From: Albidovulum aestuarii
GTDB lineage: Bacteria; Pseudomonadota; Alphaproteobacteria; Rhodobacterales; Rhodobacteraceae
DNA: 64,000 nucleotides
Assembly: GCF_029961185.1 (NCBI RefSeq)
Contig: NZ_JASBQQ010000003.1
Location: 434,001 to 498,000 of the forward strand
Direction of reading: 5' to 3'
The notes below the pieces were generated by a model. The model saw nothing but the letters and a program-made list of their open reading frames with translations, made no database searches and was not told the origin of the DNA. Position 1 is the first letter of the stretch. Every line of letters starts with the position of its first letter. The translations under genes and the position numbers were made by a program. Of the stretch, positions 1-64,000 are shown piece after piece.

Positions 1-43
1 GCGGCTGGCCGGATGTCGGCCAACCAATGGTTGAACATTGACC

Positions 44-451
44 TCAGCGTAGATTGCAGATCCCACGAATCGAAAACTTTCCGGAGCGTTCGGGATAGTC
101 CTCTTCCCAAGGCTGCGAACGCAGGCCGCGTGTTCTGACCAGAACTTTGCCATTCGATTTGTTGAACTCATACTTGATTTCGACATCACCGACACGATTG
201 AGACGGTCAAAGTAAGTGATCATCATGACGCCCGCCTTGCGCTCTACTGTTCCCACGGCGTTTGTGCCGTTCATCCGCGCGGAATTTTCATCAACTGTGT
301 GAATACTTTGCGCGGGAACAATGGCTTGGATATCGCGCTTGTTCCCGGCGCCGGAGTACTGGGACATATTGCAGGTCAGTTCGGCTGCGTGCAGCTCGCT
401 CGAAGTAAAAGACGTCAGAATGATCGCAACGAACGTTGTAAGAAGTTTCAC
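44..451 (-). CDS. Small secreted protein of unknown function
   Basis: The GTG start at 451 is chosen because a GGAG ribosome-binding site lies about 7 bases upstream and because it gives a clean signal peptide: Lys2, a hydrophobic stretch over residues 3-18 and a small-residue site near Ala22/Ala23. The frame stays open upstream but that part looks non-coding. The mature part, about 110 residues, has only two cysteines (Cys27 and Cys132), one at each end, which would suit a single disulfide in the periplasm. I recognise no family. Codon use is less GC-rich than in neighbouring genes, so it may be a recent acquisition. It lies 215 bases beyond the DUF2125 gene on the same strand. The existence of a secreted small protein is fairly well supported; its function is not. 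Confidence 0.6.
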   Translation of the reverse strand: MKLLTTFVAIILTSFTSSELHAAELTCNMSQYSGAGNKRDIQAIVPAQSIHTVDENSARMNGTNAVGTVERKAGVMMITYFDRLNRVGDVEIKYEFNKSNGKVLVRTRGLRSQPWEEDYPERSGKFSIRGICNLR

Positions 452-666
452 GGAAATACTCCATAATCGGGAGGCGGGTTGGCGTGATATTGTCCCTTTC
501 GCAAGTGCTACTACCGCAATGAAAACTCCGCCAGAGGACATTCTGTGGGTAAAGTAAAATACAATCTGTAGTAGAAGAATATGGACATGAACCCGCTTTC
601 GTACGGCACCGCCAATCGCGCTCCGGTCGGCCAGTGTTTCGTCGACTATCTCAATGTTTTCGTTCG

Positions 667-1644
667 TCAGAACCGCGGCGCGGGTCCGAGCGGCATCGGG
701 CCGAGACTCATCCATCCATTTGCGAATGTAACAGGCAGTTCCAGGCTTTCGCCGCCGCCTGCATCTGCGATCTGAGTCAGTGCATTTTCGACCGTGGGCG
801 CGAGTTGCGGCCGGATCAGACCAAGCTCCGCCGCCAGACGCAGACCGCGCCTCCAGTCGCTGATCGTAAGCGTAATGCGGCCTTCTGGCTGACCCGCCGG
901 AGTGATCTCAACCTGACCGGCGCCACTCACCTGGATTGATCCCCAGTCCGCCACGATTGACTTAATGGTTAAATTCTCGAGACGAAGGGTCTCGCTCACA
1001 AGATTGCGGTCGATGGGCCGGACAAGGCGCAGCGTGGCGTCGAGCCGCAGATGTCCACCATCAACAGGAAGTCCGCTGAGGCTCAATGTGCTGGCGGGTT
1101 GGCCCGAAAACCCGACGTTGAACACCTCGGCGCCCAGCTCGAATTCCCTGGCGCTCTCCCCCTCCCGAAGGGCAAGCCTTATTTCGTTTAACGTCGAACC
1201 CCAGCCGTGGTCCGAGGCAAGCGCTATAGCCTTGCCCACAGATTGAGCCCGATTGAGCGGAAGATCCGGATCGATGCCGAAAACCGCACTTGCCCGTAGA
1301 TCGTCGGCATGGATTGTGATGGTCTCATTCCCGATGCGCAGCGTTTGATCGGATGGCAGGACCGCAATGATGTGATGTGGTTTGTAAGACAGTGCGTAGA
1401 CCTGAAGCTCGGGTGCGGACCATTCTACGGCTCCGTCAGCGCCGGTCAGTTGTGGGTTCCCGATGGTCAGGTCGAAGCGCGAGGGGAAGCCGTCCAGCGT
1501 CACCTCGCCGTACTCCACGCTTCCCGCCGCGCGCAAATCGGCGAGCGCCGTCTCAGTCCCCTCCAGCACGGCGCGCGATCCCACGGCCCAGTAGCCGCCA
1601 TAGAAGATCGCGAAGGCCGCCGTCAGCCAGATTACCGCGCGCAT
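667..1644 (-). CDS. DUF2125 domain-containing protein
   Basis: This 325-residue protein has one N-terminal membrane anchor or uncleaved signal (about residues 4-22) followed by a long, beta-rich domain without cysteines. The pattern of alternating polar and hydrophobic strands and the overall length match the DUF2125 family, common in Alphaproteobacteria and thought to be periplasmic or membrane-anchored. Its role is unknown. It is divergent from the ChaC-like gene at 1713, with about 70 bases between them, so the two probably share a promoter region. I see no catalytic motif. Assignment to DUF2125 is from recognition of the sequence pattern; function is not inferred. Confidence 0.75.
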   Translation of the reverse strand: MRAVIWLTAAFAIFYGGYWAVGSRAVLEGTETALADLRAAGSVEYGEVTLDGFPSRFDLTIGNPQLTGADGAVEWSAPELQVYALSYKPHHIIAVLPSDQTLRIGNETITIHADDLRASAVFGIDPDLPLNRAQSVGKAIALASDHGWGSTLNEIRLALREGESAREFELGAEVFNVGFSGQPASTLSLSGLPVDGGHLRLDATLRLVRPIDRNLVSETLRLENLTIKSIVADWGSIQVSGAGQVEITPAGQPEGRITLTISDWRRGLRLAAELGLIRPQLAPTVENALTQIADAGGGESLELPVTFANGWMSLGPMPLGPAPRF

Positions 1645-1712
1645 GGGTCTTTTCTCCCGCAGGTCGATGCTGTTTACAGGGGCGGAACGGCAAGAACCAG
1701 TGGGGCGCGGTG

Positions 1713-2252
1713 ATGAATTCTATGTGGGTCTTCGGCTATGGCTCGCTGATGTGGGAGCCGGGTTTCGCCTTCACCGACCGGGTTCTGGCCAGGCTCGACG
1801 GCTGGCACCGGTCGTTCTGTATGCGCTCCATCCACCATCGTGGGACAGTCGAAAATCCGGGTCTTGTGCTGGCGCTTGACGCGGCAGCGGGGGCGGCCTG
1901 CAACGGGGTTGCCTATTCGGTCCGGGCTGAGAACAGCGACGCGACGCTTGAATATCTGCGTGAACGTGAACTGATCTCTTCGGCCTATCTGGAAAAAACA
2001 TTGCCATTGGTCCTGACCGATGGCCGGATGGTCGAGGCCGTGACCTATGTAATCGACCCCGATCACGTGCAGTATTGTGGCGGTCTGGCGCTGGAGGAAC
2101 AGGCCGGCATCATCGCGACAGCGGTCGGTGGACGGGGGCCGAATACGGAGTATTTGTGGAATACGGCCGAGCATCTGCACGAGCTTGGTATCGCCGATCC
2201 TGACCTTGACTGGTTGGCGGAGCGTGTCCGGGCGCTCACAACTGCCACGTGA
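1713..2252 (+). CDS. Gamma-glutamylcyclotransferase, ChaC-like
   Basis: The product (179 residues from ATG 1713; a second ATG lies at 1722) should be a cytosolic enzyme that releases 5-oxoproline from gamma-glutamyl peptides, probably glutathione. The family signature FGYGSLMW lies at residues 7-14 and forms the substrate-binding loop. A later segment, YLRERE, is followed by a conserved Tyr-Leu and carries the candidate catalytic glutamate. The length is normal for bacterial ChaC proteins. The frame extends well upstream, but that portion overlaps DUF2125 antisense and is not expected to be translated. No strong ribosome-binding site separates the two ATGs, so the start is uncertain by three residues. 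Confidence 0.85.
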   Translation: MNSMWVFGYGSLMWEPGFAFTDRVLARLDGWHRSFCMRSIHHRGTVENPGLVLALDAAAGAACNGVAYSVRAENSDATLEYLRERELISSAYLEKTLPLVLTDGRMVEAVTYVIDPDHVQYCGGLALEEQAGIIATAVGGRGPNTEYLWNTAEHLHELGIADPDLDWLAERVRALTTAT

Positions 2253-2319
2253 TCGCCCCGCTTACGGCTTGTTAGCGGCCCCATCGCCGCCTATTGTCCG
2301 GGAAAACGAAGGGACAAGG

Positions 2320-3531
2320 GTGGCGATCCAGATGGACAAACCCGTGCGCGAGGCCGAGTTGTTCTTTTCCCAGCCGGTGCGGCAGATCGCAATGATGCTG
2401 CTGGTCTGCGCGCTGGTCGGGGCAGGGGGCTATGTGGCCTACGGGCCGATCTTTTCCATTTTCATTGCCAATCCGTGGTTGAACGGCCTGATCCTCGGGG
2501 TCTTTGTTCTTGGTGTGTTGACCTGTTTCTGGCAAGTCGCGCAGCTTGTGCGTTCGGTGAGCTGGATCGAAGGCTTCGCGGCCCATCGGCCCGGTCATGA
2601 AGTCACTGTGCCGCCGAGCATGCTGGCGCCTCTGGCTGCGCTTCTTCGGTCGCGTGGCAAGCGGGGCGGCCAGATTTCATCGAGTTCGGCCCGGTCGATC
2701 CAGGATTCCGTGGCGACACGGATCGACGAGGCGCGCGACATCACGCGTTATCTGACGAGCCTCCTGATATTCCTCGGCCTTCTGGGCACCTTCTACGGCC
2801 TCGCGATTACGGTTCCCGCCGTGGTTGATACGATCCGGGCGCTGGCCCCGCAGGAGGGAGAGACCGGACTTGAGGTCTTCGACAAGCTGATGGGCGGGCT
2901 GGAAAAGCAACTCGGCGGCATGGGAACGGCGTTTTCCTCATCCCTGCTTGGTCTCGCAGGATCGCTGGTTGTCGGGCTTCTTGAACTGTTCGCAGGTCAC
3001 GGCCAGAACCGCTTTTACCGCGAACTTGAAGAATGGCTGACGTCGTTCACGCGGCTTTCGTTTTCCGGCGGCGAGGCTGATGGCGGGATCGATCAGGAAA
3101 CAGTTTCGGGTGTGCTCGACCACATGGCCGATCAGGTCGAAACTCTGCAGGAGATTCTGCGCCAGTCCGATCAGGGCCGCAGTGCCGTGAATGACCGGCT
3201 GGAGGAGCTTGCGACCTCGGTTGAGGGGCTGACGCGGCAGCTGGAATCCGAGGTCGGCTCCATCGGTGTCCTGACCCATATCGCCGAGGGGCAGGAGCGG
3301 CTGATCCGTATCATCGAAAAGGCGGCCGAGGACGAAAACGCCGGTGGGGTATCCGGCGGTGGCGAGGCCGAAAGCCGGATGCGGCTGCGCTCGATCGACG
3401 TGCAGCTTCTGAAACTGCTCGAAGAGGTTGCGGCGGGGCGGCAGGAAAGCATGGCCGATCTTCGCGGCGATCTTGCTGAACTGACCCGGGCCGTGCGGGC
3501 GCTTGGGCGGACCGACGCCCGGGGGGGCTAG
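2320..3531 (+). CDS. MotA/TolQ/ExbB-family membrane protein
   Basis: Starting at GTG 2320 (GAAGGG ribosome-binding site 6 bases upstream; ATG 2332 is the alternative), the 403-residue product has two N-terminal membrane helices (about 21-42 and 50-75), a cytosolic segment, then two more (about 143-170 and 199-225). That is the four-helix topology of MotA/TolQ/ExbB proton-channel proteins. The C-terminal 170 residues are charged and helical, suggesting a cytoplasmic coiled-coil tail, which ordinary ExbB lacks. The stop is three bases from the start of the OmpA/MotB-like gene, so the two are translated from one message and probably form one ion-driven complex. There is no flagellar, tol-pal or TonB context. 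Confidence 0.82.
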   Translation: MAIQMDKPVREAELFFSQPVRQIAMMLLVCALVGAGGYVAYGPIFSIFIANPWLNGLILGVFVLGVLTCFWQVAQLVRSVSWIEGFAAHRPGHEVTVPPSMLAPLAALLRSRGKRGGQISSSSARSIQDSVATRIDEARDITRYLTSLLIFLGLLGTFYGLAITVPAVVDTIRALAPQEGETGLEVFDKLMGGLEKQLGGMGTAFSSSLLGLAGSLVVGLLELFAGHGQNRFYRELEEWLTSFTRLSFSGGEADGGIDQETVSGVLDHMADQVETLQEILRQSDQGRSAVNDRLEELATSVEGLTRQLESEVGSIGVLTHIAEGQERLIRIIEKAAEDENAGGVSGGGEAESRMRLRSIDVQLLKLLEEVAAGRQESMADLRGDLAELTRAVRALGRTDARGG

Positions 3532-3534
3532 GCC

Positions 3535-5160
3535 ATGGCGCTGACCAACGGGCGCGGCGGGCAACGGTTCTCGGGCAATATCTGGCCCGGCTTCGTCGAT
3601 GCGATGACCGCGCTTCTGATGGTGCTGATGTTCGTGCTGACGATCTTCATGATCGTGCAGTTCACCTTGCGCGAGACCATCGACAATCAGGATGACGAGC
3701 TTGCCGATCTGGCCCAGCAGGTGGCCGGACTGGCCGACGCGCTCGGGCTGGAGCGGGACCGGTCGGCGGCGCTCGAGGGCGAGGTTGCCGGGCTGACCGC
3801 AGATCTGGACACCACCCGCGCCGAGGCGGACCGGCAATCGGCGTTGATCGCGACGCTGACGCGGCAGGTCGAGGAGCGGGACAGCCAGCTTTCCGAAGCC
3901 TCGGCCCGGATCACCTCGTTCGAAGCGCAGGTTGCGACGTTGCTCAGTGAACGTGATACCGCGCGGGGCGAGGCAGAGGCGCTGACGGCAGAGCGCGATG
4001 CCCTCTCGTCCGAGCGCGATTCACTGGTATCCGAACGAGATGCGCTGAACCTTGCCGTCGCCAAGGCGCGGTCCGAGATCGACGCCCAGGCCGAGGCCGC
4101 ACGCCTTGCCGCTGCGCGGAGGGAGGCCCTGGACGCGCTGGTGGCGGATCTGAAAGCACAGGGCGAGGAGGCGGCGGAGAAGCTGTCCGAGGCCGAGGCT
4201 GCGCGCCTGACCGAGGCCGCTGCCACCGCCGCCTTGCGCGAGAAGCTTCAGGGCGCCGAGGATGAGCTGACCGCTATGACGCTGGCGCTGGAAGAACAGC
4301 GCCGTCGCGCCGAAGAGACGCTGACGCTGCTGGCGGCCGCCAATGCGCGGGCCGGGGAGGAACTGAGCGAGGCCGAGCGGCAGAAGGTGCTTCTCGACAC
4401 CGCGAACGAAGAGCTGGCCAAGGAAAAGGCCGCCTCGGCCGAGGCCGCGCGCAAGGTGGCGCTGTTGAATGAGCAGATCGTGGCGTTGCGCGGCCAGCTT
4501 GGCGCATTGCAGGACCTGATGGACGCGTCCGACGCCCGCGATGCCGAAGCCAAGGTGCAGATCGAAGCGTTGGGCACGCGGCTCAACTCCGCGCTTGCCC
4601 AGGTTGCGGCGGAACAGAAACGCCGCGCCGAGCTTGAGGAGGCGGAGCGGATCAGGCTGGAGGCCGAGGCTGCGGCGTTGAAGGAGGAAACCAAGGAACT
4701 GGCGCAGTACCGGTCGGAATTCTTTGCCCGCCTCAGCAAGGTTCTTGAGGGGCGCCAGGGAGTTCGCGTCGTGGGCGACCGCTTCGTGTTCTCGTCCGAG
4801 GTGCTCTTTGAACCGGCTTCGGCGGATCTTGCGCCCGAGGGGCGCAGCCAGATTGCCGGCGTCGTTGCCACGCTGCAGGAAGTGGCCGCCGAGATACCGC
4901 CCGAGGTGGACTGGATCATCCGGGTCGACGGTCACACCGACAATGTCCCGCTGCTCGGAACGGGCCGCTATCGCGACAACTGGGAACTAAGCCAGGGTCG
5001 GGCCCTGTCGGTCGTGCGCTTCATGCAGGCGGGTCTCGGCTTTCCGCCTGAGCGGCTCGCCGCGACCGGATTTGGCGAGTATCATCCGGTGGCCGAGGGC
5101 GACAGCCCCGAGGCATTGGCGCAGAACCGGCGGATCGAACTGAAACTGACCGAACGCTAG
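3535..5160 (+). CDS. MotB-like protein with long coiled coil and OmpA domain
   Basis: This 541-residue protein begins with a cytoplasmic tail and one membrane helix (about 18-43). Asp22, in the motif FVDAMT at the membrane edge, sits where MotB carries its proton-accepting aspartate. Residues about 45-395 are an almost uninterrupted Ala/Glu/Arg-rich coiled coil, far longer than the linker in MotB. The C-terminus (about 405-541) is an OmpA-like peptidoglycan-binding domain with the motif DGHTDNVPL near residue 464. Together with the preceding MotA/TolQ-like partner it should form a wall-anchored, ion-driven stator or rotor unit. What it drives cannot be told from the neighbourhood. Family assignment is secure; function is inference. 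Confidence 0.85.
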   Translation: MALTNGRGGQRFSGNIWPGFVDAMTALLMVLMFVLTIFMIVQFTLRETIDNQDDELADLAQQVAGLADALGLERDRSAALEGEVAGLTADLDTTRAEADRQSALIATLTRQVEERDSQLSEASARITSFEAQVATLLSERDTARGEAEALTAERDALSSERDSLVSERDALNLAVAKARSEIDAQAEAARLAAARREALDALVADLKAQGEEAAEKLSEAEAARLTEAAATAALREKLQGAEDELTAMTLALEEQRRRAEETLTLLAAANARAGEELSEAERQKVLLDTANEELAKEKAASAEAARKVALLNEQIVALRGQLGALQDLMDASDARDAEAKVQIEALGTRLNSALAQVAAEQKRRAELEEAERIRLEAEAAALKEETKELAQYRSEFFARLSKVLEGRQGVRVVGDRFVFSSEVLFEPASADLAPEGRSQIAGVVATLQEVAAEIPPEVDWIIRVDGHTDNVPLLGTGRYRDNWELSQGRALSVVRFMQAGLGFPPERLAATGFGEYHPVAEGDSPEALAQNRRIELKLTER

Positions 5161-5276
5161 GCCGGACGCGGCCAAGGTTCAGACCGCCGGTCAGGTCGTG
5201 CTTTTCGGCACCGTGAAATCAGCGCTCGTGATACCTTCATCGAGATGCACCATAGCCGGTGTGAGTGGAGGCATGC

Positions 5277-5663
5277 ATGTCCAGAAAATATGTGACCGAT
5301 GTCGACGGCGTTCCGCCCTCGCCGTCGCCGATCAGCAATGCCGTCGTGGTGGGAAACCAGTGCTGGATCAGCGGCCAGCTTTCGGTCGGGCCCGACGGGA
5401 AATACCAACCGGGCACGGCGCGCGAGGAGGCCGAACGCGCCTTCGCGCATGTCTTTAAGATCGCGGAAGCGGCTGGTTTTGCGCCAGCGGATATCGTCTA
5501 TGTCGACATCGCCTTCATCGACCTGAAGGACGTGCCCGAGGTCAATGTGCTCTACGGATCGCTCTTCGCCGAAGGCCGTCGTCCGGCCCGGACGATCTAT
5601 CAGGCGGCGGCACTGCCCTTTGGGGGCCGGATCAAGGTTCAGGCGGTGGCTGCCCGGTCGTGA
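5277..5663 (+). CDS. RidA-family protein
   Basis: The 128-residue product belongs to the RidA/YjgF/UK114 family, small cytosolic trimers of which some hydrolyse reactive enamine or imine intermediates from PLP enzymes. The family core with SGQ near the first third is present, and the length is typical. The expected near-terminal motif G-R-x-K-V-x is present in the form GGRIKVQAVA, but the conserved arginine of true RidA should be confirmed by alignment. ATG 5277 is preferred over GTG 5265 because GGAG lies six bases before it. It is followed by a strong bidirectional terminator shared with convergent clpA. Confidence 0.8.
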   Translation: MSRKYVTDVDGVPPSPSPISNAVVVGNQCWISGQLSVGPDGKYQPGTAREEAERAFAHVFKIAEAAGFAPADIVYVDIAFIDLKDVPEVNVLYGSLFAEGRRPARTIYQAAALPFGGRIKVQAVAARS

Positions 5664-5707
5664 CGTGACCGGCACCACCCGCGAGCGATCGGATTGATCG
5701 AAAAGGG

Positions 5708-5732
5708 AAAGGCCCGCCGGGGGCGGGCCTTT
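5708..5732. terminator. Bidirectional intrinsic terminator between ridA-like gene and clpA
   Basis: An 8-bp GC stem (5711-5718 with 5722-5729) has a three-base loop and is flanked by AAA on the left and TTT on the right, so it reads as a terminator on both strands. It lies between the stop of the RidA-family gene (plus strand) and the stop of clpA (minus strand). Confidence 0.8.
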
Positions 5733-5738
5733 GATCTG

Positions 5739-8057
5739 TCAGTCCGCGGTCAGGAGCGGCGGCTTTGATCCCGAGAGCCGCGGCTTTTGCGGTTCCTCGA
5801 CATCGAGGACGAGCGCGTCATCCTTCAGCCGCACATGCACGACACCGCCCTTGGTCAGCTTGCCGAAGAGCAGTTCTTCCGCAAGCGGCTTCTTGATGTG
5901 TTCCTGGATCACCCGGCCGAGCGGGCGGGCGCCCATGCGGTCGTCGTAGCCCTTTTCGGCGATCCAGTTCGCGGCCTCGGGCGTCAGCTCTATATGGACA
6001 TGGCGGTCCATGAGCTGGGCTTCGAGTTGCAGGACGAACTTGTCGACGACCTGCAGGATCACCTCGCGCGGCAGGGCCGAGAAGGAGATGACCGCATCGA
6101 GCCGGTTGCGGAATTCCGGCGTGAAGGTGCGTTCGATCGCCGCCGTATCCTCGCCTTCGCGCCGATCGCGGCCGAAGCCGATGGCGGATTTCGCGAGTTC
6201 TGCCGCGCCCGCATTCGAGGTCATGATCAGGATCACGTTGCGGAAATCGACCTGCCGCCCGTTATGGTCGGTCAGTTTGCCGTGGTCCATCACCTGCAGG
6301 AGGATGTTGTAGACATCCGGATGCGCCTTCTCGATTTCGTCGAGCAGGAGGACGCAATGCGGGTGCTGGTCGACGCCGTCGGTGAGCATGCCGCCCTGAT
6401 CGAAGCCGACATAACCCGGAGGCGCACCGATGAGACGGGAAACAGCATGTTTCTCCATGTATTCCGACATGTCGAAGCGCAGCAGTTCTACACCCAGGCT
6501 GTCGGCCAGTTGCTTGGCGACCTCGGTTTTGCCGACGCCCGTGGGACCGGCGAACAGGTAGTTGCCAATGGGCTTTTCAGGTTCGCGCAGACCGGCGCGC
6601 GCCAGCTTGATCGCCGAGGACAAAGCCTCGATCGCCTTGTCCTGACCGAAGACCACGCGCTTGAGGGTCTTTTCCAGATCCTTCAGCACCTCGGCATCGT
6701 CCTTCGACACGTTCTTCGGCGGGATGCGGGCGATCTTGGCCACGACAGCCTCGATCTCTTTCGGGCTGATGGTCTTGCGGCGCTTGGATTCCGCGACAAG
6801 ATGCTGCGCCGCGCCCGCCTCGTCGATCACGTCGATGGCCTTGTCGGGCAGCTTTCGGTCATGGATGTATCGCGACGAAAGTTCCACCGCAGCCTTGATC
6901 GCATCATGAGTGTAACGCAGGTCGTGGTGCTTTTCGAAATAGGGTTTCAGTCCCATCAGGATCTTGATCGTGTCCTCGACCGAAGGCTCGTTCACGTCGA
7001 TCTTCTGGAACCGGCGCGATAGCGCGCGGTCCTTTTCGAAATGCTGGCGGAACTCCTTGTAGGTGGTTGAGCCCATGCAGCGCAGTTTGCCGCCCTGAAG
7101 TGCGGGCTTCAGCAGGTTGGACGCATCCATCGCGCCGCCCGAGGTGGCGCCGGCGCCGATCACGGTATGGATCTCGTCGATGAAGAGGATCGCGTCGGGG
7201 TGATCCTCCAGCTCCTTCACCACGGCCTTCAGCCGTTCCTCGAAATCACCGCGATAGCGGGTGCCGGCCAGAAGCGCGCCCATGTCGAGCGAGAAGATCG
7301 TCGCGTTCGACAGCACGTCGGGCGTTTCGCCGCGCGTGATCTTCAGGGCCAGCCCTTCCGCGATGGCGGTCTTGCCGACGCCGGGATCACCGACCAGAAG
7401 CGGGTTATTTTTTCGGCGGCGGCAGAGCACTTGGATGCAGCGCTCGATCTCGGCCTCGCGGCCGATCAGCGGATCGACATCGCCCTTCTTCGATTTGGTG
7501 TTCAGGTCGACACAGTACTTGGCGAGAGCAGATTCCTTGGCTTCGCCGTCGGCCTGAGTCGTGTGTTCGTCATGCTCCTGCGCGCCGCTGACGGGGCGGG
7601 TTTCGCCAAAGGACGGGTCCTTGGCGACGCCATGGGCGATGAAATTGACCGCGTCATAACGCGTCATGTCCTGTTCCTGCAGGAAATAGGCGGCGTTTGA
7701 CTCGCGTTCGGCGAAGATCGCGACCAGCACGTTGGCGCCGGTAACTTCTGTCCGGCCCGAGGACTGGACATGGATCGCGGCGCGCTGGATCACGCGCTGG
7801 AAGGCGGCGGTCGGCACGGCCTCGGACCCTTCGACGTCGGTAACGAGGGTGGAAAGGTCATCGTCGATGAACTCGACAAGGGTCTGTCGCAGCGCGTCGA
7901 TGTCGACCGAACAAGCTCGCATCACCTTCGCCGCTTCGGGCTCGTCAATCAGCGCAAGCAGCAGATGTTCGAGCGTTGCAAGTTCATGCCGGCGCGCATT
8001 GGCGAGCGCGAGCGCCGCATGGATGGCCTGTTCAAGCGTGTTCGAGAATGACGGCAC
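5739..8057 (-). CDS. clpA: ATP-dependent Clp protease ATP-binding subunit ClpA
   Basis: The 772-residue product is the AAA+ unfoldase that feeds substrates to ClpP. The N-terminal Clp repeat domain spans about residues 1-150. AAA module 1 has Walker A GDPGVGKT near residue 222 and the Walker B motif LFIDEIH. Module 2 has Walker A GPTGVGKT near residue 502. The IGFGRD-type loop near residue 620 resembles the ClpP-binding loop of ClpA. The start is GTG 8057 with AAGGAG eight bases upstream. Length fits ClpA and excludes ClpB, whose middle coiled coil is absent. No clpS is adjacent, so the adaptor must be encoded elsewhere. Confidence 0.96.
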   Translation of the reverse strand: MPSFSNTLEQAIHAALALANARRHELATLEHLLLALIDEPEAAKVMRACSVDIDALRQTLVEFIDDDLSTLVTDVEGSEAVPTAAFQRVIQRAAIHVQSSGRTEVTGANVLVAIFAERESNAAYFLQEQDMTRYDAVNFIAHGVAKDPSFGETRPVSGAQEHDEHTTQADGEAKESALAKYCVDLNTKSKKGDVDPLIGREAEIERCIQVLCRRRKNNPLLVGDPGVGKTAIAEGLALKITRGETPDVLSNATIFSLDMGALLAGTRYRGDFEERLKAVVKELEDHPDAILFIDEIHTVIGAGATSGGAMDASNLLKPALQGGKLRCMGSTTYKEFRQHFEKDRALSRRFQKIDVNEPSVEDTIKILMGLKPYFEKHHDLRYTHDAIKAAVELSSRYIHDRKLPDKAIDVIDEAGAAQHLVAESKRRKTISPKEIEAVVAKIARIPPKNVSKDDAEVLKDLEKTLKRVVFGQDKAIEALSSAIKLARAGLREPEKPIGNYLFAGPTGVGKTEVAKQLADSLGVELLRFDMSEYMEKHAVSRLIGAPPGYVGFDQGGMLTDGVDQHPHCVLLLDEIEKAHPDVYNILLQVMDHGKLTDHNGRQVDFRNVILIMTSNAGAAELAKSAIGFGRDRREGEDTAAIERTFTPEFRNRLDAVISFSALPREVILQVVDKFVLQLEAQLMDRHVHIELTPEAANWIAEKGYDDRMGARPLGRVIQEHIKKPLAEELLFGKLTKGGVVHVRLKDDALVLDVEEPQKPRLSGSKPPLLTAD

Positions 8058-8154
8058 CTTCGTGCTCCTTTCCTTCCAGCAGGTTGGGCATGTGACCCGT
8101 CCCTACTCTCGCCTCATACCTTTAAAGTTCGGTGGAAATCGGGCGGCTTCAAGT

Positions 8155-8171
8155 GTTTTCTGGGAGAAAAC
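8155..8171. repeat. Inverted repeat upstream of clpA
   Basis: A perfect 7-bp inverted repeat, GTTTTCT-GGG-AGAAAAC, lies about 100 bases upstream of the clpA start and downstream of nothing else on that strand except this leader. It could be an operator or a leader hairpin; no regulator can be named. Confidence 0.4.
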
Positions 8172-8261
8172 GGTGAATACGTCCAAAGCGATGCAATTTG
8201 TGAACGGAATACTGCTTTTTCTGACGGGAAAGTAATCGAATGAACAAAAACCCGTGATCGG

Positions 8262-9029
8262 TCAGAAACGATCCTTGCGCGAACGGATCTCGGCAAAGAC
8301 CTCGGCATCGCTTGCCCCTGCCATTCCCAGAGCCGCCTTCAGCTCGGGCACGCTTGCGCGCAGAAAGGGGTTGGTCGCCAGTTCTTCGGCCAAGGTGGAC
8401 GGCACGGTCGGCTCGCCTTTCTTACGCGCTTCGGTCACCGCCTCTGACCGGGATATAAGCGCGGAATTTTCGGGTTCAATGGTCAACGCGAAGCGGGCAT
8501 TGGACGCTGTGTATTCGTGGCCCGAACAGACCAGCGTGTCGGGGGGCAGCGCGGCAAGACGTGACAGGCTGTCCCACATCTGCGCGGCGGTTCCCTCAAA
8601 AAGCCGCCCGCAGCCGAGCGCCATCAGGCTGTCTGCCGTGAACACGACCTTTGAGGCGGGGAAGTGAAAAGCGATATGGCCAACGGTGTGGCCAGACACA
8701 TCAATCACCTCGCCCTGGTCCATGCCGATGCGGATCGTGTCGCCGGGCTTCAACGCCTCATCCAGTGGCGGCAGGCGATGCGCATCCGCCGCCGCGCCGA
8801 TGACCCGGGCGCCTGTTGCACCTGCAAGAGCGCGCACACCGTCGATATGGTCGTTGTGGTGATGGGTGATCAGGATGTGGCTCGCCCTCCAGCCCCGTTC
8901 GCGCAAAGTATTCAGGATCGGCGCCGCGTCGGGTACGTCGACAACCGCCGTCGCGCCGGTCGCCGCATCATGGGCGAGATAGGCGTAGTTGTCGGCAAGA
9001 CACGGAATGGTGACGATTTCGAGAGCCAT
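8262..9029 (-). CDS. gloB: Hydroxyacylglutathione hydrolase (glyoxalase II)
   Basis: This 255-residue metallo-beta-lactamase-fold enzyme hydrolyses S-D-lactoylglutathione to D-lactate and glutathione, completing methylglyoxal detoxification. The binuclear metal motif THHHNDHIDG covers residues 55-64 (His56, His58, Asp60, His61). Further metal ligands are seen in SGHTVGH, FTADSL and SGHEYT. The C-terminal helical substrate domain is complete and the length is standard. The ATG at 9029 is chosen because it starts the family core; an upstream in-frame extension is not needed. It is divergent from the methyltransferase gene at 9093, with about 60 bases between. Confidence 0.95.
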   Translation of the reverse strand: MALEIVTIPCLADNYAYLAHDAATGATAVVDVPDAAPILNTLRERGWRASHILITHHHNDHIDGVRALAGATGARVIGAAADAHRLPPLDEALKPGDTIRIGMDQGEVIDVSGHTVGHIAFHFPASKVVFTADSLMALGCGRLFEGTAAQMWDSLSRLAALPPDTLVCSGHEYTASNARFALTIEPENSALISRSEAVTEARKKGEPTVPSTLAEELATNPFLRASVPELKAALGMAGASDAEVFAEIRSRKDRF

Positions 9030-9092
9030 GGCGTTTCGTTCCCGATTGCGTATTCTCCGGGGTAACTTTTGCCGAAGGAAGCGGCGGGCGCA

Positions 9093-9839
9093 ATGCATCT
9101 CGACGTTCTCGACCTGAGGAATTTCTACTACCGCACCCAACTCGGCCGTGTGGCGCAAAAGGCGATCCGGGATCAGGTTGTATCACTCTGGCGGCCCGAC
9201 AAGGGGCAGACCGTGGTGGGCTTTGGTTTTGCGGCACCACTCCTGCGCCCCTATCTGGAGCCGTCACGTCGCGTCATCGGTCTCATGCCCGCACCGCAGG
9301 GCGTGATGCCCTGGCCCGCCGGGATGGAGAATGTCTCGGTTCTCTGTGAAGAGACGCAATGGCCGATCGAAACCGGAATGGTTGACCGGCTGGTACTGCT
9401 CCACGGGCTTGAAACATCGGAACAACCCACAGCGCTTTTGGAGGAATGCTGGCGCGTGCTTGGACCGGGGGGGCGGGCACTGGTCATCGTGCCGAACCGG
9501 TCGGGTCTCTGGTCGCGGTCAGACAAGACGCCTTTCGGGTACGGGCGACCCTATTCGATGAGTCAGCTCGATGCGCAGTTGCGGCGCCACAACTTCGTAG
9601 CCGAGCGGCAGCTCTCGGCGCTCTACGCGCCACCATCCAGCCGCCGATTCTGGCTCCGGACCGCTCCGGCATGGGAAAGGTTCGGACACCGGCTGTCGGC
9701 GGTAATGGCGGGCGGTGTGCATATGCTGGAGGTCTCGAAGCAGGTCCATGCACCGCAACGTCCGGGCCTTGCGGCAACCGTGAGGCGGCCCCTGAAGGTC
9801 TTGGAGGGGCTGCCCAAACCGGCCGCCGAACCGGCGTGA
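9093..9839 (+). CDS. Class I SAM-dependent methyltransferase
   Basis: The 248-residue product looks like a methyltransferase type 11 protein: an acidic-glycine region near the N-terminus (VVGFGFA) that stands in for the usual SAM motif I, a mid-domain segment with [10 protein letters not shown], and the motif [17 protein letters not shown] typical of strand 4-5 in this fold. Substrate is unknown. Motif I is degenerate, so SAM binding should not be taken for granted. It is divergent from gloB, a pairing often seen in this bacterial group, but no shared pathway is evident. ATG 9093 is used; a TTG 24 bases earlier is less likely. Confidence 0.78.
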
Positions 9840-10030
9840 CTCGCGACCGTTGTGCGGGGATTCTGGCCGGTATGCGCACTGTTAACGCCCAAACTTGCGG
9901 ATCCCAAAACGCAACAGTTTGTCGCGTGTCGCGGAAACCCCTGAATTTATGGGAAAACCGGGCTCCCAATTAGTTTACCAAGGCGGTTGCGAGCCACGAA
10001 CGCCTCTGCTACACCCGCGCCGACTTAGGC

Positions 10031-10048
10031 CGTATGTGCACACATACG
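10031..10048. promoter_or_regulatory. Perfect 8-2-8 palindrome upstream of the atp operon
   Basis: CGTATGTG-CA-CACATACG lies about 68 bases before the atpH start. It follows a possible promoter (TTGCGA, 17 bases, TACACC, roughly 9987-10015). It could be an operator or a hairpin at the start of the leader. Confidence 0.5.
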
Positions 10049-10115
10049 CCGCGGGTGGCCTCTGACCTGACACCAAAAAAGAGGCGATGGGACAAAAACA
10101 ATCGGAAGGGTGGAC

Positions 10116-10676
10116 GTGTCCGAACCAGCTTCGATTTCCGCAGGGATCGCCGGACGCTATGCGACGGCTGTGTTTGAACTCGCCAAAGAGGCGAAAGGTC
10201 TGACGGCGCTAGAAGCCGACGTAGATGCGCTGGGTGCCGCGATGGACGACAGCGCCGATCTGCGCAGCCTGATCGCCTCGCCGGTCTACAGCCGCGATGA
10301 GCAGGCAAAGGCCGTCGCCGCGATTGCCAAGAAGATGAAGCTGTCGGCCACTCTGGCCAATACGCTGGGTCTGATGGCATCGAACCGCCGCCTTTTCGTC
10401 CTGCCGCAGCTTCTGGCAGCCCTTCGCGACCTGATCGCAGAGGAAAAGGGTGAAGTGACCGCCGACGTGACCGTCGCGGCGCCGCTGACCAAGGCGCAGG
10501 AAACCAAACTTGCCGCCTCGCTCAAGAAGACCGTCGGCAAGACCGTCAAGCTCAACACCACCGTCGATGACAGCCTCATCGGTGGTCTTATCGTAAAAGT
10601 GGGCTCGAACATGATCGACACCTCGATCCGTTCCAAGCTCGCTTCCCTCCAGAATGCTATGAAAGAGGTCGGATAA
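10116..10676 (+). CDS. atpH: F1F0 ATP synthase delta subunit
   Basis: The 186-residue delta subunit (OSCP homologue) links the F1 head to the peripheral stalk of F0. The N-terminal helical bundle with the segment [11 protein letters not shown] and the C-terminal domain ending in IGGLIVKVG are diagnostic. GTG 10116 is preferred over GTG 10110 because GGAAGG lies 6-7 bases upstream and the protein then begins at the family's usual first residues. It is the first gene of the atpHAGDC operon and its stop overlaps the atpA start by one base. As in other Rhodobacterales, the F0 genes are not here. Confidence 0.95.
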
Positions 10677-12214
10677 TGGGAATCCAGGCAGCCGAGATCT
10701 CTGCGATCCTTAAGGAGCAGATCAAGAACTTCGGTCAGGAAGCGGAAGTGGCTGAGGTCGGCCGCGTGCTCTCCGTCGGTGACGGTATCGCGCGTGTGCA
10801 CGGTCTCGACAACATTCAGGCCGGTGAAATGGTCGAATTCCCGGGCGGTATCCGCGGGATGGCGCTGAACCTCGAGATCGACAACGTCGGTGTCGTTATC
10901 TTCGGTTCCGACCGTGACATTAAAGAAGGCGACACCGTCAAGCGCACCAAGGCCATCGTGGACGTGCCGGTCGGCGACGAGCTTCTGGGCCGCGTCGTTG
11001 ACGCGCTTGGCAACCCGATCGACGGCAAGGGCGCGCTGAAGGCCAAGAAGCGTTCGGTCGCGGACGTGAAAGCCCCCGGCATCATCCCGCGGAAGTCGGT
11101 GCATGAGCCGATGGCGACCGGCCTGAAGTCGGTTGACGCCATGATCCCGGTTGGCCGTGGTCAGCGCGAACTGATCATCGGCGACCGTCAGACCGGCAAG
11201 ACCGCGATCGCGCTCGACACGATCCTGAACCAGAAATCCTACAACGACGCCGCGGGCGACGACGAGAGCAAGAAGCTCTACTGCGTCTATGTCGCCATCG
11301 GCCAGAAGCGTTCGACGGTTGCCCAGCTCGTGAAGAAGCTGGAAGAGACCGGCGCCATTGCCTACACGACAATCGTTGCAGCGACCGCGTCCGACCCGGC
11401 GCCGATGCAGTTCCTGGCCCCCTATTCGGCGACCGCGATTGCCGAGCATTTCCGTGACAATGGCCGCCACGCGCTGATCATCTATGATGACCTTTCGAAG
11501 CAGGCCGTCGCCTATCGCCAGATGTCGCTGCTGCTGCGCCGTCCGCCCGGACGCGAAGCCTATCCGGGCGACGTTTTCTACCTGCATTCCCGCCTGCTGG
11601 AGCGTTCGGCCAAGCTGAACGAGGATTTCGGCGCCGGTTCGCTGACGGCGCTGCCGATCATCGAAACCCAAGGTGGCGACGTGTCGGCCTTTATTCCGAC
11701 CAACGTGATCTCGATCACCGATGGCCAGATCTTCCTTGAAACGGAACTCTTCTACCAGGGTGTCCGCCCGGCCGTGAACACCGGTCTGTCGGTTTCGCGT
11801 GTTGGCTCGTCCGCCCAGACCAATTCGATGAAATCGGTTGCGGGTTCGGTCAAGCTGGAACTGGCACAGTATCGCGAAATGGCGGCTTTCGCCCAGTTTG
11901 GTTCCGACCTCGACGCTGCGACCCAGCGCCTTCTGAACCGTGGTGCGCGTCTGACCGAGTTGATGAAGCAGCCGCAATATTCGCCGCTGACCAACGCTGA
12001 AATCGTCTGCGTCATCTTCGCGGGCATCAAGGGCTTCCTTGACAAGCTCTCGGTAAAGGATGTCGGCCGCTTCGAACGCGATCTGGTCAAGCACATGCGA
12101 ACCAACCGCAAGGACATCCTCGACTGGATCACCAAGGACGATCCGAAGATCAAGGGTGAGGCCGAGGACAAGCTTCGGGCTGCTATCGACGAATTCGCCA
12201 AGACCTTCGCGTAA
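10676..12214 (+). CDS. atpA: F1F0 ATP synthase alpha subunit
   Basis: The 512-residue alpha subunit forms the F1 hexamer with beta and carries the non-catalytic nucleotide sites. The Walker A motif GDRQTGKT is near residues 169-176, the Walker B-type strand [10 protein letters not shown] follows, and the arginine-containing segment VSRVGSSAQ is present. Length is the normal one. It overlaps atpH by one base (TAATG), implying coupled translation. Confidence 0.98.
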
Positions 12215-12235
12215 GCGGGGGGAGGGGACAGGGAT

Positions 12236-13111
12236 ATGCCCAGCCTTAAGGACCTGAAAAACAGGATCGAAAGCGTTAAGTCGACGCGGAAGATCACCAA
12301 GGCCATGCAGATGGTCGCGGCGGCCAAACTCCGCCGTGCCCAGGAAGCTGCGGAATCTGCGCGTCCTTACGCCGAGCGGATGAACGCGGTGATGTCGGGC
12401 CTTGCCGCCTCGGTCGGCGGATCAGACAGCGCGCCCCGGCTTCTGGCCGGGACGGGCGGCGATCAGACCCATATTCTGGTGGTGATGACGGCAGAACGCG
12501 GCCTTTGCGGCGGCTTCAACTCTTCCATCGTGAAACTCGCACGGGTGAAGGCGGCGGAGCTTCTTAAAGCTGGCAAGACGGTGAAGATCCTGACCGTCGG
12601 CAAGAAGGGCCGCGAACAGCTCAAGCGTGATCTCGGCAGCCACTTCGTCGCCCATGTCGACCTCTCCGAGGTCAAGAAGCTCGGCTACGACAATGCGCAA
12701 GGCATTGCGCGCGATCTTATCCATCGTTTCGATGCCGGTGAGTTCGATGTTGCCACGATCTTCTTCAACCGCTTCGAGTCGGTGATCAGCCAGATCCCGA
12801 CCGCGCAGCAGGTGATCCCGGCGAAATTCGACACCGAGGATGGCGAAGGTGCCTCGACGCTCTATGATTACGAGCCGTCCGAGGAAGAGATCCTTGCCGA
12901 TCTTCTGCCGCGTGGCCTTGCCACCCAGGTCTTCACCGCGCTTCTGGAAAACGGGGCGTCGGAGCAGGGGGCGCGGATGTCCGCGATGGACAACGCGACG
13001 CGCAATGCGGGCGACATGATCGACAAGCTGACGATCCAGTTCAACCGCTCGCGTCAGGCCGCGATCACCAACGAACTTATCGAAATCATTTCGGGCGCCG
13101 AGGCGCTCTAA
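12236..13111 (+). CDS. atpG: F1F0 ATP synthase gamma subunit
   Basis: The 291-residue gamma subunit is the rotating central shaft of F1. The N-terminal helix with [20 protein letters not shown] and the C-terminal helix ending in [15 protein letters not shown], both of which pack in the alpha3beta3 barrel, are intact, as is the GLCGGFN segment. It sits 21 bases after atpA and 18 before atpD. Confidence 0.98.
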
Positions 13112-14572
<1,461 letters not shown>

Positions 14573-14581
14573 GGGGGCGAG

Positions 14582-14980
14582 ATGGCCGATACGATGCAGT
14601 TCGACCTTGTGTCCCCTGAGCGGCGGCTTGCCTCCGTTCAGGCGCGCGAGGTCCGCATTCCGGGCGCTGATGGCGACCTGACGGCGATGCCGGACCATTC
14701 GCCGCTGATCACCACGCTGCGTCCCGGCATCCTGACCGTCGTCTCTGCCGAGGGCACGACCGACTACGCCGTGACCGGTGGTTTCGCCGAGATTTCGGCG
14801 GCGGGCGCCTCGGTTCTGGCCGAACGCGCGATGCCGAAGGGCGAAGTGACTGCGGCCGACATGGACGGGCTTATCGCCGACGCGACCTCGGAAGCGGGTG
14901 AGGCCCCGGCCGAGGGCAAGGACGCCGCCAACAAGCTGGTGGCCGACCTGCAGGCACTGAAAGCGGCACTCGGGCTCTGA
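14582..14980 (+). CDS. atpC: F1F0 ATP synthase epsilon subunit
   Basis: The 132-residue epsilon subunit binds the bottom of the gamma shaft. The N-terminal beta-sandwich is intact ([11 protein letters not shown] near the start, then [19 protein letters not shown]). The C-terminal helical part is present but Ala/Glu-rich and does not show an obvious ATP-binding I-D-A-L-R-A-K type motif, in line with the use of a separate zeta inhibitor (DUF1476 at 41742) in this lineage. It ends the operon and is followed by a strong terminator. Confidence 0.94.
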
Positions 14981-15000
14981 GCCGATGTGAATTTGTTACG

Positions 15001-15030
15001 AAGGGCGGCCCACTGGGCCGCCCTTTTGCT
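15001..15030 (+). terminator. Intrinsic terminator of the atp operon
   Basis: A 10-bp stem (15001-15010 with 15016-15025) with a five-base loop is followed by a T-rich run. It begins about 20 bases after the atpC stop. Confidence 0.85.
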
Positions 15031-15071
15031 TTCTTAGAGACGGGCAGGGTTACAACCGCCTGCCATGGTTA

Positions 15072-16418
15072 CTATTCGCCACCGTCTACTTCCTTGTCCT
15101 CGCACTCACCCACAGGGCAGCAGCGGTATTCCTGGCTTTTCTCCAGAAGCTGGATCCGCTTGGCCAGAAGCTGGTTTTCCAGATCCTGACGCACGAGGTC
15201 GAGTTCAATCGACTTCCGGCGGCTGTCCTCGCAGGTATTGCACTTGTCGAGGCAGCCCTTCACCACGATGGCCTGTGTCGGCAGGCAGGTTTCGCGGGTG
15301 AAGCTGAGCTCAGCCGCGAACTTGGCCGAGACATTGCCGCCAGCGCGGTCAAGAACGCCTGCCTTGACCAGTTCCGCGTCAACTGCTTTCAGGGCTTTGT
15401 CCCGCTCAGCCTGAGACATCGGCGGCACACGTGAGGACAGGGCGACGCTGCGGGTTGCAAGAGCCAGGTTGAGGTTGCCAGCACTCGACAAGCCGCCACC
15501 GGCACCACTGATCAGGTTGGCCTTGTGCGCCGCCGCACTCGTCCGGCCTGCCGTCTCGATCTCGAGCCGGTTCGCCTGCGTCGCACGAATGCCGTCGGGG
15601 ATAACCGCCACGCTGGATGCGGGCCGGATCGGGCGCGCATCTACGCGGGCATCACCCGCACGGTCGATCACGCGGCGCAGTACCGCCTTGATGGTGAATT
15701 TCAGGGTCTGCTTCTTCACCAGCTGATAGGCGAGGTAGGTCACTGCATGGCAGTCGTTCCGGTTCTCGAAGACCCGCGTGGACGCCTCATAGGCGCTTTC
15801 GCTTTCGCCCTCGGCGTGAGACCGGCTTTGCACCTCGCCCACGGCAATGGAATTTGCCGCACGGGTCGCCTGAACCGACCGGTCATGCGAGGACGAGGCA
15901 TGCTGCGACAATTCCCGCGCGAAGTCGGCGCTGGAATTGGCGTTGAAATCGCCATCCACGCTGGTGCTGGCACCGCCCGCGAAACCGGCGGTCCAGTAGT
16001 CTGCGCTGCCATTCACCTCGAAGTCTGAATGCGACTGGCTGTTCGCCTCGGCCTGATCGCGGATCGTGAGGTCGGACATGTAGCGGTCCATCGACGACAT
16101 GTAAAAGGTCTCTTCCGAGGCCTGTTCGTGTCGATAGTTCACTTCGGACTCGCTATCATAGCTGAAGCGCGAATTGCGGGACGCGGTGTAGAGCCGGACC
16201 TTTTCGCCGGGCAGGAGAGTGGTCGAATAGACCACGTCGCCAAGAGCCAGCGGCCCGGGGCAGCGTTCCAGTTCGGCGATATAGGTCAGTTCAACCTGTG
16301 CGTTTGCGAGCGGAACCCTGAGGCGATAGGCGAATTGAAGCCGTTCGCAGCACGGGTCCTTGGAAATCTCCGGGCAGCAGGGGATGTCATTCATCGAGAT
16401 AAGATTGCCGTCGGCCAT
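15072..16418 (-). CDS. Cys-rich coiled-coil protein of unknown function
   Basis: I do not recognise a named family. The ATG at 16418 has an excellent GGAGGA ribosome-binding site, giving 448 residues and no signal peptide or membrane helix. The N-terminus has paired cysteines (CCPEISKDPCC). Residues about 130-240 are a low-complexity Ser/Ala/His/Asp region with many small polar residues. A conserved-looking block (FENRNDCHAVTYLAYQLVKK) follows. Another Ala-rich stretch precedes the C-terminus, where CLDKCNTC is followed by a Leu/Gln/Glu coiled coil and a closing CCPVGEC. Cysteine pairs at both ends suggest metal binding or cross-linked assembly. It is divergent from the H-type lectin gene at 16672 and the pair may work together. 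The coding call is firm; function is open. Confidence 0.8.
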   Translation of the reverse strand: MADGNLISMNDIPCCPEISKDPCCERLQFAYRLRVPLANAQVELTYIAELERCPGPLALGDVVYSTTLLPGEKVRLYTASRNSRFSYDSESEVNYRHEQASEETFYMSSMDRYMSDLTIRDQAEANSQSHSDFEVNGSADYWTAGFAGGASTSVDGDFNANSSADFARELSQHASSSHDRSVQATRAANSIAVGEVQSRSHAEGESESAYEASTRVFENRNDCHAVTYLAYQLVKKQTLKFTIKAVLRRVIDRAGDARVDARPIRPASSVAVIPDGIRATQANRLEIETAGRTSAAAHKANLISGAGGGLSSAGNLNLALATRSVALSSRVPPMSQAERDKALKAVDAELVKAGVLDRAGGNVSAKFAAELSFTRETCLPTQAIVVKGCLDKCNTCEDSRRKSIELDLVRQDLENQLLAKRIQLLEKSQEYRCCPVGECEDKEVDGGE

Positions 16419-16671
16419 CTTGTTTCCTCCTGAAATTATGTCGTTTTCAAATTCCCCCATGGTCGAAATAATAAATGCGACCACGCTAGGGTTTGGGGAA
16501 ATACAACCTTAAGCCGACTCACGCGTCGCGCGAAATGCTGGAATACCCGTACAGCGGAAATTAGCCGACCAGGCGTTGCGCGGCCAATTTCCGGGCAGCG
16601 GGTGCCCGCTATTTTCCTTTGCGTGCTGCGGGTTGCGGGTTTAGATGGGGCGGCGGGTCTCGGGAAATGGT

Positions 16672-17022
16672 ATGCGACGGTTGCGTAGTCACAAGGTCGG
16701 GGTTGAGCGGGGCTCTTCGGTTCTGTTCTCGGATTTTGAAGAGGGCGGCGTCATGTGGACCGGAAACGGTCCGCGTGAGCATCGCCACACGGTTGTGTTC
16801 TCCGAGGCGTTCAGCAGCCCCCCGGTCGTACAGGTCGGAATTTCCATGTGGGACATGGACCAGAAGACCAACCTGCGGGCCGATATCTCGGCCGATTCAG
16901 TCGGGCCGAAGGGGTTCGAGATTGTCTTTCGCACATGGGGCGACACCCGTGTCGCCCGCATCCGCGCCGACTGGCTGGCTATCGGTGAGGTCAGCGACGA
17001 AGACGACTGGGAGGTCGTCTGA
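16672..17022 (+). CDS. H-type lectin domain protein
   Basis: The 116-residue product is almost entirely one H-type lectin domain (Helix pomatia agglutinin fold), which in characterised members binds N-acetylgalactosamine as a trimer. Visible hallmarks are the central strand pattern with FSEAFSSPPVVQVGISMWDMD and the closing strands FRTWGDTRVARIRADWLAIGE. There is no signal peptide. ATG 16672 begins at the usual family N-terminus; ATG 16645 would add nine residues. It faces the Cys-rich protein gene across about 250 bases and converges on the helicase gene with only 9 bases between stops. Confidence 0.8.
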   Translation: MRRLRSHKVGVERGSSVLFSDFEEGGVMWTGNGPREHRHTVVFSEAFSSPPVVQVGISMWDMDQKTNLRADISADSVGPKGFEIVFRTWGDTRVARIRADWLAIGEVSDEDDWEVV

Positions 17023-17031
17023 CCCCCACAA

Positions 17032-18969
17032 TCAGTTCTTTCCGCGTTTCGGTGGTGCCATTCCGCCCTTGCGATGCGCTGTCTTTCCGGGCCTGGCGTT
17101 CTTGTGCGGCGCGCGGTCCTTGCGGGGGGTGCCTGTCGCGGGGACGCCCGCCGGTTTGCCGCCCTTGCGGTGGGGCTTCTTGCCGGCAGGCTTGAAGGCT
17201 TTGGGTGCGGGCGCCTCGGTTAACAGTCCATGTTCGGTGGCCACTGGCGCGGGCAGGGAGCGGTCCCGGTCGCGTTTCTTCGCGGGCGTTTTCGCGACAT
17301 CATCCCCGGCGTCACGCTTGGATGCGTATTTCGGTCCTTTCTTCCGGGGCGGCTCGGACGTTGGATGCTGCGCGGGACCACCGAAGGGCGGAGCGTCGAG
17401 CGCGCGCAGCACGGCGCCACCTTCAAGCCGTCCCTCCGGACCAATTGCCGCCAGCATTGCCGGAGCCCGCGCGGCGAGGACCTCTACGAAGGTTTCGGTT
17501 TCCTGCACCCGGATCGCACCGACATCCTCGCGACTGATATTGCCCGCCCGGCACAGCATCGGCAGAAGCCAGCGTGGTTCGGCCTTGTCGGCCCGTCCGA
17601 GCGAGATCGAGAACCAGCGGCTTGGTCCGAAAGCCGGACGCGGACCTTCGACAGCGCCGGGTGCGGCCAGTTCCTCGGGCGCGGAATGACGCCCCTGCCA
17701 GGCGCGCACGAAGGCCGCCGCGATCCGCTCGGCCCCGTGCAGGTCCAGAAGACGCCGGGCAAACGCGCCGTCGCGTTCGCCAATGTCTTCGCTCCACACC
17801 GGATCGGCCAGCAGCCGTTCCTCGTCGCGGGTGCGCACGGCATCGGCCGAGGGCGCATCGACCCAAGTCGCGGTGACCTTGGCGAAACGCAGGATGTTCT
17901 CGGCCTTCTTGCGTGCGTTTTTCGGTACGATCAGCGCGCTGACGCCCTTGCGGCCGGCACGACCGGTCCGGCCCGACCGGTGCAGAAGCGTTTCGCCATT
18001 CGAGGGCAGTTCGGCATGGATCACCAGTTCGAGATTTGGCAGGTCGATCCCGCGCGCTGCGACATCGGTCGCCACGCAGACCCGCGCGCGTCCGTCACGC
18101 ATCGCCTGCAGCGCATGGGTCCGCTCGGACTGGCTGAGCTCGCCCGACAGGGCCACGACCGAGAAGCTGCGGTTCGACAGTCGGGTTGTCAGACGGTTCA
18201 CCGTTGCCCGCGTATTGCAGAAGATGATTGCGTTCTGCGCTTCGTAAAAGCGCAGGACATTTACGATGGCATTCTCGACATCCTGGGTCGCAACCTGCAT
18301 AGCGCGATAGTCGATATCGGCATGCTGGCTGCGTTCCCCGGCGGTTGAGACCCGCACGGCGTCTTTCTGATATTTCTGCGCCAGCGTCGCGATGGCTTTC
18401 GGCACCGTGGCCGAAAACATCAGGGTCCGCCGGTCTTCCGGCGCAGCGGCGAGGATGAATTCCAGATCTTCGCGGAAGCCAAGGTCGAGCATCTCATCCG
18501 CCTCGTCCAGCACCACCGCACGGATCGCGCCCATATCAAGCGAACCGCGCTGGATATGGTCGCGGAGCCGCCCCGGCGTGCCGACGACGATATGCGCCCC
18601 CCGGTCGAGTGCGCGGCGTTCGTCGCGCATGTCCATTCCGCCGACGCAGGAGGAGAGCGTCGCCCCGGTCATCTCATAGAGCCAGCTCAGCTCGCGCCGG
18701 ACCTGCAAAGCCAGTTCCCGCGTCGGCGCGACGATCAGCGCCAGTGGCGCACCAGCGGGGCCGAACCTTTCGGCGGCGTCCAGAATGGTGGGAGCGATAG
18801 CCAGGCCGAAGCCCACGGTTTTGCCCGATCCGGTTTGGGCTGACACCAGCAGGTCAGCCGCGCTGTACTCGGGCTGGGTCACGGTTTCCTGCACCGGGGT
18901 CAGTTGGTCGTAACCGCGATGGGCAAGCGCCTCGGCAAGAGGCCGGATCAGGGGGGAGGTTTCGGACAT
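17032..18969 (-). CDS. DEAD-box RNA helicase (DeaD/CsdA-like)
   Basis: This 645-residue RNA helicase has the complete motif set: the Q-motif region YDQLTPVQ, Walker A AQTGSGKT (residues 44-51), PTRELALQ, TPGRL, the DEAD box in VVLDEADEML, SAT, and in domain 2 HRSGRTGRAGR. After the helicase core a DbpA-like RNA-binding domain is likely (around residues 455-540), followed by a Lys/Arg/Pro-rich disordered tail of about 100 residues. Such proteins remodel ribosome assembly intermediates or structured mRNAs, often in the cold. It starts at ATG 18969 and runs toward the lectin gene. Confidence 0.93.
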   Translation of the reverse strand: MSETSPLIRPLAEALAHRGYDQLTPVQETVTQPEYSAADLLVSAQTGSGKTVGFGLAIAPTILDAAERFGPAGAPLALIVAPTRELALQVRRELSWLYEMTGATLSSCVGGMDMRDERRALDRGAHIVVGTPGRLRDHIQRGSLDMGAIRAVVLDEADEMLDLGFREDLEFILAAAPEDRRTLMFSATVPKAIATLAQKYQKDAVRVSTAGERSQHADIDYRAMQVATQDVENAIVNVLRFYEAQNAIIFCNTRATVNRLTTRLSNRSFSVVALSGELSQSERTHALQAMRDGRARVCVATDVAARGIDLPNLELVIHAELPSNGETLLHRSGRTGRAGRKGVSALIVPKNARKKAENILRFAKVTATWVDAPSADAVRTRDEERLLADPVWSEDIGERDGAFARRLLDLHGAERIAAAFVRAWQGRHSAPEELAAPGAVEGPRPAFGPSRWFSISLGRADKAEPRWLLPMLCRAGNISREDVGAIRVQETETFVEVLAARAPAMLAAIGPEGRLEGGAVLRALDAPPFGGPAQHPTSEPPRKKGPKYASKRDAGDDVAKTPAKKRDRDRSLPAPVATEHGLLTEAPAPKAFKPAGKKPHRKGGKPAGVPATGTPRKDRAPHKNARPGKTAHRKGGMAPPKRGKN

Positions 18970-19538
18970 GGGTCGTCTTTCAGGGGCGCGATCGCCCGTC
19001 GGGAAGGGCCCCGGCGTATCGGGGCAAGCCCACGGGTGCGTGCCCCGCGCGCGGTGAATGACGGCACCTATGCTGAAACCGTGCGGATGTATAGGGCAAA
19101 TGCGAATGGGCCGTGTCGGACCCGAGCGCGAGGAGCCCTTCCTTAAATCTGTTCGACGTCACGGACCGGCTGAGGTTCGGACAGAGAACTGCGACGGCTG
19201 CTGAGATTCCAGCTGAGCGGCAGGCGGGGAATGCTCGATTTCATAGTGCCCGATGTCTGGGCAAACGGCCCGAATGGTCTCCTTCCGCTAAAAGATTGAC
19301 GGCAGTTAGGGCTGCCAGCACGTTCGAAACCATGGATTGCATGTGGAGAGCCGACCGACAACCCAAGGAGGTTTTTTTGTGCGGTTGCTGACAAGAAGCA
19401 CAGCATCTGGTAGCATCGCCTCGAGAAACGCGGGGCAGATGCGCCATTTGAATTGGCCGATGTAACCAGTTCCAACCTCCGGGCAAAAACAGGCGCGACC
19501 GATTTCGGGCGCGCATAATTCTGGAGAGGGACACAACC
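18970..19538. other. Gene-poor stretch upstream of the DUF1326 cassette
   Basis: No convincing gene is present in these 569 bases. Short open frames lack coding character. The last 20 bases hold the GGAGAG ribosome-binding site of the DUF1326 gene at 19539. The segment around 19230-19330 looks like decayed intergenic sequence; I could not match it to a named element. Confidence 0.5.
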
Positions 19539-20177
19539 ATGACCGCTTGGGAAATCAAGGGCGAAGAACTCGCCAATTGTAACTGTAACTTCGGATGTCC
19601 GTGCCAGTTTGGGGTGCTGCCGACCCATGGTACCTGCGAAGCCGCAGTCGTCTACAAGATCGACAAGGGCCATTATGGAAACACCTCGCTGGACGGTCTG
19701 ACCGCCGCCGCCGTCTACAAATGGCCGGGTGCGATTCATGAAGGAAACGGGCATGTGCAGCTGATCATTGATCCCAAGGCGGATGCTGATCAGCGCGCTG
19801 CACTCCAAGCTATCATGACGGGCGAAGATACCGCCGAAATGGCAACGATGTGGTTCGTCTTCGGGGCGATGAGCCCGCACAAGCACGAGACGATCTATGC
19901 GCCGGTTTCACTCGATCTGAACATCGAGGACAGGACCGGAAAAGGCGTCGCAAAGGGGGTCTTTGATATCACCGCCGAACCGATCCCGAATATCGTGACG
20001 GGTGAGCCGCATCGTGTCGGCATCGCTCTGCCCCACGGGTTCGAATTCGGGTTCGCTGAGATGGCAAAAGGGCGCACAAAGACGACCGGCGGTGATCTGC
20101 AACTCACGAACAATTCCGGCACCCACGCACATATGGCCAGCCTGCACCTGACCGGCGAAGGCCGCGTCGCTGCCTGA
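19539..20177 (+). CDS. DUF1326 domain protein (first copy)
   Basis: The 212-residue product begins with the DUF1326 hallmark, a C-x-C-x3-C-x-C cluster (Cys14, Cys16, Cys20, Cys22) in the motif NCNCNFGCPCQF. It lacks a signal peptide and membrane helix. The rest of the domain includes W-P-G and H-x-E-T-I-Y-A-P motifs shared with the second copy at 21058. The cysteine pattern suggests metal binding. It is the first gene of a three-gene unit with a DUF2182 membrane protein and another DUF1326 protein; the stop is 17 bases before the DUF2182 start. Biochemical role unknown. Confidence 0.85.
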   Translation: MTAWEIKGEELANCNCNFGCPCQFGVLPTHGTCEAAVVYKIDKGHYGNTSLDGLTAAAVYKWPGAIHEGNGHVQLIIDPKADADQRAALQAIMTGEDTAEMATMWFVFGAMSPHKHETIYAPVSLDLNIEDRTGKGVAKGVFDITAEPIPNIVTGEPHRVGIALPHGFEFGFAEMAKGRTKTTGGDLQLTNNSGTHAHMASLHLTGEGRVAA

Positions 20178-20194
20178 ACGTGGTAAATCGAGCA

Positions 20195-21010
20195 ATGGCT
20201 GTCTCTTCCGGGCCCGTTGAGCGCGTGCTGGCGCGCGACAAGTGGATTGTGTTCGGCGCGGTGACGCTGGTCGTTCTTCTCGCGGGTCTCTACACAGTCT
20301 TAGGCGTCGGCATGTCGATGTCGGCGCTTGACATGACACGCATGACCCGCCCTGTCGGAGAGCCGATGGCGATGGGCGGGGCCGTGGACTGGACCTGGGG
20401 ATACGCGCTTCTGATCTTCCTGATGTGGTGGGTCATGATGATCGCGATGATGACCCCGAGCGCCGCCCCGGTCGTGCTTTTGTTCGCGGCACTGAAACGG
20501 CAGGGCACGCAAAAGGCCAAAGCCACAAGACTCAGCATGGTCTTTCTGGCGGGTTATCTGCTTGCATGGATGGGCTTCAGCGCGGTCGCAATGCTGCTGC
20601 AATGGCTGACGGAAAGCCTCGCAATCACCAACGGCCCGATGATGACGCTTGGGTCAAAGCCAGTCGCGGGCGTCGTGCTGCTCATGGCGGGCTTATACCA
20701 GTTCTCTAACCTGAAAGTCGCCTGTTTGCGGCATTGTCGGTCGCCCGCCCAGTTCCTGACAATGTACAATCGCAAAGGCTACTCCGGGGCCCTCATGATG
20801 GGCCTGCACCACGGCAGCTATTGCCTGGGATGCTGTTGGGCGCTGATGGCGCTTTTGTTCGTTGGGGGGATCATGAACCTCTACTGGATCGTTGGGCTGG
20901 CGATCTACGTATTGCTTGAAAAAATCGTCCCGTACCCCCGCGTGTTCTCGCGGGTGGCCGGCGGTCTCTTGATCGCTGCGGGCTCAGGGGTCGTTCTTTC
21001 AGCGCTTTGA
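20195..21010 (+). CDS. DUF2182 integral membrane protein, putative metal handling
   Basis: The 271-residue polytopic membrane protein has about six or seven helices. The DUF2182 signature is present: a Met-rich helix WWVMMIAMMTPSAAP, a CLRHCRSP loop, and HHGSYCLGCCW before a later helix. Met- and Cys/His-rich membrane segments of this kind suggest soft-metal (for example copper) handling, but no member's activity is known to me. ATG 20195 is chosen because homologue-like N-termini begin just before the first helix; GTG 20180 is possible. It is sandwiched between two DUF1326 genes and almost certainly co-transcribed with them. Confidence 0.82.
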   Translation: MAVSSGPVERVLARDKWIVFGAVTLVVLLAGLYTVLGVGMSMSALDMTRMTRPVGEPMAMGGAVDWTWGYALLIFLMWWVMMIAMMTPSAAPVVLLFAALKRQGTQKAKATRLSMVFLAGYLLAWMGFSAVAMLLQWLTESLAITNGPMMTLGSKPVAGVVLLMAGLYQFSNLKVACLRHCRSPAQFLTMYNRKGYSGALMMGLHHGSYCLGCCWALMALLFVGGIMNLYWIVGLAIYVLLEKIVPYPRVFSRVAGGLLIAAGSGVVLSAL

Positions 21011-21057
21011 TATCGAAAGGGAGCGGACGCTCTGCCATGACCGAGAAAGGAAACGAT

Positions 21058-21693
21058 ATGGCAAGGATAGACTGGTACATCGAAGGGCCCGCTTATGGGA
21101 ACTGCAACTGCGGATACTCCTGCCCCTGTCAGTTCGAGGAAGACCCGACCCAGGGCAATTGCCGCGGGTTCGAGGTGATGGAAATCACGGATGGCCACTT
21201 CGGCAAGGTGGATCTGACCGGCTTGAAAGTAGCCATTCTCTATGCCTGGCCCGGACCAATCTACAAGGGCGAGGGCGAGATGCAGCTGATCATCGACGAA
21301 AGCGCCTCTGCCGATCAGCGCAAAGCATTGGAAACGGTGCTGACAGGCGGCGAAACCGATGAAGAGGCGACGCACTGGTGGGTGTTTCGCGCCATGAGCC
21401 CTACGCTGCATGACACGATCTATGCGCCCATTGGCATGGACATAGATATTGAGGCGCGCACGGCAAAGGTCAGCATCGGCAATGTCCTGTCATCCGAAGG
21501 CCGACCGATCAAACCACCGCACAGCGACGGCGCGCACCGGGTTCGGATCGACATGCCGAACGGCATCGAGTTTTCAATAGCCGAAATCGGAAGTGCATCA
21601 ACGACCGCAAGCGCGGCCATCAAGCTCGATCTGAAAGACAGCTATGGCCAATGGCATTTCATGAAGCATGGACCGAGCGGTGTCATGCACTGA
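21058..21693 (+). CDS. DUF1326 domain protein (second copy)
   Basis: This 211-residue paralogue of the gene at 19539 carries the same C-x-C-x3-C-x-C cluster (Cys16, Cys18, Cys22, Cys24) and the same W-P-G and H-D-T-I-Y-A-P blocks. ATG 21058 has AAAGGA six bases upstream and is preferred over starts further upstream that overlap the DUF2182 gene. The C-terminal part ends in a His/Met-containing tail (MKHGPSGVMH). It closes the three-gene unit. Paralogy with the first copy is seen directly; the shared role is inference. Confidence 0.85.
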   Translation: MARIDWYIEGPAYGNCNCGYSCPCQFEEDPTQGNCRGFEVMEITDGHFGKVDLTGLKVAILYAWPGPIYKGEGEMQLIIDESASADQRKALETVLTGGETDEEATHWWVFRAMSPTLHDTIYAPIGMDIDIEARTAKVSIGNVLSSEGRPIKPPHSDGAHRVRIDMPNGIEFSIAEIGSASTTASAAIKLDLKDSYGQWHFMKHGPSGVMH

Positions 21694-21729
21694 AGCAGTG
21701 CATCGGCAAAGCCTTGATCCATCAGGGCT

Positions 21730-22749
21730 TCAGCCGCGCGAATACATGCCTTCGTAAATCGGGCTGAGGGTTTCGGCGTCAAAGAGCGACGAGACCGAAG
21801 TGCCCGACCAGATATTCATGATCGCCTGAGCGAACATCGGCGCCGTGGGCACGATGCGGATGTTTTTCGCGGCCTTCACAGCGGCGGTTGGTTCGATGGA
21901 ATCGGTAATCACGAGGCTCTTCATCACCGATTTGGTGATCCGCTCCACCGCCGGGCCGGACAGGACGCCATGGGTGATGTAGGAATGAACTTCCTTGGCG
22001 CCACCTTCCATCAGCACCTCGGCTGCCTTGCAGAGTGTTCCTGCCGTGTCACAGATGTCGTCGACGATGATGCAGGTCTGACCCGAAACATCGCCGATGA
22101 CGGTCATCTCCGCGATCTCGCCCGCCTTGACGCGGCGCTTGTCGACGATGGCAAGGCCGCAGCCGATGCGCTGCGCCAATTCGCGGGCCCGGGCCACGCC
22201 GCCCACGTCGGGCGAAACCACCGTCACTTCGTTCAGGCGGCCCTTGAAGTGATGCTCGATGTCCAGCGCGAAGATCGGCGAGGCGTAGAGGTTGTCCACC
22301 GGGATGTCGAAAAAGCCCTGAATCTGCGCCGCATGCAGGTCCATCGTCAGGACCCGGCCGACGCCCGCCTCGGTCAGGAGATTGGCCACCAGCTTGGCCG
22401 AAATCGGCGTGCGGGCTTTGGCACGGCGGTCCTGACGGGCATAGCCGAAATAGGGGATCACGGCGGTTATCCGGTCGGCGGAAGACCGGCGCAAGGCGTC
22501 GGTCATGATCAGAAGCTCCATCAGGTTGTCGTTCGCCGGATTCGAGGTCGACTGGATGATGTACATGTCCTCGCCGCGGACATTCTCGAAGACCTCGACG
22601 AAAATCTCCTGATCGTTGAACCGTTCGACCCGCGCATCCACCAGCCCGACAGACATGCCCCGGTGCATCGACATCCGCCGGGCGATGGAATTGGCAAGCG
22701 GGCGGTTCGAATTACCGGAAATGAGCTTCGGCTCGGTCATGGAGGGCAT
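21730..22749 (-). CDS. prs: Ribose-phosphate pyrophosphokinase
   Basis: The 339-residue enzyme makes PRPP from ribose 5-phosphate and ATP, feeding purine, pyrimidine, histidine and NAD synthesis. Diagnostic segments are [12 protein letters not shown], the flexible-loop [28 protein letters not shown] and the PRPP-binding loop [16 protein letters not shown] 22749 has AAGGA about seven bases upstream; ATG 22740 is an alternative. It is divergent from the isomerase gene at 22862. The purine and histidine genes that consume PRPP lie elsewhere in this window. Confidence 0.97.
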
Positions 22750-22861
22750 GGCGGGTCCTTGTCGTTCGGGGCCGCAAAACCGGGCCGGATGACGGATTCG
22801 TGACGTTGCCACCCGCTTATCATCGGGCTAGCGTCCGGGCAAACCCGAAGGAGTGCCGGAA

Positions 22862-23473
22862 ATGCCACAGATCGACTACTTCCTGTCCACAATCTCTCCG
22901 TTTACCTACCTCGCCGGTACGCGGCTGGAAGAAATCGCGGCGAAACACGGGGCGACGGTGACCTATAAGCCGGTCGATATCGGCGGGCTGTTCGGGCGGA
23001 CAGGGGGAACGGCGCTCAAGGACCGGCCGGAGGGCCGAAAGGAATACCGGTTGCAGGAAATGACCCGGCAGGCAGCGAAGGCGGGGATGAAGATTAGCCT
23101 TCAGCCGATGTTCTGGCCCACCAATGCCGCGCCTTCCGCTTACGCGATCATCGCGGCGCAGGCGGCGAAGGCGAAGGGGGCGGGCGGCGACCTGGGGGCA
23201 TTCGTCCATTCGATCCTGCGGGCCTGCTGGGCAGAGGAACGCGACATCGCGTCGGATGAAGTGATCCGCGATCTTCTGACCAAGGCCGGGTTCGAGGCCG
23301 ACCTCGCCGACAAGGGGCTGCTGCTGGGGGCGGAGACCTATGCCAACAACCTTGAAGAGGCCGTGAATCGGGGTGTCTTCGGGTCTCCCTTTTATATTGT
23401 GGACAGCGGCCAGCGGTTCTGGGGGCAGGACCGGCTGGATGATCTCGACCTGCATCTGGCGGGCAAACTCTAA
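22862..23473 (+). CDS. 2-hydroxychromene-2-carboxylate isomerase family protein
   Basis: The 203-residue product has the DsbA-like/GST-kappa fold signature of HCCA isomerases: the N-terminal DYFLSTISPFTYL, whose serine replaces the thioredoxin cysteine, and the C-terminal GVFGSPFYIVDSGQRFWGQDRLDDL. Such proteins isomerise glutathione-activated intermediates of aromatic catabolism, but many chromosomal members have no known substrate, and no aromatic pathway is nearby. AAGGAG lies eight bases before ATG 22862. Its TAA overlaps the ATG of the hydrolase gene (TAATG). Confidence 0.85.
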   Translation: MPQIDYFLSTISPFTYLAGTRLEEIAAKHGATVTYKPVDIGGLFGRTGGTALKDRPEGRKEYRLQEMTRQAAKAGMKISLQPMFWPTNAAPSAYAIIAAQAAKAKGAGGDLGAFVHSILRACWAEERDIASDEVIRDLLTKAGFEADLADKGLLLGAETYANNLEEAVNRGVFGSPFYIVDSGQRFWGQDRLDDLDLHLAGKL

Positions 23474-24276
23474 TGCCGCAGGAAGACCGGGCCGGCTTTC
23501 CGACACATTGGCAGACATTCGGCACCGGACCGCGCCCTGCGCTGGCGGTGCATTGCTCGCTGGCCAGTTCCAACGCCTGGGCGGGTGTGGCGGAACGCCT
23601 GTCCGACCGGATTACGTTGACCGCGTTTGACATGCCGGGCCATGGGCGTTCGGCCGACTGGATCGGAGAGGGCGATTTCCTGACCAGCGCCACGCAGATT
23701 GCTGCAAGCTTCGTGACCGAACCGGTGGACCTGATCGGCCATTCCTTCGGCGCGGTGGTTGCCCTGCGCCTGGCCATCGCCGCGCCGGATGCATTCCGGA
23801 CACTGACGCTTATTGAGCCCGTTCTCTTCGCTGCGACGAAGGGAGAGCCGGTTTGGGACGAACATCTGCGCAATGACGCCCTTTTCGGGCAACTGATGGA
23901 AGATGGCGACCGCGAGGCGGCGGCCCGGGCCTTTACCGCCATGTGGGGCACAGGCATTGAATGGCAGGCGATGGACAATCGGAACCGCCGAGAGGTGACC
24001 GAGCGTATCCATCTGATCGGGGCAGGGCGGCCCGCGCTGTTCGAGGACAGCGGTGGTATCCTTGCTCCAGATGCGCTCGAAAGCCTCGACATGCCGGTTC
24101 TCCTGATCCGGGGTGAGGCCTCGCCACCGATCATTGAACGGATCGCCGAGAACATCGCGGCCCGCCTGCCCGATGTCGGCATCGCCACGGTTCCGGGTGC
24201 GGGGCATATGGTGCCGATCACCCATCCCGGCCAAACGGCTGGGCTGATCGGGGTCAATCTCGACCGGGCGGAGTAA
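23473..24276 (+). CDS. Alpha/beta hydrolase
   Basis: The 267-residue protein has the alpha/beta-hydrolase core with nucleophile elbow GHSFG, an oxyanion region near HCSLASSNAW, the GHGRS motif, and the closing GAGHMVP histidine, so a Ser-Asp-His triad is complete. Substrate is unknown. Translation is coupled to the preceding isomerase gene by a one-base overlap, suggesting that both act on the same, unidentified compound class. Confidence 0.82.
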   Translation: MPQEDRAGFPTHWQTFGTGPRPALAVHCSLASSNAWAGVAERLSDRITLTAFDMPGHGRSADWIGEGDFLTSATQIAASFVTEPVDLIGHSFGAVVALRLAIAAPDAFRTLTLIEPVLFAATKGEPVWDEHLRNDALFGQLMEDGDREAAARAFTAMWGTGIEWQAMDNRNRREVTERIHLIGAGRPALFEDSGGILAPDALESLDMPVLLIRGEASPPIIERIAENIAARLPDVGIATVPGAGHMVPITHPGQTAGLIGVNLDRAE

Positions 24277-24383
24277 CGGTGCGTTCGCGGCAAACAGCCC
24301 GTAGCTGTGTTCTACAGCGGTCCGCATACGGCCCGCTGTGTTTGGCGCAAGGTCGGCTTCCGGGCACTACATCCGATGCCTTC

Positions 24384-25460
24384 TCAGCCCATCTGGTGAT
24401 TGGGCGTGGATCGTGAAATCTCCAGTTCCGCTTCGTCCATATCTTCTAGAATTCCCTCGAAGAGCGGCGTCGAAAGGTAGCGTTCGCCTGTGTCGGGCAG
24501 CATCACGAGGATAACCGACCCCGGCGCGACCTTTTCGGCCACCCGCATCGCGACCGCGAAGGTGGAGCCGCCGGAAATTCCGGTAAAGATGCCTTCCTTT
24601 TGTGCGAGCTTCTTCGCCCATGCGATCCCCTCCGGTCCGGGCACCGGGATCAGGTCGTCGTAGAACTTCTTGTCGAGCGTTTCCTGCAGGACCGCCGGAA
24701 TGAAATCCGGCGTCCAGCCTTGAATCGGGTGCGGTTCAAAGGCGGGATGGCTGGCGGCGGGCGCATCGCCTGCACCGCGTTCCTGCGCGATCCCGCTTGA
24801 GACAATGGCCGCATTGGCGGGTTCTGTCAGGATGATCTTGGTCGCGGGCCGTTCCTTGCGCAGGACACGCCCTACGCCGGTGACTGTACCGCCCGTGCCG
24901 TAGCCCGAGACAAAGTAGTCGAGACGCTTACCGTCGAAATCGCCCAGAATTTCACGCGCTGTCGTGGCTTCATGGATATCAGCATTGTCTTTGGTCTCAA
25001 ACTGGCGGGCAAGAAACCAGCCATGTTTCTCGGCCAGCTCGACGGCCTTTTTGTACATACCAAAGCCTTTTTCGGCGCGCGGAGTCAGGATGACCTTGGC
25101 GCCCAGCATCCGCATCAGGCGGCGGCGTTCGATGGAAAAGCTGTCGGCCATGGTCACGACCAGCGGATAGCCCTTCTGCGCGCAGACCATCGCAAGACCG
25201 ATACCGGTATTGCCCGATGTCGCCTCGACAACTGTCTGGCCGGGCTTCAGCCGCCCTTCACGCTCGGCGGCCTCGATGATATTCACTGCCAGCCGGTCCT
25301 TGACCGAGGCGGCGGGATTGTAGGCCTCGGCCTTTACATAGACTGTTACATGGTCAGGCCCGAGGTTGTTGACCCGGATCACCGGCGTATCGCCGATTGT
25401 GTCGAGCACGCTGTCAAAAAGCCGCCCGCGTCCATTCGTCGTTCTGATCGTGCCAGCCAT
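24384..25460 (-). CDS. cysK: Cysteine synthase (O-acetylserine sulfhydrylase) family
   Basis: The 358-residue PLP enzyme shows the cysteine-synthase pattern: IGDTPVIRVNNL near residue 22, the PLP lysine in NPAASVKDRLA, the substrate loop TSGNTG, and the phosphate-binding GTGGTVTGVG. The C-terminal ~20 residues extend beyond the usual length of about 310-330. ATG 25460 follows a GGGGG ribosome-binding site. It likely makes cysteine from O-acetylserine and sulfide. No sulfur-assimilation genes adjoin it, so a related beta-replacement activity cannot be excluded. Confidence 0.9.
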   Translation of the reverse strand: MAGTIRTTNGRGRLFDSVLDTIGDTPVIRVNNLGPDHVTVYVKAEAYNPAASVKDRLAVNIIEAAEREGRLKPGQTVVEATSGNTGIGLAMVCAQKGYPLVVTMADSFSIERRRLMRMLGAKVILTPRAEKGFGMYKKAVELAEKHGWFLARQFETKDNADIHEATTAREILGDFDGKRLDYFVSGYGTGGTVTGVGRVLRKERPATKIILTEPANAAIVSSGIAQERGAGDAPAASHPAFEPHPIQGWTPDFIPAVLQETLDKKFYDDLIPVPGPEGIAWAKKLAQKEGIFTGISGGSTFAVAMRVAEKVAPGSVILVMLPDTGERYLSTPLFEGILEDMDEAELEISRSTPNHQMG

Positions 25461-25516
25461 GTCATACCCCCGTTCGTGACTTTGCCCCGTTAAGATGGGG
25501 CTTCCTCTTGGCAACT

Positions 25517-25544
25517 TATATAGTGCCGACGGGGGGTGACGCAA
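25517..25544 (-). promoter_or_regulatory. Candidate promoter of cysK
   Basis: On the minus strand TTGCGT (25544-25539) and TATATA (25522-25517) are separated by 16 bases and lie about 57 bases upstream of the cysK start. Confidence 0.45.
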
Positions 25545-25573
25545 AAAAGAACACCCTTCGCAAAAGCGAAGGG
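25541..25573 (-). terminator. Intrinsic terminator of the BTAD regulator gene
   Basis: An 8-bp stem (25554-25561 with 25566-25573) with a four-base loop is followed on the minus strand by TGTTCTTTTTT. It lies just downstream of the regulator stop at 25670. Confidence 0.75.
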
Positions 25574-25669
25574 CGCGGGGAACCGAATGCAGTCGGACCT
25601 GTTCAGTCCGGAACCGGCGTTCAGGCTGCCGGGGCGACGCAGTGACTTGCAGATCGTCGCGCGCGCTGA

Positions 25670-27673
25670 TCAATCCGGCAATCCGGCCTTCCTGAGCCCG
25701 CCCGCCAGATGTTCCCAATCGCCCGGATTACGCCACATCGGCCGGTAGGCGCCCGCAAGGCTCTCGACCGTATCGTTCTGAATGATAATGTCCCGGCTCG
25801 CGAATTCCCGCCTCCGCATGCGGATGAACTCCGAGAGGGCCGCGTCCGCTTCGTGCGTCTGGCCAAGATGGGCATAGGCGCTGACCAGAAAGGCATGGGC
25901 GAGCGAATTCAGCAGCGCCTCGCCGATCAACACCTGCACGACAGCCCCATAGTCGCCCGTGAAGAAGCGAATCTGGCCAAGAGTCCAGTCGATCGAGGGC
26001 GAATGCAGCGGGTCGAGCCGGATCGCTTCCTGCACAACTTCAAGCGCCTTCTCCCGTTGGCCGAGGAGCAGGAACGCATAGCCACACCAGGCCATCGATT
26101 CCGCCTCGTTCACGATCTTCGAAAGAGTTTTTTCGAACTGAACCTCGGCCTCGTCCCAGAGCCCTTCGCAGAGGAACGCGTAGCCAAGTTGGTCCTGGAT
26201 ATAGACGTCGTTGTTGTCGAGCCCCGCGCCCTTGCGCGACAGGGCGAGAGACTTGCCCGCTGCACCTTCCTCTGCGAGGCCGAGCCATCCATCGACCACA
26301 TAGGTATCGGCAAGGTACATGTAGGCACGGGCATAGCGCGGGTCGAGCTCCAGCGCCTTCCTGAACAACTCGCGGGCCTCGACGGTGTCCTCTGCATTCA
26401 GCCCGTCGCGCAGCGACTTGCCGCGCAGCATGTATTCATAGGCCTTCATGTTCTCGGTCGGCATACGCAACGCGCGGTCGGCCACATCCTCCTGCACCCG
26501 TCCGGGCAGGACGGCGACGATGCTGCGCGTCACCTCATCCTGCACGGCGAAGATGTCGTCGAACTCCCGGTCATAGCGCTCCGCCCAGACATGGTTGCCG
26601 GTCAGGGCGTCGGCGAGTTGCACCGAGATACGGACTTTAGTCCCGGCGCGACGCACGCTGCCCTCGACAACGTATTCGACGCCAAGCCGCTGGCCGATTT
26701 CGCGAACGCCGAGGTTTTCATGGCGGATTGCGAATGAGGAGTGGCGGGCGACCACAAACAGTGTCCGGAACCGCGACAGGCCGGTGATGATGTCCTCGGT
26801 AATCCCGTCGCTGAAGTAATCCTGTTCAGGATCACCGCTCATATTGGTGAAGGGCAGCACCGCGACCGAGGGCTTGTCACGCGGTCGGGCGGCTGCGGTT
26901 ACCGGTGGCGCAGGGGTGGCCTCTGGGGTGGCGGGCTCGTCGGGGGCGCTGCGGATGCGGCCGATCAAGGCGGTGGTTTCCGGTCCCGGCTGAATGCCGA
27001 GATCTTCTAAAAACACCTCCCGCATCCTGTCGTAGTGCCGGAGCGCCGTTGCGGTTTCGCCCTGCGCATGAAGGACCCGCAGCACTAGCCGATGCGCTGC
27101 TTCGTTGAGCGCGTCGAGGTCAAGAAGCCTGCGGGCTGCCGTAAGTGCTGCGGAAAAGTTCCTTTCGCCGAGAAGATCCTCGGCGATCCGGGCAAGCTCC
27201 GACGACAGGAGGGCTGTGTATTTTGCGCGCTCGGCGGTCAGCCAGCCCTCGAACGGTGCCTCGTTGACTGTCAGCCCGGCAAGCAGGGTTGATGCTGCCA
27301 CGAGATCGTCGCGCCGCTGCGCGGCACCCTGTGGCGGGGTTTCTTTGCCAAGCGCGTCGACATCCAGTGCGACGGCATCGGACCGCAGCCCGAGCACCGG
27401 CCCACGTGTTTCGATCACCTCGGCATCAGCGCCAAGCGCCTTGCGCAGGCTCGCAAGCGATTGGCGGAGATTGGTCCGCGCCTGCACCTGACCGCTGCGG
27501 CTCCACAAAAGGTCAGCCGCGGTATCGCGATGCAGCCCGCCCGGCCCGGCCAGTGCGATCATCGCCAGAAGAGCCTGCGATTTCTGCGTCGGGAAGGATG
27601 CGGGCGTCCCGTCGCTGCATGTAACCGCCAGCGGACCCAGTAGCCGGATATTAAGGCGATTACGTCTGGTCAC
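25670..27673 (-). CDS. BTAD-type transcriptional regulator with TolB-like and TPR domains
   Basis: The 667-residue protein has an N-terminal OmpR-like winged helix (about 8-100) followed by a bacterial transcriptional activator domain (about 105-245, SARP/DnrI-like). A Pro/Ala linker leads to a TolB-N/FlgO-like domain (about 270-380) starting PSVAVLPFTNMSGD, and then TPR repeats to the C-terminus. This layout is frequent in Rhizobiales and Rhodobacterales, where such proteins are often annotated as adenylate-cyclase-like, but no cyclase domain is present. It reads divergently from the 64-residue ORF at 27820, a likely target. Inducer unknown. Confidence 0.85.
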   Translation of the reverse strand: MTRRNRLNIRLLGPLAVTCSDGTPASFPTQKSQALLAMIALAGPGGLHRDTAADLLWSRSGQVQARTNLRQSLASLRKALGADAEVIETRGPVLGLRSDAVALDVDALGKETPPQGAAQRRDDLVAASTLLAGLTVNEAPFEGWLTAERAKYTALLSSELARIAEDLLGERNFSAALTAARRLLDLDALNEAAHRLVLRVLHAQGETATALRHYDRMREVFLEDLGIQPGPETTALIGRIRSAPDEPATPEATPAPPVTAAARPRDKPSVAVLPFTNMSGDPEQDYFSDGITEDIITGLSRFRTLFVVARHSSFAIRHENLGVREIGQRLGVEYVVEGSVRRAGTKVRISVQLADALTGNHVWAERYDREFDDIFAVQDEVTRSIVAVLPGRVQEDVADRALRMPTENMKAYEYMLRGKSLRDGLNAEDTVEARELFRKALELDPRYARAYMYLADTYVVDGWLGLAEEGAAGKSLALSRKGAGLDNNDVYIQDQLGYAFLCEGLWDEAEVQFEKTLSKIVNEAESMAWCGYAFLLLGQREKALEVVQEAIRLDPLHSPSIDWTLGQIRFFTGDYGAVVQVLIGEALLNSLAHAFLVSAYAHLGQTHEADAALSEFIRMRRREFASRDIIIQNDTVESLAGAYRPMWRNPGDWEHLAGGLRKAGLPD

Positions 27674-27819
27674 GGTCCCGATCCCCGGATGTCACGGTCG
27701 ATTTTACGGGGCTCCCCACCGTTTTTACGCTCCCGTCACGCTGAGCCTTACGGATCCCGAGCGCCCCACCCGCATCTTAGGTGCATCGACCCACAATCCA
27801 AGAACAGAAAGGAACGACG

Positions 27820-28014
27820 ATGTGCTTTGATGTGAACCCGCTGGCCCAGAACCTCTATCTGCAGGACCTCAACCGCGACCCTCGCGGCGGATATGACCAC
27901 GCCGCCGCCCCCCTGACCGGCTGGCGCGCTGAACGTCTGCGGGCGCTCTTGGAGGGGGGCAATCGGGTACGGCGCCGGGGCGGGTTGTGGACCCCGGTCA
28001 TCGCAACAAGTTGA
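27820..28014 (+). CDS. Small hypothetical protein
   Basis: A 64-residue ORF starts at ATG 27820 with a good AAAGGA ribosome-binding site seven bases upstream. It has no signal peptide. The middle is polar with DLNRDPRGGYDHAAAPL and the C-terminus is arginine-rich. No family is recognised. It faces the BTAD-type regulator across about 145 bases and could be its target, and it converges on the saccharopine-dehydrogenase-family gene. The ribosome-binding site favours a real gene, but the short length leaves doubt. Confidence 0.5.
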   Translation: MCFDVNPLAQNLYLQDLNRDPRGGYDHAAAPLTGWRAERLRALLEGGNRVRRRGGLWTPVIATS

Positions 28015-28061
28015 AGGCGGTGCTGCCCGGGGGCGGTTTCCTGCCACCGGGCGAAGTCAGG

Positions 28062-29144
28062 TCAGCCGTGACGGCTCTTGTGGCCGAGGTTGTAATAATT
28101 GCCGGTGCGGGTTTGCAGGTACGGGGTCAGCGGGATCTCTTCCTGCTTCAGGAAGCCCTTTTGCGGCAGCTTGCCTTCGCGCACCATCTCGATGACCGCC
28201 ACGACCGAGGCCGAGGTCGTCCAGGCAATCGCCGTCCGCCGCTTGCCGCCGATCTCCAGCGGGTAGTAGGCGCGCACGAATTCCTTGCGCTTCAGCTGGC
28301 CTTCCACCCAGCCCTCGGCCGCGACATGGACATAGACGACATCCTCATCCACCGGCGGCTTGGCATGGGTCAGGATCTTGCCTGCCGTCTCGCGGTTCTC
28401 GCGCATCAGCAGTTCGTGGAAGAAGAAGTTCATCAGTTCCACATGGCCGGGATAGCGCATGGTCTTGTAGTCGAGGTTCTCGATCTTGTCGGCATAGGTC
28501 TCGCACATCGTGCCGAGGCCGCCCGATGTCGTGAAGGCCTCGAGCTTCACGCCGTCGATATAGATCGTCTCCAGCCATTCCATCGCCGAGACGGTCTTGT
28601 GCACGCCCTCCTCGATCACCTCGCAATCGTTGAGATATTCGTTCACGACGCCCTCGGGCGACCAGTTGAAGGCGTAGCCCAGAAGCCCCGTCGGGTTCTG
28701 CGGCAGCGCGCCGACGCGGAGGCGGATGGAGCGGACCTTGCCGAACATGTCGGCGAGATGCGCGCCGACAATGCCGACGAAACCGGGGGCAAGGCCGCAT
28801 TGAGGGGCCATGATGCCCTTCGCGGTCTTCGCCAGTTCGCGGATATGCTGGGTCGTCGGCACATCCTCGGTCAGGTCGAAATAGTGGAGCCCAAGGCCAT
28901 GGGCGACGGTCGAGACGCCGATATTAAGGTGATAGGGCAGGCAGGACAGAACCGCCTCCTGATCCTTCAGGATCGCGGCCAAGGCGTCCTTGTCGGTCAG
29001 ATCAGCAGCCTTGGTCGGGAAGGGGCAGCCCGAAACCTCACGCGCATCGACGCCGGTGACGGAAAAGCCTGCCTCGGCCAGGAGTTCCGCGGCCAGATGG
29101 CCGACCTTTCCGAGGCCGAGAACGGCAACCTTGTTGAACGACAT
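28062..29144 (-). CDS. Saccharopine dehydrogenase family protein
   Basis: The 360-residue NAD(P)-dependent enzyme has an N-terminal Rossmann motif VLGLGKVG (residues 8-15) and a C-terminal saccharopine-dehydrogenase-like domain containing GLAPGFVGIVGA and AFTTSGGLGTMCETY. It should oxidise saccharopine to glutamate and 2-aminoadipate semialdehyde, the substrate of the ALDH7 enzyme at 55313. The lysine-ketoglutarate reductase partner is not in the window. Related carboxynorspermidine synthases share this fold, so lysine catabolism is inference strengthened by the 55-62 kb cluster. ATG 29144 has AAGGAAG upstream. Confidence 0.82.
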   Translation of the reverse strand: MSFNKVAVLGLGKVGHLAAELLAEAGFSVTGVDAREVSGCPFPTKAADLTDKDALAAILKDQEAVLSCLPYHLNIGVSTVAHGLGLHYFDLTEDVPTTQHIRELAKTAKGIMAPQCGLAPGFVGIVGAHLADMFGKVRSIRLRVGALPQNPTGLLGYAFNWSPEGVVNEYLNDCEVIEEGVHKTVSAMEWLETIYIDGVKLEAFTTSGGLGTMCETYADKIENLDYKTMRYPGHVELMNFFFHELLMRENRETAGKILTHAKPPVDEDVVYVHVAAEGWVEGQLKRKEFVRAYYPLEIGGKRRTAIAWTTSASVVAVIEMVREGKLPQKGFLKQEEIPLTPYLQTRTGNYYNLGHKSRHG

Positions 29145-29578
29145 CACGCGCTTCCTTTTCTTGTCTGAACCCTCCGGCCTGCCGCCGGTTCGCCGCCACA
29201 ATCGCCTGAGAAGGTGGCGATTTCTCCGGGTATACCGGCGGTTTTGGCAGGCGAATGCAGAAAAGTGCCATGGCGGTCGGTCAATCTGCCAGGGCGATGC
29301 GGGGTCGCAGTTGCCTCGGTTGTCCGCTTTGAGCGATTTGGGCTCGAATCGGTCATTCTCGGCAGCATGAAAGGATAACCGCGTTGCAGAGCACGACTTC
29401 TCTGCGGCCCTGGCAACAGAGGAAAACTGACCCAAAGCCTTGGCAGCCATTCAAGGGCCGACGCGATCGCGGATCGCATCAGCCTCTTCTCTTTCGATGA
29501 CGGGTCTCAATCCAAAGGCCCAACTGAACCCGGCCAATGGCCATTAATTGCCGGTGGGAATACCAGCCGCCCGGCCGG
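29145..29578. other. Gene-free stretch between nrdJ and the saccharopine dehydrogenase gene
   Basis: These 434 bases hold no convincing gene. They must contain the nrdJ 3' end and the promoter of the dehydrogenase gene. A short palindrome with AATGGCCATT lies near 29535-29545; no clear T-run terminator is seen. Confidence 0.5.
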
Positions 29579-32056
29579 TCAGCCGCATTTGGAATGGCCG
29601 CAGGACGGGCAGGTCATGCAGCCTTCGATCATCTGCATGCCGTATTGCCCGCAGGAAGGGCAGGCGGGGCCGCGCGGTGTTTCGCCCACTGCAATGACCT
29701 CGGCCTTGGGATCGGATTTGAGGCCTAACCCTTCGCCCTCGATGAAGCCGATGGCGATCATGTGGCGTTCGATCACGCCGCCGATGGCCGCGAGGATCGA
29801 GGGGATATAGCGGCCCTGCATCCACGCCCCCCCGCGCGGGTCGAAGACGGCCTTCAGTTCCTCGACCACGAAGGACACATCGCCCCCCCGCCGGAACACG
29901 GCCGAGATCATGCGGGTCAGCGCCACGGTCCAGGCGAAATGCTCCATGTTCTTGGAGTTGATGAAGACCTCGAAGGGTCGCCGGTGGCCGCCCTGTACGA
30001 TGTCGTTGATCGTGATGTAAATCGCGTGTTCGCTGTCGGGCCATTTCAGCTTGTAGGTCGCGCCTTCGAGCGTCTGTGGCCGGTCCAAGGGTTCGGAGAG
30101 ATAGATCACATCGCCATGCGGGGTGAGCGGTTCTGAGCCGTCCTTGGAGAGGACTTCTGGACCCGATCCCTCACCAAAACGCAGCCAAGCCGGTTTAACC
30201 GACAAAACCTCCGCCAAATTTTCAATCTTACCGAACTTTTCGAGACCTTCGTTTTCGAGTTTGGATATTGTTGCTTGATTTACATCCAATAGATCCGCAA
30301 GCGCAGCTTGAGACAACCCTTTAGCCTTCCGCGCGGACTTCAGCCGACTTGCCGAATCTGACGTCTCGACGCTCAACACACTCCCCGTCACCGCGTTCGG
30401 GCGGTACGTGGTGCAGCCCTTGCAGCCCTGATCCCAGGCCGCCATGTAGACGTCCTTGAACGCGTCAAAGCTGATTTCCTCGGGGCAGTTGATGGTCTTC
30501 GAGATCGACGAATCCACCCATTTCTGCGCCGCCGCCTGCATGCGGACATGATCGAGTGGCGGGAGCGTCTGGGCGTTGACGAAATGATCGGGCAGGGGCT
30601 TGTCGCCAAAGCGTTCGCGCCAAAGGTGATAGGCGTAATCGACAACCTCTTCCTCGGTCCGCGAGCCGTCCTTTTGCAGCACCTTGCGGGTATAGGCATA
30701 GGCAAAGACCGGCTCGATCCCCGACGAGACATTGCCCGCGTAAAGGCTGATTGTGCCGGTCGGCGCGATGGAGGTCAGGAGCGCATTGCGGATGCCGTGT
30801 TTGGCAACGGCGTCCCGCACATCCGCATCCATCTGCATCATATTGCCCGAGGTGAGGTATTTTTCGGCGTCGAAGAGGGGAAACGCCCCCTTTTCCTTCG
30901 CCAGTTCCACCGAGGCGAGATAAGCCGCCCGCGCAATGCGGTGCATCCATTTTTCGGTCTGTTCCGCCGCCTCTTCCGAGCCGTAGCGCAGGCCGACCAT
31001 CAGAAGCGCATCGGCCAGCCCGGTGACGCCAAGGCCGATCCGCCGTTTGGCCTGCGCCTCTGCCTCTTGGCTCGCGAGCGGGAAGCGCGAGGCATCGACG
31101 GTATTGTCCATCATGCGGACGGCGGTGGCGACGATCTCGTCAAGCGAGGTTTCGCAGAGATGGGCGCGGTCCTCGAACGGATACCAGACGAGCCGGGCGA
31201 GGTTGACCGACCCCAGAAGGCAAGCGCCATAGGGCGGCAGGGGCTGTTCGCCGCAGGGATTGGTGGCGGCGATGGTTTCCACATAGTTCAGGTTGTTCGC
31301 GGCATTGATGCGGTCGATGAAGATCACGCCCGGCTCGGCGTAATCATAGGTCGCCCGCATGATCCGGTTCCACAGATCGCGCGCCTGAAGGGTTTTGTAA
31401 ACCTTGCCGCCGAAGGTCAGCTCCCACGGGCCATCGGCCTTCACCGCCGCCATGAACGGGTCGGTGACGAGGACGGAAAGGTTGAACATGCGCAGCCGCG
31501 CGGCGTCCTGCTTGGCGGCGATGAAATCCTCGATATCGGGATGATCGCAGCGCATGGTGGCCATCATCGCGCCCCGGCGCGAGCCTGCCGACATGATCGT
31601 GCGGCACATCGCGTCCCAGACATCCATGAACGACAGGGGGCCGGAGGCGTCGGCGGCGACGCCCTTCACCTCGGCGCCCCTTGGCCGGATGGTGGAGAAG
31701 TCATAACCGATGCCGCCGCCCTGCTGCATCGTCAGCGCGGCCTCTTTCAGACCGTCGAATATGCCGCCCATGTCGTCGGGGATCGTGCCCATGACGAAGC
31801 AGTTGAAGAGCGTGACGGTGCGGCCGGTGCCAGCGCCTGCGGTGATGCGGCCCGCGGGCAGGTATTTGAAATCCTCAAGGGCTTCGTAGAAGCGGTCCTC
31901 CCAAGCGGCGGGGTCCTTTTCGACCGAGGCGAGCGCCCGGGCGATCCGCCGCCAGGAATCCTCGACCGTGCCGTCGATGGGCGTGCCGTCCGCCTGCTTG
32001 AAGCGGTATTTCATGTCCCATATCTGCTCGGCAATGGGGGCGGCGAAACGGGTCAT
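29579..32056 (-). CDS. nrdJ: Adenosylcobalamin-dependent ribonucleotide reductase with embedded HTH domain
   Basis: This 825-residue class II reductase converts ribonucleoside diphosphates to deoxy forms using adenosylcobalamin, with no oxygen requirement. The core shows TLFNCFVMGT, the active-site NPCGEQPLPPYGACLLGSVNL, and PTGTISLYAGNVSSGIEP. The C-terminus carries a Cys-rich region (CPSCGQYG...GCMTCPSCGHSKC) that can reduce the active site or bind zinc. Unusually, residues about 566-630 are a complete XRE/Cro helix-turn-helix (RLKSARKAKGLSQAALADLL, then QATISKLE and WLRFGEG) placed where relatives have only a short disordered linker between TYRPNAVTGSVLSV and GDVIYLSEPLDRP. The insert is in frame and less GC-rich than its surroundings. 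Enzyme identity is certain; the HTH function is unknown. Confidence 0.95.
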   Translation of the reverse strand: MTRFAAPIAEQIWDMKYRFKQADGTPIDGTVEDSWRRIARALASVEKDPAAWEDRFYEALEDFKYLPAGRITAGAGTGRTVTLFNCFVMGTIPDDMGGIFDGLKEAALTMQQGGGIGYDFSTIRPRGAEVKGVAADASGPLSFMDVWDAMCRTIMSAGSRRGAMMATMRCDHPDIEDFIAAKQDAARLRMFNLSVLVTDPFMAAVKADGPWELTFGGKVYKTLQARDLWNRIMRATYDYAEPGVIFIDRINAANNLNYVETIAATNPCGEQPLPPYGACLLGSVNLARLVWYPFEDRAHLCETSLDEIVATAVRMMDNTVDASRFPLASQEAEAQAKRRIGLGVTGLADALLMVGLRYGSEEAAEQTEKWMHRIARAAYLASVELAKEKGAFPLFDAEKYLTSGNMMQMDADVRDAVAKHGIRNALLTSIAPTGTISLYAGNVSSGIEPVFAYAYTRKVLQKDGSRTEEEVVDYAYHLWRERFGDKPLPDHFVNAQTLPPLDHVRMQAAAQKWVDSSISKTINCPEEISFDAFKDVYMAAWDQGCKGCTTYRPNAVTGSVLSVETSDSASRLKSARKAKGLSQAALADLLDVNQATISKLENEGLEKFGKIENLAEVLSVKPAWLRFGEGSGPEVLSKDGSEPLTPHGDVIYLSEPLDRPQTLEGATYKLKWPDSEHAIYITINDIVQGGHRRPFEVFINSKNMEHFAWTVALTRMISAVFRRGGDVSFVVEELKAVFDPRGGAWMQGRYIPSILAAIGGVIERHMIAIGFIEGEGLGLKSDPKAEVIAVGETPRGPACPSCGQYGMQMIEGCMTCPSCGHSKCG
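30167..30361 (-). other. In-frame XRE helix-turn-helix segment inside nrdJ
   Basis: The segment encodes about 65 residues of a Cro/CI-type DNA-binding domain ending in the WLRFGEG motif typical of phage-repressor N-domains (usually WLLTGEG). By hand count bases 30181-30300 are 51/120 G+C (about 42%), against roughly 60% or more in flanking nrdJ. No stop or frameshift is present at either edge. Confidence 0.85.
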
Positions 32057-32169
32057 CGTGCGGCAATCCTCGGTCTTTGGGAAGGCTTGTCACGATACGC
32101 GGACCTGCCGCTCCGGTCAACTTGATCTCGTGGGCCGGGGGCGTAGAATGGCAAGGTCTTGGGGGTGAC

Positions 32170-32601
32170 ATGACCGGATTCGTCCATCTTCTGAAGCTCT
32201 GCGTCGGCGCGGACAGCGTCGATGACCTGCTCGACTGGCAGCGCACCCATCCCGCGCCCTATGCCACGGGCGAGCGCCGCCACGTCACAAGGATGTGGCC
32301 GAAGCGCGAGGCCGAGATTCTGGCGGGCGGGTCGCTATACTGGGTGATCAAGGGCGTGATCCTCTGCCGCCAGCGGATCGTCCGGCTGGACGAGGTCGAC
32401 CGGGGCGATGGCATCCGCCGCTGCGGCATCGTGATGGACCCGGAGATTGTGCGGACCGAGGCCGCGATGCGCCGCCCGTTTCAGGGCTGGCGTTATCTCG
32501 ACCCCAAGGACGCGCCGCGTGACCTGCCGAAGGGGCGTGGGACGGATACCGCGCTGCCCGAGGAGATGGCGCTGGCCTTGGCCGAGATCGGGCTGCGGTG
32601 A
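32170..32601 (+). CDS. DUF1489 family protein
   Basis: The 143-residue cytosolic protein matches the alphaproteobacterial DUF1489 pattern: MTGFVHLLKLCVGADSVDDL at the N-terminus, then RHVTRMWPKR, LYWVIKGVILCRQRI and RPFQGWRYLDPKDAP. Function is unknown. The ATG at 32170 is preceded by GGGGTG and is preferred to an upstream in-frame start that overlaps the nrdJ promoter. It is divergent from nrdJ and convergent with hisG, with a strong palindrome between. Confidence 0.82.
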   Translation: MTGFVHLLKLCVGADSVDDLLDWQRTHPAPYATGERRHVTRMWPKREAEILAGGSLYWVIKGVILCRQRIVRLDEVDRGDGIRRCGIVMDPEIVRTEAAMRRPFQGWRYLDPKDAPRDLPKGRGTDTALPEEMALALAEIGLR

Positions 32602-32628
32602 GGGCGAGGCCGGCGGCGCTGCCCCGTC

Positions 32629-32665
32629 GTCCATTGGTTCTCGAACCAATGGCGCACCAATGGAC
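32629..32665. repeat. Overlapping palindromes between DUF1489 gene and hisG
   Basis: The arm GTCCATTGGT (32629-32638) can pair within the perfect palindrome CCATTGGTTC-TC-GAACCAATGG (32631-32652) or with a second arm ACCAATGGAC (32656-32665). The two hairpins exclude each other. The region separates two convergent genes and probably acts in transcription termination. Confidence 0.6.
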
Positions 32666-32668
32666 GAA

Positions 32669-32695
32669 CCCCGGAGTATTTCTGAACAGAAGAAG
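32669..32695 (-). repeat. 3'-end element, copy 1 (after hisG)
   Basis: On the minus strand, directly after the hisG TGA, the sequence reads CTTCTTCTGTTCAGAAATAC then TCCGGGG. The same order (CTTCTTC, a short spacer, AAATAC, C/G-rich block) recurs after the stops at 40488, 45345 and 60139. Confidence 0.6.
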
Positions 32696-32696
32696 A

Positions 32697-33401
32697 TCAG
32701 AGCGCGTTCGGGTCGAAGCCGAGGCGCTGGGAAAGGTTCATCAGGACCGGCCGGGCGCCGTTGCGCCAGTCGGCGCTGCGGGCGGCGTAGAGCGTGGCCT
32801 GGCTTTGATGGATCAGCCCGTCGGTGAGGATCTTCAGGTGGTTTGCGCGCAGGGTTTCACCTGTCGAAGTGATGTCGGCGATGGCCTCGGCCGTCAGGTT
32901 CTTGACCGTGCCCTCCGTCGCGCCCTGGCTGTCGACCAGCTGGTAATCGGCGACGCCGTTCTCGGTCAGGAAGTTGCGCACCAGCCGATGGTATTTCGTC
33001 GCGATCCGCAGGCGGTGGCCGTGGGTCCGGCGGAATGCCGCGGCGGCGGCGTCGAGGTCGTCGAGCGTGTCCACGTCGGGCCATGAGGCCGGGACCGCGA
33101 TGATCAGGTCGGCATGACCGAACCCCATCGGCGCCAGTTCAGCCACCTGCCGGTCCCAGTCAGCGAGTTTGTCGCGCACGAGGTCCGATCCGGTGACGCC
33201 GAGATGGACGCGCCCCGCCGCCAGTTCGCGGGGAATCTCGCCTGCGGACAGCAGGACCAGTTCAAGCCCTTCGGCCCCCTCGACGGCGCCGGCATATTCA
33301 CGATCCGACCCCGTCCGGCGCAGCGTGATGCCACGCGCGCCGAACCAGTCGAATGTCTGCTCCATGAGCCTGCCCTTGGAGGGGATGCCGAGTTTCAGCA
33401 T
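32697..33401 (-). CDS. hisG: ATP phosphoribosyltransferase catalytic subunit (short form)
   Basis: The 234-residue enzyme carries out the first step of histidine synthesis, joining ATP and PRPP. It begins LKLGIPSKGRL and has the PRPP-binding signature VDSQGATEGTVK near the C-terminal third. At 234 residues it is the short form without the ACT-like regulatory domain, so it needs HisZ for activity and feedback control. It overlaps the 3' end of hisZ by seven bases and is the last gene of hisS-hisZ-hisG. Confidence 0.95.
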   Translation of the reverse strand: MLKLGIPSKGRLMEQTFDWFGARGITLRRTGSDREYAGAVEGAEGLELVLLSAGEIPRELAAGRVHLGVTGSDLVRDKLADWDRQVAELAPMGFGHADLIIAVPASWPDVDTLDDLDAAAAAFRRTHGHRLRIATKYHRLVRNFLTENGVADYQLVDSQGATEGTVKNLTAEAIADITSTGETLRANHLKILTDGLIHQSQATLYAARSADWRNGARPVLMNLSQRLGFDPNAL

Positions 33402-34489
33402 GGCGCGCCCTCCGTCAGGTCGGCGACGAGGCCGGGGCGTATGACGCCACCCACGGCGGGGATCGACCGGCCCTGCCCAAGAACCTCGGTCAAGGCATCA
33501 TAACGCCCGCCCGAGGCGATGGGCGGCAGGTCAGGATCGGGCCCGTGGAAGGAAAAGACGAAACCGTCGTAATATTCGAGCGTCGTGCGGCCATGGGAGG
33601 CTTCGAAATCGAGGTCATCCACGGGGACGCCCATCGCGGAAAGCGCCTCCAGCCGCGCTTCCATCCGGTCGGTGGCGGCAGCGATGGCAGGCATGTCGCG
33701 GGTCATGTCGCGCAGATGCGTCAGCGCGGCGGGGCTTTTGGCCGACAGGTTCAGAAGGTCGTTCAGCCGTGCCACCTCTTCGGCGGCGATGGGCGGCGCG
33801 GCGGCGTCTTCCTGAAGCGCGGCAAGGCGGGCATCGATTTCCGCCCCGGAGCGCAGGCCGATCAACGGGGCATCCGTCAGGGTTTCGCCACTGGCCAGAG
33901 CGGCGAGAAGCCGGGCGCGAGGTTCCGGTGCAGGCGACCTGCCACCAAAGCGGTCGAGAAGCTGGGTGAACCGGCGGGGCCGCCAGATGTGGCGCAAGAG
34001 CGCGGCCTTGCGTGTCTCAAGCGTCTTCAACCCGCGCACGGCCTCCATCAGGATGCCGATATCACCGGTTGCGGCGCGCAGGTTCAGGGGGGCGAGCAGG
34101 CGCGCGAACAGGGCAAAGACCTCGGCATCCGCCTGAACCGGGTTGGCGCGATCAAAGACCTCGTAACCCACCTGAAAATACTCGCTTTTCCGGTCGGTCA
34201 GATGTTCCTGCTTGCGGAAGACCTCGCCCAGATAGCAGTAGCGTGCGGGCTCTGCCCCGCCCGCCATATGCATCTGCACCACCGGCACGGTGAAGTCGGG
34301 GCGCAGCATCATTTCGCCCCGGATCGGGTCGGCGGTCACATAGGCACGGCCGCGGATATCCTCGCCGTAGAGGTCCAGAAGCACCTCGGCGGGCTGAAGG
34401 ATGTCAGCCTCCACCGCCACCGCGCCCGCGGCGCGGAAGGCGGCCATGAGGCGGTCCGCCTCGGCCCGGGCTGCCCCTTTCAGCGCCAT
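33395..34489 (-). CDS. hisZ: ATP phosphoribosyltransferase regulatory subunit
   Basis: The 364-residue HisZ is a histidyl-tRNA synthetase paralogue without the anticodon-binding domain that forms a complex with short HisG and senses histidine. The class II synthetase core is visible: the motif 2-like region with CYLGEVFRKQEHLTD and motif 3-like SGGRYDALTEVLG near the C-terminus. It lacks tRNA-binding parts, which agrees with a regulatory role. Its ATG directly abuts the TGA of hisS. Confidence 0.94.
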   Translation of the reverse strand: MALKGAARAEADRLMAAFRAAGAVAVEADILQPAEVLLDLYGEDIRGRAYVTADPIRGEMMLRPDFTVPVVQMHMAGGAEPARYCYLGEVFRKQEHLTDRKSEYFQVGYEVFDRANPVQADAEVFALFARLLAPLNLRAATGDIGILMEAVRGLKTLETRKAALLRHIWRPRRFTQLLDRFGGRSPAPEPRARLLAALASGETLTDAPLIGLRSGAEIDARLAALQEDAAAPPIAAEEVARLNDLLNLSAKSPAALTHLRDMTRDMPAIAAATDRMEARLEALSAMGVPVDDLDFEASHGRTTLEYYDGFVFSFHGPDPDLPPIASGGRYDALTEVLGQGRSIPAVGGVIRPGLVADLTEGAPC

Positions 34490-35977
34490 TCAGGCAGACC
34501 CGAGAATGCGGCGCACCTCGGCCACCAGCGCATCGCGCGGCACCTCGGTCTGGGCGGGCTGGTTCTTCCATTCCTCGTGGCTGACCTCGGCGGCGATCTT
34601 CGCGCCGAGGAACAGGTCCTTGACCTGAACGACGCAGCGCTGGGCCTCGTCCGTTCCCTGGATGATGGCGGCGGGAGAGTTCCTTTTATCGGCGTATTTC
34701 AACTGGTTGCCGAAATTTTTCGGGTTGCCCAGATAAACCTCCGCGCGGATACCGGCCTGACGAAGCTCGGTCGCCATCGCCTGATACTCGGCCATCCGGT
34801 CGCGGTCCATGACGGTGACAACCACCGGGCCGCGCGTATCTGTCTGCATGCGTCCCTTGGCATGAAGGGCCGCCAGCAGGCGGTCAACGCCGATGGAGAC
34901 GCCGGTTGCGGGCACCGACTGGCCGGTGAACCGCTTGACGAGGTCATCGTAGCGCCCCCCGCCCGCGACTGAACCGAACTGACGCGGACGGCCCTTTTCG
35001 TCCAGGATCTCGAAGGTCAGTTCGGCCTCGAATACAGGGCCGGTATAGTAGCCGAGACCGCGCACGACGGATGAATCAATCACGATTCGATCTTCGTCAT
35101 ACCCCTGCTTTTTCAACAGGTTGGAAATAGATTCCAGTTCGTCTACGCCCTCCAGTCCGATCTTGGAATCCCCAACCGACTGCCGCATAGACGCGAGGCG
35201 GCCATTGTTTAGGCCTTTATCATAAACGACTGACTTCTGGGTCAAATACTGGACGATACTCTGAGCGCTTTGGATATGAAGGCCGACACCATCAATGTAC
35301 GCGCCCGAGGCATCCTTGCGACCCGTAGTAAGCAGCTCCATGACGCCGTCTTCGCCGACCTTGTCGTACTTGTCGACCGTCCGCATAACTGCGGCACGCA
35401 TCTCTTGGTTGTCTGCTATTCCAATGAAGTCGAGTACCCCGTCGAGAACCTTCCGGTTATTGACTCGAACGACGTAGTCGCCGCGGGGGATGCCGACCTC
35501 TTCCAGTGCATCGGCCAGCATGGCGCAGATCTCGGCGTCGGCGGCAACCGATCCGGAGCCAACCGTATCCGCATCGCATTGATAGAACTGGCGGAATCGC
35601 CCCGGCCCCGGTTTCTCGTTCCGCCAGACAGGACCCATCGCGTAGCGGCGATAGGGCGTCGGCAGGTCGTTGCGGTACTGTGCCGCGACGCGGGCGAGGG
35701 GGGCCGTCAGGTCGTAGCGCAGCGCCAGCCAGTCGGAATCATCCTCTTGCCACGCGAAGACGCCTTCGTTCGGGCGGTCGACGTCGGGCAGGAATTTCCC
35801 AAGCGCCTCAACGGTTTCCACGGCCGAGGTCTCCAGGGGATCGAAGCCATAGCGATGGTAGACGGCGGCGATCTTGTCCAGCATCGCCTTGCGCTCTGTC
35901 ACCTCGGCGCCGAAATAATCGCGGAACCCTTTCGGCGTTTCCGCCTTAGGTCTGCGCGGTCCCTTGTCCTTGGCCAT
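34490..35977 (-). CDS. hisS: Histidyl-tRNA synthetase
   Basis: The 495-residue class II synthetase charges tRNA-His. Motif 2 ([22 protein letters not shown]), the histidine loop with [12 protein letters not shown], motif 3 ([12 protein letters not shown]) and the C-terminal anticodon-binding domain are intact. ATG 35977 has AAGGG nine bases upstream. The part between motif 2 and the histidine loop (about residues 167-303) has a visibly lower GC content than the rest, about 43-55% over several 60-base lines, suggesting replacement by recombination. Open reading frame and all motifs are retained, so the gene should be functional. Co-transcribed with hisZ and hisG. Confidence 0.95.
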
Positions 35978-36135
35978 GATCCGACCCTTCACATCTATCC
36001 GCGCGCGGGTGTAACGGATGGGGGGCGGGGGAACAAGCGGGTCGAGGGGCCGGAAAGGGGTGGTCTGCGAAACGTCGGCATTCTGTCGGCAAAACGTATG
36101 GCAGGCGTATGGCGCATGCCGGGAAGCGAGGACGG

Positions 36136-36339
36136 ATGGACAGGCTGGAGAAGGCAGAGGAAGAGATCGCGCATCTTCGCCGCGCGGTTGATGACATGTC
36201 GGATGTGATCGCGGGGCAGGCGCGCGAGATCGACCTGTTGACCCGCCGCGTGGCGCTCTTGCTGGAACGCGCGGCGGAGGCGGAGGCCGAGGCGTCGGGG
36301 GGCATCCCGCTCGCCGATCAGAAGCCGCCGCATTGGTGA
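36136..36339 (+). CDS. SlyX-family protein
   Basis: The 67-residue protein is a short coiled coil ([20 protein letters not shown]) ending in a hydrophilic tail with PPHW, as in the SlyX family, whose C-terminal P-P-H-Y/W is characteristic. SlyX proteins are small and of unknown function. ATG 36136 lies just after an AGGA ribosome-binding site. It is divergent from hisS. Confidence 0.78.
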
Positions 36340-36409
36340 GGGGCGCGGACAGGTTCATGTCAGGATCGGGGGCGAGAAGAGGCGTGACGACAGCCAAGCC
36401 CGGTTCCGC

Positions 36410-37483
36410 ATGACGCCCCGCCTCACTTCGTTTTTCGGCGCACCGCATTGGCCGACGGTGGTTCTGACCTATGTTCTGGGCTTTGCCGGGGGCTTTGTCG
36501 CGAAGGCCCTGCATCTGCCGCTGCCGATGCTCCTCGGTTCGCTTCTGGCTGTGGGGGCGGCGGCGATTGCCGGATTGAAGCCCTTGGGTCATCTGCCGCA
36601 GGCACCGCAGAAAATCCGGATGCTGGTCATCCCGATTATCGGCATCGCCATTGGCGGGGCCGCGCGGCCGGAGATTGTCGGGGAAGCCGCGCATTGGCTG
36701 CCCTCACTCGCTGCGCTCTGCGTCTTCATCCCGCTGGTGCATTACCTCGGCTTCCAACTGCTGACGGCGACGGGGAGGGTAGACCGGGTGACCGCGCTCT
36801 ATGCCACCGCGCCCGGGGGCCTCGTCGAGACCGTGCAGATGGGCGAGGAGGCGGGGGCGGATATCCAAATGCTGGCGATGCTGCAATTCCTGCGGCTCAT
36901 TCTGACCATCGTTCTGGTGCCGGTCGCCTTTTCGCTGATGGAGGGCCATGCGGTGGGGTCCGCCGGAGGGGCGGCTGTGGCCGGTGCGCCGTTACATGCA
37001 CTGGATGTGGCGATCCTGACCGTCTGCGCCGTTGTGGGGGCCATCGTCGGCCTGCGTCTGCGCCTGCCTGCCGGTCATGTGCTGGGGCCGATCCTCCTTT
37101 CGGCAGCGGCCCATATGGCGGGCTGGACGGAGGGTGTGCCGCCCGGCTGGATGCTGGCGGCGGCGCAGGTAGTGATCGGCACGTCGCTGGGGGTACGCTT
37201 TGCGGGTATGCCGAAAGGGCGGATTCTGGTGGCCCTGCGCCTCGCCGTGATGAATTCCATTGTGACGATCGGCGGGGCGGTCCTCTTCTCTGTCGCCCTT
37301 GCGCCGGTCGCGGGCGAGCCGGTGCGCGCGGTCTTTCTGGCCTTTGCGCCGGGCGGGCTGGTGGAAATGGGGCTGATCGCGCTCAGCCTGAAGATGTCGA
37401 TCCTCTACGTGACCGCGCATCACCTTCTCAGGATCATCCTGTCGGTGAGCGTGGCGCGCTGGTTCGGCAGTCGGATCGGATGA
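36410..37483 (+). CDS. AbrB-family integral membrane protein
   Basis: The 357-residue protein has about ten membrane helices arranged as two similar halves. Each half carries a LP-P-LLG or G-H-VLGP type motif and a later A-PGGLVE motif ([11 protein letters not shown], then [11 protein letters not shown]). This internal duplication is the signature of the Gram-negative AbrB membrane family, sometimes annotated as putative ammonia monooxygenase. It is unrelated to the AbrB DNA-binding regulators. Transport substrate unknown. Confidence 0.85.
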
Positions 37484-37504
37484 CGGATACCCCAGCCCCG
37501 GCGG

Positions 37505-38131
37505 TTACAACTTTGCCAGTTCCGTCTTCAGGTCGCCGTAACCGGTGAAGCGGCGTTCATAGGCGAGACCAAGGCGTTTCGCGCAATCCTCGGCCTTGGC
37601 GTCGAGTGCCGGGTCTTCGGTCTGGGCCTGATAGACGAGTTTCTCGTAATTGCCGAAATACATGTCCCTGAGTTCGGGGTGCCGGTCGAGCCCCATCGGT
37701 TTCCAGACGAAGGCGTCGAACTGACGGACGAGGAAATCGGTGAGATAGAAGGCGGTAAACTCTTCGCGCGCGGCGAAGGTGTTGTTGCCCTCGAAGAAGG
37801 AATAACAATGCGGACCGGGGATCATTTCGACGCCCAGTTCACGACAACGCTGTTCCAACAGGCCGCCCGTGCCGCAATCGGCATAAACGACAAAGATGTC
37901 GTCATAGGAGTCGCGGTGCTTTTCCACCGACTCGGTCACGGCCTCGGTAATCTTGTCCGGCCAGAGGTGGTATTTAGCGGGCAGGCAGGTGAGGTCGAGA
38001 TGGGTCCAGCCGTTGGCCTCTTTCAGATCGACGATCTCGCGCGCGAGCGCGCCGCAGGCGATCAGCAGGATACGGCCCTTATGCGCAGGACCGATGCCTT
38101 CCTCGGTCAGGACCGTATCGGAGGGGATCAC
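37505..38131 (-). CDS. DUF1638 domain protein
   Basis: The 208-residue cytosolic protein fits DUF1638, often found near corrinoid proteins and methyltransferases. Conserved cysteines and a His-Cys motif are visible: ILLIACGALA near residue 22, VVYADCGTGGL, and GPHCYSFFEG, which could bind metal or a corrinoid-related ligand. Its start overlaps the stop of the 57-residue membrane protein gene by four bases (ATGA), and the corrinoid protein gene is next upstream, so an operon is likely. Function unknown. Confidence 0.82.
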   Translation of the reverse strand: MIPSDTVLTEEGIGPAHKGRILLIACGALAREIVDLKEANGWTHLDLTCLPAKYHLWPDKITEAVTESVEKHRDSYDDIFVVYADCGTGGLLEQRCRELGVEMIPGPHCYSFFEGNNTFAAREEFTAFYLTDFLVRQFDAFVWKPMGLDRHPELRDMYFGNYEKLVYQAQTEDPALDAKAEDCAKRLGLAYERRFTGYGDLKTELAKL

Positions 38132-38301
38132 GACTTGCCCCCCAGAAACCGTACGAGAAGCGCGAGCGCCATCAGCGCCGCGCCGGCCATCGCCGCGACG
38201 GCAGGCGGGACAACGCCGGATGCATTCAACGCAAAGGCTGCGGCCACCGTCAGCGCGGCAGCGCCGAGAACGAGGACGAGGATCACCAAGAAGCGTGGCA
38301 T
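38128..38301 (-). CDS. Small membrane protein
   Basis: A 57-residue protein with two hydrophobic helices (about 4-24 and 30-50) ends in a short charged tail (RFLGGKS). ATG 38301 has GGGAG nine bases upstream. Its last codons overlap the start of the DUF1638 gene by four bases, implying translational coupling. No family is recognised. Because it begins just downstream of the terminator of the corrinoid gene, it may have its own promoter. Confidence 0.6.
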   Translation of the reverse strand: MPRFLVILVLVLGAAALTVAAAFALNASGVVPPAVAAMAGAALMALALLVRFLGGKS

Positions 38302-38365
38302 GGCCGTTATCTCCCTTCCCGTTCTATCTGTGTCCCCCGAGGCCGGATGTGAAGCGGCCGGAAAG

Positions 38366-38400
38366 AAAAAGGCCCCGCAAGGCACTATGCCTGCGGGGCC
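38366..38400 (-). terminator. Intrinsic terminator of the corrinoid protein gene
   Basis: A long GC-rich hairpin (38371-38383 with 38388-38400, one mismatch) is followed on the minus strand by TTTTT. It lies about 20 bases after the stop of the corrinoid protein gene. Confidence 0.85.
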
Positions 38401-38422
38401 GACAGGAAGCATGTCCCAGAAC

Positions 38423-39124
38423 TCAGCCTGCGGCGAGCTTGTTGTGCTTGCGCGACATGAAGTCCTTTGCGGTCTGCACGGCAACGGCGGCGTCGCGGCA
38501 ATAGGCGTCGGCACCGATGGCCTTGCCGAATTCCTCGTTCAGCGGCGCGCCGCCCACGAGAACGATGAAGTCCTCGCGCATGCCCTTTTCCTTCATCGTG
38601 TCGATCACGACTTTCATGTAGGGCATCGTGGTGGTCAGCAGGGCGGACATGCCGAGGATGTCGGCATCTTCGCGCTCCAGCGCCGAGATGTAGTTTTCGA
38701 CCGGGTTGTTGATGCCGATATCGACGACTTCGAAACCGGCACCTTCCATCATCATGCCGACGAGGTTCTTGCCGATGTCGTGAATGTCGCCTTTGACGGT
38801 GCCGATCACCATCTTGCCGACCTTCGGTGCGCCGGTTTCGGCCAGAAGCGGCTTCAGGATCGCCATGCCGGCCTTCATCGCGTTGGCGGCAAGCAAAACT
38901 TCCGGCACGAAGAGGATACCGTCGCGGAAGTCGGCGCCGACGATGGTCATCCCGGCGACCAGAGCCTTGGTCAGGACGTCATAGGGCGCCCAGCCACGGT
39001 CGAGGAGAATGCGCACGCCCTCTTCGATCTCTTCCTTGAGACCGTCGTAGAGGTCGTCGTGCATCTGAAGCACAAGCTCTTCGTCATCGAGCTCGGAAAG
39101 GATGATGTCTTCTTCGTCGGCCAT
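38423..39124 (-). CDS. Corrinoid (B12-binding) protein, MtbC/MetH-module type
   Basis: The 233-residue protein has a helical cap domain (about 1-95) and a cobalamin-binding Rossmann domain with the D-x-H-x-x-G motif DIHDIG (His115 as the lower cobalt ligand), followed by SALLTTTMPYM and VLVGGAPLNEEF. It carries methyl groups between a donor-specific and an acceptor-specific methyltransferase. With the homocysteine methyltransferase at 40488 it fits the split-MetH arrangement reported for Rhodobacterales, where the pterin-binding module is also a separate protein. That third part is not in the window. Confidence 0.9.
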   Translation of the reverse strand: MADEEDIILSELDDEELVLQMHDDLYDGLKEEIEEGVRILLDRGWAPYDVLTKALVAGMTIVGADFRDGILFVPEVLLAANAMKAGMAILKPLLAETGAPKVGKMVIGTVKGDIHDIGKNLVGMMMEGAGFEVVDIGINNPVENYISALEREDADILGMSALLTTTMPYMKVVIDTMKEKGMREDFIVLVGGAPLNEEFGKAIGADAYCRDAAVAVQTAKDFMSRKHNKLAAG

Positions 39125-39262
39125 CGCATGTCTCCTGGCGGTTCTTGCGCCCGTAATGCGTCCAATGTTGCCACATCACTTGGCGATTTGCGACATAGCC
39201 CGCGCATTCGGCGACAGAGAGCGACAAGGTGGCGGTAACGGTGGTGGTGGTGCTTGATTAAT

Positions 39263-39277
39263 GTTCTCTAAATGTTC
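39263..39277 (+). promoter_or_regulatory. LexA (SOS) box upstream of the radical SAM gene
   Basis: GTTC-TCTAAAT-GTTC is a perfect match to the alphaproteobacterial LexA site GTTC-N7-GTTC. It ends 12 bases before the ATG at 39290, a position that would block transcription or initiation of this gene. Confidence 0.75.
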
Positions 39278-39289
39278 TAATCTCGCGCC

Positions 39290-40372
39290 ATGCCCCTGCC
39301 GCCCCCAGATCCCTTTCTGCGCCTGAAGGCGCGTGGCGCCGTGACCAATGCGGCGGGCCGGTTCGAGCCCTATGCACGGGTGGCGGAAAACGACGGCTGG
39401 GACATCGCCGAGGAGGAGCGGGTGGCGCGGACCGAGGTCAGCGAGGAACGTCCGCGTTCGGTGATCAATCCGGTGACCTCGCCCGATCTGAATTTCGACC
39501 GTTCCGTCAATGCTTACCGGGGCTGCGAACACGGCTGTATCTATTGCTACGCTCGGCCAAGTCACGGCTATCTCGGACTGTCGGCGGGGCTCGATTTCGA
39601 GACGAAGCTGGTGGCGCGGCCGACGGCGCCGGAGGTGCTGGAACGGGAACTGGGCCGCAAGTCCTATCGGGTCGCGCCGATCGCCATCGGCACCAATACC
39701 GACCCCTATCAGCCGATCGAACAGCGATACCGGATCACGCGGCGGATGCTGGAGGTTCTGTCGGCGTGGAATCACCCGGTGACAATCATCACGCGGGGGG
39801 CGCTGATCGAGCGCGATCTGGATGTTTTAAGCGACATGGCGCGGCGGCGGCTGGTGCAGGTCGGGGTTTCGGTGACGACACTTGACGCGCGCCTTGCCCG
39901 GCGGATGGAACCGAGGGCACCCGCGCCGGAGAGGCGGCTGGCGATGATCCGGGCCTTGTCCGGGGCAGGAGTGCCGGTCCGGGTGATGGTTTCCCCCGTG
40001 ATCCCGGTTCTGACCGAACCGGAGATGGAGCGCATCCTGACCGCCGCCAAGGAAGCGGGGGCCGGGGCGGCAAGCTGGATACTCTTGCGCCTGCCGCATG
40101 AGGTGGCGGAGCTTTTCCGCGACTGGCTGAAACGGGTCGAGCCGGGAAGGGCGGGTCATGTCATGAACCGCCTGCGCGAGATGCGGGGCGGCAAGGACTA
40201 TGATCCCGACTTTGACCGGCGAATGCGGGGCGAGGGGCTGCATGCCGACCTTATCGCGCATCGCTTCGCGATTGCCACGAAACGGCTTGGTCTGGCGCAT
40301 GACCTGCCCGACCTCGACTGTTCCGCCTTTGCCCCGCCGATGAGGCCCGGAGATCAGCTTTCACTCTTTTGA
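39290..40372 (+). CDS. PA0069-family radical SAM protein
   Basis: The 360-residue protein has the radical SAM cluster-binding motif C-x3-C-x2-C (Cys79, Cys83, Cys86 in CEHGCIYCYAR), placing it in the PA0069/Rv2578c-like group, distantly related to spore photoproduct lyase (SplB). The SAM-binding and TIM-barrel parts follow (IAIGTNTDPYQPIEQ; VSVTTLD). The reaction is not established. It begins directly downstream of a LexA box and reads away from the corrinoid gene, so a DNA-damage role is plausible. Stop and terminator region converge on the bmt-like gene. Confidence 0.86.
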   Translation: MPLPPPDPFLRLKARGAVTNAAGRFEPYARVAENDGWDIAEEERVARTEVSEERPRSVINPVTSPDLNFDRSVNAYRGCEHGCIYCYARPSHGYLGLSAGLDFETKLVARPTAPEVLERELGRKSYRVAPIAIGTNTDPYQPIEQRYRITRRMLEVLSAWNHPVTIITRGALIERDLDVLSDMARRRLVQVGVSVTTLDARLARRMEPRAPAPERRLAMIRALSGAGVPVRVMVSPVIPVLTEPEMERILTAAKEAGAGAASWILLRLPHEVAELFRDWLKRVEPGRAGHVMNRLREMRGGKDYDPDFDRRMRGEGLHADLIAHRFAIATKRLGLAHDLPDLDCSAFAPPMRPGDQLSLF

Positions 40373-40430
40373 CGCGCCTTATCGGGCGTGCTTGCACCCT
40401 CGAAGGCGCGTGCCCGGCTGATGCCCGGCG

Positions 40431-40463
40431 ACCTCCGGCGGGAGTGTTTTTAAACGGAAGAAG
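40431..40463 (-). repeat. 3'-end element, copy 2 (after bmt-like gene)
   Basis: On the minus strand, about 25 bases after the stop at 40488, the sequence reads TTCTTCTTCCGTTTAAAAAC then ACTCCCGCCGGAGG. It matches the element after hisG and after the acyl-CoA dehydrogenase gene. Confidence 0.6.
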
Positions 40464-40487
40464 AACAAAGGTGTCCGGTCGCCTGGC

Positions 40488-41501
40488 TCAGCCGCGGCGG
40501 CGGCCGCGGCGTTCGCGGCCGGGGGCCTCATCGTCGCCGGTGCCGTCCGAGGCCGAGGAGAAGCCGCCGAGCTTTGCGGCGATCTCGTCGAGCGTCGGGC
40601 GGGGCCCGCGCGGGCGGGTTTCAAGCGCCTTGCGCATCGCGGCGAGATGTTCGGGCATCGTGCCGCAGCAGCCGCCGATGATCGTGGCGCCCGCATCCCG
40701 CGCAAGCACTGCATATTCTGCCATCAGGTCCGGCGTGCCGTCGTAATGGATATGGCCGTCATGGTATTTCGGGATGCCGGCATTGCCCTTGGCGATGATC
40801 GGGCGTTCCGGGCCAGCGGCGACGAAGCCGAGCACGGTGCGCATAAGGTCAGCCGCCCCCACGCCGCAATTGGCGCCGAAAGCGATCGGCGGGTTGGGCA
40901 GCTTTTCGACCATCGCCGCCATCGCGGCCGACGTCATGCCCATCATCGTGCGCCCCGCCGTGTCGAAGCTCATCGTGCCGCACCAGGGCATTCCAGCCTT
41001 TCCACAGGCCTCGGCGGCGGCGGCGTATTCCTCGGGCGCGCTGATCGTCTCGACCCAAAGGACATCGGCACCGCCCTCTTTAAGCCCCTCGGCCTGTTCG
41101 TGGAACATCTCGACCGCGATCTCATGGGTCAGCGAGCCCATCGGCGCCATGATCTCGCCCGTCGGGCCCATGGAGCCTGCGACGATGACGGTGCGGCCTG
41201 CCGCATCGGCGATCTCGCGCCCCAGTTCCGCGCCGATCCGGTTCAACTCGCGCACCCGGCTTTGCGCGTTGTGCAGCTTCATCCGGCTGGCATTGCCGCC
41301 GAAGGTGTTGGTCAGGAAGATGTCCGACCCGGCATCCACCGCGCTCTTGTAGAGCGTACGGATATTGTCCGGCTTGTCGGTGTTCCACAGTTCCGGTGCC
41401 TCACCCGCAGTCAGCCCCATGTTGAAGAGATTGGTGCCGGTCGCGCCGTCGGCCAGCAGCCAGTCGCGCGTCGCCAGAAGGCGGGAAAGCGGATCGCTCA
41501 T
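40488..41501 (-). CDS. bmt: Homocysteine S-methyltransferase, betaine/MetH N-terminal type
   Basis: The 337-residue TIM-barrel enzyme belongs to the homocysteine methyltransferase family. The three zinc cysteines are in place (Cys212 in GANCGVG; Cys278 and Cys279 in GGCCGT), with the family N-terminus LLADGATGTNLF. The C-terminal ~25 residues are an unusual Arg/Gly-rich tail. In Rhodobacterales this protein is annotated as betaine-homocysteine methyltransferase, and can serve as the homocysteine module of a split MetH together with a separate corrinoid protein such as the one at 38423. Which donor it uses in vivo cannot be read from sequence. Confidence 0.88.
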   Translation of the reverse strand: MSDPLSRLLATRDWLLADGATGTNLFNMGLTAGEAPELWNTDKPDNIRTLYKSAVDAGSDIFLTNTFGGNASRMKLHNAQSRVRELNRIGAELGREIADAAGRTVIVAGSMGPTGEIMAPMGSLTHEIAVEMFHEQAEGLKEGGADVLWVETISAPEEYAAAAEACGKAGMPWCGTMSFDTAGRTMMGMTSAAMAAMVEKLPNPPIAFGANCGVGAADLMRTVLGFVAAGPERPIIAKGNAGIPKYHDGHIHYDGTPDLMAEYAVLARDAGATIIGGCCGTMPEHLAAMRKALETRPRGPRPTLDEIAAKLGGFSSASDGTGDDEAPGRERRGRRRG

Positions 41502-41741
41502 CGGGAAAGCCTTTCATCAATGCCGTGCCAGGGCGGTCACCGCCCCGTTTGCCCCGATGTGCCATTTCGGCGGGCGGTTTTCAAACCGATCTTTCTCATG
41601 ATGATCGTGAATCCGCCGAAAACGCGACCGGTCCGGGATGCCGCTCATCACCTTGTTCGCAGCATGGATGGGCACAGGGTCACAGGTATGGAACCGCCAT
41701 GCGGCAGTCCGGACCTTGCGGCGATCAGGGGCGGTCGGGCC

Positions 41742-42056
41742 TCAGGCCTCGTCCATCAGCTGGCGCTTGGCCTCGATCATCAATTCGACCATCTTGGCGC
41801 GGATCGTCTGTTCGCTGGCCGAGGCGCCGAGATCACCGGCGACCTTGCGATACACGTCCTCATCGCCCGCTTCCTCGAAATCGGCGGCGACCACTTCCTT
41901 TGCGTAGGCAGCGGCATCGTCGCCTGATTTGCCCATGAGTCCGGCCGCCCAGAGGCCGAGAAGCTTGTTGCGACGCGCTTCGGCCTTGAACTTCATTTCC
42001 TCGTCATGAGCGAACTTGTTCTCGAAAGCGTTTTCGCGGTCGTCGAATGTGGTCAT
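41742..42056 (-). CDS. F1-ATPase inhibitor zeta subunit (DUF1476)
   Basis: The 104-residue helical protein matches DUF1476, identified in Paracoccus denitrificans as the zeta subunit that blocks ATP hydrolysis by F1 through its N-terminal segment. The N-terminus MTTFDDRENAFENKFAHDEE and the helical rest with RRNKLLGLWAA and AKEVVAADFEEAGDEDVYRK are typical. It is divergent from purC and not linked to the atp operon at 10-15 kb, with which it should act. Family assignment strong; inhibitory role by homology. Confidence 0.9.
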   Translation of the reverse strand: MTTFDDRENAFENKFAHDEEMKFKAEARRNKLLGLWAAGLMGKSGDDAAAYAKEVVAADFEEAGDEDVYRKVAGDLGASASEQTIRAKMVELMIEAKRQLMDEA

Positions 42057-42225
42057 GGCTGGGTCCCGTCTGGAAGTGGTCCGTTATTCCTCATATGCCC
42101 GCAGCACCCCGGCTCTGCAAGCCCCGAGGCGAACCCCGGGGCCAATGGCTTGCGGCGAATGCCTCGTTGCCCTATAGCGGCGGCAAGATGGGGCGGGGTC
42201 TTTCCGCCATACGAACGGAGCTTCC

Positions 42226-42987
42226 ATGGCACGTCGCAAGAAGATCTACGAAGGCAAGGCAAAGATTCTTTATGAAGGCCCTGAGCCCGGCACCTTCGTG
42301 CAGTATTTCAAGGACGACGCCACCGCTTTTAATGCGCAGAAGAAGGCGACGATCGAGGGCAAGGGCGTTCTGAACAACCGCCTTTCGGAATATTTCATGA
42401 CGGGCCTTGCCAATATCGGCATCCCCAACCACTTCATCCGCCGCCTGAATATGCGAGAGCAGCTGATCCGGCAGGTGGAAATCATTCCGCTGGAAGTGAT
42501 CGTCCGCAATTTCGCGGCCGGGTCGCTGTCGAAGCGTCTGGGCATGGAAGAGGGCACTGCCCTGCCGCGCCCGATCGTCGAATACAGCTACAAGAACGAT
42601 GCGCTGGGCGATCCGATGGTCAGTGAGGAATATATCCTCGCCTTCGGCTGGGCCAACCAGCAGGACATGGACGATATCGTCTCTATCGCGCTTCGGGTGA
42701 ACGACTTCCTGTCGGGCGTCTTTTACGGCGTCGGCATCAAGCTGGTGGATTTCAAGATCGAGATTGGCCGCATCTGGGATGGCGATTTCATGCGGCTGAT
42801 CGTGGCCGATGAGATCAGCCCCGATTCGTGCCGGCTCTGGGACATCAAGACCGGCCAGAAGCTGGATAAGGACGTCTTCCGCCGCGATCTCGGCGATCTG
42901 GCCGATGCCTATAGCGAGGTCGCGCGCCGCCTTGGCGTGCTGCCGACGCAGGCCACCCATATGTCGAAACCGACGCTGATCAACTGA
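42226..42987 (+). CDS. purC: SAICAR synthetase
   Basis: The 253-residue enzyme condenses CAIR with aspartate in de novo purine synthesis. The ATP-grasp-like fold shows [19 protein letters not shown] at the N-terminus, [24 protein letters not shown] and the SPDSCR loop. A GGAG ribosome-binding site lies six bases upstream of ATG 42226. It is followed by purS 14 bases later; purQ lies 4.6 kb further on. Confidence 0.97.
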
Positions 42988-43001
42988 AAGGCCCCGATCC
43001 G

Positions 43002-43241
43002 ATGAAAGCCCGTGTCCATGTCATGCTGAAGGATGGCGTTCTCGACCCGCAGGGCGAGGCGGTGAAACATGCGCTTGGTACGCTCGGTTTTTCCGGCGTG
43101 GAGGGCGTGCGTCAGGGCAAGGTGATCGAGCTGGATCTGGCCGCGACCGACAAGGCGGCGGCCGAGGCCGAGGTCAAGGCGATGTGCGAGAAGCTTCTCG
43201 CCAATACCGTGATCGAGAAATACACGGTCGAGATCGCCTGA
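43002..43241 (+). CDS. purS: FGAM synthase subunit PurS
   Basis: This 79-residue protein is the small linking subunit of the three-part FGAM synthase (PurL-PurQ-PurS). It begins MKARVHVMLKDGVLDPQGEA and has the typical VIELDLA and MCEKLLANTVIEKY segments. It follows purC in one operon. In related genomes purQ usually follows directly; here an unrelated segment intervenes. Confidence 0.94.
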   Translation: MKARVHVMLKDGVLDPQGEAVKHALGTLGFSGVEGVRQGKVIELDLAATDKAAAEAEVKAMCEKLLANTVIEKYTVEIA

Positions 43242-43339
43242 ACGTTGCCCGGGTTTTTCGGCCCGGTGCAATAAAATTGCCTTTCGCATGACCCGGCGCT
43301 AGCCTTCTCCGTCGCCAAGCACTGGTGGGGGAAGGGCAC

Positions 43340-44254
43340 ATGGCGCAAGGGGATGCTTCGGCCCACGCTGCCGGAAGTCGGTTGCTTGGCCTTTTCTTTA
43401 TTGTCGTCGCGGCGCTCTTCATCGGGCTCATGCCAAATGCGGCGAAGCTTGCCTATGGCGAGGGGGCTAACCCAATCGCGGTGCTGGTGATCCGTGCGGT
43501 TGTCGCCGTCACAGGTCTTGCAGTCTTCCTGCGGATGCGCGGCAATATGCTGTCTATTCCGAGGCCGTTCGTGAAGAGAACCGCGCTCGCTGGCATTGCG
43601 ATGCTCTTTTCGGCCGGGGGCGGGATGAGCGCGGTCGCCTATATCGACGTCAGTCTGGCGAGCGTGCTGTTCTTCACCTTTCCGTTCTTCGTTGCGGCCG
43701 TGAACCACATCCGTGGCCTGACGCGCCTGGGTCGTGCCGAGGTGATCTGCATGATCCTTGCGTTTCTCGGCCTTGCGCTGGCCCTTGGCGTCAGCCTTGA
43801 AAACGCGAATCTGACCGGGATCGCCCTTGCCCTTATCTCTTCGCTTGGTATCGCGGTTACGGTTCTTGCCACCACCGATACTTCGATCGCGCTCGGTGCC
43901 GTACGGGCAAATCTTCATATGACCCTGTGGGCGGGGGCATATTTCATTCTACTCGCGGTTCTCGGCCCGCTGACCGGTGCCATGCAGCCGATGCGCTTTC
44001 CGGCCAATGCGGCGGGTTGGGGATGGGTTCTTGCTGCGGGCGTCAGCTTCACCCTCGGATACCTCTTCTTTTTCATCGCCGCGACGATCCTCGGTGCGAC
44101 CAAGGCGTCCGTCCTGTCGATCCTCGAGCCGATCATGATGATCGCCTTCGCTGTCATTCTGGTCGGCGAGACCTTGTCGCCGCTACAGGCCGTTGGCGTG
44201 ACATTGGTCTTTGGAAGCCTGATCGCCTTCGACCTTGTTCCAAAGCGGGCGTGA
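43340..44254 (+). CDS. DMT-superfamily (EamA) transporter
   Basis: The 304-residue protein has ten hydrophobic helices in two EamA repeats; each repeat starts with a helix containing A-L-x-G and ends near a glutamate (VGETLSPLQAVGVTLVFGSLI in the second). Members export amino acids, nucleosides or other metabolites; substrate unknown. ATG 43340 follows GAAGGG closely; GTG 43325 is an alternative. It lies between purS and purQ, apparently with the dehydrogenase gene that follows. Confidence 0.85.
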   Translation: MAQGDASAHAAGSRLLGLFFIVVAALFIGLMPNAAKLAYGEGANPIAVLVIRAVVAVTGLAVFLRMRGNMLSIPRPFVKRTALAGIAMLFSAGGGMSAVAYIDVSLASVLFFTFPFFVAAVNHIRGLTRLGRAEVICMILAFLGLALALGVSLENANLTGIALALISSLGIAVTVLATTDTSIALGAVRANLHMTLWAGAYFILLAVLGPLTGAMQPMRFPANAAGWGWVLAAGVSFTLGYLFFFIAATILGATKASVLSILEPIMMIAFAVILVGETLSPLQAVGVTLVFGSLIAFDLVPKRA

Positions 44255-44301
44255 TCTGTGCATGGTCGCGCCAAAATCACCGGAACCGGAGAGATTCGCC
44301 C

Positions 44302-45345
44302 ATGCGTGCGGCCGTTCTGACCAAATTTCGTGCGCCACTTGAACTGGCATCCGTTCCCGACCCGGATTGCCCCGAGGACGGGGTTGTCCTGAAGGTGCTG
44401 GCCTGCGGTGTCTGCCGGTCGGACTGGCATTCATGGACCGGCTCGGACCCGGACGTTTCGCTGCCGCATGTGCCGGGTCACGAATATTGCGGCGTGGTTG
44501 AAGAGGTGGGTGCGCGCGTGACCCGTTGGCGGCGTGGCGACCGCGTCATCGCGCCGTTCATTCTTGCCTGTGGTCAATGCCCGGCTTGTGCGGCGGGGAA
44601 CCAGACGACCTGCCCGACACAGGTCATTCCCGGTTTCACCCATCCCGGCGCGTTTGCCGAACGCATTGCGGTGCCGCGCGCCGATCACAACCTGACGGCT
44701 TTGCCCGAGGCGATGGACCCCGCATTGGCGGCTGCTCTTGGTTGCCGGGTCACGACGGCCTGGCACGGGTTGACGGGCCGCGCAGCGCTTCAGCCGGGCG
44801 AATGGCTCGCGGTCTTCGGCAGCGGCGGCGTGGGGCTCTCGGCGCTTCTTCTCGCCAAGGCCATCGGCGCGCGTGTGGTCATGGTCGATGTGGTCGAGGA
44901 CAAGCTTGCCCATGCAAGCGCCCATGGTGCAGATGCCACAGTCAACGCATCAACCTGTGACGCCCCCGATGCCATCCGCGAGATCACCGGCGGCGGCGCG
45001 CATGTCGCGGTCGAAGCGCTGGGGATTGCGGAAACCACCGTAAGCGCCTTGAAATGCCTGCGGAAACTCGGACGCATGGTGCAGATCGGCATGCCCGCCG
45101 GAAAGCATATACAGATGACCCTGCCGATGGATGCGGTCTATTCCGGCCAACTTGCCCTCTACGGCACGCGCGGCATGCCCGCCTGGCGCTACCCGAGCCT
45201 GCTGAGCCTCATCGAAGCCGGGCAGGTGGACCTTACCCCGCTCATTGCCCGCCGCGTGGCGCTCTCCGATGCCTCGGCGGAGCTTGCCGCCTTCGACGGC
45301 CCGACCCCGCCCGGTGTCGCGGTGATCACCGACTTCGCGCGGTAA
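44302..45345 (+). CDS. Zinc-dependent alcohol dehydrogenase family protein
   Basis: The 347-residue MDR enzyme has catalytic zinc ligands Cys38 and His60-Glu61 (GHEYCG), a structural-zinc cluster C-x2-C-x2-C-x7-C (CGQCPACAAGNQTTC), and the NAD(P)-binding motif GSGGVGLSA. The C-terminal half is normal in length. Substrate is unknown. It follows the transporter gene by 47 bases and its stop is followed at once by a copy of the CTTCTTC-type 3'-end element. Confidence 0.9.
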   Translation: MRAAVLTKFRAPLELASVPDPDCPEDGVVLKVLACGVCRSDWHSWTGSDPDVSLPHVPGHEYCGVVEEVGARVTRWRRGDRVIAPFILACGQCPACAAGNQTTCPTQVIPGFTHPGAFAERIAVPRADHNLTALPEAMDPALAAALGCRVTTAWHGLTGRAALQPGEWLAVFGSGGVGLSALLLAKAIGARVVMVDVVEDKLAHASAHGADATVNASTCDAPDAIREITGGGAHVAVEALGIAETTVSALKCLRKLGRMVQIGMPAGKHIQMTLPMDAVYSGQLALYGTRGMPAWRYPSLLSLIEAGQVDLTPLIARRVALSDASAELAAFDGPTPPGVAVITDFAR

Positions 45346-45400
45346 GCTTCTTCATTGCCGAAATACCCCGGGGTTTGGGGCAGCGCCCCAATCCGGCGGA
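45346..45400 (+). repeat. 3'-end element, copy 3 (after ADH gene), with hairpin
   Basis: Directly after the TAA the plus strand reads GCTTCTTCATTGCCGAAATA then CCCCGGGG, followed by a small hairpin TTGGGGC-AGC-GCCCCAA. It separates the ADH gene from the convergent SulP gene and probably acts in termination. Confidence 0.55.
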
Positions 45401-45415
45401 CAAGGCTGGGCCGGG

Positions 45416-47011
45416 TCAGTGACCCCCCAGAACCCCGGCCTTCACGTCGTAATCCACTGCGATGCCGTAATCGGGGTCATCCTCGCTATCGACCATCAAC
45501 TGACCGGCACGATTGAGAAGCGCGTGGCAATCGCGGCTGAGATGGCGCAGGACCAGTGTCTTTCCCTGCGCCTCGTAACGCGCGGCCAAGGCTTCGATCG
45601 CGGCAAGGGCGGACTGGTCGGCGACGCGGCTGCCATCGAAATCCACGATGACGCGATCGGGGTCGGTCTCGGGCGCGAAGATCTCGGAAAACCCGTCGGT
45701 GGAGCCAAAGAACAGGGGGCCCTCGATCCGGTAAACCTTGGCGCCGTCCTCCTCAGCCGTCGTCGCATGGATGCGTTTGGCGTTCTGCCAGGCATAGGCC
45801 AGCGCCGAGACGATGACACCGGCGACGACGGCGGTCGCAAGGTCGGTTGCGACCGTGATCGCGGTCACAAGAACGATCACCACCGCATCGACGCGCGGCA
45901 CCTTCCTGAGCACCCGGAAGCTCTGCCAGGCGAAGGTGCCGATGACGACCATGAACATGACGCCGACAAGGGCTGCGAGCGGGATCTGTTCGATGAGCGG
46001 CGAGGCGAAGAGGATGAAGGAAAGAAGGAAGAGGGCTGCGGCGACCGCAGCGACCCGTGTGCGCCCCCCCGAGGTCACGTTGATCATCGACTGGCCGATC
46101 ATCGCGCAGCCGCCCATGCCGCCGAAGAAGCCGGTCACGGTGTTGGCGATGCCTTGCGCCACGCATTCCTGGCTCGCGCCACCGCGTTTGCCTGTGATTT
46201 CCCCCACGAGGTTCAGTGTCAGAAGGCTCTCGATCAGGCCGATGGCGGCAAGGATCACCGAATAGGGCAGGATGATCTTCAGCGTTTCCATGCTGAAGGG
46301 CACGGTGGGCAGGTGGAAGGCGGGCAGGCCGCCCTTGATGGAGGCGAGATCGCCCACGCGCGGCACCTCGATGCCGAAACCGATGACAAGTGCCGCGACG
46401 ATGCCGATCCCGGCCAAGGGCGCGGGGATGGCACGGGTCAGGCGCGGCATCACCCAGATGATCGCCATCGTGGCGGCAACGAGCGCCAGCATGGTGACCA
46501 GGGGCCAGCCCGTCATCCAGACATGGCCGCCAGCACCATCCGGCAGGCGGAACTGTTCCAACTGGGCAAGACCGATCACGATAGCCAGTCCGTTGACGAA
46601 ACCGAGCATCACCGGATGCGGCACAAGGCGGATGAACTTGCCGAGCTTCAGAAGCCCGGCGGCGATCTGTATGAGCCCCATCAGGACAACGGCGGCAAAG
46701 AGGTATTCGACCCCGTGATCCGCGACGAGGCTGACCATGACCACCGCGAGCGCCCCGGTCGCGCCCGAGATCATGCCCGGCCGCCCGCCGATCAGCGCGG
46801 TAATGAGACCCACGAGGAAAGCAGCATAGAGCCCGACAAGCGGATGGACGCCCGCGACGAAGGCAAAGGCCACCGCCTCGGGCACCAGCGCCAGCGCCAC
46901 GGTAAGGCCGGAAAGCAGTTCGGTCCGGAGGGCTGAGGCCGAATGCGGAAAGGCCGGAGCATGGTGCGGCGACACGGCAGCGGCAAAGGCCGCGAGCGCG
47001 GAGCGGGTCAT
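45416..47011 (-). CDS. SulP-family anion transporter with STAS domain
   Basis: The 531-residue membrane protein has about 10-12 helices of the SulP/SLC26 fold, including GLTVALALVPEAVAFAFVAG, GAIGAL-like GATGALAVVMVSLV, and the segment GGMGGCAMIGQSMINV, then a cytoplasmic STAS domain (about 430-525) with VIVDFDGSRVADQSAL. It could carry sulfate, bicarbonate or another anion; the GGCAMIGQS-type motif is common in bicarbonate/sulfate-like members, but substrate is not decidable. It is convergent with the ADH gene. Confidence 0.92.
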   Translation of the reverse strand: MTRSALAAFAAAVSPHHAPAFPHSASALRTELLSGLTVALALVPEAVAFAFVAGVHPLVGLYAAFLVGLITALIGGRPGMISGATGALAVVMVSLVADHGVEYLFAAVVLMGLIQIAAGLLKLGKFIRLVPHPVMLGFVNGLAIVIGLAQLEQFRLPDGAGGHVWMTGWPLVTMLALVAATMAIIWVMPRLTRAIPAPLAGIGIVAALVIGFGIEVPRVGDLASIKGGLPAFHLPTVPFSMETLKIILPYSVILAAIGLIESLLTLNLVGEITGKRGGASQECVAQGIANTVTGFFGGMGGCAMIGQSMINVTSGGRTRVAAVAAALFLLSFILFASPLIEQIPLAALVGVMFMVVIGTFAWQSFRVLRKVPRVDAVVIVLVTAITVATDLATAVVAGVIVSALAYAWQNAKRIHATTAEEDGAKVYRIEGPLFFGSTDGFSEIFAPETDPDRVIVDFDGSRVADQSALAAIEALAARYEAQGKTLVLRHLSRDCHALLNRAGQLMVDSEDDPDYGIAVDYDVKAGVLGGH

Positions 47012-47329
47012 CGGGAAACCTCGGGGATTGGGTCTGTTCGCGGCGGCCCGTGTAACCGCATCCGGCCCGGAACGAAACCCCGAAGGGTAATCCTGCTGCG
47101 TTTCACCCGGAAGCCGGGATGCCGCACGGGAGGAGTGTCGAAAAATTTGTCTTCATGGTGGAACGTTCGAAGATCAGGCTATGTCGCCAGACCGTGTGGG
47201 TCCGGATCGAGCCCTTATTGGGCGTTGGCAACTCAAAGGCCTGCTAGTGTCATATAATCACTGCGCACTTCAGCGGTTACACACCGGTTGCGCTGAGCAT
47301 CATGCAATATCTTGCCCCCGTTCAGAGGC
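47012..47329. other. Gene-free stretch with possible transposase remnant
   Basis: No intact gene is present. Around 47184-47224 one plus-strand frame reads QTVWVRIEPLLG, resembling the N-terminal W-x-R-I-E-P-L-L of IS5-group transposases, then stops. No terminal repeats are seen. Confidence 0.35.
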
Positions 47330-47599
47330 TTAGGCGCCGCCCTCAACCTCTATGTATAATTCGATCGGATCGATCACAGTGTGTTGGGCCTTGCTCACTG
47401 CGGCCTCTGATGATCCAAGTATGGCCTTCATCTTGTCAAGATCGACGCCTTCAAAGACAATCGAGACCCTATCTTGATCCGAGTGCTTGAATATTCGGTG
47501 GCCAGAACAGAAGCCGGAGAAGATTTTTGTACGTACTTCTCCTCCGCCTAACCATGTGTGCATGTTCCCAACCGCGTGAGTTACGACAACCGTAGTCAT
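47330..47599 (-). CDS. Small hypothetical protein
   Basis: The 89-residue ORF starts at ATG 47599 with GGAG five bases upstream. It lacks a signal peptide or membrane helix and alternates strands and helices (MTTVVVTHAVGN; RVSIVFEGVDLDKMKAIL), as in small ferredoxin-like fold proteins. I recognise no family. Its base composition is less GC-rich than the neighbours, and it sits in the segment that separates purS from purQ, so it may have been acquired. Coding is likely but not certain. Confidence 0.55.
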   Translation of the reverse strand: MTTVVVTHAVGNMHTWLGGGEVRTKIFSGFCSGHRIFKHSDQDRVSIVFEGVDLDKMKAILGSSEAAVSKAQHTVIDPIELYIEVEGGA

Positions 47600-47834
47600 G
47601 TTGACTCCATGAGTTTCTGCCGTGCTTTGTCTGTGCCGCGGCGACGTTCAATCTAACAGGCCTTATCGAATATCCCTACAACTTCCGGAAAGTCCGCTTC
47701 GTCTGCTTTGCGGACCTGCAGGGTTTTGCGGTATGGCCAAGGTTTGACCCGGTTTGTTGAGTAAGTCCCATCTGGAATGTCGCGCGGCTTTGCGTTATGG
47801 GCCGGGGCAGAACGAGGCCCGAGGAGATTGCCCC

Positions 47835-48503
47835 ATGAAAGCCGCCGTCATCACCTTCCCCGGATCGAACTGCGACCGCGATCTGGCCGTCGCCTTCGAA
47901 CGCGCCGGAGCCGAGGTCGTGAAGGTCTGGCACAAGGACAGCGAACTGCCCAAGGGCACCGATATCGTCGGCATTCCGGGCGGCTTTTCCTTCGGCGACT
48001 ACCTGCGCTGCGGCGCGATTGCGGCGCAGTCGCCGGTCGCGGCTTCGGTCAAGGCTTTCGCCGAAAAGGGCGGGTATGTCATCGGCATCTGCAACGGTTT
48101 TCAGGTTCTGACCGAAACCGGTCTGCTGCCCGGTGCGCTTTTGCGGAACGCCACGCTGAAATATGTCTGCAAGGCGCTCGACCTGAAGGTTGCCACCACC
48201 GACAGCGCCTATACAGCCGGCTGGACGAAGGGGCAGACGATCCGCATCCCGATCGCCCATCACGACGGCAACTACACGATCGACGAGGACGGGCTGAACC
48301 GCATGAAGGGCGAGGACCGCATCGCCTTCACCTATGTCGAGAACCCGAACGGGGCCACGGCCGACATCGCGGGTGTCCTCTCGGCCAACCGCCGGGTCCT
48401 TGGCATGATGCCGCACCCCGAGCGTATGGCCGAGGCCGCGCATGGCGGGTCCGACGGATCGGTGCTTTTCCGCTCGCTCATGGACGCGATGGCGCTGAGC
48501 TGA
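47835..48503 (+). CDS. purQ: FGAM synthase glutaminase subunit PurQ
   Basis: The 222-residue class I glutamine amidotransferase supplies ammonia to PurL. The nucleophile is Cys86 in VIGICNGFQVL; GIPGGFSFGDYLR and the late His/Glu pair in MMPHPERM are present. ATG 47835 has GAGGAG eight bases upstream. It works with PurS, 4.6 kb upstream; purL is not in the window. Confidence 0.96.
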   Translation: MKAAVITFPGSNCDRDLAVAFERAGAEVVKVWHKDSELPKGTDIVGIPGGFSFGDYLRCGAIAAQSPVAASVKAFAEKGGYVIGICNGFQVLTETGLLPGALLRNATLKYVCKALDLKVATTDSAYTAGWTKGQTIRIPIAHHDGNYTIDEDGLNRMKGEDRIAFTYVENPNGATADIAGVLSANRRVLGMMPHPERMAEAAHGGSDGSVLFRSLMDAMALS

Positions 48504-48550
48504 GTGGCGGTGCTTGAGGCCTGGGGGCGCTGGGCTTACACTTGGGCATA

Positions 48551-50380
48551 ATGTCAGAGGAAAAGGCCCGCATCGTCTTTCCTGCCGCAGCCACCGGCAC
48601 CACGCCCCCCGCATCTGAGGAGGGCGATAGTCAACTGTCGCGGCGCCGTTTCGTGTCGATCCGCAATCCCTGGTGGCTGCGCCTGATCGTGCTGACGCTG
48701 ATTGCGGGCGCGGTGGCGGTGATCTGGGTCACGAACTCGTTCCTTGGCGACCGTTTTACCGAAACGACGCGCAACCGCGCCGAGGTGCGGCTGGCTCTCT
48801 ATACCGGCCATATCCTCAGCGAATTGCAGCGAACCTCGGTCGTGCCTCTTCTTCTGGCGCGCGATCCGCAGTTGATTTCGGCGCTCAACTCCTCGGAGTT
48901 TTCCAGCACGTCGCAGAACCTGATCTCGGCCCAGACCGAGATTGGCGCGGCGTCGATCCTGCTTCTGGATGCAAGCGGACGCACGGTCGCCGCGACAGAC
49001 CGGACCCAGATCGGCACGAATTTCGGGTCGGCCCCGCAATTCGTGAACGCGCAGCGGTCCAAGGATACGGTTTTTACGGTGGGTGAGCGCGCGACCGGTG
49101 GTTATGACTTCAGCTATTCTCGCGCGGTCCTGTCGGACAACCGGCTGGTCGGCGTCATTGTCGTCGGCGCCGAACTGGCCAAGTTCGAGCGGGTCTGGGC
49201 CGGGATTTCCGATGCCGTCGCGGTCGTGAACAGCGAAAACCGGGTGATCCTGTCGACGGAACCGCGCTGGCGCGGTCTGCCGATTGGCGAGGCGCTGGCG
49301 GTGCGCCCGGCACCCTCGGCCATTGCCCGGGCGTTCCAGGCGACGACGGACTGGGCCAACGACCCGCCTGATGCCTATATCCGCGGCGAGGCCGTGATGC
49401 GTAACGAGGCCCGCATTCCGTTCCGGGGCTGGAAGCTGATCAGCTTCACCACCTACGATTCGATCCGGGAGAAAGTGAACGCTTTCCTCGCGCTGGAAAT
49501 CATGGTCTTCGCGGTGCTGCTCTCACTGATATTTTACCTGCTCTCGCGCAGGGCCCGGCGTCAATCCGCCGTTGCACGGCGGGAATCTGCCGATCTGAGG
49601 CAGCTAAATGCCCGTCTTCAGCAGGTGATCGCTGAGCGCGAGAAGGTCCGCAAAGACCTTGAAGTGGCCGAACAGACGCTGGCGCAATCCTCGAAACTCG
49701 CCGCTCTGGGCGAGATGTCGGCTGCGGTGAGCCATGAACTGAACCAGCCGCTCGCGGCGATGAAGACCTATCTCGCGGGGGCGCGTCTTCTGTTGCAGCG
49801 CCGCCGGGCGGAAGAGGCGCTGTCATCTTTTCAGCGCATCGACGATCTGATCGAACGCATGGGCGCGATCACACGGCAATTGAAAAGCTATGCCCGCAAG
49901 GGTGGTGAAGCCTTTGAGCCTGTCGATGTAAGGTCTTGTATTTCATCGGCTTTGTCGATGATGGAGCCGACGCTTCGGACAAGGTCGGTGCGCATCACGC
50001 GGATGCTGACCCGCGAAAGCGTGGTGGTGATGGCCGACCGTGTGCGGCTGGAACAGGTGATCATCAACCTTCTGAGAAATGCGCTCGACGCGACGCGGCA
50101 GAGCGCTGATCCCGAGATCGAGATCATCCTGACGGCGGGCGAGACGGTGACGCTTGCGGTCCGCGACAATGGTCACGGGATCGACGATCTCGAAAACCTC
50201 TTTGAGCCTTTCTACACCACCAAGAAGCCCGGAGAGGGGGTTGGACTGGGGCTGGCCATTTCGTCCGGGATCGTGAAAGACCTTGGCGGGCGCCTCACGG
50301 CGCGAAACGCAGCAGGGGGCGGGGCTGTATTCGAGGTACAGCTCCCCATATTGACCGGGAAGACGCAGGCAGCGGAGTGA
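48551..50380 (+). CDS. Sensor histidine kinase, DctB-like
   Basis: The 609-residue kinase has a membrane helix at about 40-62, a periplasmic double-Cache-like domain (about 65-310), a second helix (about 313-335), a coiled-coil linker, and a C-terminal kinase. The H-box SHELNQPLAAMKTY holds His395 and is of the DctB (HPK4) type. The N, G1 and G2 boxes are NLLRNALDA, DNGHGID and GVGLGLAIS. DctB senses C4-dicarboxylates in characterised species. The ligand here is unknown because no dctP-type transporter adjoins. The regulator gene follows 11 bases later. Confidence 0.88.
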   Translation: MSEEKARIVFPAAATGTTPPASEEGDSQLSRRRFVSIRNPWWLRLIVLTLIAGAVAVIWVTNSFLGDRFTETTRNRAEVRLALYTGHILSELQRTSVVPLLLARDPQLISALNSSEFSSTSQNLISAQTEIGAASILLLDASGRTVAATDRTQIGTNFGSAPQFVNAQRSKDTVFTVGERATGGYDFSYSRAVLSDNRLVGVIVVGAELAKFERVWAGISDAVAVVNSENRVILSTEPRWRGLPIGEALAVRPAPSAIARAFQATTDWANDPPDAYIRGEAVMRNEARIPFRGWKLISFTTYDSIREKVNAFLALEIMVFAVLLSLIFYLLSRRARRQSAVARRESADLRQLNARLQQVIAEREKVRKDLEVAEQTLAQSSKLAALGEMSAAVSHELNQPLAAMKTYLAGARLLLQRRRAEEALSSFQRIDDLIERMGAITRQLKSYARKGGEAFEPVDVRSCISSALSMMEPTLRTRSVRITRMLTRESVVVMADRVRLEQVIINLLRNALDATRQSADPEIEIILTAGETVTLAVRDNGHGIDDLENLFEPFYTTKKPGEGVGLGLAISSGIVKDLGGRLTARNAAGGGAVFEVQLPILTGKTQAAE

Positions 50381-50391
50381 AGAGGTAGTTC

Positions 50392-51723
50392 ATGGCACGC
50401 GCGATGAAAGTGGCGATCGTCGATGACGAACAGGACATGCGGCAGTCGATCAGCCAGTGGCTGGCCCTGTCGGGGTTCGACACCGAGACCTTTGCCTGCG
50501 CGGAAGATGCGCTGAAGGCGATCGGATCGGATTATCCCGGGGTCGTGGTGTCGGATATCAAGATGCCGGGCATGGACGGGATGGCGTTCCTCAAGCGTCT
50601 GATGAGCGTTGATAGCGGGCTGCCCGTGGTGATGATCACTGGCCATGGCGATGTGCCGATGGCGGTGGAGGCGATGCGGGTTGGGGCCTATGATTTCCTT
50701 GAAAAGCCGTTCAATCCCGACCGCATGACCGAACTTGCGAAACGCGCGAGCCAGGCTCGACGCATGACGCTCGACAACCGGGCGCTCAGGAAGGAACTGA
50801 GCGACGGCACCACGATCATGAAGAAACTGATCGGCAATTCCCCGGCGATGGAGCGGTTGCGCGAGGATATCCTCGACCTCGGTCAGGCCGATGGCCATGT
50901 GCTGATCGATGGCGAGACCGGGACCGGCAAGACGCTGGTCGCCCATGCTCTGCATGCGGTGGGGCCGCGGGCGGGCAAGAAATTCTCGGTCCTGTCCTGT
51001 GCGGCCTATTCGGAAGACCAGCTCGGCACGCGGCTTTTCGGACCGATGGAGGAGGGTGGGCAGATCCCGCTCGTCGAGGAGGCGCGCGGCGGTACGCTGG
51101 TGCTGGAGGATGTCGAGGCGCTGAGCCAGCCTTTGCAGGCGCGGCTCCTGACCTTCATTAACGATCAGGGCACCCCGGCCGAGACGCGGATCATCGCCAT
51201 CTGCAACGACCATGAACAGGGCAGGACAGTCGAGGACGCTCTGCGCCCCGACCTCTATTTCCGCCTTGCCGCCCTCAAGATCATGCTGCCACCGCTGCGG
51301 TCGCGGGGCGAGGATATCCTGACTCTCTTTACCCGGCTCGCCGAACAGTTCGCCGAGGAATATGGCTGCGATGCGCCGCAGGTGACGGCGCAGGAGGCCG
51401 CTCAACTCTTGCAGGCGCCCTGGCCCGGCAATGTCCGCCAGCTTATCAATGTCGCTGAGCGCGCCGTTCTGCAGAACCGGCGCGGCTCGGGCTCCATCGC
51501 CTCACTTCTCATGGCCGAGAACGAAGAGGCGGGGCCGGTGATGACGACGGAAGGCAAGCCATTGAAAGACTATGTCGAGAGCTTCGAAAAGATGCTGATC
51601 GACAATACGATGCGGCGCCACAAGGGCTCCATCGCGGCGGTGATGGAAGAGCTTTGCCTGCCGCGCCGGACGCTGAACGAGAAGATGGCGAAGTATTCGC
51701 TGCAGCGGTCAGATTACCTCTGA
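50392..51723 (+). CDS. DctD-like response regulator lacking GAFTGA
   Basis: The 443-residue regulator has a receiver domain (acidic pocket Asp11/Asp12, phosphoacceptor Asp55 in VVSDIKMPG, Lys in EKPFNP), an AAA+ domain with Walker A GETGTGKT (174-181), and a C-terminal Fis-type HTH (AAVMEELCLPRRTLNEKMAKY). The sigma54-contacting GAFTGA loop is missing: after RLFG the sequence runs PMEEGGQIPL. Walker B is LVLEDVE rather than the usual F-L-D-E. It is therefore unlikely to activate sigma54 RNA polymerase and may act like the Rhodobacter NtrC type with another sigma factor. Paired with the preceding kinase. Confidence 0.88.
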   Translation: MARAMKVAIVDDEQDMRQSISQWLALSGFDTETFACAEDALKAIGSDYPGVVVSDIKMPGMDGMAFLKRLMSVDSGLPVVMITGHGDVPMAVEAMRVGAYDFLEKPFNPDRMTELAKRASQARRMTLDNRALRKELSDGTTIMKKLIGNSPAMERLREDILDLGQADGHVLIDGETGTGKTLVAHALHAVGPRAGKKFSVLSCAAYSEDQLGTRLFGPMEEGGQIPLVEEARGGTLVLEDVEALSQPLQARLLTFINDQGTPAETRIIAICNDHEQGRTVEDALRPDLYFRLAALKIMLPPLRSRGEDILTLFTRLAEQFAEEYGCDAPQVTAQEAAQLLQAPWPGNVRQLINVAERAVLQNRRGSGSIASLLMAENEEAGPVMTTEGKPLKDYVESFEKMLIDNTMRRHKGSIAAVMEELCLPRRTLNEKMAKYSLQRSDYL

Positions 51724-51732
51724 GGCGAATGT

Positions 51733-51753
51733 AAGGTGGGTTTAACCCACCTT
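51733..51753 (+). terminator. Hairpin after the response regulator gene
   Basis: AAGGTGGGTT (51733-51742) pairs with AACCCACCTT (51744-51753). It begins about ten bases after the stop at 51723. The following T-run is poor, so efficiency is uncertain. Confidence 0.6.
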
Positions 51754-52167
51754 GCCTCCGGCCTGCGGCGGCGCACGCCAAATTGGCCATTGTGTTCGAC
51801 CGGCGTTCCCCGCTAATGTCGCTCCACGTCGATCCGGCGCGTTACCTGCGCCCCGACCCATCAGATTTGCTGCCGTCCTGCGCGCCGGAACCGCACCGGT
51901 CCCGGGCAGGGCAATGGCAGGCCGATTGGCCGCAAGGCCGCACATTCGCCCCGTCAGCCGCGTCCGGCCCCGGGGCCCGAGTTGGATGCCGCGAGGCATC
52001 CGGGACAGAACCGCGATGAAGCGCGTGAGGACAGAGCAGCGGACCACCGGCAGGCCTTCGGCCGCCGCCCCACTGTGTTCCGCACCGCCTTTCGCATCAG
52101 CAATTGAATGCCGTTTGCGTGCCGGCCCGCCAGGGTCCCGGCCGCTTTCTGCGTTCGGAAAGATTAC
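51754..52167 (+). promoter_or_regulatory. Long, structured leader region of rne
   Basis: No gene is seen in these 414 bases. Several stable hairpins are visible: GGCC-GCAA-GGCC (51928-51939, GNRA loop), the palindrome GGCCCCGGGGCC (51966-51977), GGATGCC-GCGA-GGCATCC (51984-52001, GNRA loop), and GGCC-TTC-GGCC (52053-52063). A long leader fits the known autoregulation of rne through its 5' UTR in other bacteria. The transcription start is not known. Confidence 0.55.
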
Positions 52168-54930
52168 ATGGCCAAGAAAATGCTCATCGATGCCACCCAC
52201 GCGGAAGAGACCCGCGTTGTGGTGGTCGACGGAAACAAGGTTGAGGAATTCGACTTTGAAACCGTCAACAAACGCCAGCTTGCCGGCAATATCTATCTAG
52301 CCAAGGTCACGCGGGTCGAACCCTCGCTTCAGGCTGCCTTTGTCGATTACGGCGGCAACCGTCACGGCTTCCTCGCCTTTTCGGAAATCCATCCGGATTA
52401 TTACCAGATCCCGGTCGCGGACCGGCAGGCGCTTCTGGAAGAAGAGCGTGCCTATGCCGAGGCGCAGGAGGCCGAGGAGAACAACCGGGGCCGTCGCCGC
52501 AGCAGGCCGAAACCCAAGTCAAAGGCCGAGAAGGCCCGGTCCGACGACGCGGTGGTCACGAGCGACGATATCCCGGGCATGACCGTGGTCGACCTCGATG
52601 ACGAGGATGCCGATCAGACGGACGCTACGGACGTGACCGAGACCGTCGAGGACAGTGCTGTGGCGGAGGCCGCACACACGTCCGACACGGCAGCTGCGGC
52701 AACGGACAATGACGCCGATGACGGGAACGGCGAGGCCGAGGCCGACGCGCCCTATGTCGCGGCCGACCATGCCTCTGACACCGACGAGGAAATCGAATCG
52801 GTTGCAGACGAGGACGTGGCCGAGGAGATCCGTCAGCCGAGGAAGCCCCGCCCGCGTCGCTACAAGATCCAGGAAGTGATCAAGGTCCGGCAGATCATGC
52901 TGGTCCAGGTCGTCAAGGAGGAGCGCGGCAACAAGGGTGCGGCGCTGACAACCTATCTGTCGCTTGCAGGCCGCTACTGCGTACTGATGCCGAACACCGC
53001 CCGGGGCGGCGGGATCAGCCGCAAGATCACCAATGCCGCCGATCGCAAAAAGCTGAAGGAAATCGCCGGAGAGATCGAGGTGCCACAGGGCGCTGGCCTG
53101 ATCATCCGCACCGCCGGAAGCCAGCGCACCAAGGCCGAGATCAAGCGCGACTACGAATACCTGATGCGGCTGTGGGAGCAGATCCGCGATCTGACGATGA
53201 AGTCGATCGCGCCCGCGCCGATCTACGAGGAAGGCGACCTGATCAAGCGCACGATCCGCGACCTTTACAACAAGGATATCGACGAGGTGCTCGTCGAGGG
53301 ACCCGAGGGCTATCGCGCGGCCAAGGACTTCATGAAGATGATCATGCCGTCCCACGCCAAGAACGTGAAACACTACCACGAGGGCCTGCCGCTCTTCGCC
53401 CGTTATCAGGTCGAAACCTACCTCGCGGCGATGTTCAACCCGACGGTGCAGCTCAAGTCCGGCGGCTATATCGTCATCGGCGTGACCGAGGCGTTGGTCG
53501 CCATCGACGTGAACTCGGGCCGGGCGACCAAGGAAGGCTCGATCGAGGAGACCGCGCTCAAGACCAACCTTGAGGCAGCCGAGGAAGTGGCGCGGCAGTT
53601 GCGCCTGCGCGACCTCGCGGGCCTGATCGTCATCGACTTCATCGACATGGAGGAGCGCAAGAACAACGCCGCCGTCGAGAAGCGCCTGAAGGAAAAGCTG
53701 AAAACCGACCGCGCCCGCATTCAGGTGGGCCGCATCTCGGGCTTCGGCCTTCTGGAGATGAGCCGCCAGCGGCTGCGTCCGGGGATGCTGGAATCGACGA
53801 CCGCCCCGTGCCCGCATTGTCACGGCACCGGCATCATCCGGTCGGACGACAACCTTGCCCTGCAGATCCTGCGCCAACTGGAGGAAGAAGGGACCCGCAA
53901 ACGGTCGCGTGAAGTGCTGCTGAAGGCGCCCGTTGCCGTCGTGAACTTCCTCTTCAACCAGAAGCGTGAGCATCTGGCCCAGATCGAGGCGCGTTACGGC
54001 ATGTCGATCCGGATCGAGGCCGATCCGGCGATGGTCAGCCCCGATTTCTCCATCGAGAAGTTCAAGACCGCGACCCGGGTCGTACCCGAGGCCTCGCCGG
54101 TCGTTTCGGTCGATGCGCTGCGTCTGGCCGAGGAGGAAGAGGACGATATCGTCGAAGCCGAGGTCGACGTTGAGGAGGAGGATGACGCTTCCTCCGTTGC
54201 GCCCACGGTCACGACCGACGGTGAGGGCGATGCCCCGCGCAAGAAGAAGCGCCGCCGTCGGCGGCGGCGGAAGGGTGGCGGCAATGGCGCAGACGCGGTC
54301 CAAAGCGCCGAGCAGGATGGCGACAGCGATGCCGGTGCGGAAGATGCGGATGCGGTGACCGAGACGGCGGCGGAAACTGCGGTGGAACCGGTCGCCGAAG
54401 AGGCAGCAGCCGAGAAGCCGAAATCGCGCCGCAGCCGGTCGCGCAAGAAAAAGCCGGAGACCGAAGCCGTGGCGGAACCCGCTGAGGCTGTCGCTACCGG
54501 GGAAGCACCGGTCGAGGCCGCGTCCTCCGAGGGGGGCGAGGCCGAAGCGGAGCCCAAGAAAGCCGCGCCGCGCAAGCGTGCGGCGACGGGCCGGAGCCGG
54601 GCAAAGAAGCCGACCGAGACCGAAGCCGAGGCAGAACCCGCCCAGGCGGTGGAAGCCGAGGCCGAGCCGAAAAAACCGGCAAAGCCCCGGACCTCACGCA
54701 GCCGCAAGGCGGCGGCGAAGCCTGCCGCCGAAGAGGCGCCGGCAGCCGTGGCGGCGGAACCTGCTGCACCGGCAGCGGAAGCGCCCACCAAGCCCAATCA
54801 CGAACCGGCCCCTGAACCCGTGGCCGCAGAGGCCGGAGCAGCCTTGCAACCCGATCCGCAGATGGCGGAAACGGCTGAGGAAGAAGCCGCGAAGCCCAAG
54901 CGGCGCGGTTGGTGGTCGCTCGGGCGATAA
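52168..54930 (+). CDS. rne: Ribonuclease E
   Basis: The 920-residue endoribonuclease starts RNA decay and processes rRNA and tRNA. It has an S1 domain near the N-terminus (about 35-120) carrying a large acidic insertion (about 105-230) as in other Alphaproteobacteria, an RNase H-like/DNase I-like catalytic core with Asp447 (VAIDVNSG) and Asp490 (IVIDFIDM), and the zinc-link CPHCHGTG (Cys548, Cys551). The C-terminal 250 residues are disordered, with KKKRRRRRRRKGG and Ala/Glu/Lys-Pro repeats, the degradosome scaffold. ATG 52168 follows GGAAAG. Confidence 0.96.
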   Translation: MAKKMLIDATHAEETRVVVVDGNKVEEFDFETVNKRQLAGNIYLAKVTRVEPSLQAAFVDYGGNRHGFLAFSEIHPDYYQIPVADRQALLEEERAYAEAQEAEENNRGRRRSRPKPKSKAEKARSDDAVVTSDDIPGMTVVDLDDEDADQTDATDVTETVEDSAVAEAAHTSDTAAAATDNDADDGNGEAEADAPYVAADHASDTDEEIESVADEDVAEEIRQPRKPRPRRYKIQEVIKVRQIMLVQVVKEERGNKGAALTTYLSLAGRYCVLMPNTARGGGISRKITNAADRKKLKEIAGEIEVPQGAGLIIRTAGSQRTKAEIKRDYEYLMRLWEQIRDLTMKSIAPAPIYEEGDLIKRTIRDLYNKDIDEVLVEGPEGYRAAKDFMKMIMPSHAKNVKHYHEGLPLFARYQVETYLAAMFNPTVQLKSGGYIVIGVTEALVAIDVNSGRATKEGSIEETALKTNLEAAEEVARQLRLRDLAGLIVIDFIDMEERKNNAAVEKRLKEKLKTDRARIQVGRISGFGLLEMSRQRLRPGMLESTTAPCPHCHGTGIIRSDDNLALQILRQLEEEGTRKRSREVLLKAPVAVVNFLFNQKREHLAQIEARYGMSIRIEADPAMVSPDFSIEKFKTATRVVPEASPVVSVDALRLAEEEEDDIVEAEVDVEEEDDASSVAPTVTTDGEGDAPRKKKRRRRRRRKGGGNGADAVQSAEQDGDSDAGAEDADAVTETAAETAVEPVAEEAAAEKPKSRRSRSRKKKPETEAVAEPAEAVATGEAPVEAASSEGGEAEAEPKKAAPRKRAATGRSRAKKPTETEAEAEPAQAVEAEAEPKKPAKPRTSRSRKAAAKPAAEEAPAAVAAEPAAPAAEAPTKPNHEPAPEPVAAEAGAALQPDPQMAETAEEEAAKPKRRGWWSLGR

Positions 54931-54950
54931 GCCTATGACCGTATGACATG

Positions 54951-54984
54951 AAAAGGCCGGGCAGATCGCCCGGCCTTTCTCTTT
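54951..54984 (+). terminator. Intrinsic terminator of rne
   Basis: A 10-bp stem (54953-54962 with 54968-54977), a five-base loop and a T-rich tail lie about 20 bases after the rne stop. Confidence 0.85.
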
Positions 54985-55312
54985 GGGTGGGTCAGCAAGT
55001 CGCGTTAGTCTGGTTAGCGCCCTTTGCGGACCGAGTGTAATTACCCTCCCAGTTCCGGCTGTGCGTATAAGCGTGAAGAATTTTGGAACAAAACCCTTCA
55101 TACCGGCAGGGAATGCTCTGGCCAAAACTGTGCGCTCGACGCCGCCCAGACCCGTCAGGCACATCCGCACTGTCCCGTCGTCCGCACACAGGCATAGTGG
55201 TGCCTTTAGAACTTTTCGTCGCTTTCATATCCCAGATGCGACGAAGCCCCGGAGATGATCCGGGGCCTCATGTTTGGCAAGTGGTCCCGGATCACGTCCG
55301 GACTGCCTTGCC
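54985..55312. other. Gene-free stretch between rne and the ALDH7 gene
   Basis: No gene is seen. A hairpin with 8-bp arms GCCCCGGA/TCCGGGGC (55246-55253 with 55259-55266) is the likely terminator of the convergent aldehyde dehydrogenase gene on the minus strand. The rest shows no recognised motif. Confidence 0.5.
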
Positions 55313-56812
55313 TCAGAAGTCGAACTTCACGCCTTGCGCCAGCGGCAGCTGGGCCGAGTAGTTGATCGTGTTCGTCTGCCGCCGCATGTAGCCCTTCCAG
55401 GCGTCCGAACCGCTTTCACGGCCACCGCCCGTCTCCTTTTCGCCGCCGAAAGCGCCACCGATCTCGGCGCCCGAGGGGCCGATATTGACGTTGGCGATGC
55501 CGCAGTCGGAGCCTGCAGCGGACAGGAACGCCTCGGCCTCGCGCATATTCAGCGTGAAGATGCAGGACGAGAGGCCCTGCGGCACGTCGTTCTGAATGGC
55601 GATGGCCTCCTCCAGCGTCTCGTAGCCCATCACATAGAGGATCGGCGCGAAGGTTTCGGTCCGCACGGTGTCGGTCTGCTTCGGCATCTCGGCAATCGCC
55701 GGTTCGACATAGGCCCCGCCCTGCGGCACGCCCGAGGTCACGGTCTTGCCGCCATGGACTGTACCGCCCTCGGCCTTGGCCTTTTCTAAGGCCGCCTGCA
55801 TCCTGTCGCGCGAGGCATGGTCGATCAGCGGGCCGACCAGCGTCGTCCCCTTGCGCGGATCGCCGATAGGGAGCGAGCCATAGGCCTTGGTCAGCTTGGC
55901 GACCAGATCGTCCTTGATCGAGTTATGCGCGATGAGGCGGCGGAGCGTCGTGCAGCGCTGGCCCGCCGTGCCGACGGCGGAAAAGACGATGGCGCGGACG
56001 GCCATGTCGAGATCGGCCGAGGGCGCGACGATCATGGCATTGTTGCCGCCAAGCTCCAGGATCGGTCGCCCCCAGCGCCCCGCGACCTTCGGGCCGACGA
56101 TGCCGCCCATGCGGGTGGAGCCGGTGGCCGAGACGATGGGCACGTCCTGCGAGTTCACCAGCGCCTCACCGATGGCCGGGCCGCCGATGACGAGTTGGCA
56201 AAGCCCCTCGGGTGCGTCGCCGAAGCGCTTGAGCGCGCGTTCCATGATCTTCATCGAGGCCATGGCGGTCAGCGGCGTCTTTTCGGACGGTTTCCAGATC
56301 ACCGGATCGCCGCAGACGAGGGCAAGGGCGGTGTTCCACGACCAGACCGCGACGGGGAAGTTGAAGGCGGTGATGATCGCGCAGGGGCCGAGCGGGTGCC
56401 AGGTCTCCATCATCCGGTGGCCGGGACGTTCAGACGCGATGGTCAGCCCGTAGATTTGGCGCGAGAGGCCGACCGCGAAATCGCAGATGTCGATCATCTC
56501 CTGCACCTCGCCGAGGCCTTCGGAGGTGATCTTACCCGCCTCCAGCGTCACTACCGCGCCAAGCTCGTCCTTGGCCGCGCGCAGTTCCTCACCCAGAAGC
56601 CGCACCAGTTCCCCCCGGCGCGGTGCGGGCACGGTGCGCCAGGCTTTGAACGCTTCCTGCGACTTCGCGATGATCTTGCCCATGTCCGCCGGGTCAGTTT
56701 CGCGCACCCGCGCCACTTCGGCCCCGTCGATGGGCGAATGCACGGCCAGCGTGCCGCCGGTTACTTCCGCTTCGGTCAGGCCCGCGGCCTTGATGATGTC
56801 ATTGTGGCTCAT
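55313..56812 (-). CDS. Aldehyde dehydrogenase, ALDH7 type (2-aminoadipate semialdehyde dehydrogenase)
   Basis: The 499-residue enzyme has the ALDH core: ELGGNNA with the general-base glutamate, catalytic Cys287 in GTAGQRCTTLRRL, and FNFPVAVWSWN. Its C-terminus INYSAQLPLAQGVKF is the signature of ALDH7/antiquitin, the enzyme oxidising 2-aminoadipate 6-semialdehyde to 2-aminoadipate in lysine breakdown. It is the last gene of the run starting at 62561 and lies one base from the acyltransferase-like gene. Lysine catabolism is supported by glutaryl-CoA dehydrogenase in the same cluster. Confidence 0.9.
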   Translation of the reverse strand: MSHNDIIKAAGLTEAEVTGGTLAVHSPIDGAEVARVRETDPADMGKIIAKSQEAFKAWRTVPAPRRGELVRLLGEELRAAKDELGAVVTLEAGKITSEGLGEVQEMIDICDFAVGLSRQIYGLTIASERPGHRMMETWHPLGPCAIITAFNFPVAVWSWNTALALVCGDPVIWKPSEKTPLTAMASMKIMERALKRFGDAPEGLCQLVIGGPAIGEALVNSQDVPIVSATGSTRMGGIVGPKVAGRWGRPILELGGNNAMIVAPSADLDMAVRAIVFSAVGTAGQRCTTLRRLIAHNSIKDDLVAKLTKAYGSLPIGDPRKGTTLVGPLIDHASRDRMQAALEKAKAEGGTVHGGKTVTSGVPQGGAYVEPAIAEMPKQTDTVRTETFAPILYVMGYETLEEAIAIQNDVPQGLSSCIFTLNMREAEAFLSAAGSDCGIANVNIGPSGAEIGGAFGGEKETGGGRESGSDAWKGYMRRQTNTINYSAQLPLAQGVKFDF

Positions 56813-56813
56813 G

Positions 56814-57845
56814 TCAGTCTCCCTTGGTGACGGTGCCGTGCTGATCGTCCATTCCCATGGAGATCAGCACCGGCCCTTCCTGTTGCCGTGTCTGAAATTC
56901 CTGCTTTGACCCCATGCTACGCCAATCCGACAGGATCAGCGACTGCGCGACCGCGCCGCCGAGCGTCGTGCCGGGGCCGGTGACGATGAAGAGATCGGGC
57001 GCGAATTCGCGCGCCGCGATCCTTATCGCATGGGTGAAGTCGTAGGTCTCGGTCACCTGATGGCCGAGCGTATAGTCCCAAAGCGCGTGGGTGTCGGTCG
57101 CTCCGGGCCACCAGATCGCGCCCCGCCCGTCGATCATCGGCAGCTTCGGCTGGCTGAAAAGCGACGGGCCAAGTCGCGTCCGGCCGCGTTCAGCGACGGG
57201 GGCCTGAAGCGAGGAATGGAAGGCCGCGTGATTGGCGAGCCGCATCGGAAAGCGGCCCTGAACCGGCGGCACGGCTTCCTCGAATGCCTTCAGCCCCGCT
57301 TCGTTTCCGGCCAGTACCAGCATACCGCCGAGGTCGATGGACAGCGTCAGGACATGATCCGCGCGGGCCGCAATGTCGCCGATCAGCACCATCAGTTCGA
57401 CCTTACGCCTCGGGTCGGGCCGCCAGTCCTCGCCGACGAAGGGATAGATCAGCTGGCCGCCGATCAGGGCCTCCTGCATCAGCGTGCCCATGGTGTTCAC
57501 CACTTCGAACCCGGCCTCGGCCGTCAGCGCGCCGCCGCAGGCGAGCGCCGAATACCAGCCCATCGAATTGCCGGTGACGGCGACCACATCGACTCCGTCG
57601 ATAGCGCGGAAATCGCCCAAGGTGGCGGCGTAGATCAGGGCCGAGGCATTGTCGCCACGGGTGTGTTTCGCAACGGAATATGAAGCCGCCCCGTCCAGCG
57701 CTGAAAGTGTCTCCTGCCCCAGCGAGGAGCGCGCTTCATCGAAGCAAGCGAGGAGCGTCCGGTCGGGAAAATGGCGCTTGAGGTAGCCAAGTTCGGTCTT
57801 TGTATAGGTGCCCCGTCCGGGGCAAATGACGACAGCTTTCTTCAT
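56814..57845 (-). CDS. FabD-like acyl carrier protein acyltransferase-family protein
   Basis: The 343-residue protein has the malonyl-CoA:ACP transacylase fold, including the nucleophile elbow GNSMGWY (G-x-S-x-G) and a late histidine-containing segment (LANHAAFHSSL). It differs from housekeeping FabD in lacking the usual N-terminal F-P-G-Q-G-S motif; here the start is VVICPGRGTY. Its start overlaps the stop of the fused E1 gene by four bases, and ALDH7 follows one base after its stop. It may transfer an acyl group within the neighbouring 2-oxoacid step, but this is inference. Acyl substrate unknown. Confidence 0.75.
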   Translation of the reverse strand: MKKAVVICPGRGTYTKTELGYLKRHFPDRTLLACFDEARSSLGQETLSALDGAASYSVAKHTRGDNASALIYAATLGDFRAIDGVDVVAVTGNSMGWYSALACGGALTAEAGFEVVNTMGTLMQEALIGGQLIYPFVGEDWRPDPRRKVELMVLIGDIAARADHVLTLSIDLGGMLVLAGNEAGLKAFEEAVPPVQGRFPMRLANHAAFHSSLQAPVAERGRTRLGPSLFSQPKLPMIDGRGAIWWPGATDTHALWDYTLGHQVTETYDFTHAIRIAAREFAPDLFIVTGPGTTLGGAVAQSLILSDWRSMGSKQEFQTRQQEGPVLISMGMDDQHGTVTKGD

Positions 57846-60031
57846 TTCGTCCCCCCGATCAAAACCATCGCGGCGTCAAAGATACTATCGGCGGATGGCA
57901 TCGTCGCCGCATAGGCCGGACCGGTCGCGATGAAACTGTCCTCGGCGGTCAGCCGCGCCTTCGGCACGTCCGTTCGTTCGGAGAAGAGCGCCATCAAGGC
58001 CTCGGCAAGGCCACCCGAGCGGCGCGTTTCATCTACGATCAGGATGCGCTTCGTACCTTTGACGGCTTCGACCAGCGCGTCGGCGGGCAGGGGCGAAAGC
58101 CAGCGCATGTCGATGACCCGCGCTTTCACGCCTTTCTTCGCCAGCCGTCTTTCGGCCTGACGCGACAGGTAATTGCCGTTGCCGAAGGTGACGATGGCAA
58201 GGTCCGTACCGTTGCCATGAACCCCCACCTCTCCGAACCCGATCACCTCGGACCGCTCCGGATAGCGGCACATCCAGCCGCCGTCCTTCTCGGCATGAAG
58301 ATCGCGCATCGGGTAAAGCGCGATGGGTTCGAGGAAGACGACGACCCGTTGCTCCTCACGCGCCAGCCGCACGCATTCGCGCATCATCCGCGCCGCGTCG
58401 GCCCCGTTCGACGGGCAGGCGAGGATCACGCCGGGAATGTCGCGGATCACGGCGACCGAATTGTCGTTGTGGAAATGCCCGCCGAAACCCTTCTGGTAGC
58501 CAAGCCCCGCGATCCTCAGCACCATCGGGTTGGTGTATTGGCCGTTCGAGAAGAAGGAAAGCGTCGCCGCCTCGCCCCGGATCTGATCCTCGGCATTGTG
58601 CAGATAGGCGAGGAATTGAATCTCGGGCATCGGCACGAAGCCGTTCTGTGCCATGCCGATGGCGAGGCCGAGGATGGATTGTTCGTCGAGAAGCGTGTCG
58701 ATCATCCGGTCCTGCCCGAAGCGTTGCGTCAGCTTCTGCGTTACGCCATAGACGCCGCCTTTGCGGCCGACATCCTCGCCCATCATGACGATCTCGGGAT
58801 GTTCCAGCATCAGGTCGGTGAGCGCCCAGTTGATCAGGCGCGACATGATCTGCGGCTCGTCCATTGCCTTCATGTCCCCACCGAAGGCCGCCGCCCGGGC
58901 TTCGGCCGAAGGGCCGTTGGTCGGCTTGCACGACCGTTTCGGCGGGATGATCGAGGCCATGACATCGCTGGCCGTCTTCAGGCGCGGCCGCTTGACGGCT
59001 TCACCCGAAATCCGCGCCACCCGGGCGTTCGTCTCCTCGTAGATCGCGAGCGCCCCGGCGGGGTCGAGCGCCCCGGCCTGATCCAACAGACGCACCGAAT
59101 GCAGCAGCGGATCATTCGCCTCCTCGGCCTCAACCTCCTCACGGGAAAGGTAGGTCGTCGGCACGTCTGCCCCGGCATGGCCGTAAAGCCGGATCGTACC
59201 AAGATGGAGGAAGGCAGGTTTCTTCCGCGCGCGGACATAATGTGCGGCTTCCTGCGCCACACGGAAGGTTTCGTAGATATCTAGCCCGTTGCAGTGGAAG
59301 TATTTCAGCCCCGGACGGTCCCGGAAGGTCGCGGCGATCCAGCCCTTGGGCGTCTTCGTGGAAATGCCGATGCCGTTATCTTCGCAGACGAAGAGAAGCG
59401 GCAAGGGGATCGACTGGTAGGAGGTCCAGCTCGCCGTGTTAAAGGCACCCTGCGCCGTCGAATGGTTGGCCGAGGCATCGCCGAAGGAGCAATAGACGAT
59501 GGCGTCGTCGGGCAGCGCCTTGTGCTCGGGCGCATGGCGGCGCGCCGCACCGATGGCATAGGCCGCGCCCACCGCCTTCGGCAGATGCGAGGCGATGGTT
59601 GAGGTCTGCGGCGGGATATTCAGCGCTTTGGAGCCCAGCACCTTGTGCCGCCCGCCCGAGATCGGGTCCTCGGCCGAGGCGGCGAAGGACAGAAGCATAT
59701 CCCAGGCAATTGACTGCCCCGGCACCTGGGCCGCCCTCGCGATCTGGAACGCCGCATCACGGTAATGCAGAAAGGCCATATCGGTCGGGCGCAGCGCGGC
59801 CGCAACCGCCGCCAGCCCCTCATGCCCCGAAGAGCCGATGGTATAAAACCCCTGCCCCGCTTTTTGCATCGCCCGGCTCTGCCGGTCTAACGCACGGCTA
59901 AGGCACCCGGCGCGGTAGACCGACACCGCCTCGGCCGCCGAGAGCGGACCGGACGGCGCGGCCCCGGCAGGCAGGTCGCCTGCGGCCACCCGTCTCAGAA
60001 AGTTCTCATGAACGATGTCGGCGCGGTCCAT
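57842..60031 (-). CDS. Fused E1 alpha-beta thiamine-diphosphate 2-oxoacid dehydrogenase
   Basis: The 729-residue protein joins an E1 alpha half (about 1-375) and an E1 beta half (about 395-729). The ThDP site is visible in YCSFGDASANHSTAQGAFN (G-D-x...N), and the beta half has MMGEDVGRKGGVYGVT and FGGHFHNDNS. This is the architecture of branched-chain/pyruvate-type E1, here as one chain. No E2 or E3 gene lies within the window. Given ALDH7 and glutaryl-CoA dehydrogenase next to it, a 2-oxoadipate substrate is plausible. Overlaps the acyltransferase gene (ATGA), so both are translated together. Confidence 0.85.
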   Translation of the reverse strand: MDRADIVHENFLRRVAAGDLPAGAAPSGPLSAAEAVSVYRAGCLSRALDRQSRAMQKAGQGFYTIGSSGHEGLAAVAAALRPTDMAFLHYRDAAFQIARAAQVPGQSIAWDMLLSFAASAEDPISGGRHKVLGSKALNIPPQTSTIASHLPKAVGAAYAIGAARRHAPEHKALPDDAIVYCSFGDASANHSTAQGAFNTASWTSYQSIPLPLLFVCEDNGIGISTKTPKGWIAATFRDRPGLKYFHCNGLDIYETFRVAQEAAHYVRARKKPAFLHLGTIRLYGHAGADVPTTYLSREEVEAEEANDPLLHSVRLLDQAGALDPAGALAIYEETNARVARISGEAVKRPRLKTASDVMASIIPPKRSCKPTNGPSAEARAAAFGGDMKAMDEPQIMSRLINWALTDLMLEHPEIVMMGEDVGRKGGVYGVTQKLTQRFGQDRMIDTLLDEQSILGLAIGMAQNGFVPMPEIQFLAYLHNAEDQIRGEAATLSFFSNGQYTNPMVLRIAGLGYQKGFGGHFHNDNSVAVIRDIPGVILACPSNGADAARMMRECVRLAREEQRVVVFLEPIALYPMRDLHAEKDGGWMCRYPERSEVIGFGEVGVHGNGTDLAIVTFGNGNYLSRQAERRLAKKGVKARVIDMRWLSPLPADALVEAVKGTKRILIVDETRRSGGLAEALMALFSERTDVPKARLTAEDSFIATGPAYAATMPSADSIFDAAMVLIGGTK

Positions 60032-60075
60032 CTTGGTCTCTTATCCCGTCAGCTTCCACTTGGTCCAAATATCCC

Positions 60076-60137
60076 CGCCGGAGGCATCCGACCGATAGGC
60101 CGGGAGCCTCCGGCGAGAGTATTTTTGAACAGAAGAA
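60076..60137. repeat. 3'-end element, copy 4, as an inverted pair
   Basis: CGCCGGAGGC (60076-60085) and GCCTCCGGCG (60106-60115) form a hairpin, each arm extending outward into an AATA-containing and purine-rich tail; the right half reads TTTCTTCTGTTCAAAAATAC on the minus strand, directly after the acyl-CoA dehydrogenase stop. It sits between that gene and the E1 gene and may partially terminate transcription there. Confidence 0.6.
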
Positions 60138-60138
60138 A

Positions 60139-61347
60139 TCAGAAAAACGCCTGCAACCCGGTGATCGCCCGCCCGAGGATGAGCGCGTGGACATCATGGG
60201 TGCCTTCGTAGGTGTTGACGGTCTCCAAATTGACCATGTGGCGCATGATCTGAAAGTCCTCCTGAATGCCGTTGCCGCCATGCATGTCGCGGGCATGTCG
60301 TGCGATTTCCAGCGCCTTGCCGCAGTTGTTGCGCTTGACGATGGAGATCATCTCGGGCGCGGCCTTGGCTTCGTCCATCAGTCGGCCGACGCGCAGGGAG
60401 GCCTGAAGGCCAAGCGAGATTTCGGTCATCATGTTCGCGAGCTTCAGCTGGTACAGCTGGGTCTGCGCCAGCGGCCGGTTGAACTGCTTGCGGTCAAGCC
60501 CGTATTGACGGGCGGCATGCCAGCAGAACTCGGCGGCGCCGAGAACGCCCCAGGAAATGCCGTAACGCGCACGGTTGAGGCAGCCGAAGGGACCCTTCAG
60601 CCCTTCGACATTTGGCAAAAGCGCGTCTTCGCCGACCTCGACATTGTCCATCACGATCTCGCCGGTGATCGAGGCGCGCAAGCTGAGCTTGCCGCCGATC
60701 TTCGGCGCCGAAAGCCCCTTCATGCCCTTGTCGAGCACAAAACCCCTGATCTTGCCGCCATGCGCCTCGGACTTGGCCCAGACCACGAAAACATCGGCGA
60801 TGGGCGCGTTCGAGATCCACATCTTCGACCCGTTCAGCACATAGCCATTCGCCGTCTTCGTCGCGCGGGTCTTCATACCGGCGGGATCGGAGCCCGCATC
60901 GGGTTCGGTCAGGCCGAAGCAACCGATGAATTCGCCACTGGCGAGTTTTGGCAGGTATTTCTTGCGCTGCTCCTCGGACCCGTAGGCATAGATCGGATAC
61001 ATGACGAGCGAGGATTGCACCGACATCATCGAACGATAGCCGCTGTCGACCCGCTCGACCTCGCGCGCGATCAGCCCGTAGGAGACATAGCCCGCGCCAA
61101 GCCCGCCATATTCCTCAGGGACCGTGACGCCCAGAAGCCCCATCTCGCCCATCTCGCGGAAAATCTCGGGGTCGGTCTTTTCCTCGCGGTAAGCCTCGGT
61201 CACGCGCGGCTGGAGCTTTTCGGCCGCATAGGCGCGGGCGCCGTCGCGCAGCATGCGCTCTTCCTCGGTCAACTGGTCTTCCATGCGGAAGGCGTCTTCC
61301 CAGTCAAAGCGGGAAAGGTCGGGGGCGTCTTTCGGTTTCAGGGCCAT
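60139..61347 (-). CDS. gcdH: Glutaryl-CoA dehydrogenase
   Basis: The 402-residue acyl-CoA dehydrogenase has [15 protein letters not shown] and the C-terminal block [20 protein letters not shown], with catalytic Glu381, which is the hallmark of glutaryl-CoA dehydrogenases rather than general short-chain enzymes. It oxidises and decarboxylates glutaryl-CoA to crotonyl-CoA, the end of the lysine/2-aminoadipate route. ATG 61347 has AGGA six bases upstream, and the stop of the aminotransferase gene lies eight bases before it. Confidence 0.92.
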
Positions 61348-61355
61348 TTGGGTCC

Positions 61356-62561
61356 TCACTTCAGATTTGCGCAGAACCGCGCGATGCGGGTGGCGGCCTC
61401 GGTCAGCGAGGCCCTCGAATAGGCGTAGGAAAGCCGGATATAGCCCGGCGTACCGAAGGCACGGCCGGGGACGAGGGCGACGCCTTCCTCCTCCAGCAAA
61501 GCCTCGCAGAAATCGGCGTCGGTTTCGATGCGGCGGCCTTTGACTGTGACCTTGCCGAAGGCGCGGGCGCAACCGGGGAAGAGGTAGAAGGCCCCGTCCG
61601 CCGAGGGGCAATCGAGCACGCCCGTCGCGTTCAGCGCAGCCGCCAGCATATCGCGGCGCTCACGGAAATCGTCGCAGCGTTCGGCGAGCAGTTGCTGGTC
61701 GCCTTCCAGCGCGGCCACCGCCGCCGCCTGCGAAACCGAGGACGCACCCGAGGTGATCTGGCTCTGCACCGCGACCATGGCCGAAATGAGCCGCTTCGGC
61801 CCGATCCCCCAGCCGATGCGCCAGCCGGTCATTGCGTAGCTTTTCGAAACCCCATTCACGATCAGCGTGCGGTCGGCGAGGTCAGGGGCGACGGCGCGGA
61901 ACGAGTGGAACGGGACATAGGATATGTGCTGGTAGATCTCATCGACCATGATGCCGACATGAGGGGCATCACGCAGAACCTCGGCCAGCGCCTCCAGATC
62001 GTCCTTGCTATAAGCGGCCCCCGACGGGTTCGAGGGTGAATTCAGGAGAAGCCAGCGCGTCTTCGGCCCGATCGCGGTGCGCAACTGGTCGGGCGTGATG
62101 CGAAAGCCGGTTTCGGCCGACGTCGGCAGAACCACCGCCTTGCCGTCGCAGACGGTGATGATGTCGGGATAGCTCGTCCAGTAGGGTGCAACGATCAGCA
62201 CCTCATCGCCGGGATCGAGCGTGGCCGCAAAGGCATTGTAAAGCACCTGCTTGGCACCGGTGCAGACGATGATTTCGCCCGTCTCTGGCCTGTAGCCGTT
62301 CTCGCGCTGGCAGGCCTCGCCAATGGCCTTGCGCAGCGCCAGTGTCCCGGCGGTCAGTGTGTATGTCGTTTCGCCCGCCAGTGCGGCCTTGTGGGCGGCT
62401 TCAATGACCGGCGCTGGTGTCGGGAAGTCAGGCTCTCCGGTGCCGAGCGTGATGACGTCCCGCCCCTCGCGCTTCAGCGCGTCGGCAAGCTCGGAAATCT
62501 TCAGGATTTCAGAGAGTTCGACCGCGTCGATGCGGGCGGAGCGGCGGAAGGGGTCGGACAT
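61356..62561 (-). CDS. Class I PLP aminotransferase (aspartate/2-aminoadipate type)
   Basis: The 401-residue fold-type I enzyme has the PLP lysine Lys240 in [16 protein letters not shown], the [11 protein letters not shown] motif and a C-terminal YIRLSYAYS with the carboxylate-binding arginine. It belongs to the AspC-like aspartate aminotransferase subgroup. As first gene of a run with glutaryl-CoA dehydrogenase and ALDH7, it could convert 2-aminoadipate to 2-oxoadipate; aspartate is an equally likely substrate. It is divergent from a LysR gene that may control it. Confidence 0.88.
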
Positions 62562-62633
62562 GGGGGCCTCATGCGGGTTTTATGCATTATGGGCCATTGT
62601 ATGCCGCCGGGATACCGCTATTCTGGCCGTATA

Positions 62634-62652
62634 ATATGCATGGAGCGCATAT
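62634..62652. promoter_or_regulatory. Candidate LysR operator
   Basis: ATATGC-ATGGAGC-GCATAT is a 6-7-6 inverted repeat of T-N11-A type just before the LysR start (62654) in the divergent promoter region with the aminotransferase gene. Confidence 0.55.
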
Positions 62653-62653
62653 A

Positions 62654-63571
62654 ATGGCCACGCCCCGTCGGTTCCTGCCGTCAATCTCGCTGCTCACCGC
62701 ATTCGAATCGGTGGTGCGCACTGGCTCGACGCTGGCGGCCGCCCGCGATCTGGACCTGACGCAGGGCGCGGTCAGCCGTCTGGTCCAGAACCTTGAGGCG
62801 CAGTTGGGTGTCACGCTTTTTCTGCGCGAGCGGCGCAGGCTGATCCCCACCGACCATGCGCTGGCCTATGCCCGCGATGTGGTGAAGGCGCTCGACCTCA
62901 TTTCACGCGGCTCGATGCGGGTGCGGTCGAATACTGGTGGCGGGACGCTGTCGCTCGCCATCCTGCCGACCTTCGGCACGCGCTGGCTTGCCCCACGCCT
63001 ACCGCGTTTCCTGGCCGATCATCCGGGGATAACAATCAATCTCGGCACCAGGCTGAAGCCTTTCGATTTCGAGGAAGAAGGGTTCGATGCCGCGATCCAT
63101 TTCGGAGCCGAGAACTGGGCGGGCACCGGTTGGGTCAAGCTTTTCGACGAGCGGTTGGTCGCCTGCTGTGCGCCGAAGTTTCTCTCTGATCATCCGGTCG
63201 AAGAGCCCTCGGACCTGATCGGACTGCCGCTTCTGCAACTCGAAACCCGGCCCAACGCATGGGCCGCATGGTTCGCTCATCATGGGGTCGAACGGAGGGT
63301 GGGGCAGGGGATGCTGTTCGACCAGTTCGCGCCGATGATCCAGGCGGTAATTCACGGGCTGGGTGTGGCGCTCTTGCCCGAATTCCTCGCCAAGCCGGAA
63401 CTGGCTGACGGGCGTCTGGTCGAGGTCTTCGGTGGGCCCGTGCAGGGTGAGGGCAGCTATTACCTCGTCTGGCCATCGGTCGGGGCATGGTATCCACCGC
63501 TTCAGGCCTTCCGTGACTGGCTGGTCGCCGAGGCCGCCGACCCGGACGGCGAGGCGATGCTGCCCCGTTGA
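62654..63571 (+). CDS. LysR-family transcriptional regulator (GcvA-like)
   Basis: The 305-residue regulator has an N-terminal winged HTH (AARDLDLTQGAVSRLVQNLE at about 33-52) and a substrate-binding domain typical of the GcvA subgroup (LSLAILPTFGTRWLAPRLPRF; LFDERLVACCAPKF). ATG 62654 directly follows an inverted repeat that fits autoregulation. By position it probably controls the divergent aminotransferase/lysine cluster; the effector is unknown. Confidence 0.86.
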   Translation: MATPRRFLPSISLLTAFESVVRTGSTLAAARDLDLTQGAVSRLVQNLEAQLGVTLFLRERRRLIPTDHALAYARDVVKALDLISRGSMRVRSNTGGGTLSLAILPTFGTRWLAPRLPRFLADHPGITINLGTRLKPFDFEEEGFDAAIHFGAENWAGTGWVKLFDERLVACCAPKFLSDHPVEEPSDLIGLPLLQLETRPNAWAAWFAHHGVERRVGQGMLFDQFAPMIQAVIHGLGVALLPEFLAKPELADGRLVEVFGGPVQGEGSYYLVWPSVGAWYPPLQAFRDWLVAEAADPDGEAMLPR

Positions 63572-63602
63572 CCTTTTCCCCTGCCGGGATCACCTTTGCC
63601 CC

Positions 63603-64000
63603 ATGAACACACGCCCCGATATCCATGACCGTCTCGCCGCCTCTCTGAAGGAGGCGCGGAAGTCCAAGGGCCTCAGCCTTGACGCGGTGGCGAAGCTCTC
63701 CGGCGTCTCGCGGTCGATGGTCAGCCAGATCGAGCGGGGGGAGAGTAGCCCGACCGTCTCGACGCTCTGGAACCTGACACAGGCCCTGCAGGTCGATTTC
63801 GCAGGGCTTCTCGAAGGGCGCACCGCGCCGGGGATCGAGGTGATCCGGGCCGAGGCCGCACCCGTGATCGCGGGGCGGGGGCAGGGCGTGCGGATACGGA
63901 TATTGTCGCCCGCCGAAGCGGCGGGGGAGCATGAGGTTTACGACCTTGTTTTCGATGCCGGCGGTCGGCTCGTCAGCGACCCGCACGGGCCGGGCTGCCG
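63603..64000 (+). CDS. XRE-family regulator with cupin domain (5' part; truncated by window edge)
   Basis: The frame from ATG 63603 stays open to the end of the window (about 132 residues seen). Residues about 8-65 are an XRE helix-turn-helix (LKEARKSKGLSLDAVAKLSG, then SRSMVSQIERGESSPTVSTL), followed by the start of a cupin domain (EAAGEHEVYDLVFDAGG). This is the common XRE-cupin regulator layout. The remainder lies outside the window, so a 3' end cannot be given. It follows the LysR gene by 31 bases and may be co-transcribed. Confidence 0.85.
   Translation, partial: MNTRPDIHDRLAASLKEARKSKGLSLDAVAKLSGVSRSMVSQIERGESSPTVSTLWNLTQALQVDFAGLLEGRTAPGIEVIRAEAAPVIAGRGQGVRIRILSPAEAAGEHEVYDLVFDAGGRLVSDPHGPGC

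Follow-up and report, generated by a model that had tools for sequence, protein, structure and literature searches.

Combinations of a metabolic enzyme with a DNA-binding domain are well known from trigger enzymes such as PutA, BirA and NadR, in which the fusion is stable and the operators are known. The ribonucleotide reductase NrdJ described here likewise joins a metabolic enzyme to a DNA-binding domain; unlike in PutA, BirA and NadR, however, this domain differs between sister species. In type I restriction systems, HsdS is a specificity-exchanging locus, and NrdJ shares with it a constant frame around a hypervariable DNA-recognition segment that varies by allele. The host protein is, however, a biosynthetic reductase, and the genome holds no silent cassette with the same 5′ flank, as this 20-base flank occurs exactly once and the next best site has 3 mismatches. 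We know of no kind of gene in which a central biosynthetic enzyme carries a hypervariable, exchangeable DNA-binding domain.

The domain itself resembles the N-domain of the 434 and lambdoid CI repressors (PF01381, PF07022), with which it shares Gln at the 434 positions 17 and 28 and a predicted five-helix fold, its closest viral relative being the N-domain of a phage-contig repressor. It differs from them in lacking an S24 domain, in lying inside an enzyme and in that a search upstream of its gene showed no operator. The enzyme corresponds in its barrel, its TSCPD domain and its terminal cysteines to the class II NrdJ proteins with an IscU-like and a zinc-finger C-terminus (PMC9669993). There, section 2.4 describes an IscU-like fold at the TSCPD-equivalent region of class II reductases, a region for which the name TSCPD is absent from the text. 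The main text of that paper, which deals with insertions and extensions of ribonucleotide reductases, contains none of the terms helix-turn-helix, HTH, DNA-binding (or DNA binding), XRE and repressor. A literature search, with most subscription papers and bioRxiv outside its scope, found no report of a helix-turn-helix (HTH) domain in a ribonucleotide reductase, which is consistent with the statement of the first-pass annotation that no precedent had been described.

In the window, i.e., the whole 64 kb stretch of DNA that was analysed, nrdJ is an 825 aa reading frame without interruption (Table 1). Its product matches the class II model TIGR02504 with 578 bits (E 2e-173; curated cut-off 400) and has NrdJ of T. 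maritima as its best solved relative (E 8.5e-82). This relative was also on top of a Foldseek search with the whole NrdJ model, in which the best 50 matches listed were reductases only. Adenosylcobalamin-dependent activity is predicted from family membership, and the C-terminal cysteine cluster likely comprises a zinc finger and a re-reducing cysteine pair, by analogy with PMC9669993. No splicing or endonuclease domain, as would mark an intein or homing element, is among the 10 whole-protein Pfam matches (E ≤ 0.1). The same genome encodes a second class II reductase (1230 aa, PRK07562; G000:C17:158500-164500, L485 684-4376, minus strand) without HTH match, and most genomes of the genus contain frames of at least 1000 aa with a similar match. 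Due to this second reductase the HTH-bearing NrdJ may be non-essential and changes in it less costly. The near neighbours of nrdJ include a saccharopine-dehydrogenase-like gene, hisG and hisS; judged on these near neighbours, there is no prophage immunity region with a cro-like gene beside it. Two genes downstream, positions 25670-27673 of the minus strand encode a protein resembling SARP/TPR-type regulators (weak AfsR and TPR matches).

Table 1. Features of nrdJ and its upstream region (positions of the window).
Feature	Position	Strand	Basis
nrdJ, predicted adenosylcobalamin-dependent (class II) ribonucleotide reductase with HTH	29579..32056	-	ORF, TIGR02504, T. maritima NrdJ, Foldseek
Upstream region of nrdJ with TTGACC and GCGTATC	32057..32170	-	Genus alignment of 17 rows
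RNR catalytic barrel PF02867, aa 85-551	30404..31804	-	Pfam
Exchangeable cassette, about aa 563-632, from VTGSVLS to PEVLSKDG	30161..30370	-	Nucleotide alignments and linker survey; boundaries approximate
434/CI-type HTH domain, aa 566-628	30173..30361	-	Pfam HTH_3, 434 repressor, AlphaFold2, G+C
Recognition helix (third helix), aa 594-603 of model	30248..30277	-	AlphaFold2 and gapless 434 repressor alignment
Conserved tail of type-2 linker, PEVLSKDGSEPLTPHGD, aa 633-649	30110..30160	-	Linker survey and alignments
TSCPD (IscU-like) domain, aa 668-766	29759..30055	-	Pfam
C-terminal cysteine cluster, aa 799-825	29582..29662	-	Invariant cysteines in 50 NrdJs

The first-pass annotation had placed a phage-repressor-like HTH domain at 30167-30361, in frame in the NrdJ linker. 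This segment is aa 566-630, and the claim is borne out by Pfam HTH_3, which matches aa 572-625 between barrel and TSCPD domain (E 5e-9 with the full-length protein as query, 9e-11 with the segment by itself), and by the N-domain of the 434 repressor, which aligns over 57 residues without gaps (E 4e-4). The recognition helix, whose degeneration would have spoken against a function, is not degenerate in this alignment. The structure prediction that had been proposed as a check (AlphaFold2, 50 NrdJ sequences) yields five helices at aa 568-579, 583-590, 594-603, 611-618 and 622-627, with a pLDDT of 82-96 for ten-residue blocks across aa 571-620 and low confidence for the arms at aa 554-566 and 629-663; the model of the whole protein is of moderate quality (mean pLDDT 64, pTM 0.62). 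Sequence profile and predicted fold thus both identify a Cro/CI-type HTH (HTH_3, PF01381), for which sequence-specific DNA binding is predicted from the alignment of its recognition helix. Pfam finds no Peptidase_S24 domain in NrdJ, in contrast to phage CI repressors with their C-terminal S24 domain, and PADLOC matches lie exclusively within the HTH (aa 566-633; RmrA, HTH_VI, capH), with nothing beyond a generic HTH. The base composition also sets the domain apart: 30167-30361 has a G+C content of 48.2% compared to 63.5% for the remainder of nrdJ. The first-pass annotation had put the local value near 42%; the exact minimum over 120 bases is 40.8% (30175-30294), the lowest such value of the window and matched nowhere else in it.

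For comparison, NrdJ linkers of the family Rhodobacteraceae and its near kin were surveyed at 300 loci, which are not a random sample and cover only part of the 350 family genomes with a match. A script read 278 of them, giving 261 distinct linkers. The remaining 22 loci comprise six that are not NrdJ (L044-L048 and L306), one with a frame break (L041), one read separately (L210, no HTH) and 14 others, 12 of which were read by eye and have no HTH (L283 has the tail), while L371 and L385 were left out of the counts. This comparison of close relatives, suggested as a check in the first-pass annotation, revealed an insert of at least 60 aa in 51 of the 261 distinct linkers, a tail ending in ...PHGDV (or a near form) without HTH in 29, and a shorter linker without either in 181. 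HTH_3 matches 47 of the 51 inserts at E ≤ 0.01 (36 of 40, 10 of 10 and the tandem insert of L158); the other four align with HTH-positive ones, and two of them scanned singly (L014, L112) match other HTH models at E 0.06. Domains other than HTHs were not seen among the 51 inserts, which are HTHs of many kinds with the same cassette classes (named A-F and X, as assigned by eye) recurring across genera. By source, an HTH is present in 35 of 202 linkers of the one-per-genus family set (6 of 59 in an evenly picked part of it), in 8 of 18 from the genus and in 8 of 41 from named genomes. A further 29 alphaproteobacterial loci are more distant (47-57% identical), many of them with no name more precise than Alpha- or Proteobacteria; the linker was readable in 22, and none of these has an HTH or room for one. 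Linker L158 (genome G138) is 190 aa long and holds two unlike HTHs in tandem, each of which, by eye, represents a class found singly elsewhere. In L041 (genome G030) the frame breaks in the linker right after the HTH and the TSCPD domain goes on in another frame, which might be an error or a natural split. L109 and L192 have a long additional linker past the HTH, which in L192 includes a Gly-Glu repeat run.

The contrast between linker and flanks is most pronounced within the genus of the window species, where one genome per species was compared. In 22 genomes the flanks of NrdJ are alike and the linker contains unlike HTHs (L009, the window species, to L013 and L015), another HTH-like type (L014, L016) or none (L017-L025). 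Across 28 pairs from the eight HTH species the flanks are 95% identical, but the HTH cores 27%. For 39 cassettes (741 pairs) mean core identity is 26.9% (19.4% after shuffling) and mean flank identity 81.4%, the two being uncorrelated (Spearman 0.04, P 0.31); at least 50% core identity is shared by 22 of these pairs, and L014 and L016 share 73%. The window species and its sister L010, which has another HTH, are 99% identical in the flanks and 23% in the cores; in their nucleotide alignment similarity stops after ...GTGTTGAG and returns at ...GAAGTCCTCTCC, so that the exchangeable cassette is the portion of nrdJ that is unlike the sister species. In the barrel tree L009 (A-type HTH) and L010 (C-type HTH) form a clade with L017, a sister without HTH (support 100/99), and L015, which has an HTH, groups with L021 and L023, which have none (100/98). 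The genus barrel tree of 17 rows requires at least 6 changes of HTH presence, with 7 of its 14 inner branches open (12 of 14 in the right-hand tree). In the tree of the family, built from 195 of the 261 rows, presence changes 35 times, compared to a mean of 40.1 and a range of 35-44 in 300 shuffles, and class changes 27 times among 44 (shuffles 25-33). As this near-random scatter partly reflects the low resolution of 195 of 261 rows of a conserved protein, the case for turnover rests more on the genus tree, despite its open branches.

The inserts also deviate in composition: in 50 of 51 cases their GC3 is lower than in the flanks (median -0.24); short linkers lean weakly in the same direction (median -0.04, 69% below). 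The case that all Rhodobacterales NrdJ proteins carry the same domain with normal base composition, which would have made it an old and ordinary feature, was hence not encountered: HTHs are unlike or absent, and their GC3 is low. These comparisons are best read as revealing that the linker between barrel and TSCPD domain of NrdJ in Rhodobacteraceae is a slot for gain, loss and exchange of HTHs, at a rate far above that of the rest of the gene. The 434/CI-type HTH of the window has probably arrived recently. The first-pass annotation was thus right in proposing capture of a mobile domain, yet this was not one event, since the slot is recurrent and hypervariable. The sister species L017 and L009/L010 are also unlike in the tail of their linkers (type 1 or type 2), so that exchange may involve the linker as a whole.

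The inserted HTHs are, as judged from their sequences, kept rather than decaying. An alignment of 52 domains, to which L158 contributes two, has a hydrophobic residue in all rows at the positions corresponding to 434 residues 6, 20, 31, 45, 48 and 52. In 23 hand-chosen within-class pairs, many of them saturated, dN is 0.16-0.65 and dS is 0.76-2.45 in 11 and saturated in 12, in line with purifying selection. The recognition helix does vary, with no evident excess of variability at DNA-contact positions over other exposed positions of the 52 domains.

Regarding the origin of the cassettes, the best IMG/VR match to the HTH of the window (L258, about 60% identical) is the N-terminal domain of a repressor encoded on a phage contig; this repressor also has an S24 domain, and its gene is accompanied by a small, divergently oriented reading frame. 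It was thus a repressor-type DNA-binding domain that was taken in frame into NrdJ and kept, as had been assumed. Searched with its flanks, the window cassette hits 199 phage records (E ≤ 0.01), with a phage repressor on top (49%), and in PHROGs one regulator family matches 36 of 40 inserts and one repressor family 35. Four other cassettes were compared with IMG/VR; a relative was found for one of them only, and it is weak (35%). Among 50,697 phage records no match reached E ≤ 1e-4 with twelve cassettes joined as one query, and five joined gave nothing at E ≤ 1e-6 in plasmids, which is weak evidence as spacers and mixed composition can hide matches. Within the genus a single close free homologue was found (40%). 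In 394 family genomes, nearly one per genus, the five best relatives of this HTH all lie in other NrdJ-sized frames, one of them in G030, where the frame is broken past the HTH. When 198 genomes were searched at E ≤ 1e-7, the relatives fell within such frames in 5 of 5 cases for cassette L146 and 4 of 7 for L182. As relatives mostly lie in NrdJ-sized frames, the cassette pool would circulate among nrdJ genes rather than come fresh from known phages. It seems that repressor domains entered nrdJ and that the pool now moves among nrdJ genes, for which homologous exchange via the conserved flanks would be the simplest route. A phage-borne NrdJ was considered as vector: 28 of 80 viral loci were viewed, of which 26 have the end-of-barrel motif and none has an HTH, the reading of L409 ending directly after this motif.

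What the domains do is a more speculative matter. Our tentative preference, held with somewhat less than even confidence, is that the HTH in the slot constitutively represses phages or other mobile DNA, without an S24 domain. The type of domain, which is that of phage-operator binders, the missing S24 domain, the location in a housekeeping enzyme and the conflict-like turnover all point in this direction. The solved relative of this NrdJ type is a dimer, and a dimeric NrdJ would present two HTHs on flexible arms, which could reach and bind palindromic operator-like DNA. The targets would be foreign operators instead of nrdJ, and NrdJ would be an always-present repressor that acts on temperate phages upon infection or on other mobile elements and that, being S24-less, would not be RecA-cleavable. 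Rivalry with changing phages would then drive HTH turnover. More doubtfully, Rhodobacteraceae might use NrdJ as the carrier of a chromosomal immunity repressor without S24 domain. Alleles with new cassettes would spread when nrdJ genes recombine, as part of an arms race with temperate phages, phage-plasmids or gene transfer agents; a phage could not simply destroy such a repressor because it needs the products of the reductase. Several points speak against a repressor: viral relatives are scarce for the other cassettes, the cassette pool seems to circulate among nrdJ genes instead of coming from known phages, DNA-contact positions are not extra variable, PADLOC reports a generic HTH only, most NrdJs (all but 35 of the 202 one-per-genus linkers) have no HTH, NrdJ is possibly dispensable given the second class II reductase, and the upstream region of L010 is more divergent than that of L017. 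If immunity were the function, phage resistance would be hidden in housekeeping annotation, with a defence-gene library picking up no more than a generic HTH, and the natural alleles of the sister species would be ready-made tests. The presence, swaps and absence of the HTH suggest a reductase that doubles as a fast-changing DNA-binding, perhaps antiviral, device.

Alternatively, an HTH with general affinity for DNA could tether the reductase to the nucleoid or the replication fork and raise the local dNTP supply. Localised dNTP synthesis had also been suggested in the first-pass annotation, and the comparisons speak neither for nor against it. HTHs would then be interchangeable, as the exact sequence bound would be irrelevant, which fits with inserts of many HTH kinds and with a conserved core whose surface is free to vary. 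However, a tether leaves unexplained why it is swapped or lost between species with 95% identical flanks and why repressor N-domains are used instead of non-specific binders, and we regard it as unlikely. If true, it would be evidence of selection placing dNTP synthesis at DNA.

It is likewise improbable that the domains are neutral passengers, i.e., common phage HTH genes captured and lost without function by a disordered linker that tolerates small domains. Linker length is indeed free (17 to 190 aa), and the nearly scattered presence on the family tree would be expected. Yet all inserts match HTH_3 or align with those that do, to the exclusion of any other kind of domain, their core is conserved with dN below dS within classes, and the same cassette classes occur in different genera. 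Even neutral capture would offer a rare view of domain acquisition at species scale, and "disordered linkers" in other conserved enzymes merit the same scrutiny.

A third alternative, that NrdJ moonlights as a regulator of unlinked host genes in the manner of a trigger enzyme and couples the dNTP state to transcription, appears quite improbable: the intact recognition helix in an enzyme with a dimeric solved relative would suit it, but a host regulon should fix one HTH type among sisters, and the type changes within one close clade. A single ancient insertion with vertical inheritance and fast evolution is very hard to credit, as core identity is uncorrelated with flank identity, unlike classes and absence occur inside one clade and GC3 deviates, even though several HTH alleles of the genus have common 5′ codons around GTGACGGGGAGTGTGTTGAG as well as the tail PEVLSKDG and cassette classes are common to several genera.

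HTH proteins often repress their own genes, and autoregulation of nrdJ had been proposed for this domain. The upstream regions of the genus argue against it, making this a highly improbable role. The region upstream of nrdJ in the window and that of L017, which has no HTH, agree at 121 of 125 positions, and autoregulation is for this reason unlikely. The lower similarity of L010, which has a different HTH (96 of 125), speaks for autoregulation, but across the 17 genus rows, whatever their linker, the motif TTGACC is present in all and GCGTATC in 13. A search upstream of nrdJ for exact inverted repeats of at least 6 bases, with a gap of up to 8, found none, and no HTH-dependent operator, as a trigger enzyme or autoregulator would have, was seen at the promoter in 17 aligned upstream regions. 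The near-identical upstream region, the kept motifs and the missing inverted repeat suggest that the targets of the HTH are probably elsewhere than at nrdJ. The surroundings of nrdJ in L014 are distinguished by a tRNA-Gly gene (4095-4168) just downstream, which scans of three other loci (L009, L010 and L017) did not find there, and, by eye, by a stretch resembling a tRNA 3′ end just upstream; together these might be the remnant of an integration.
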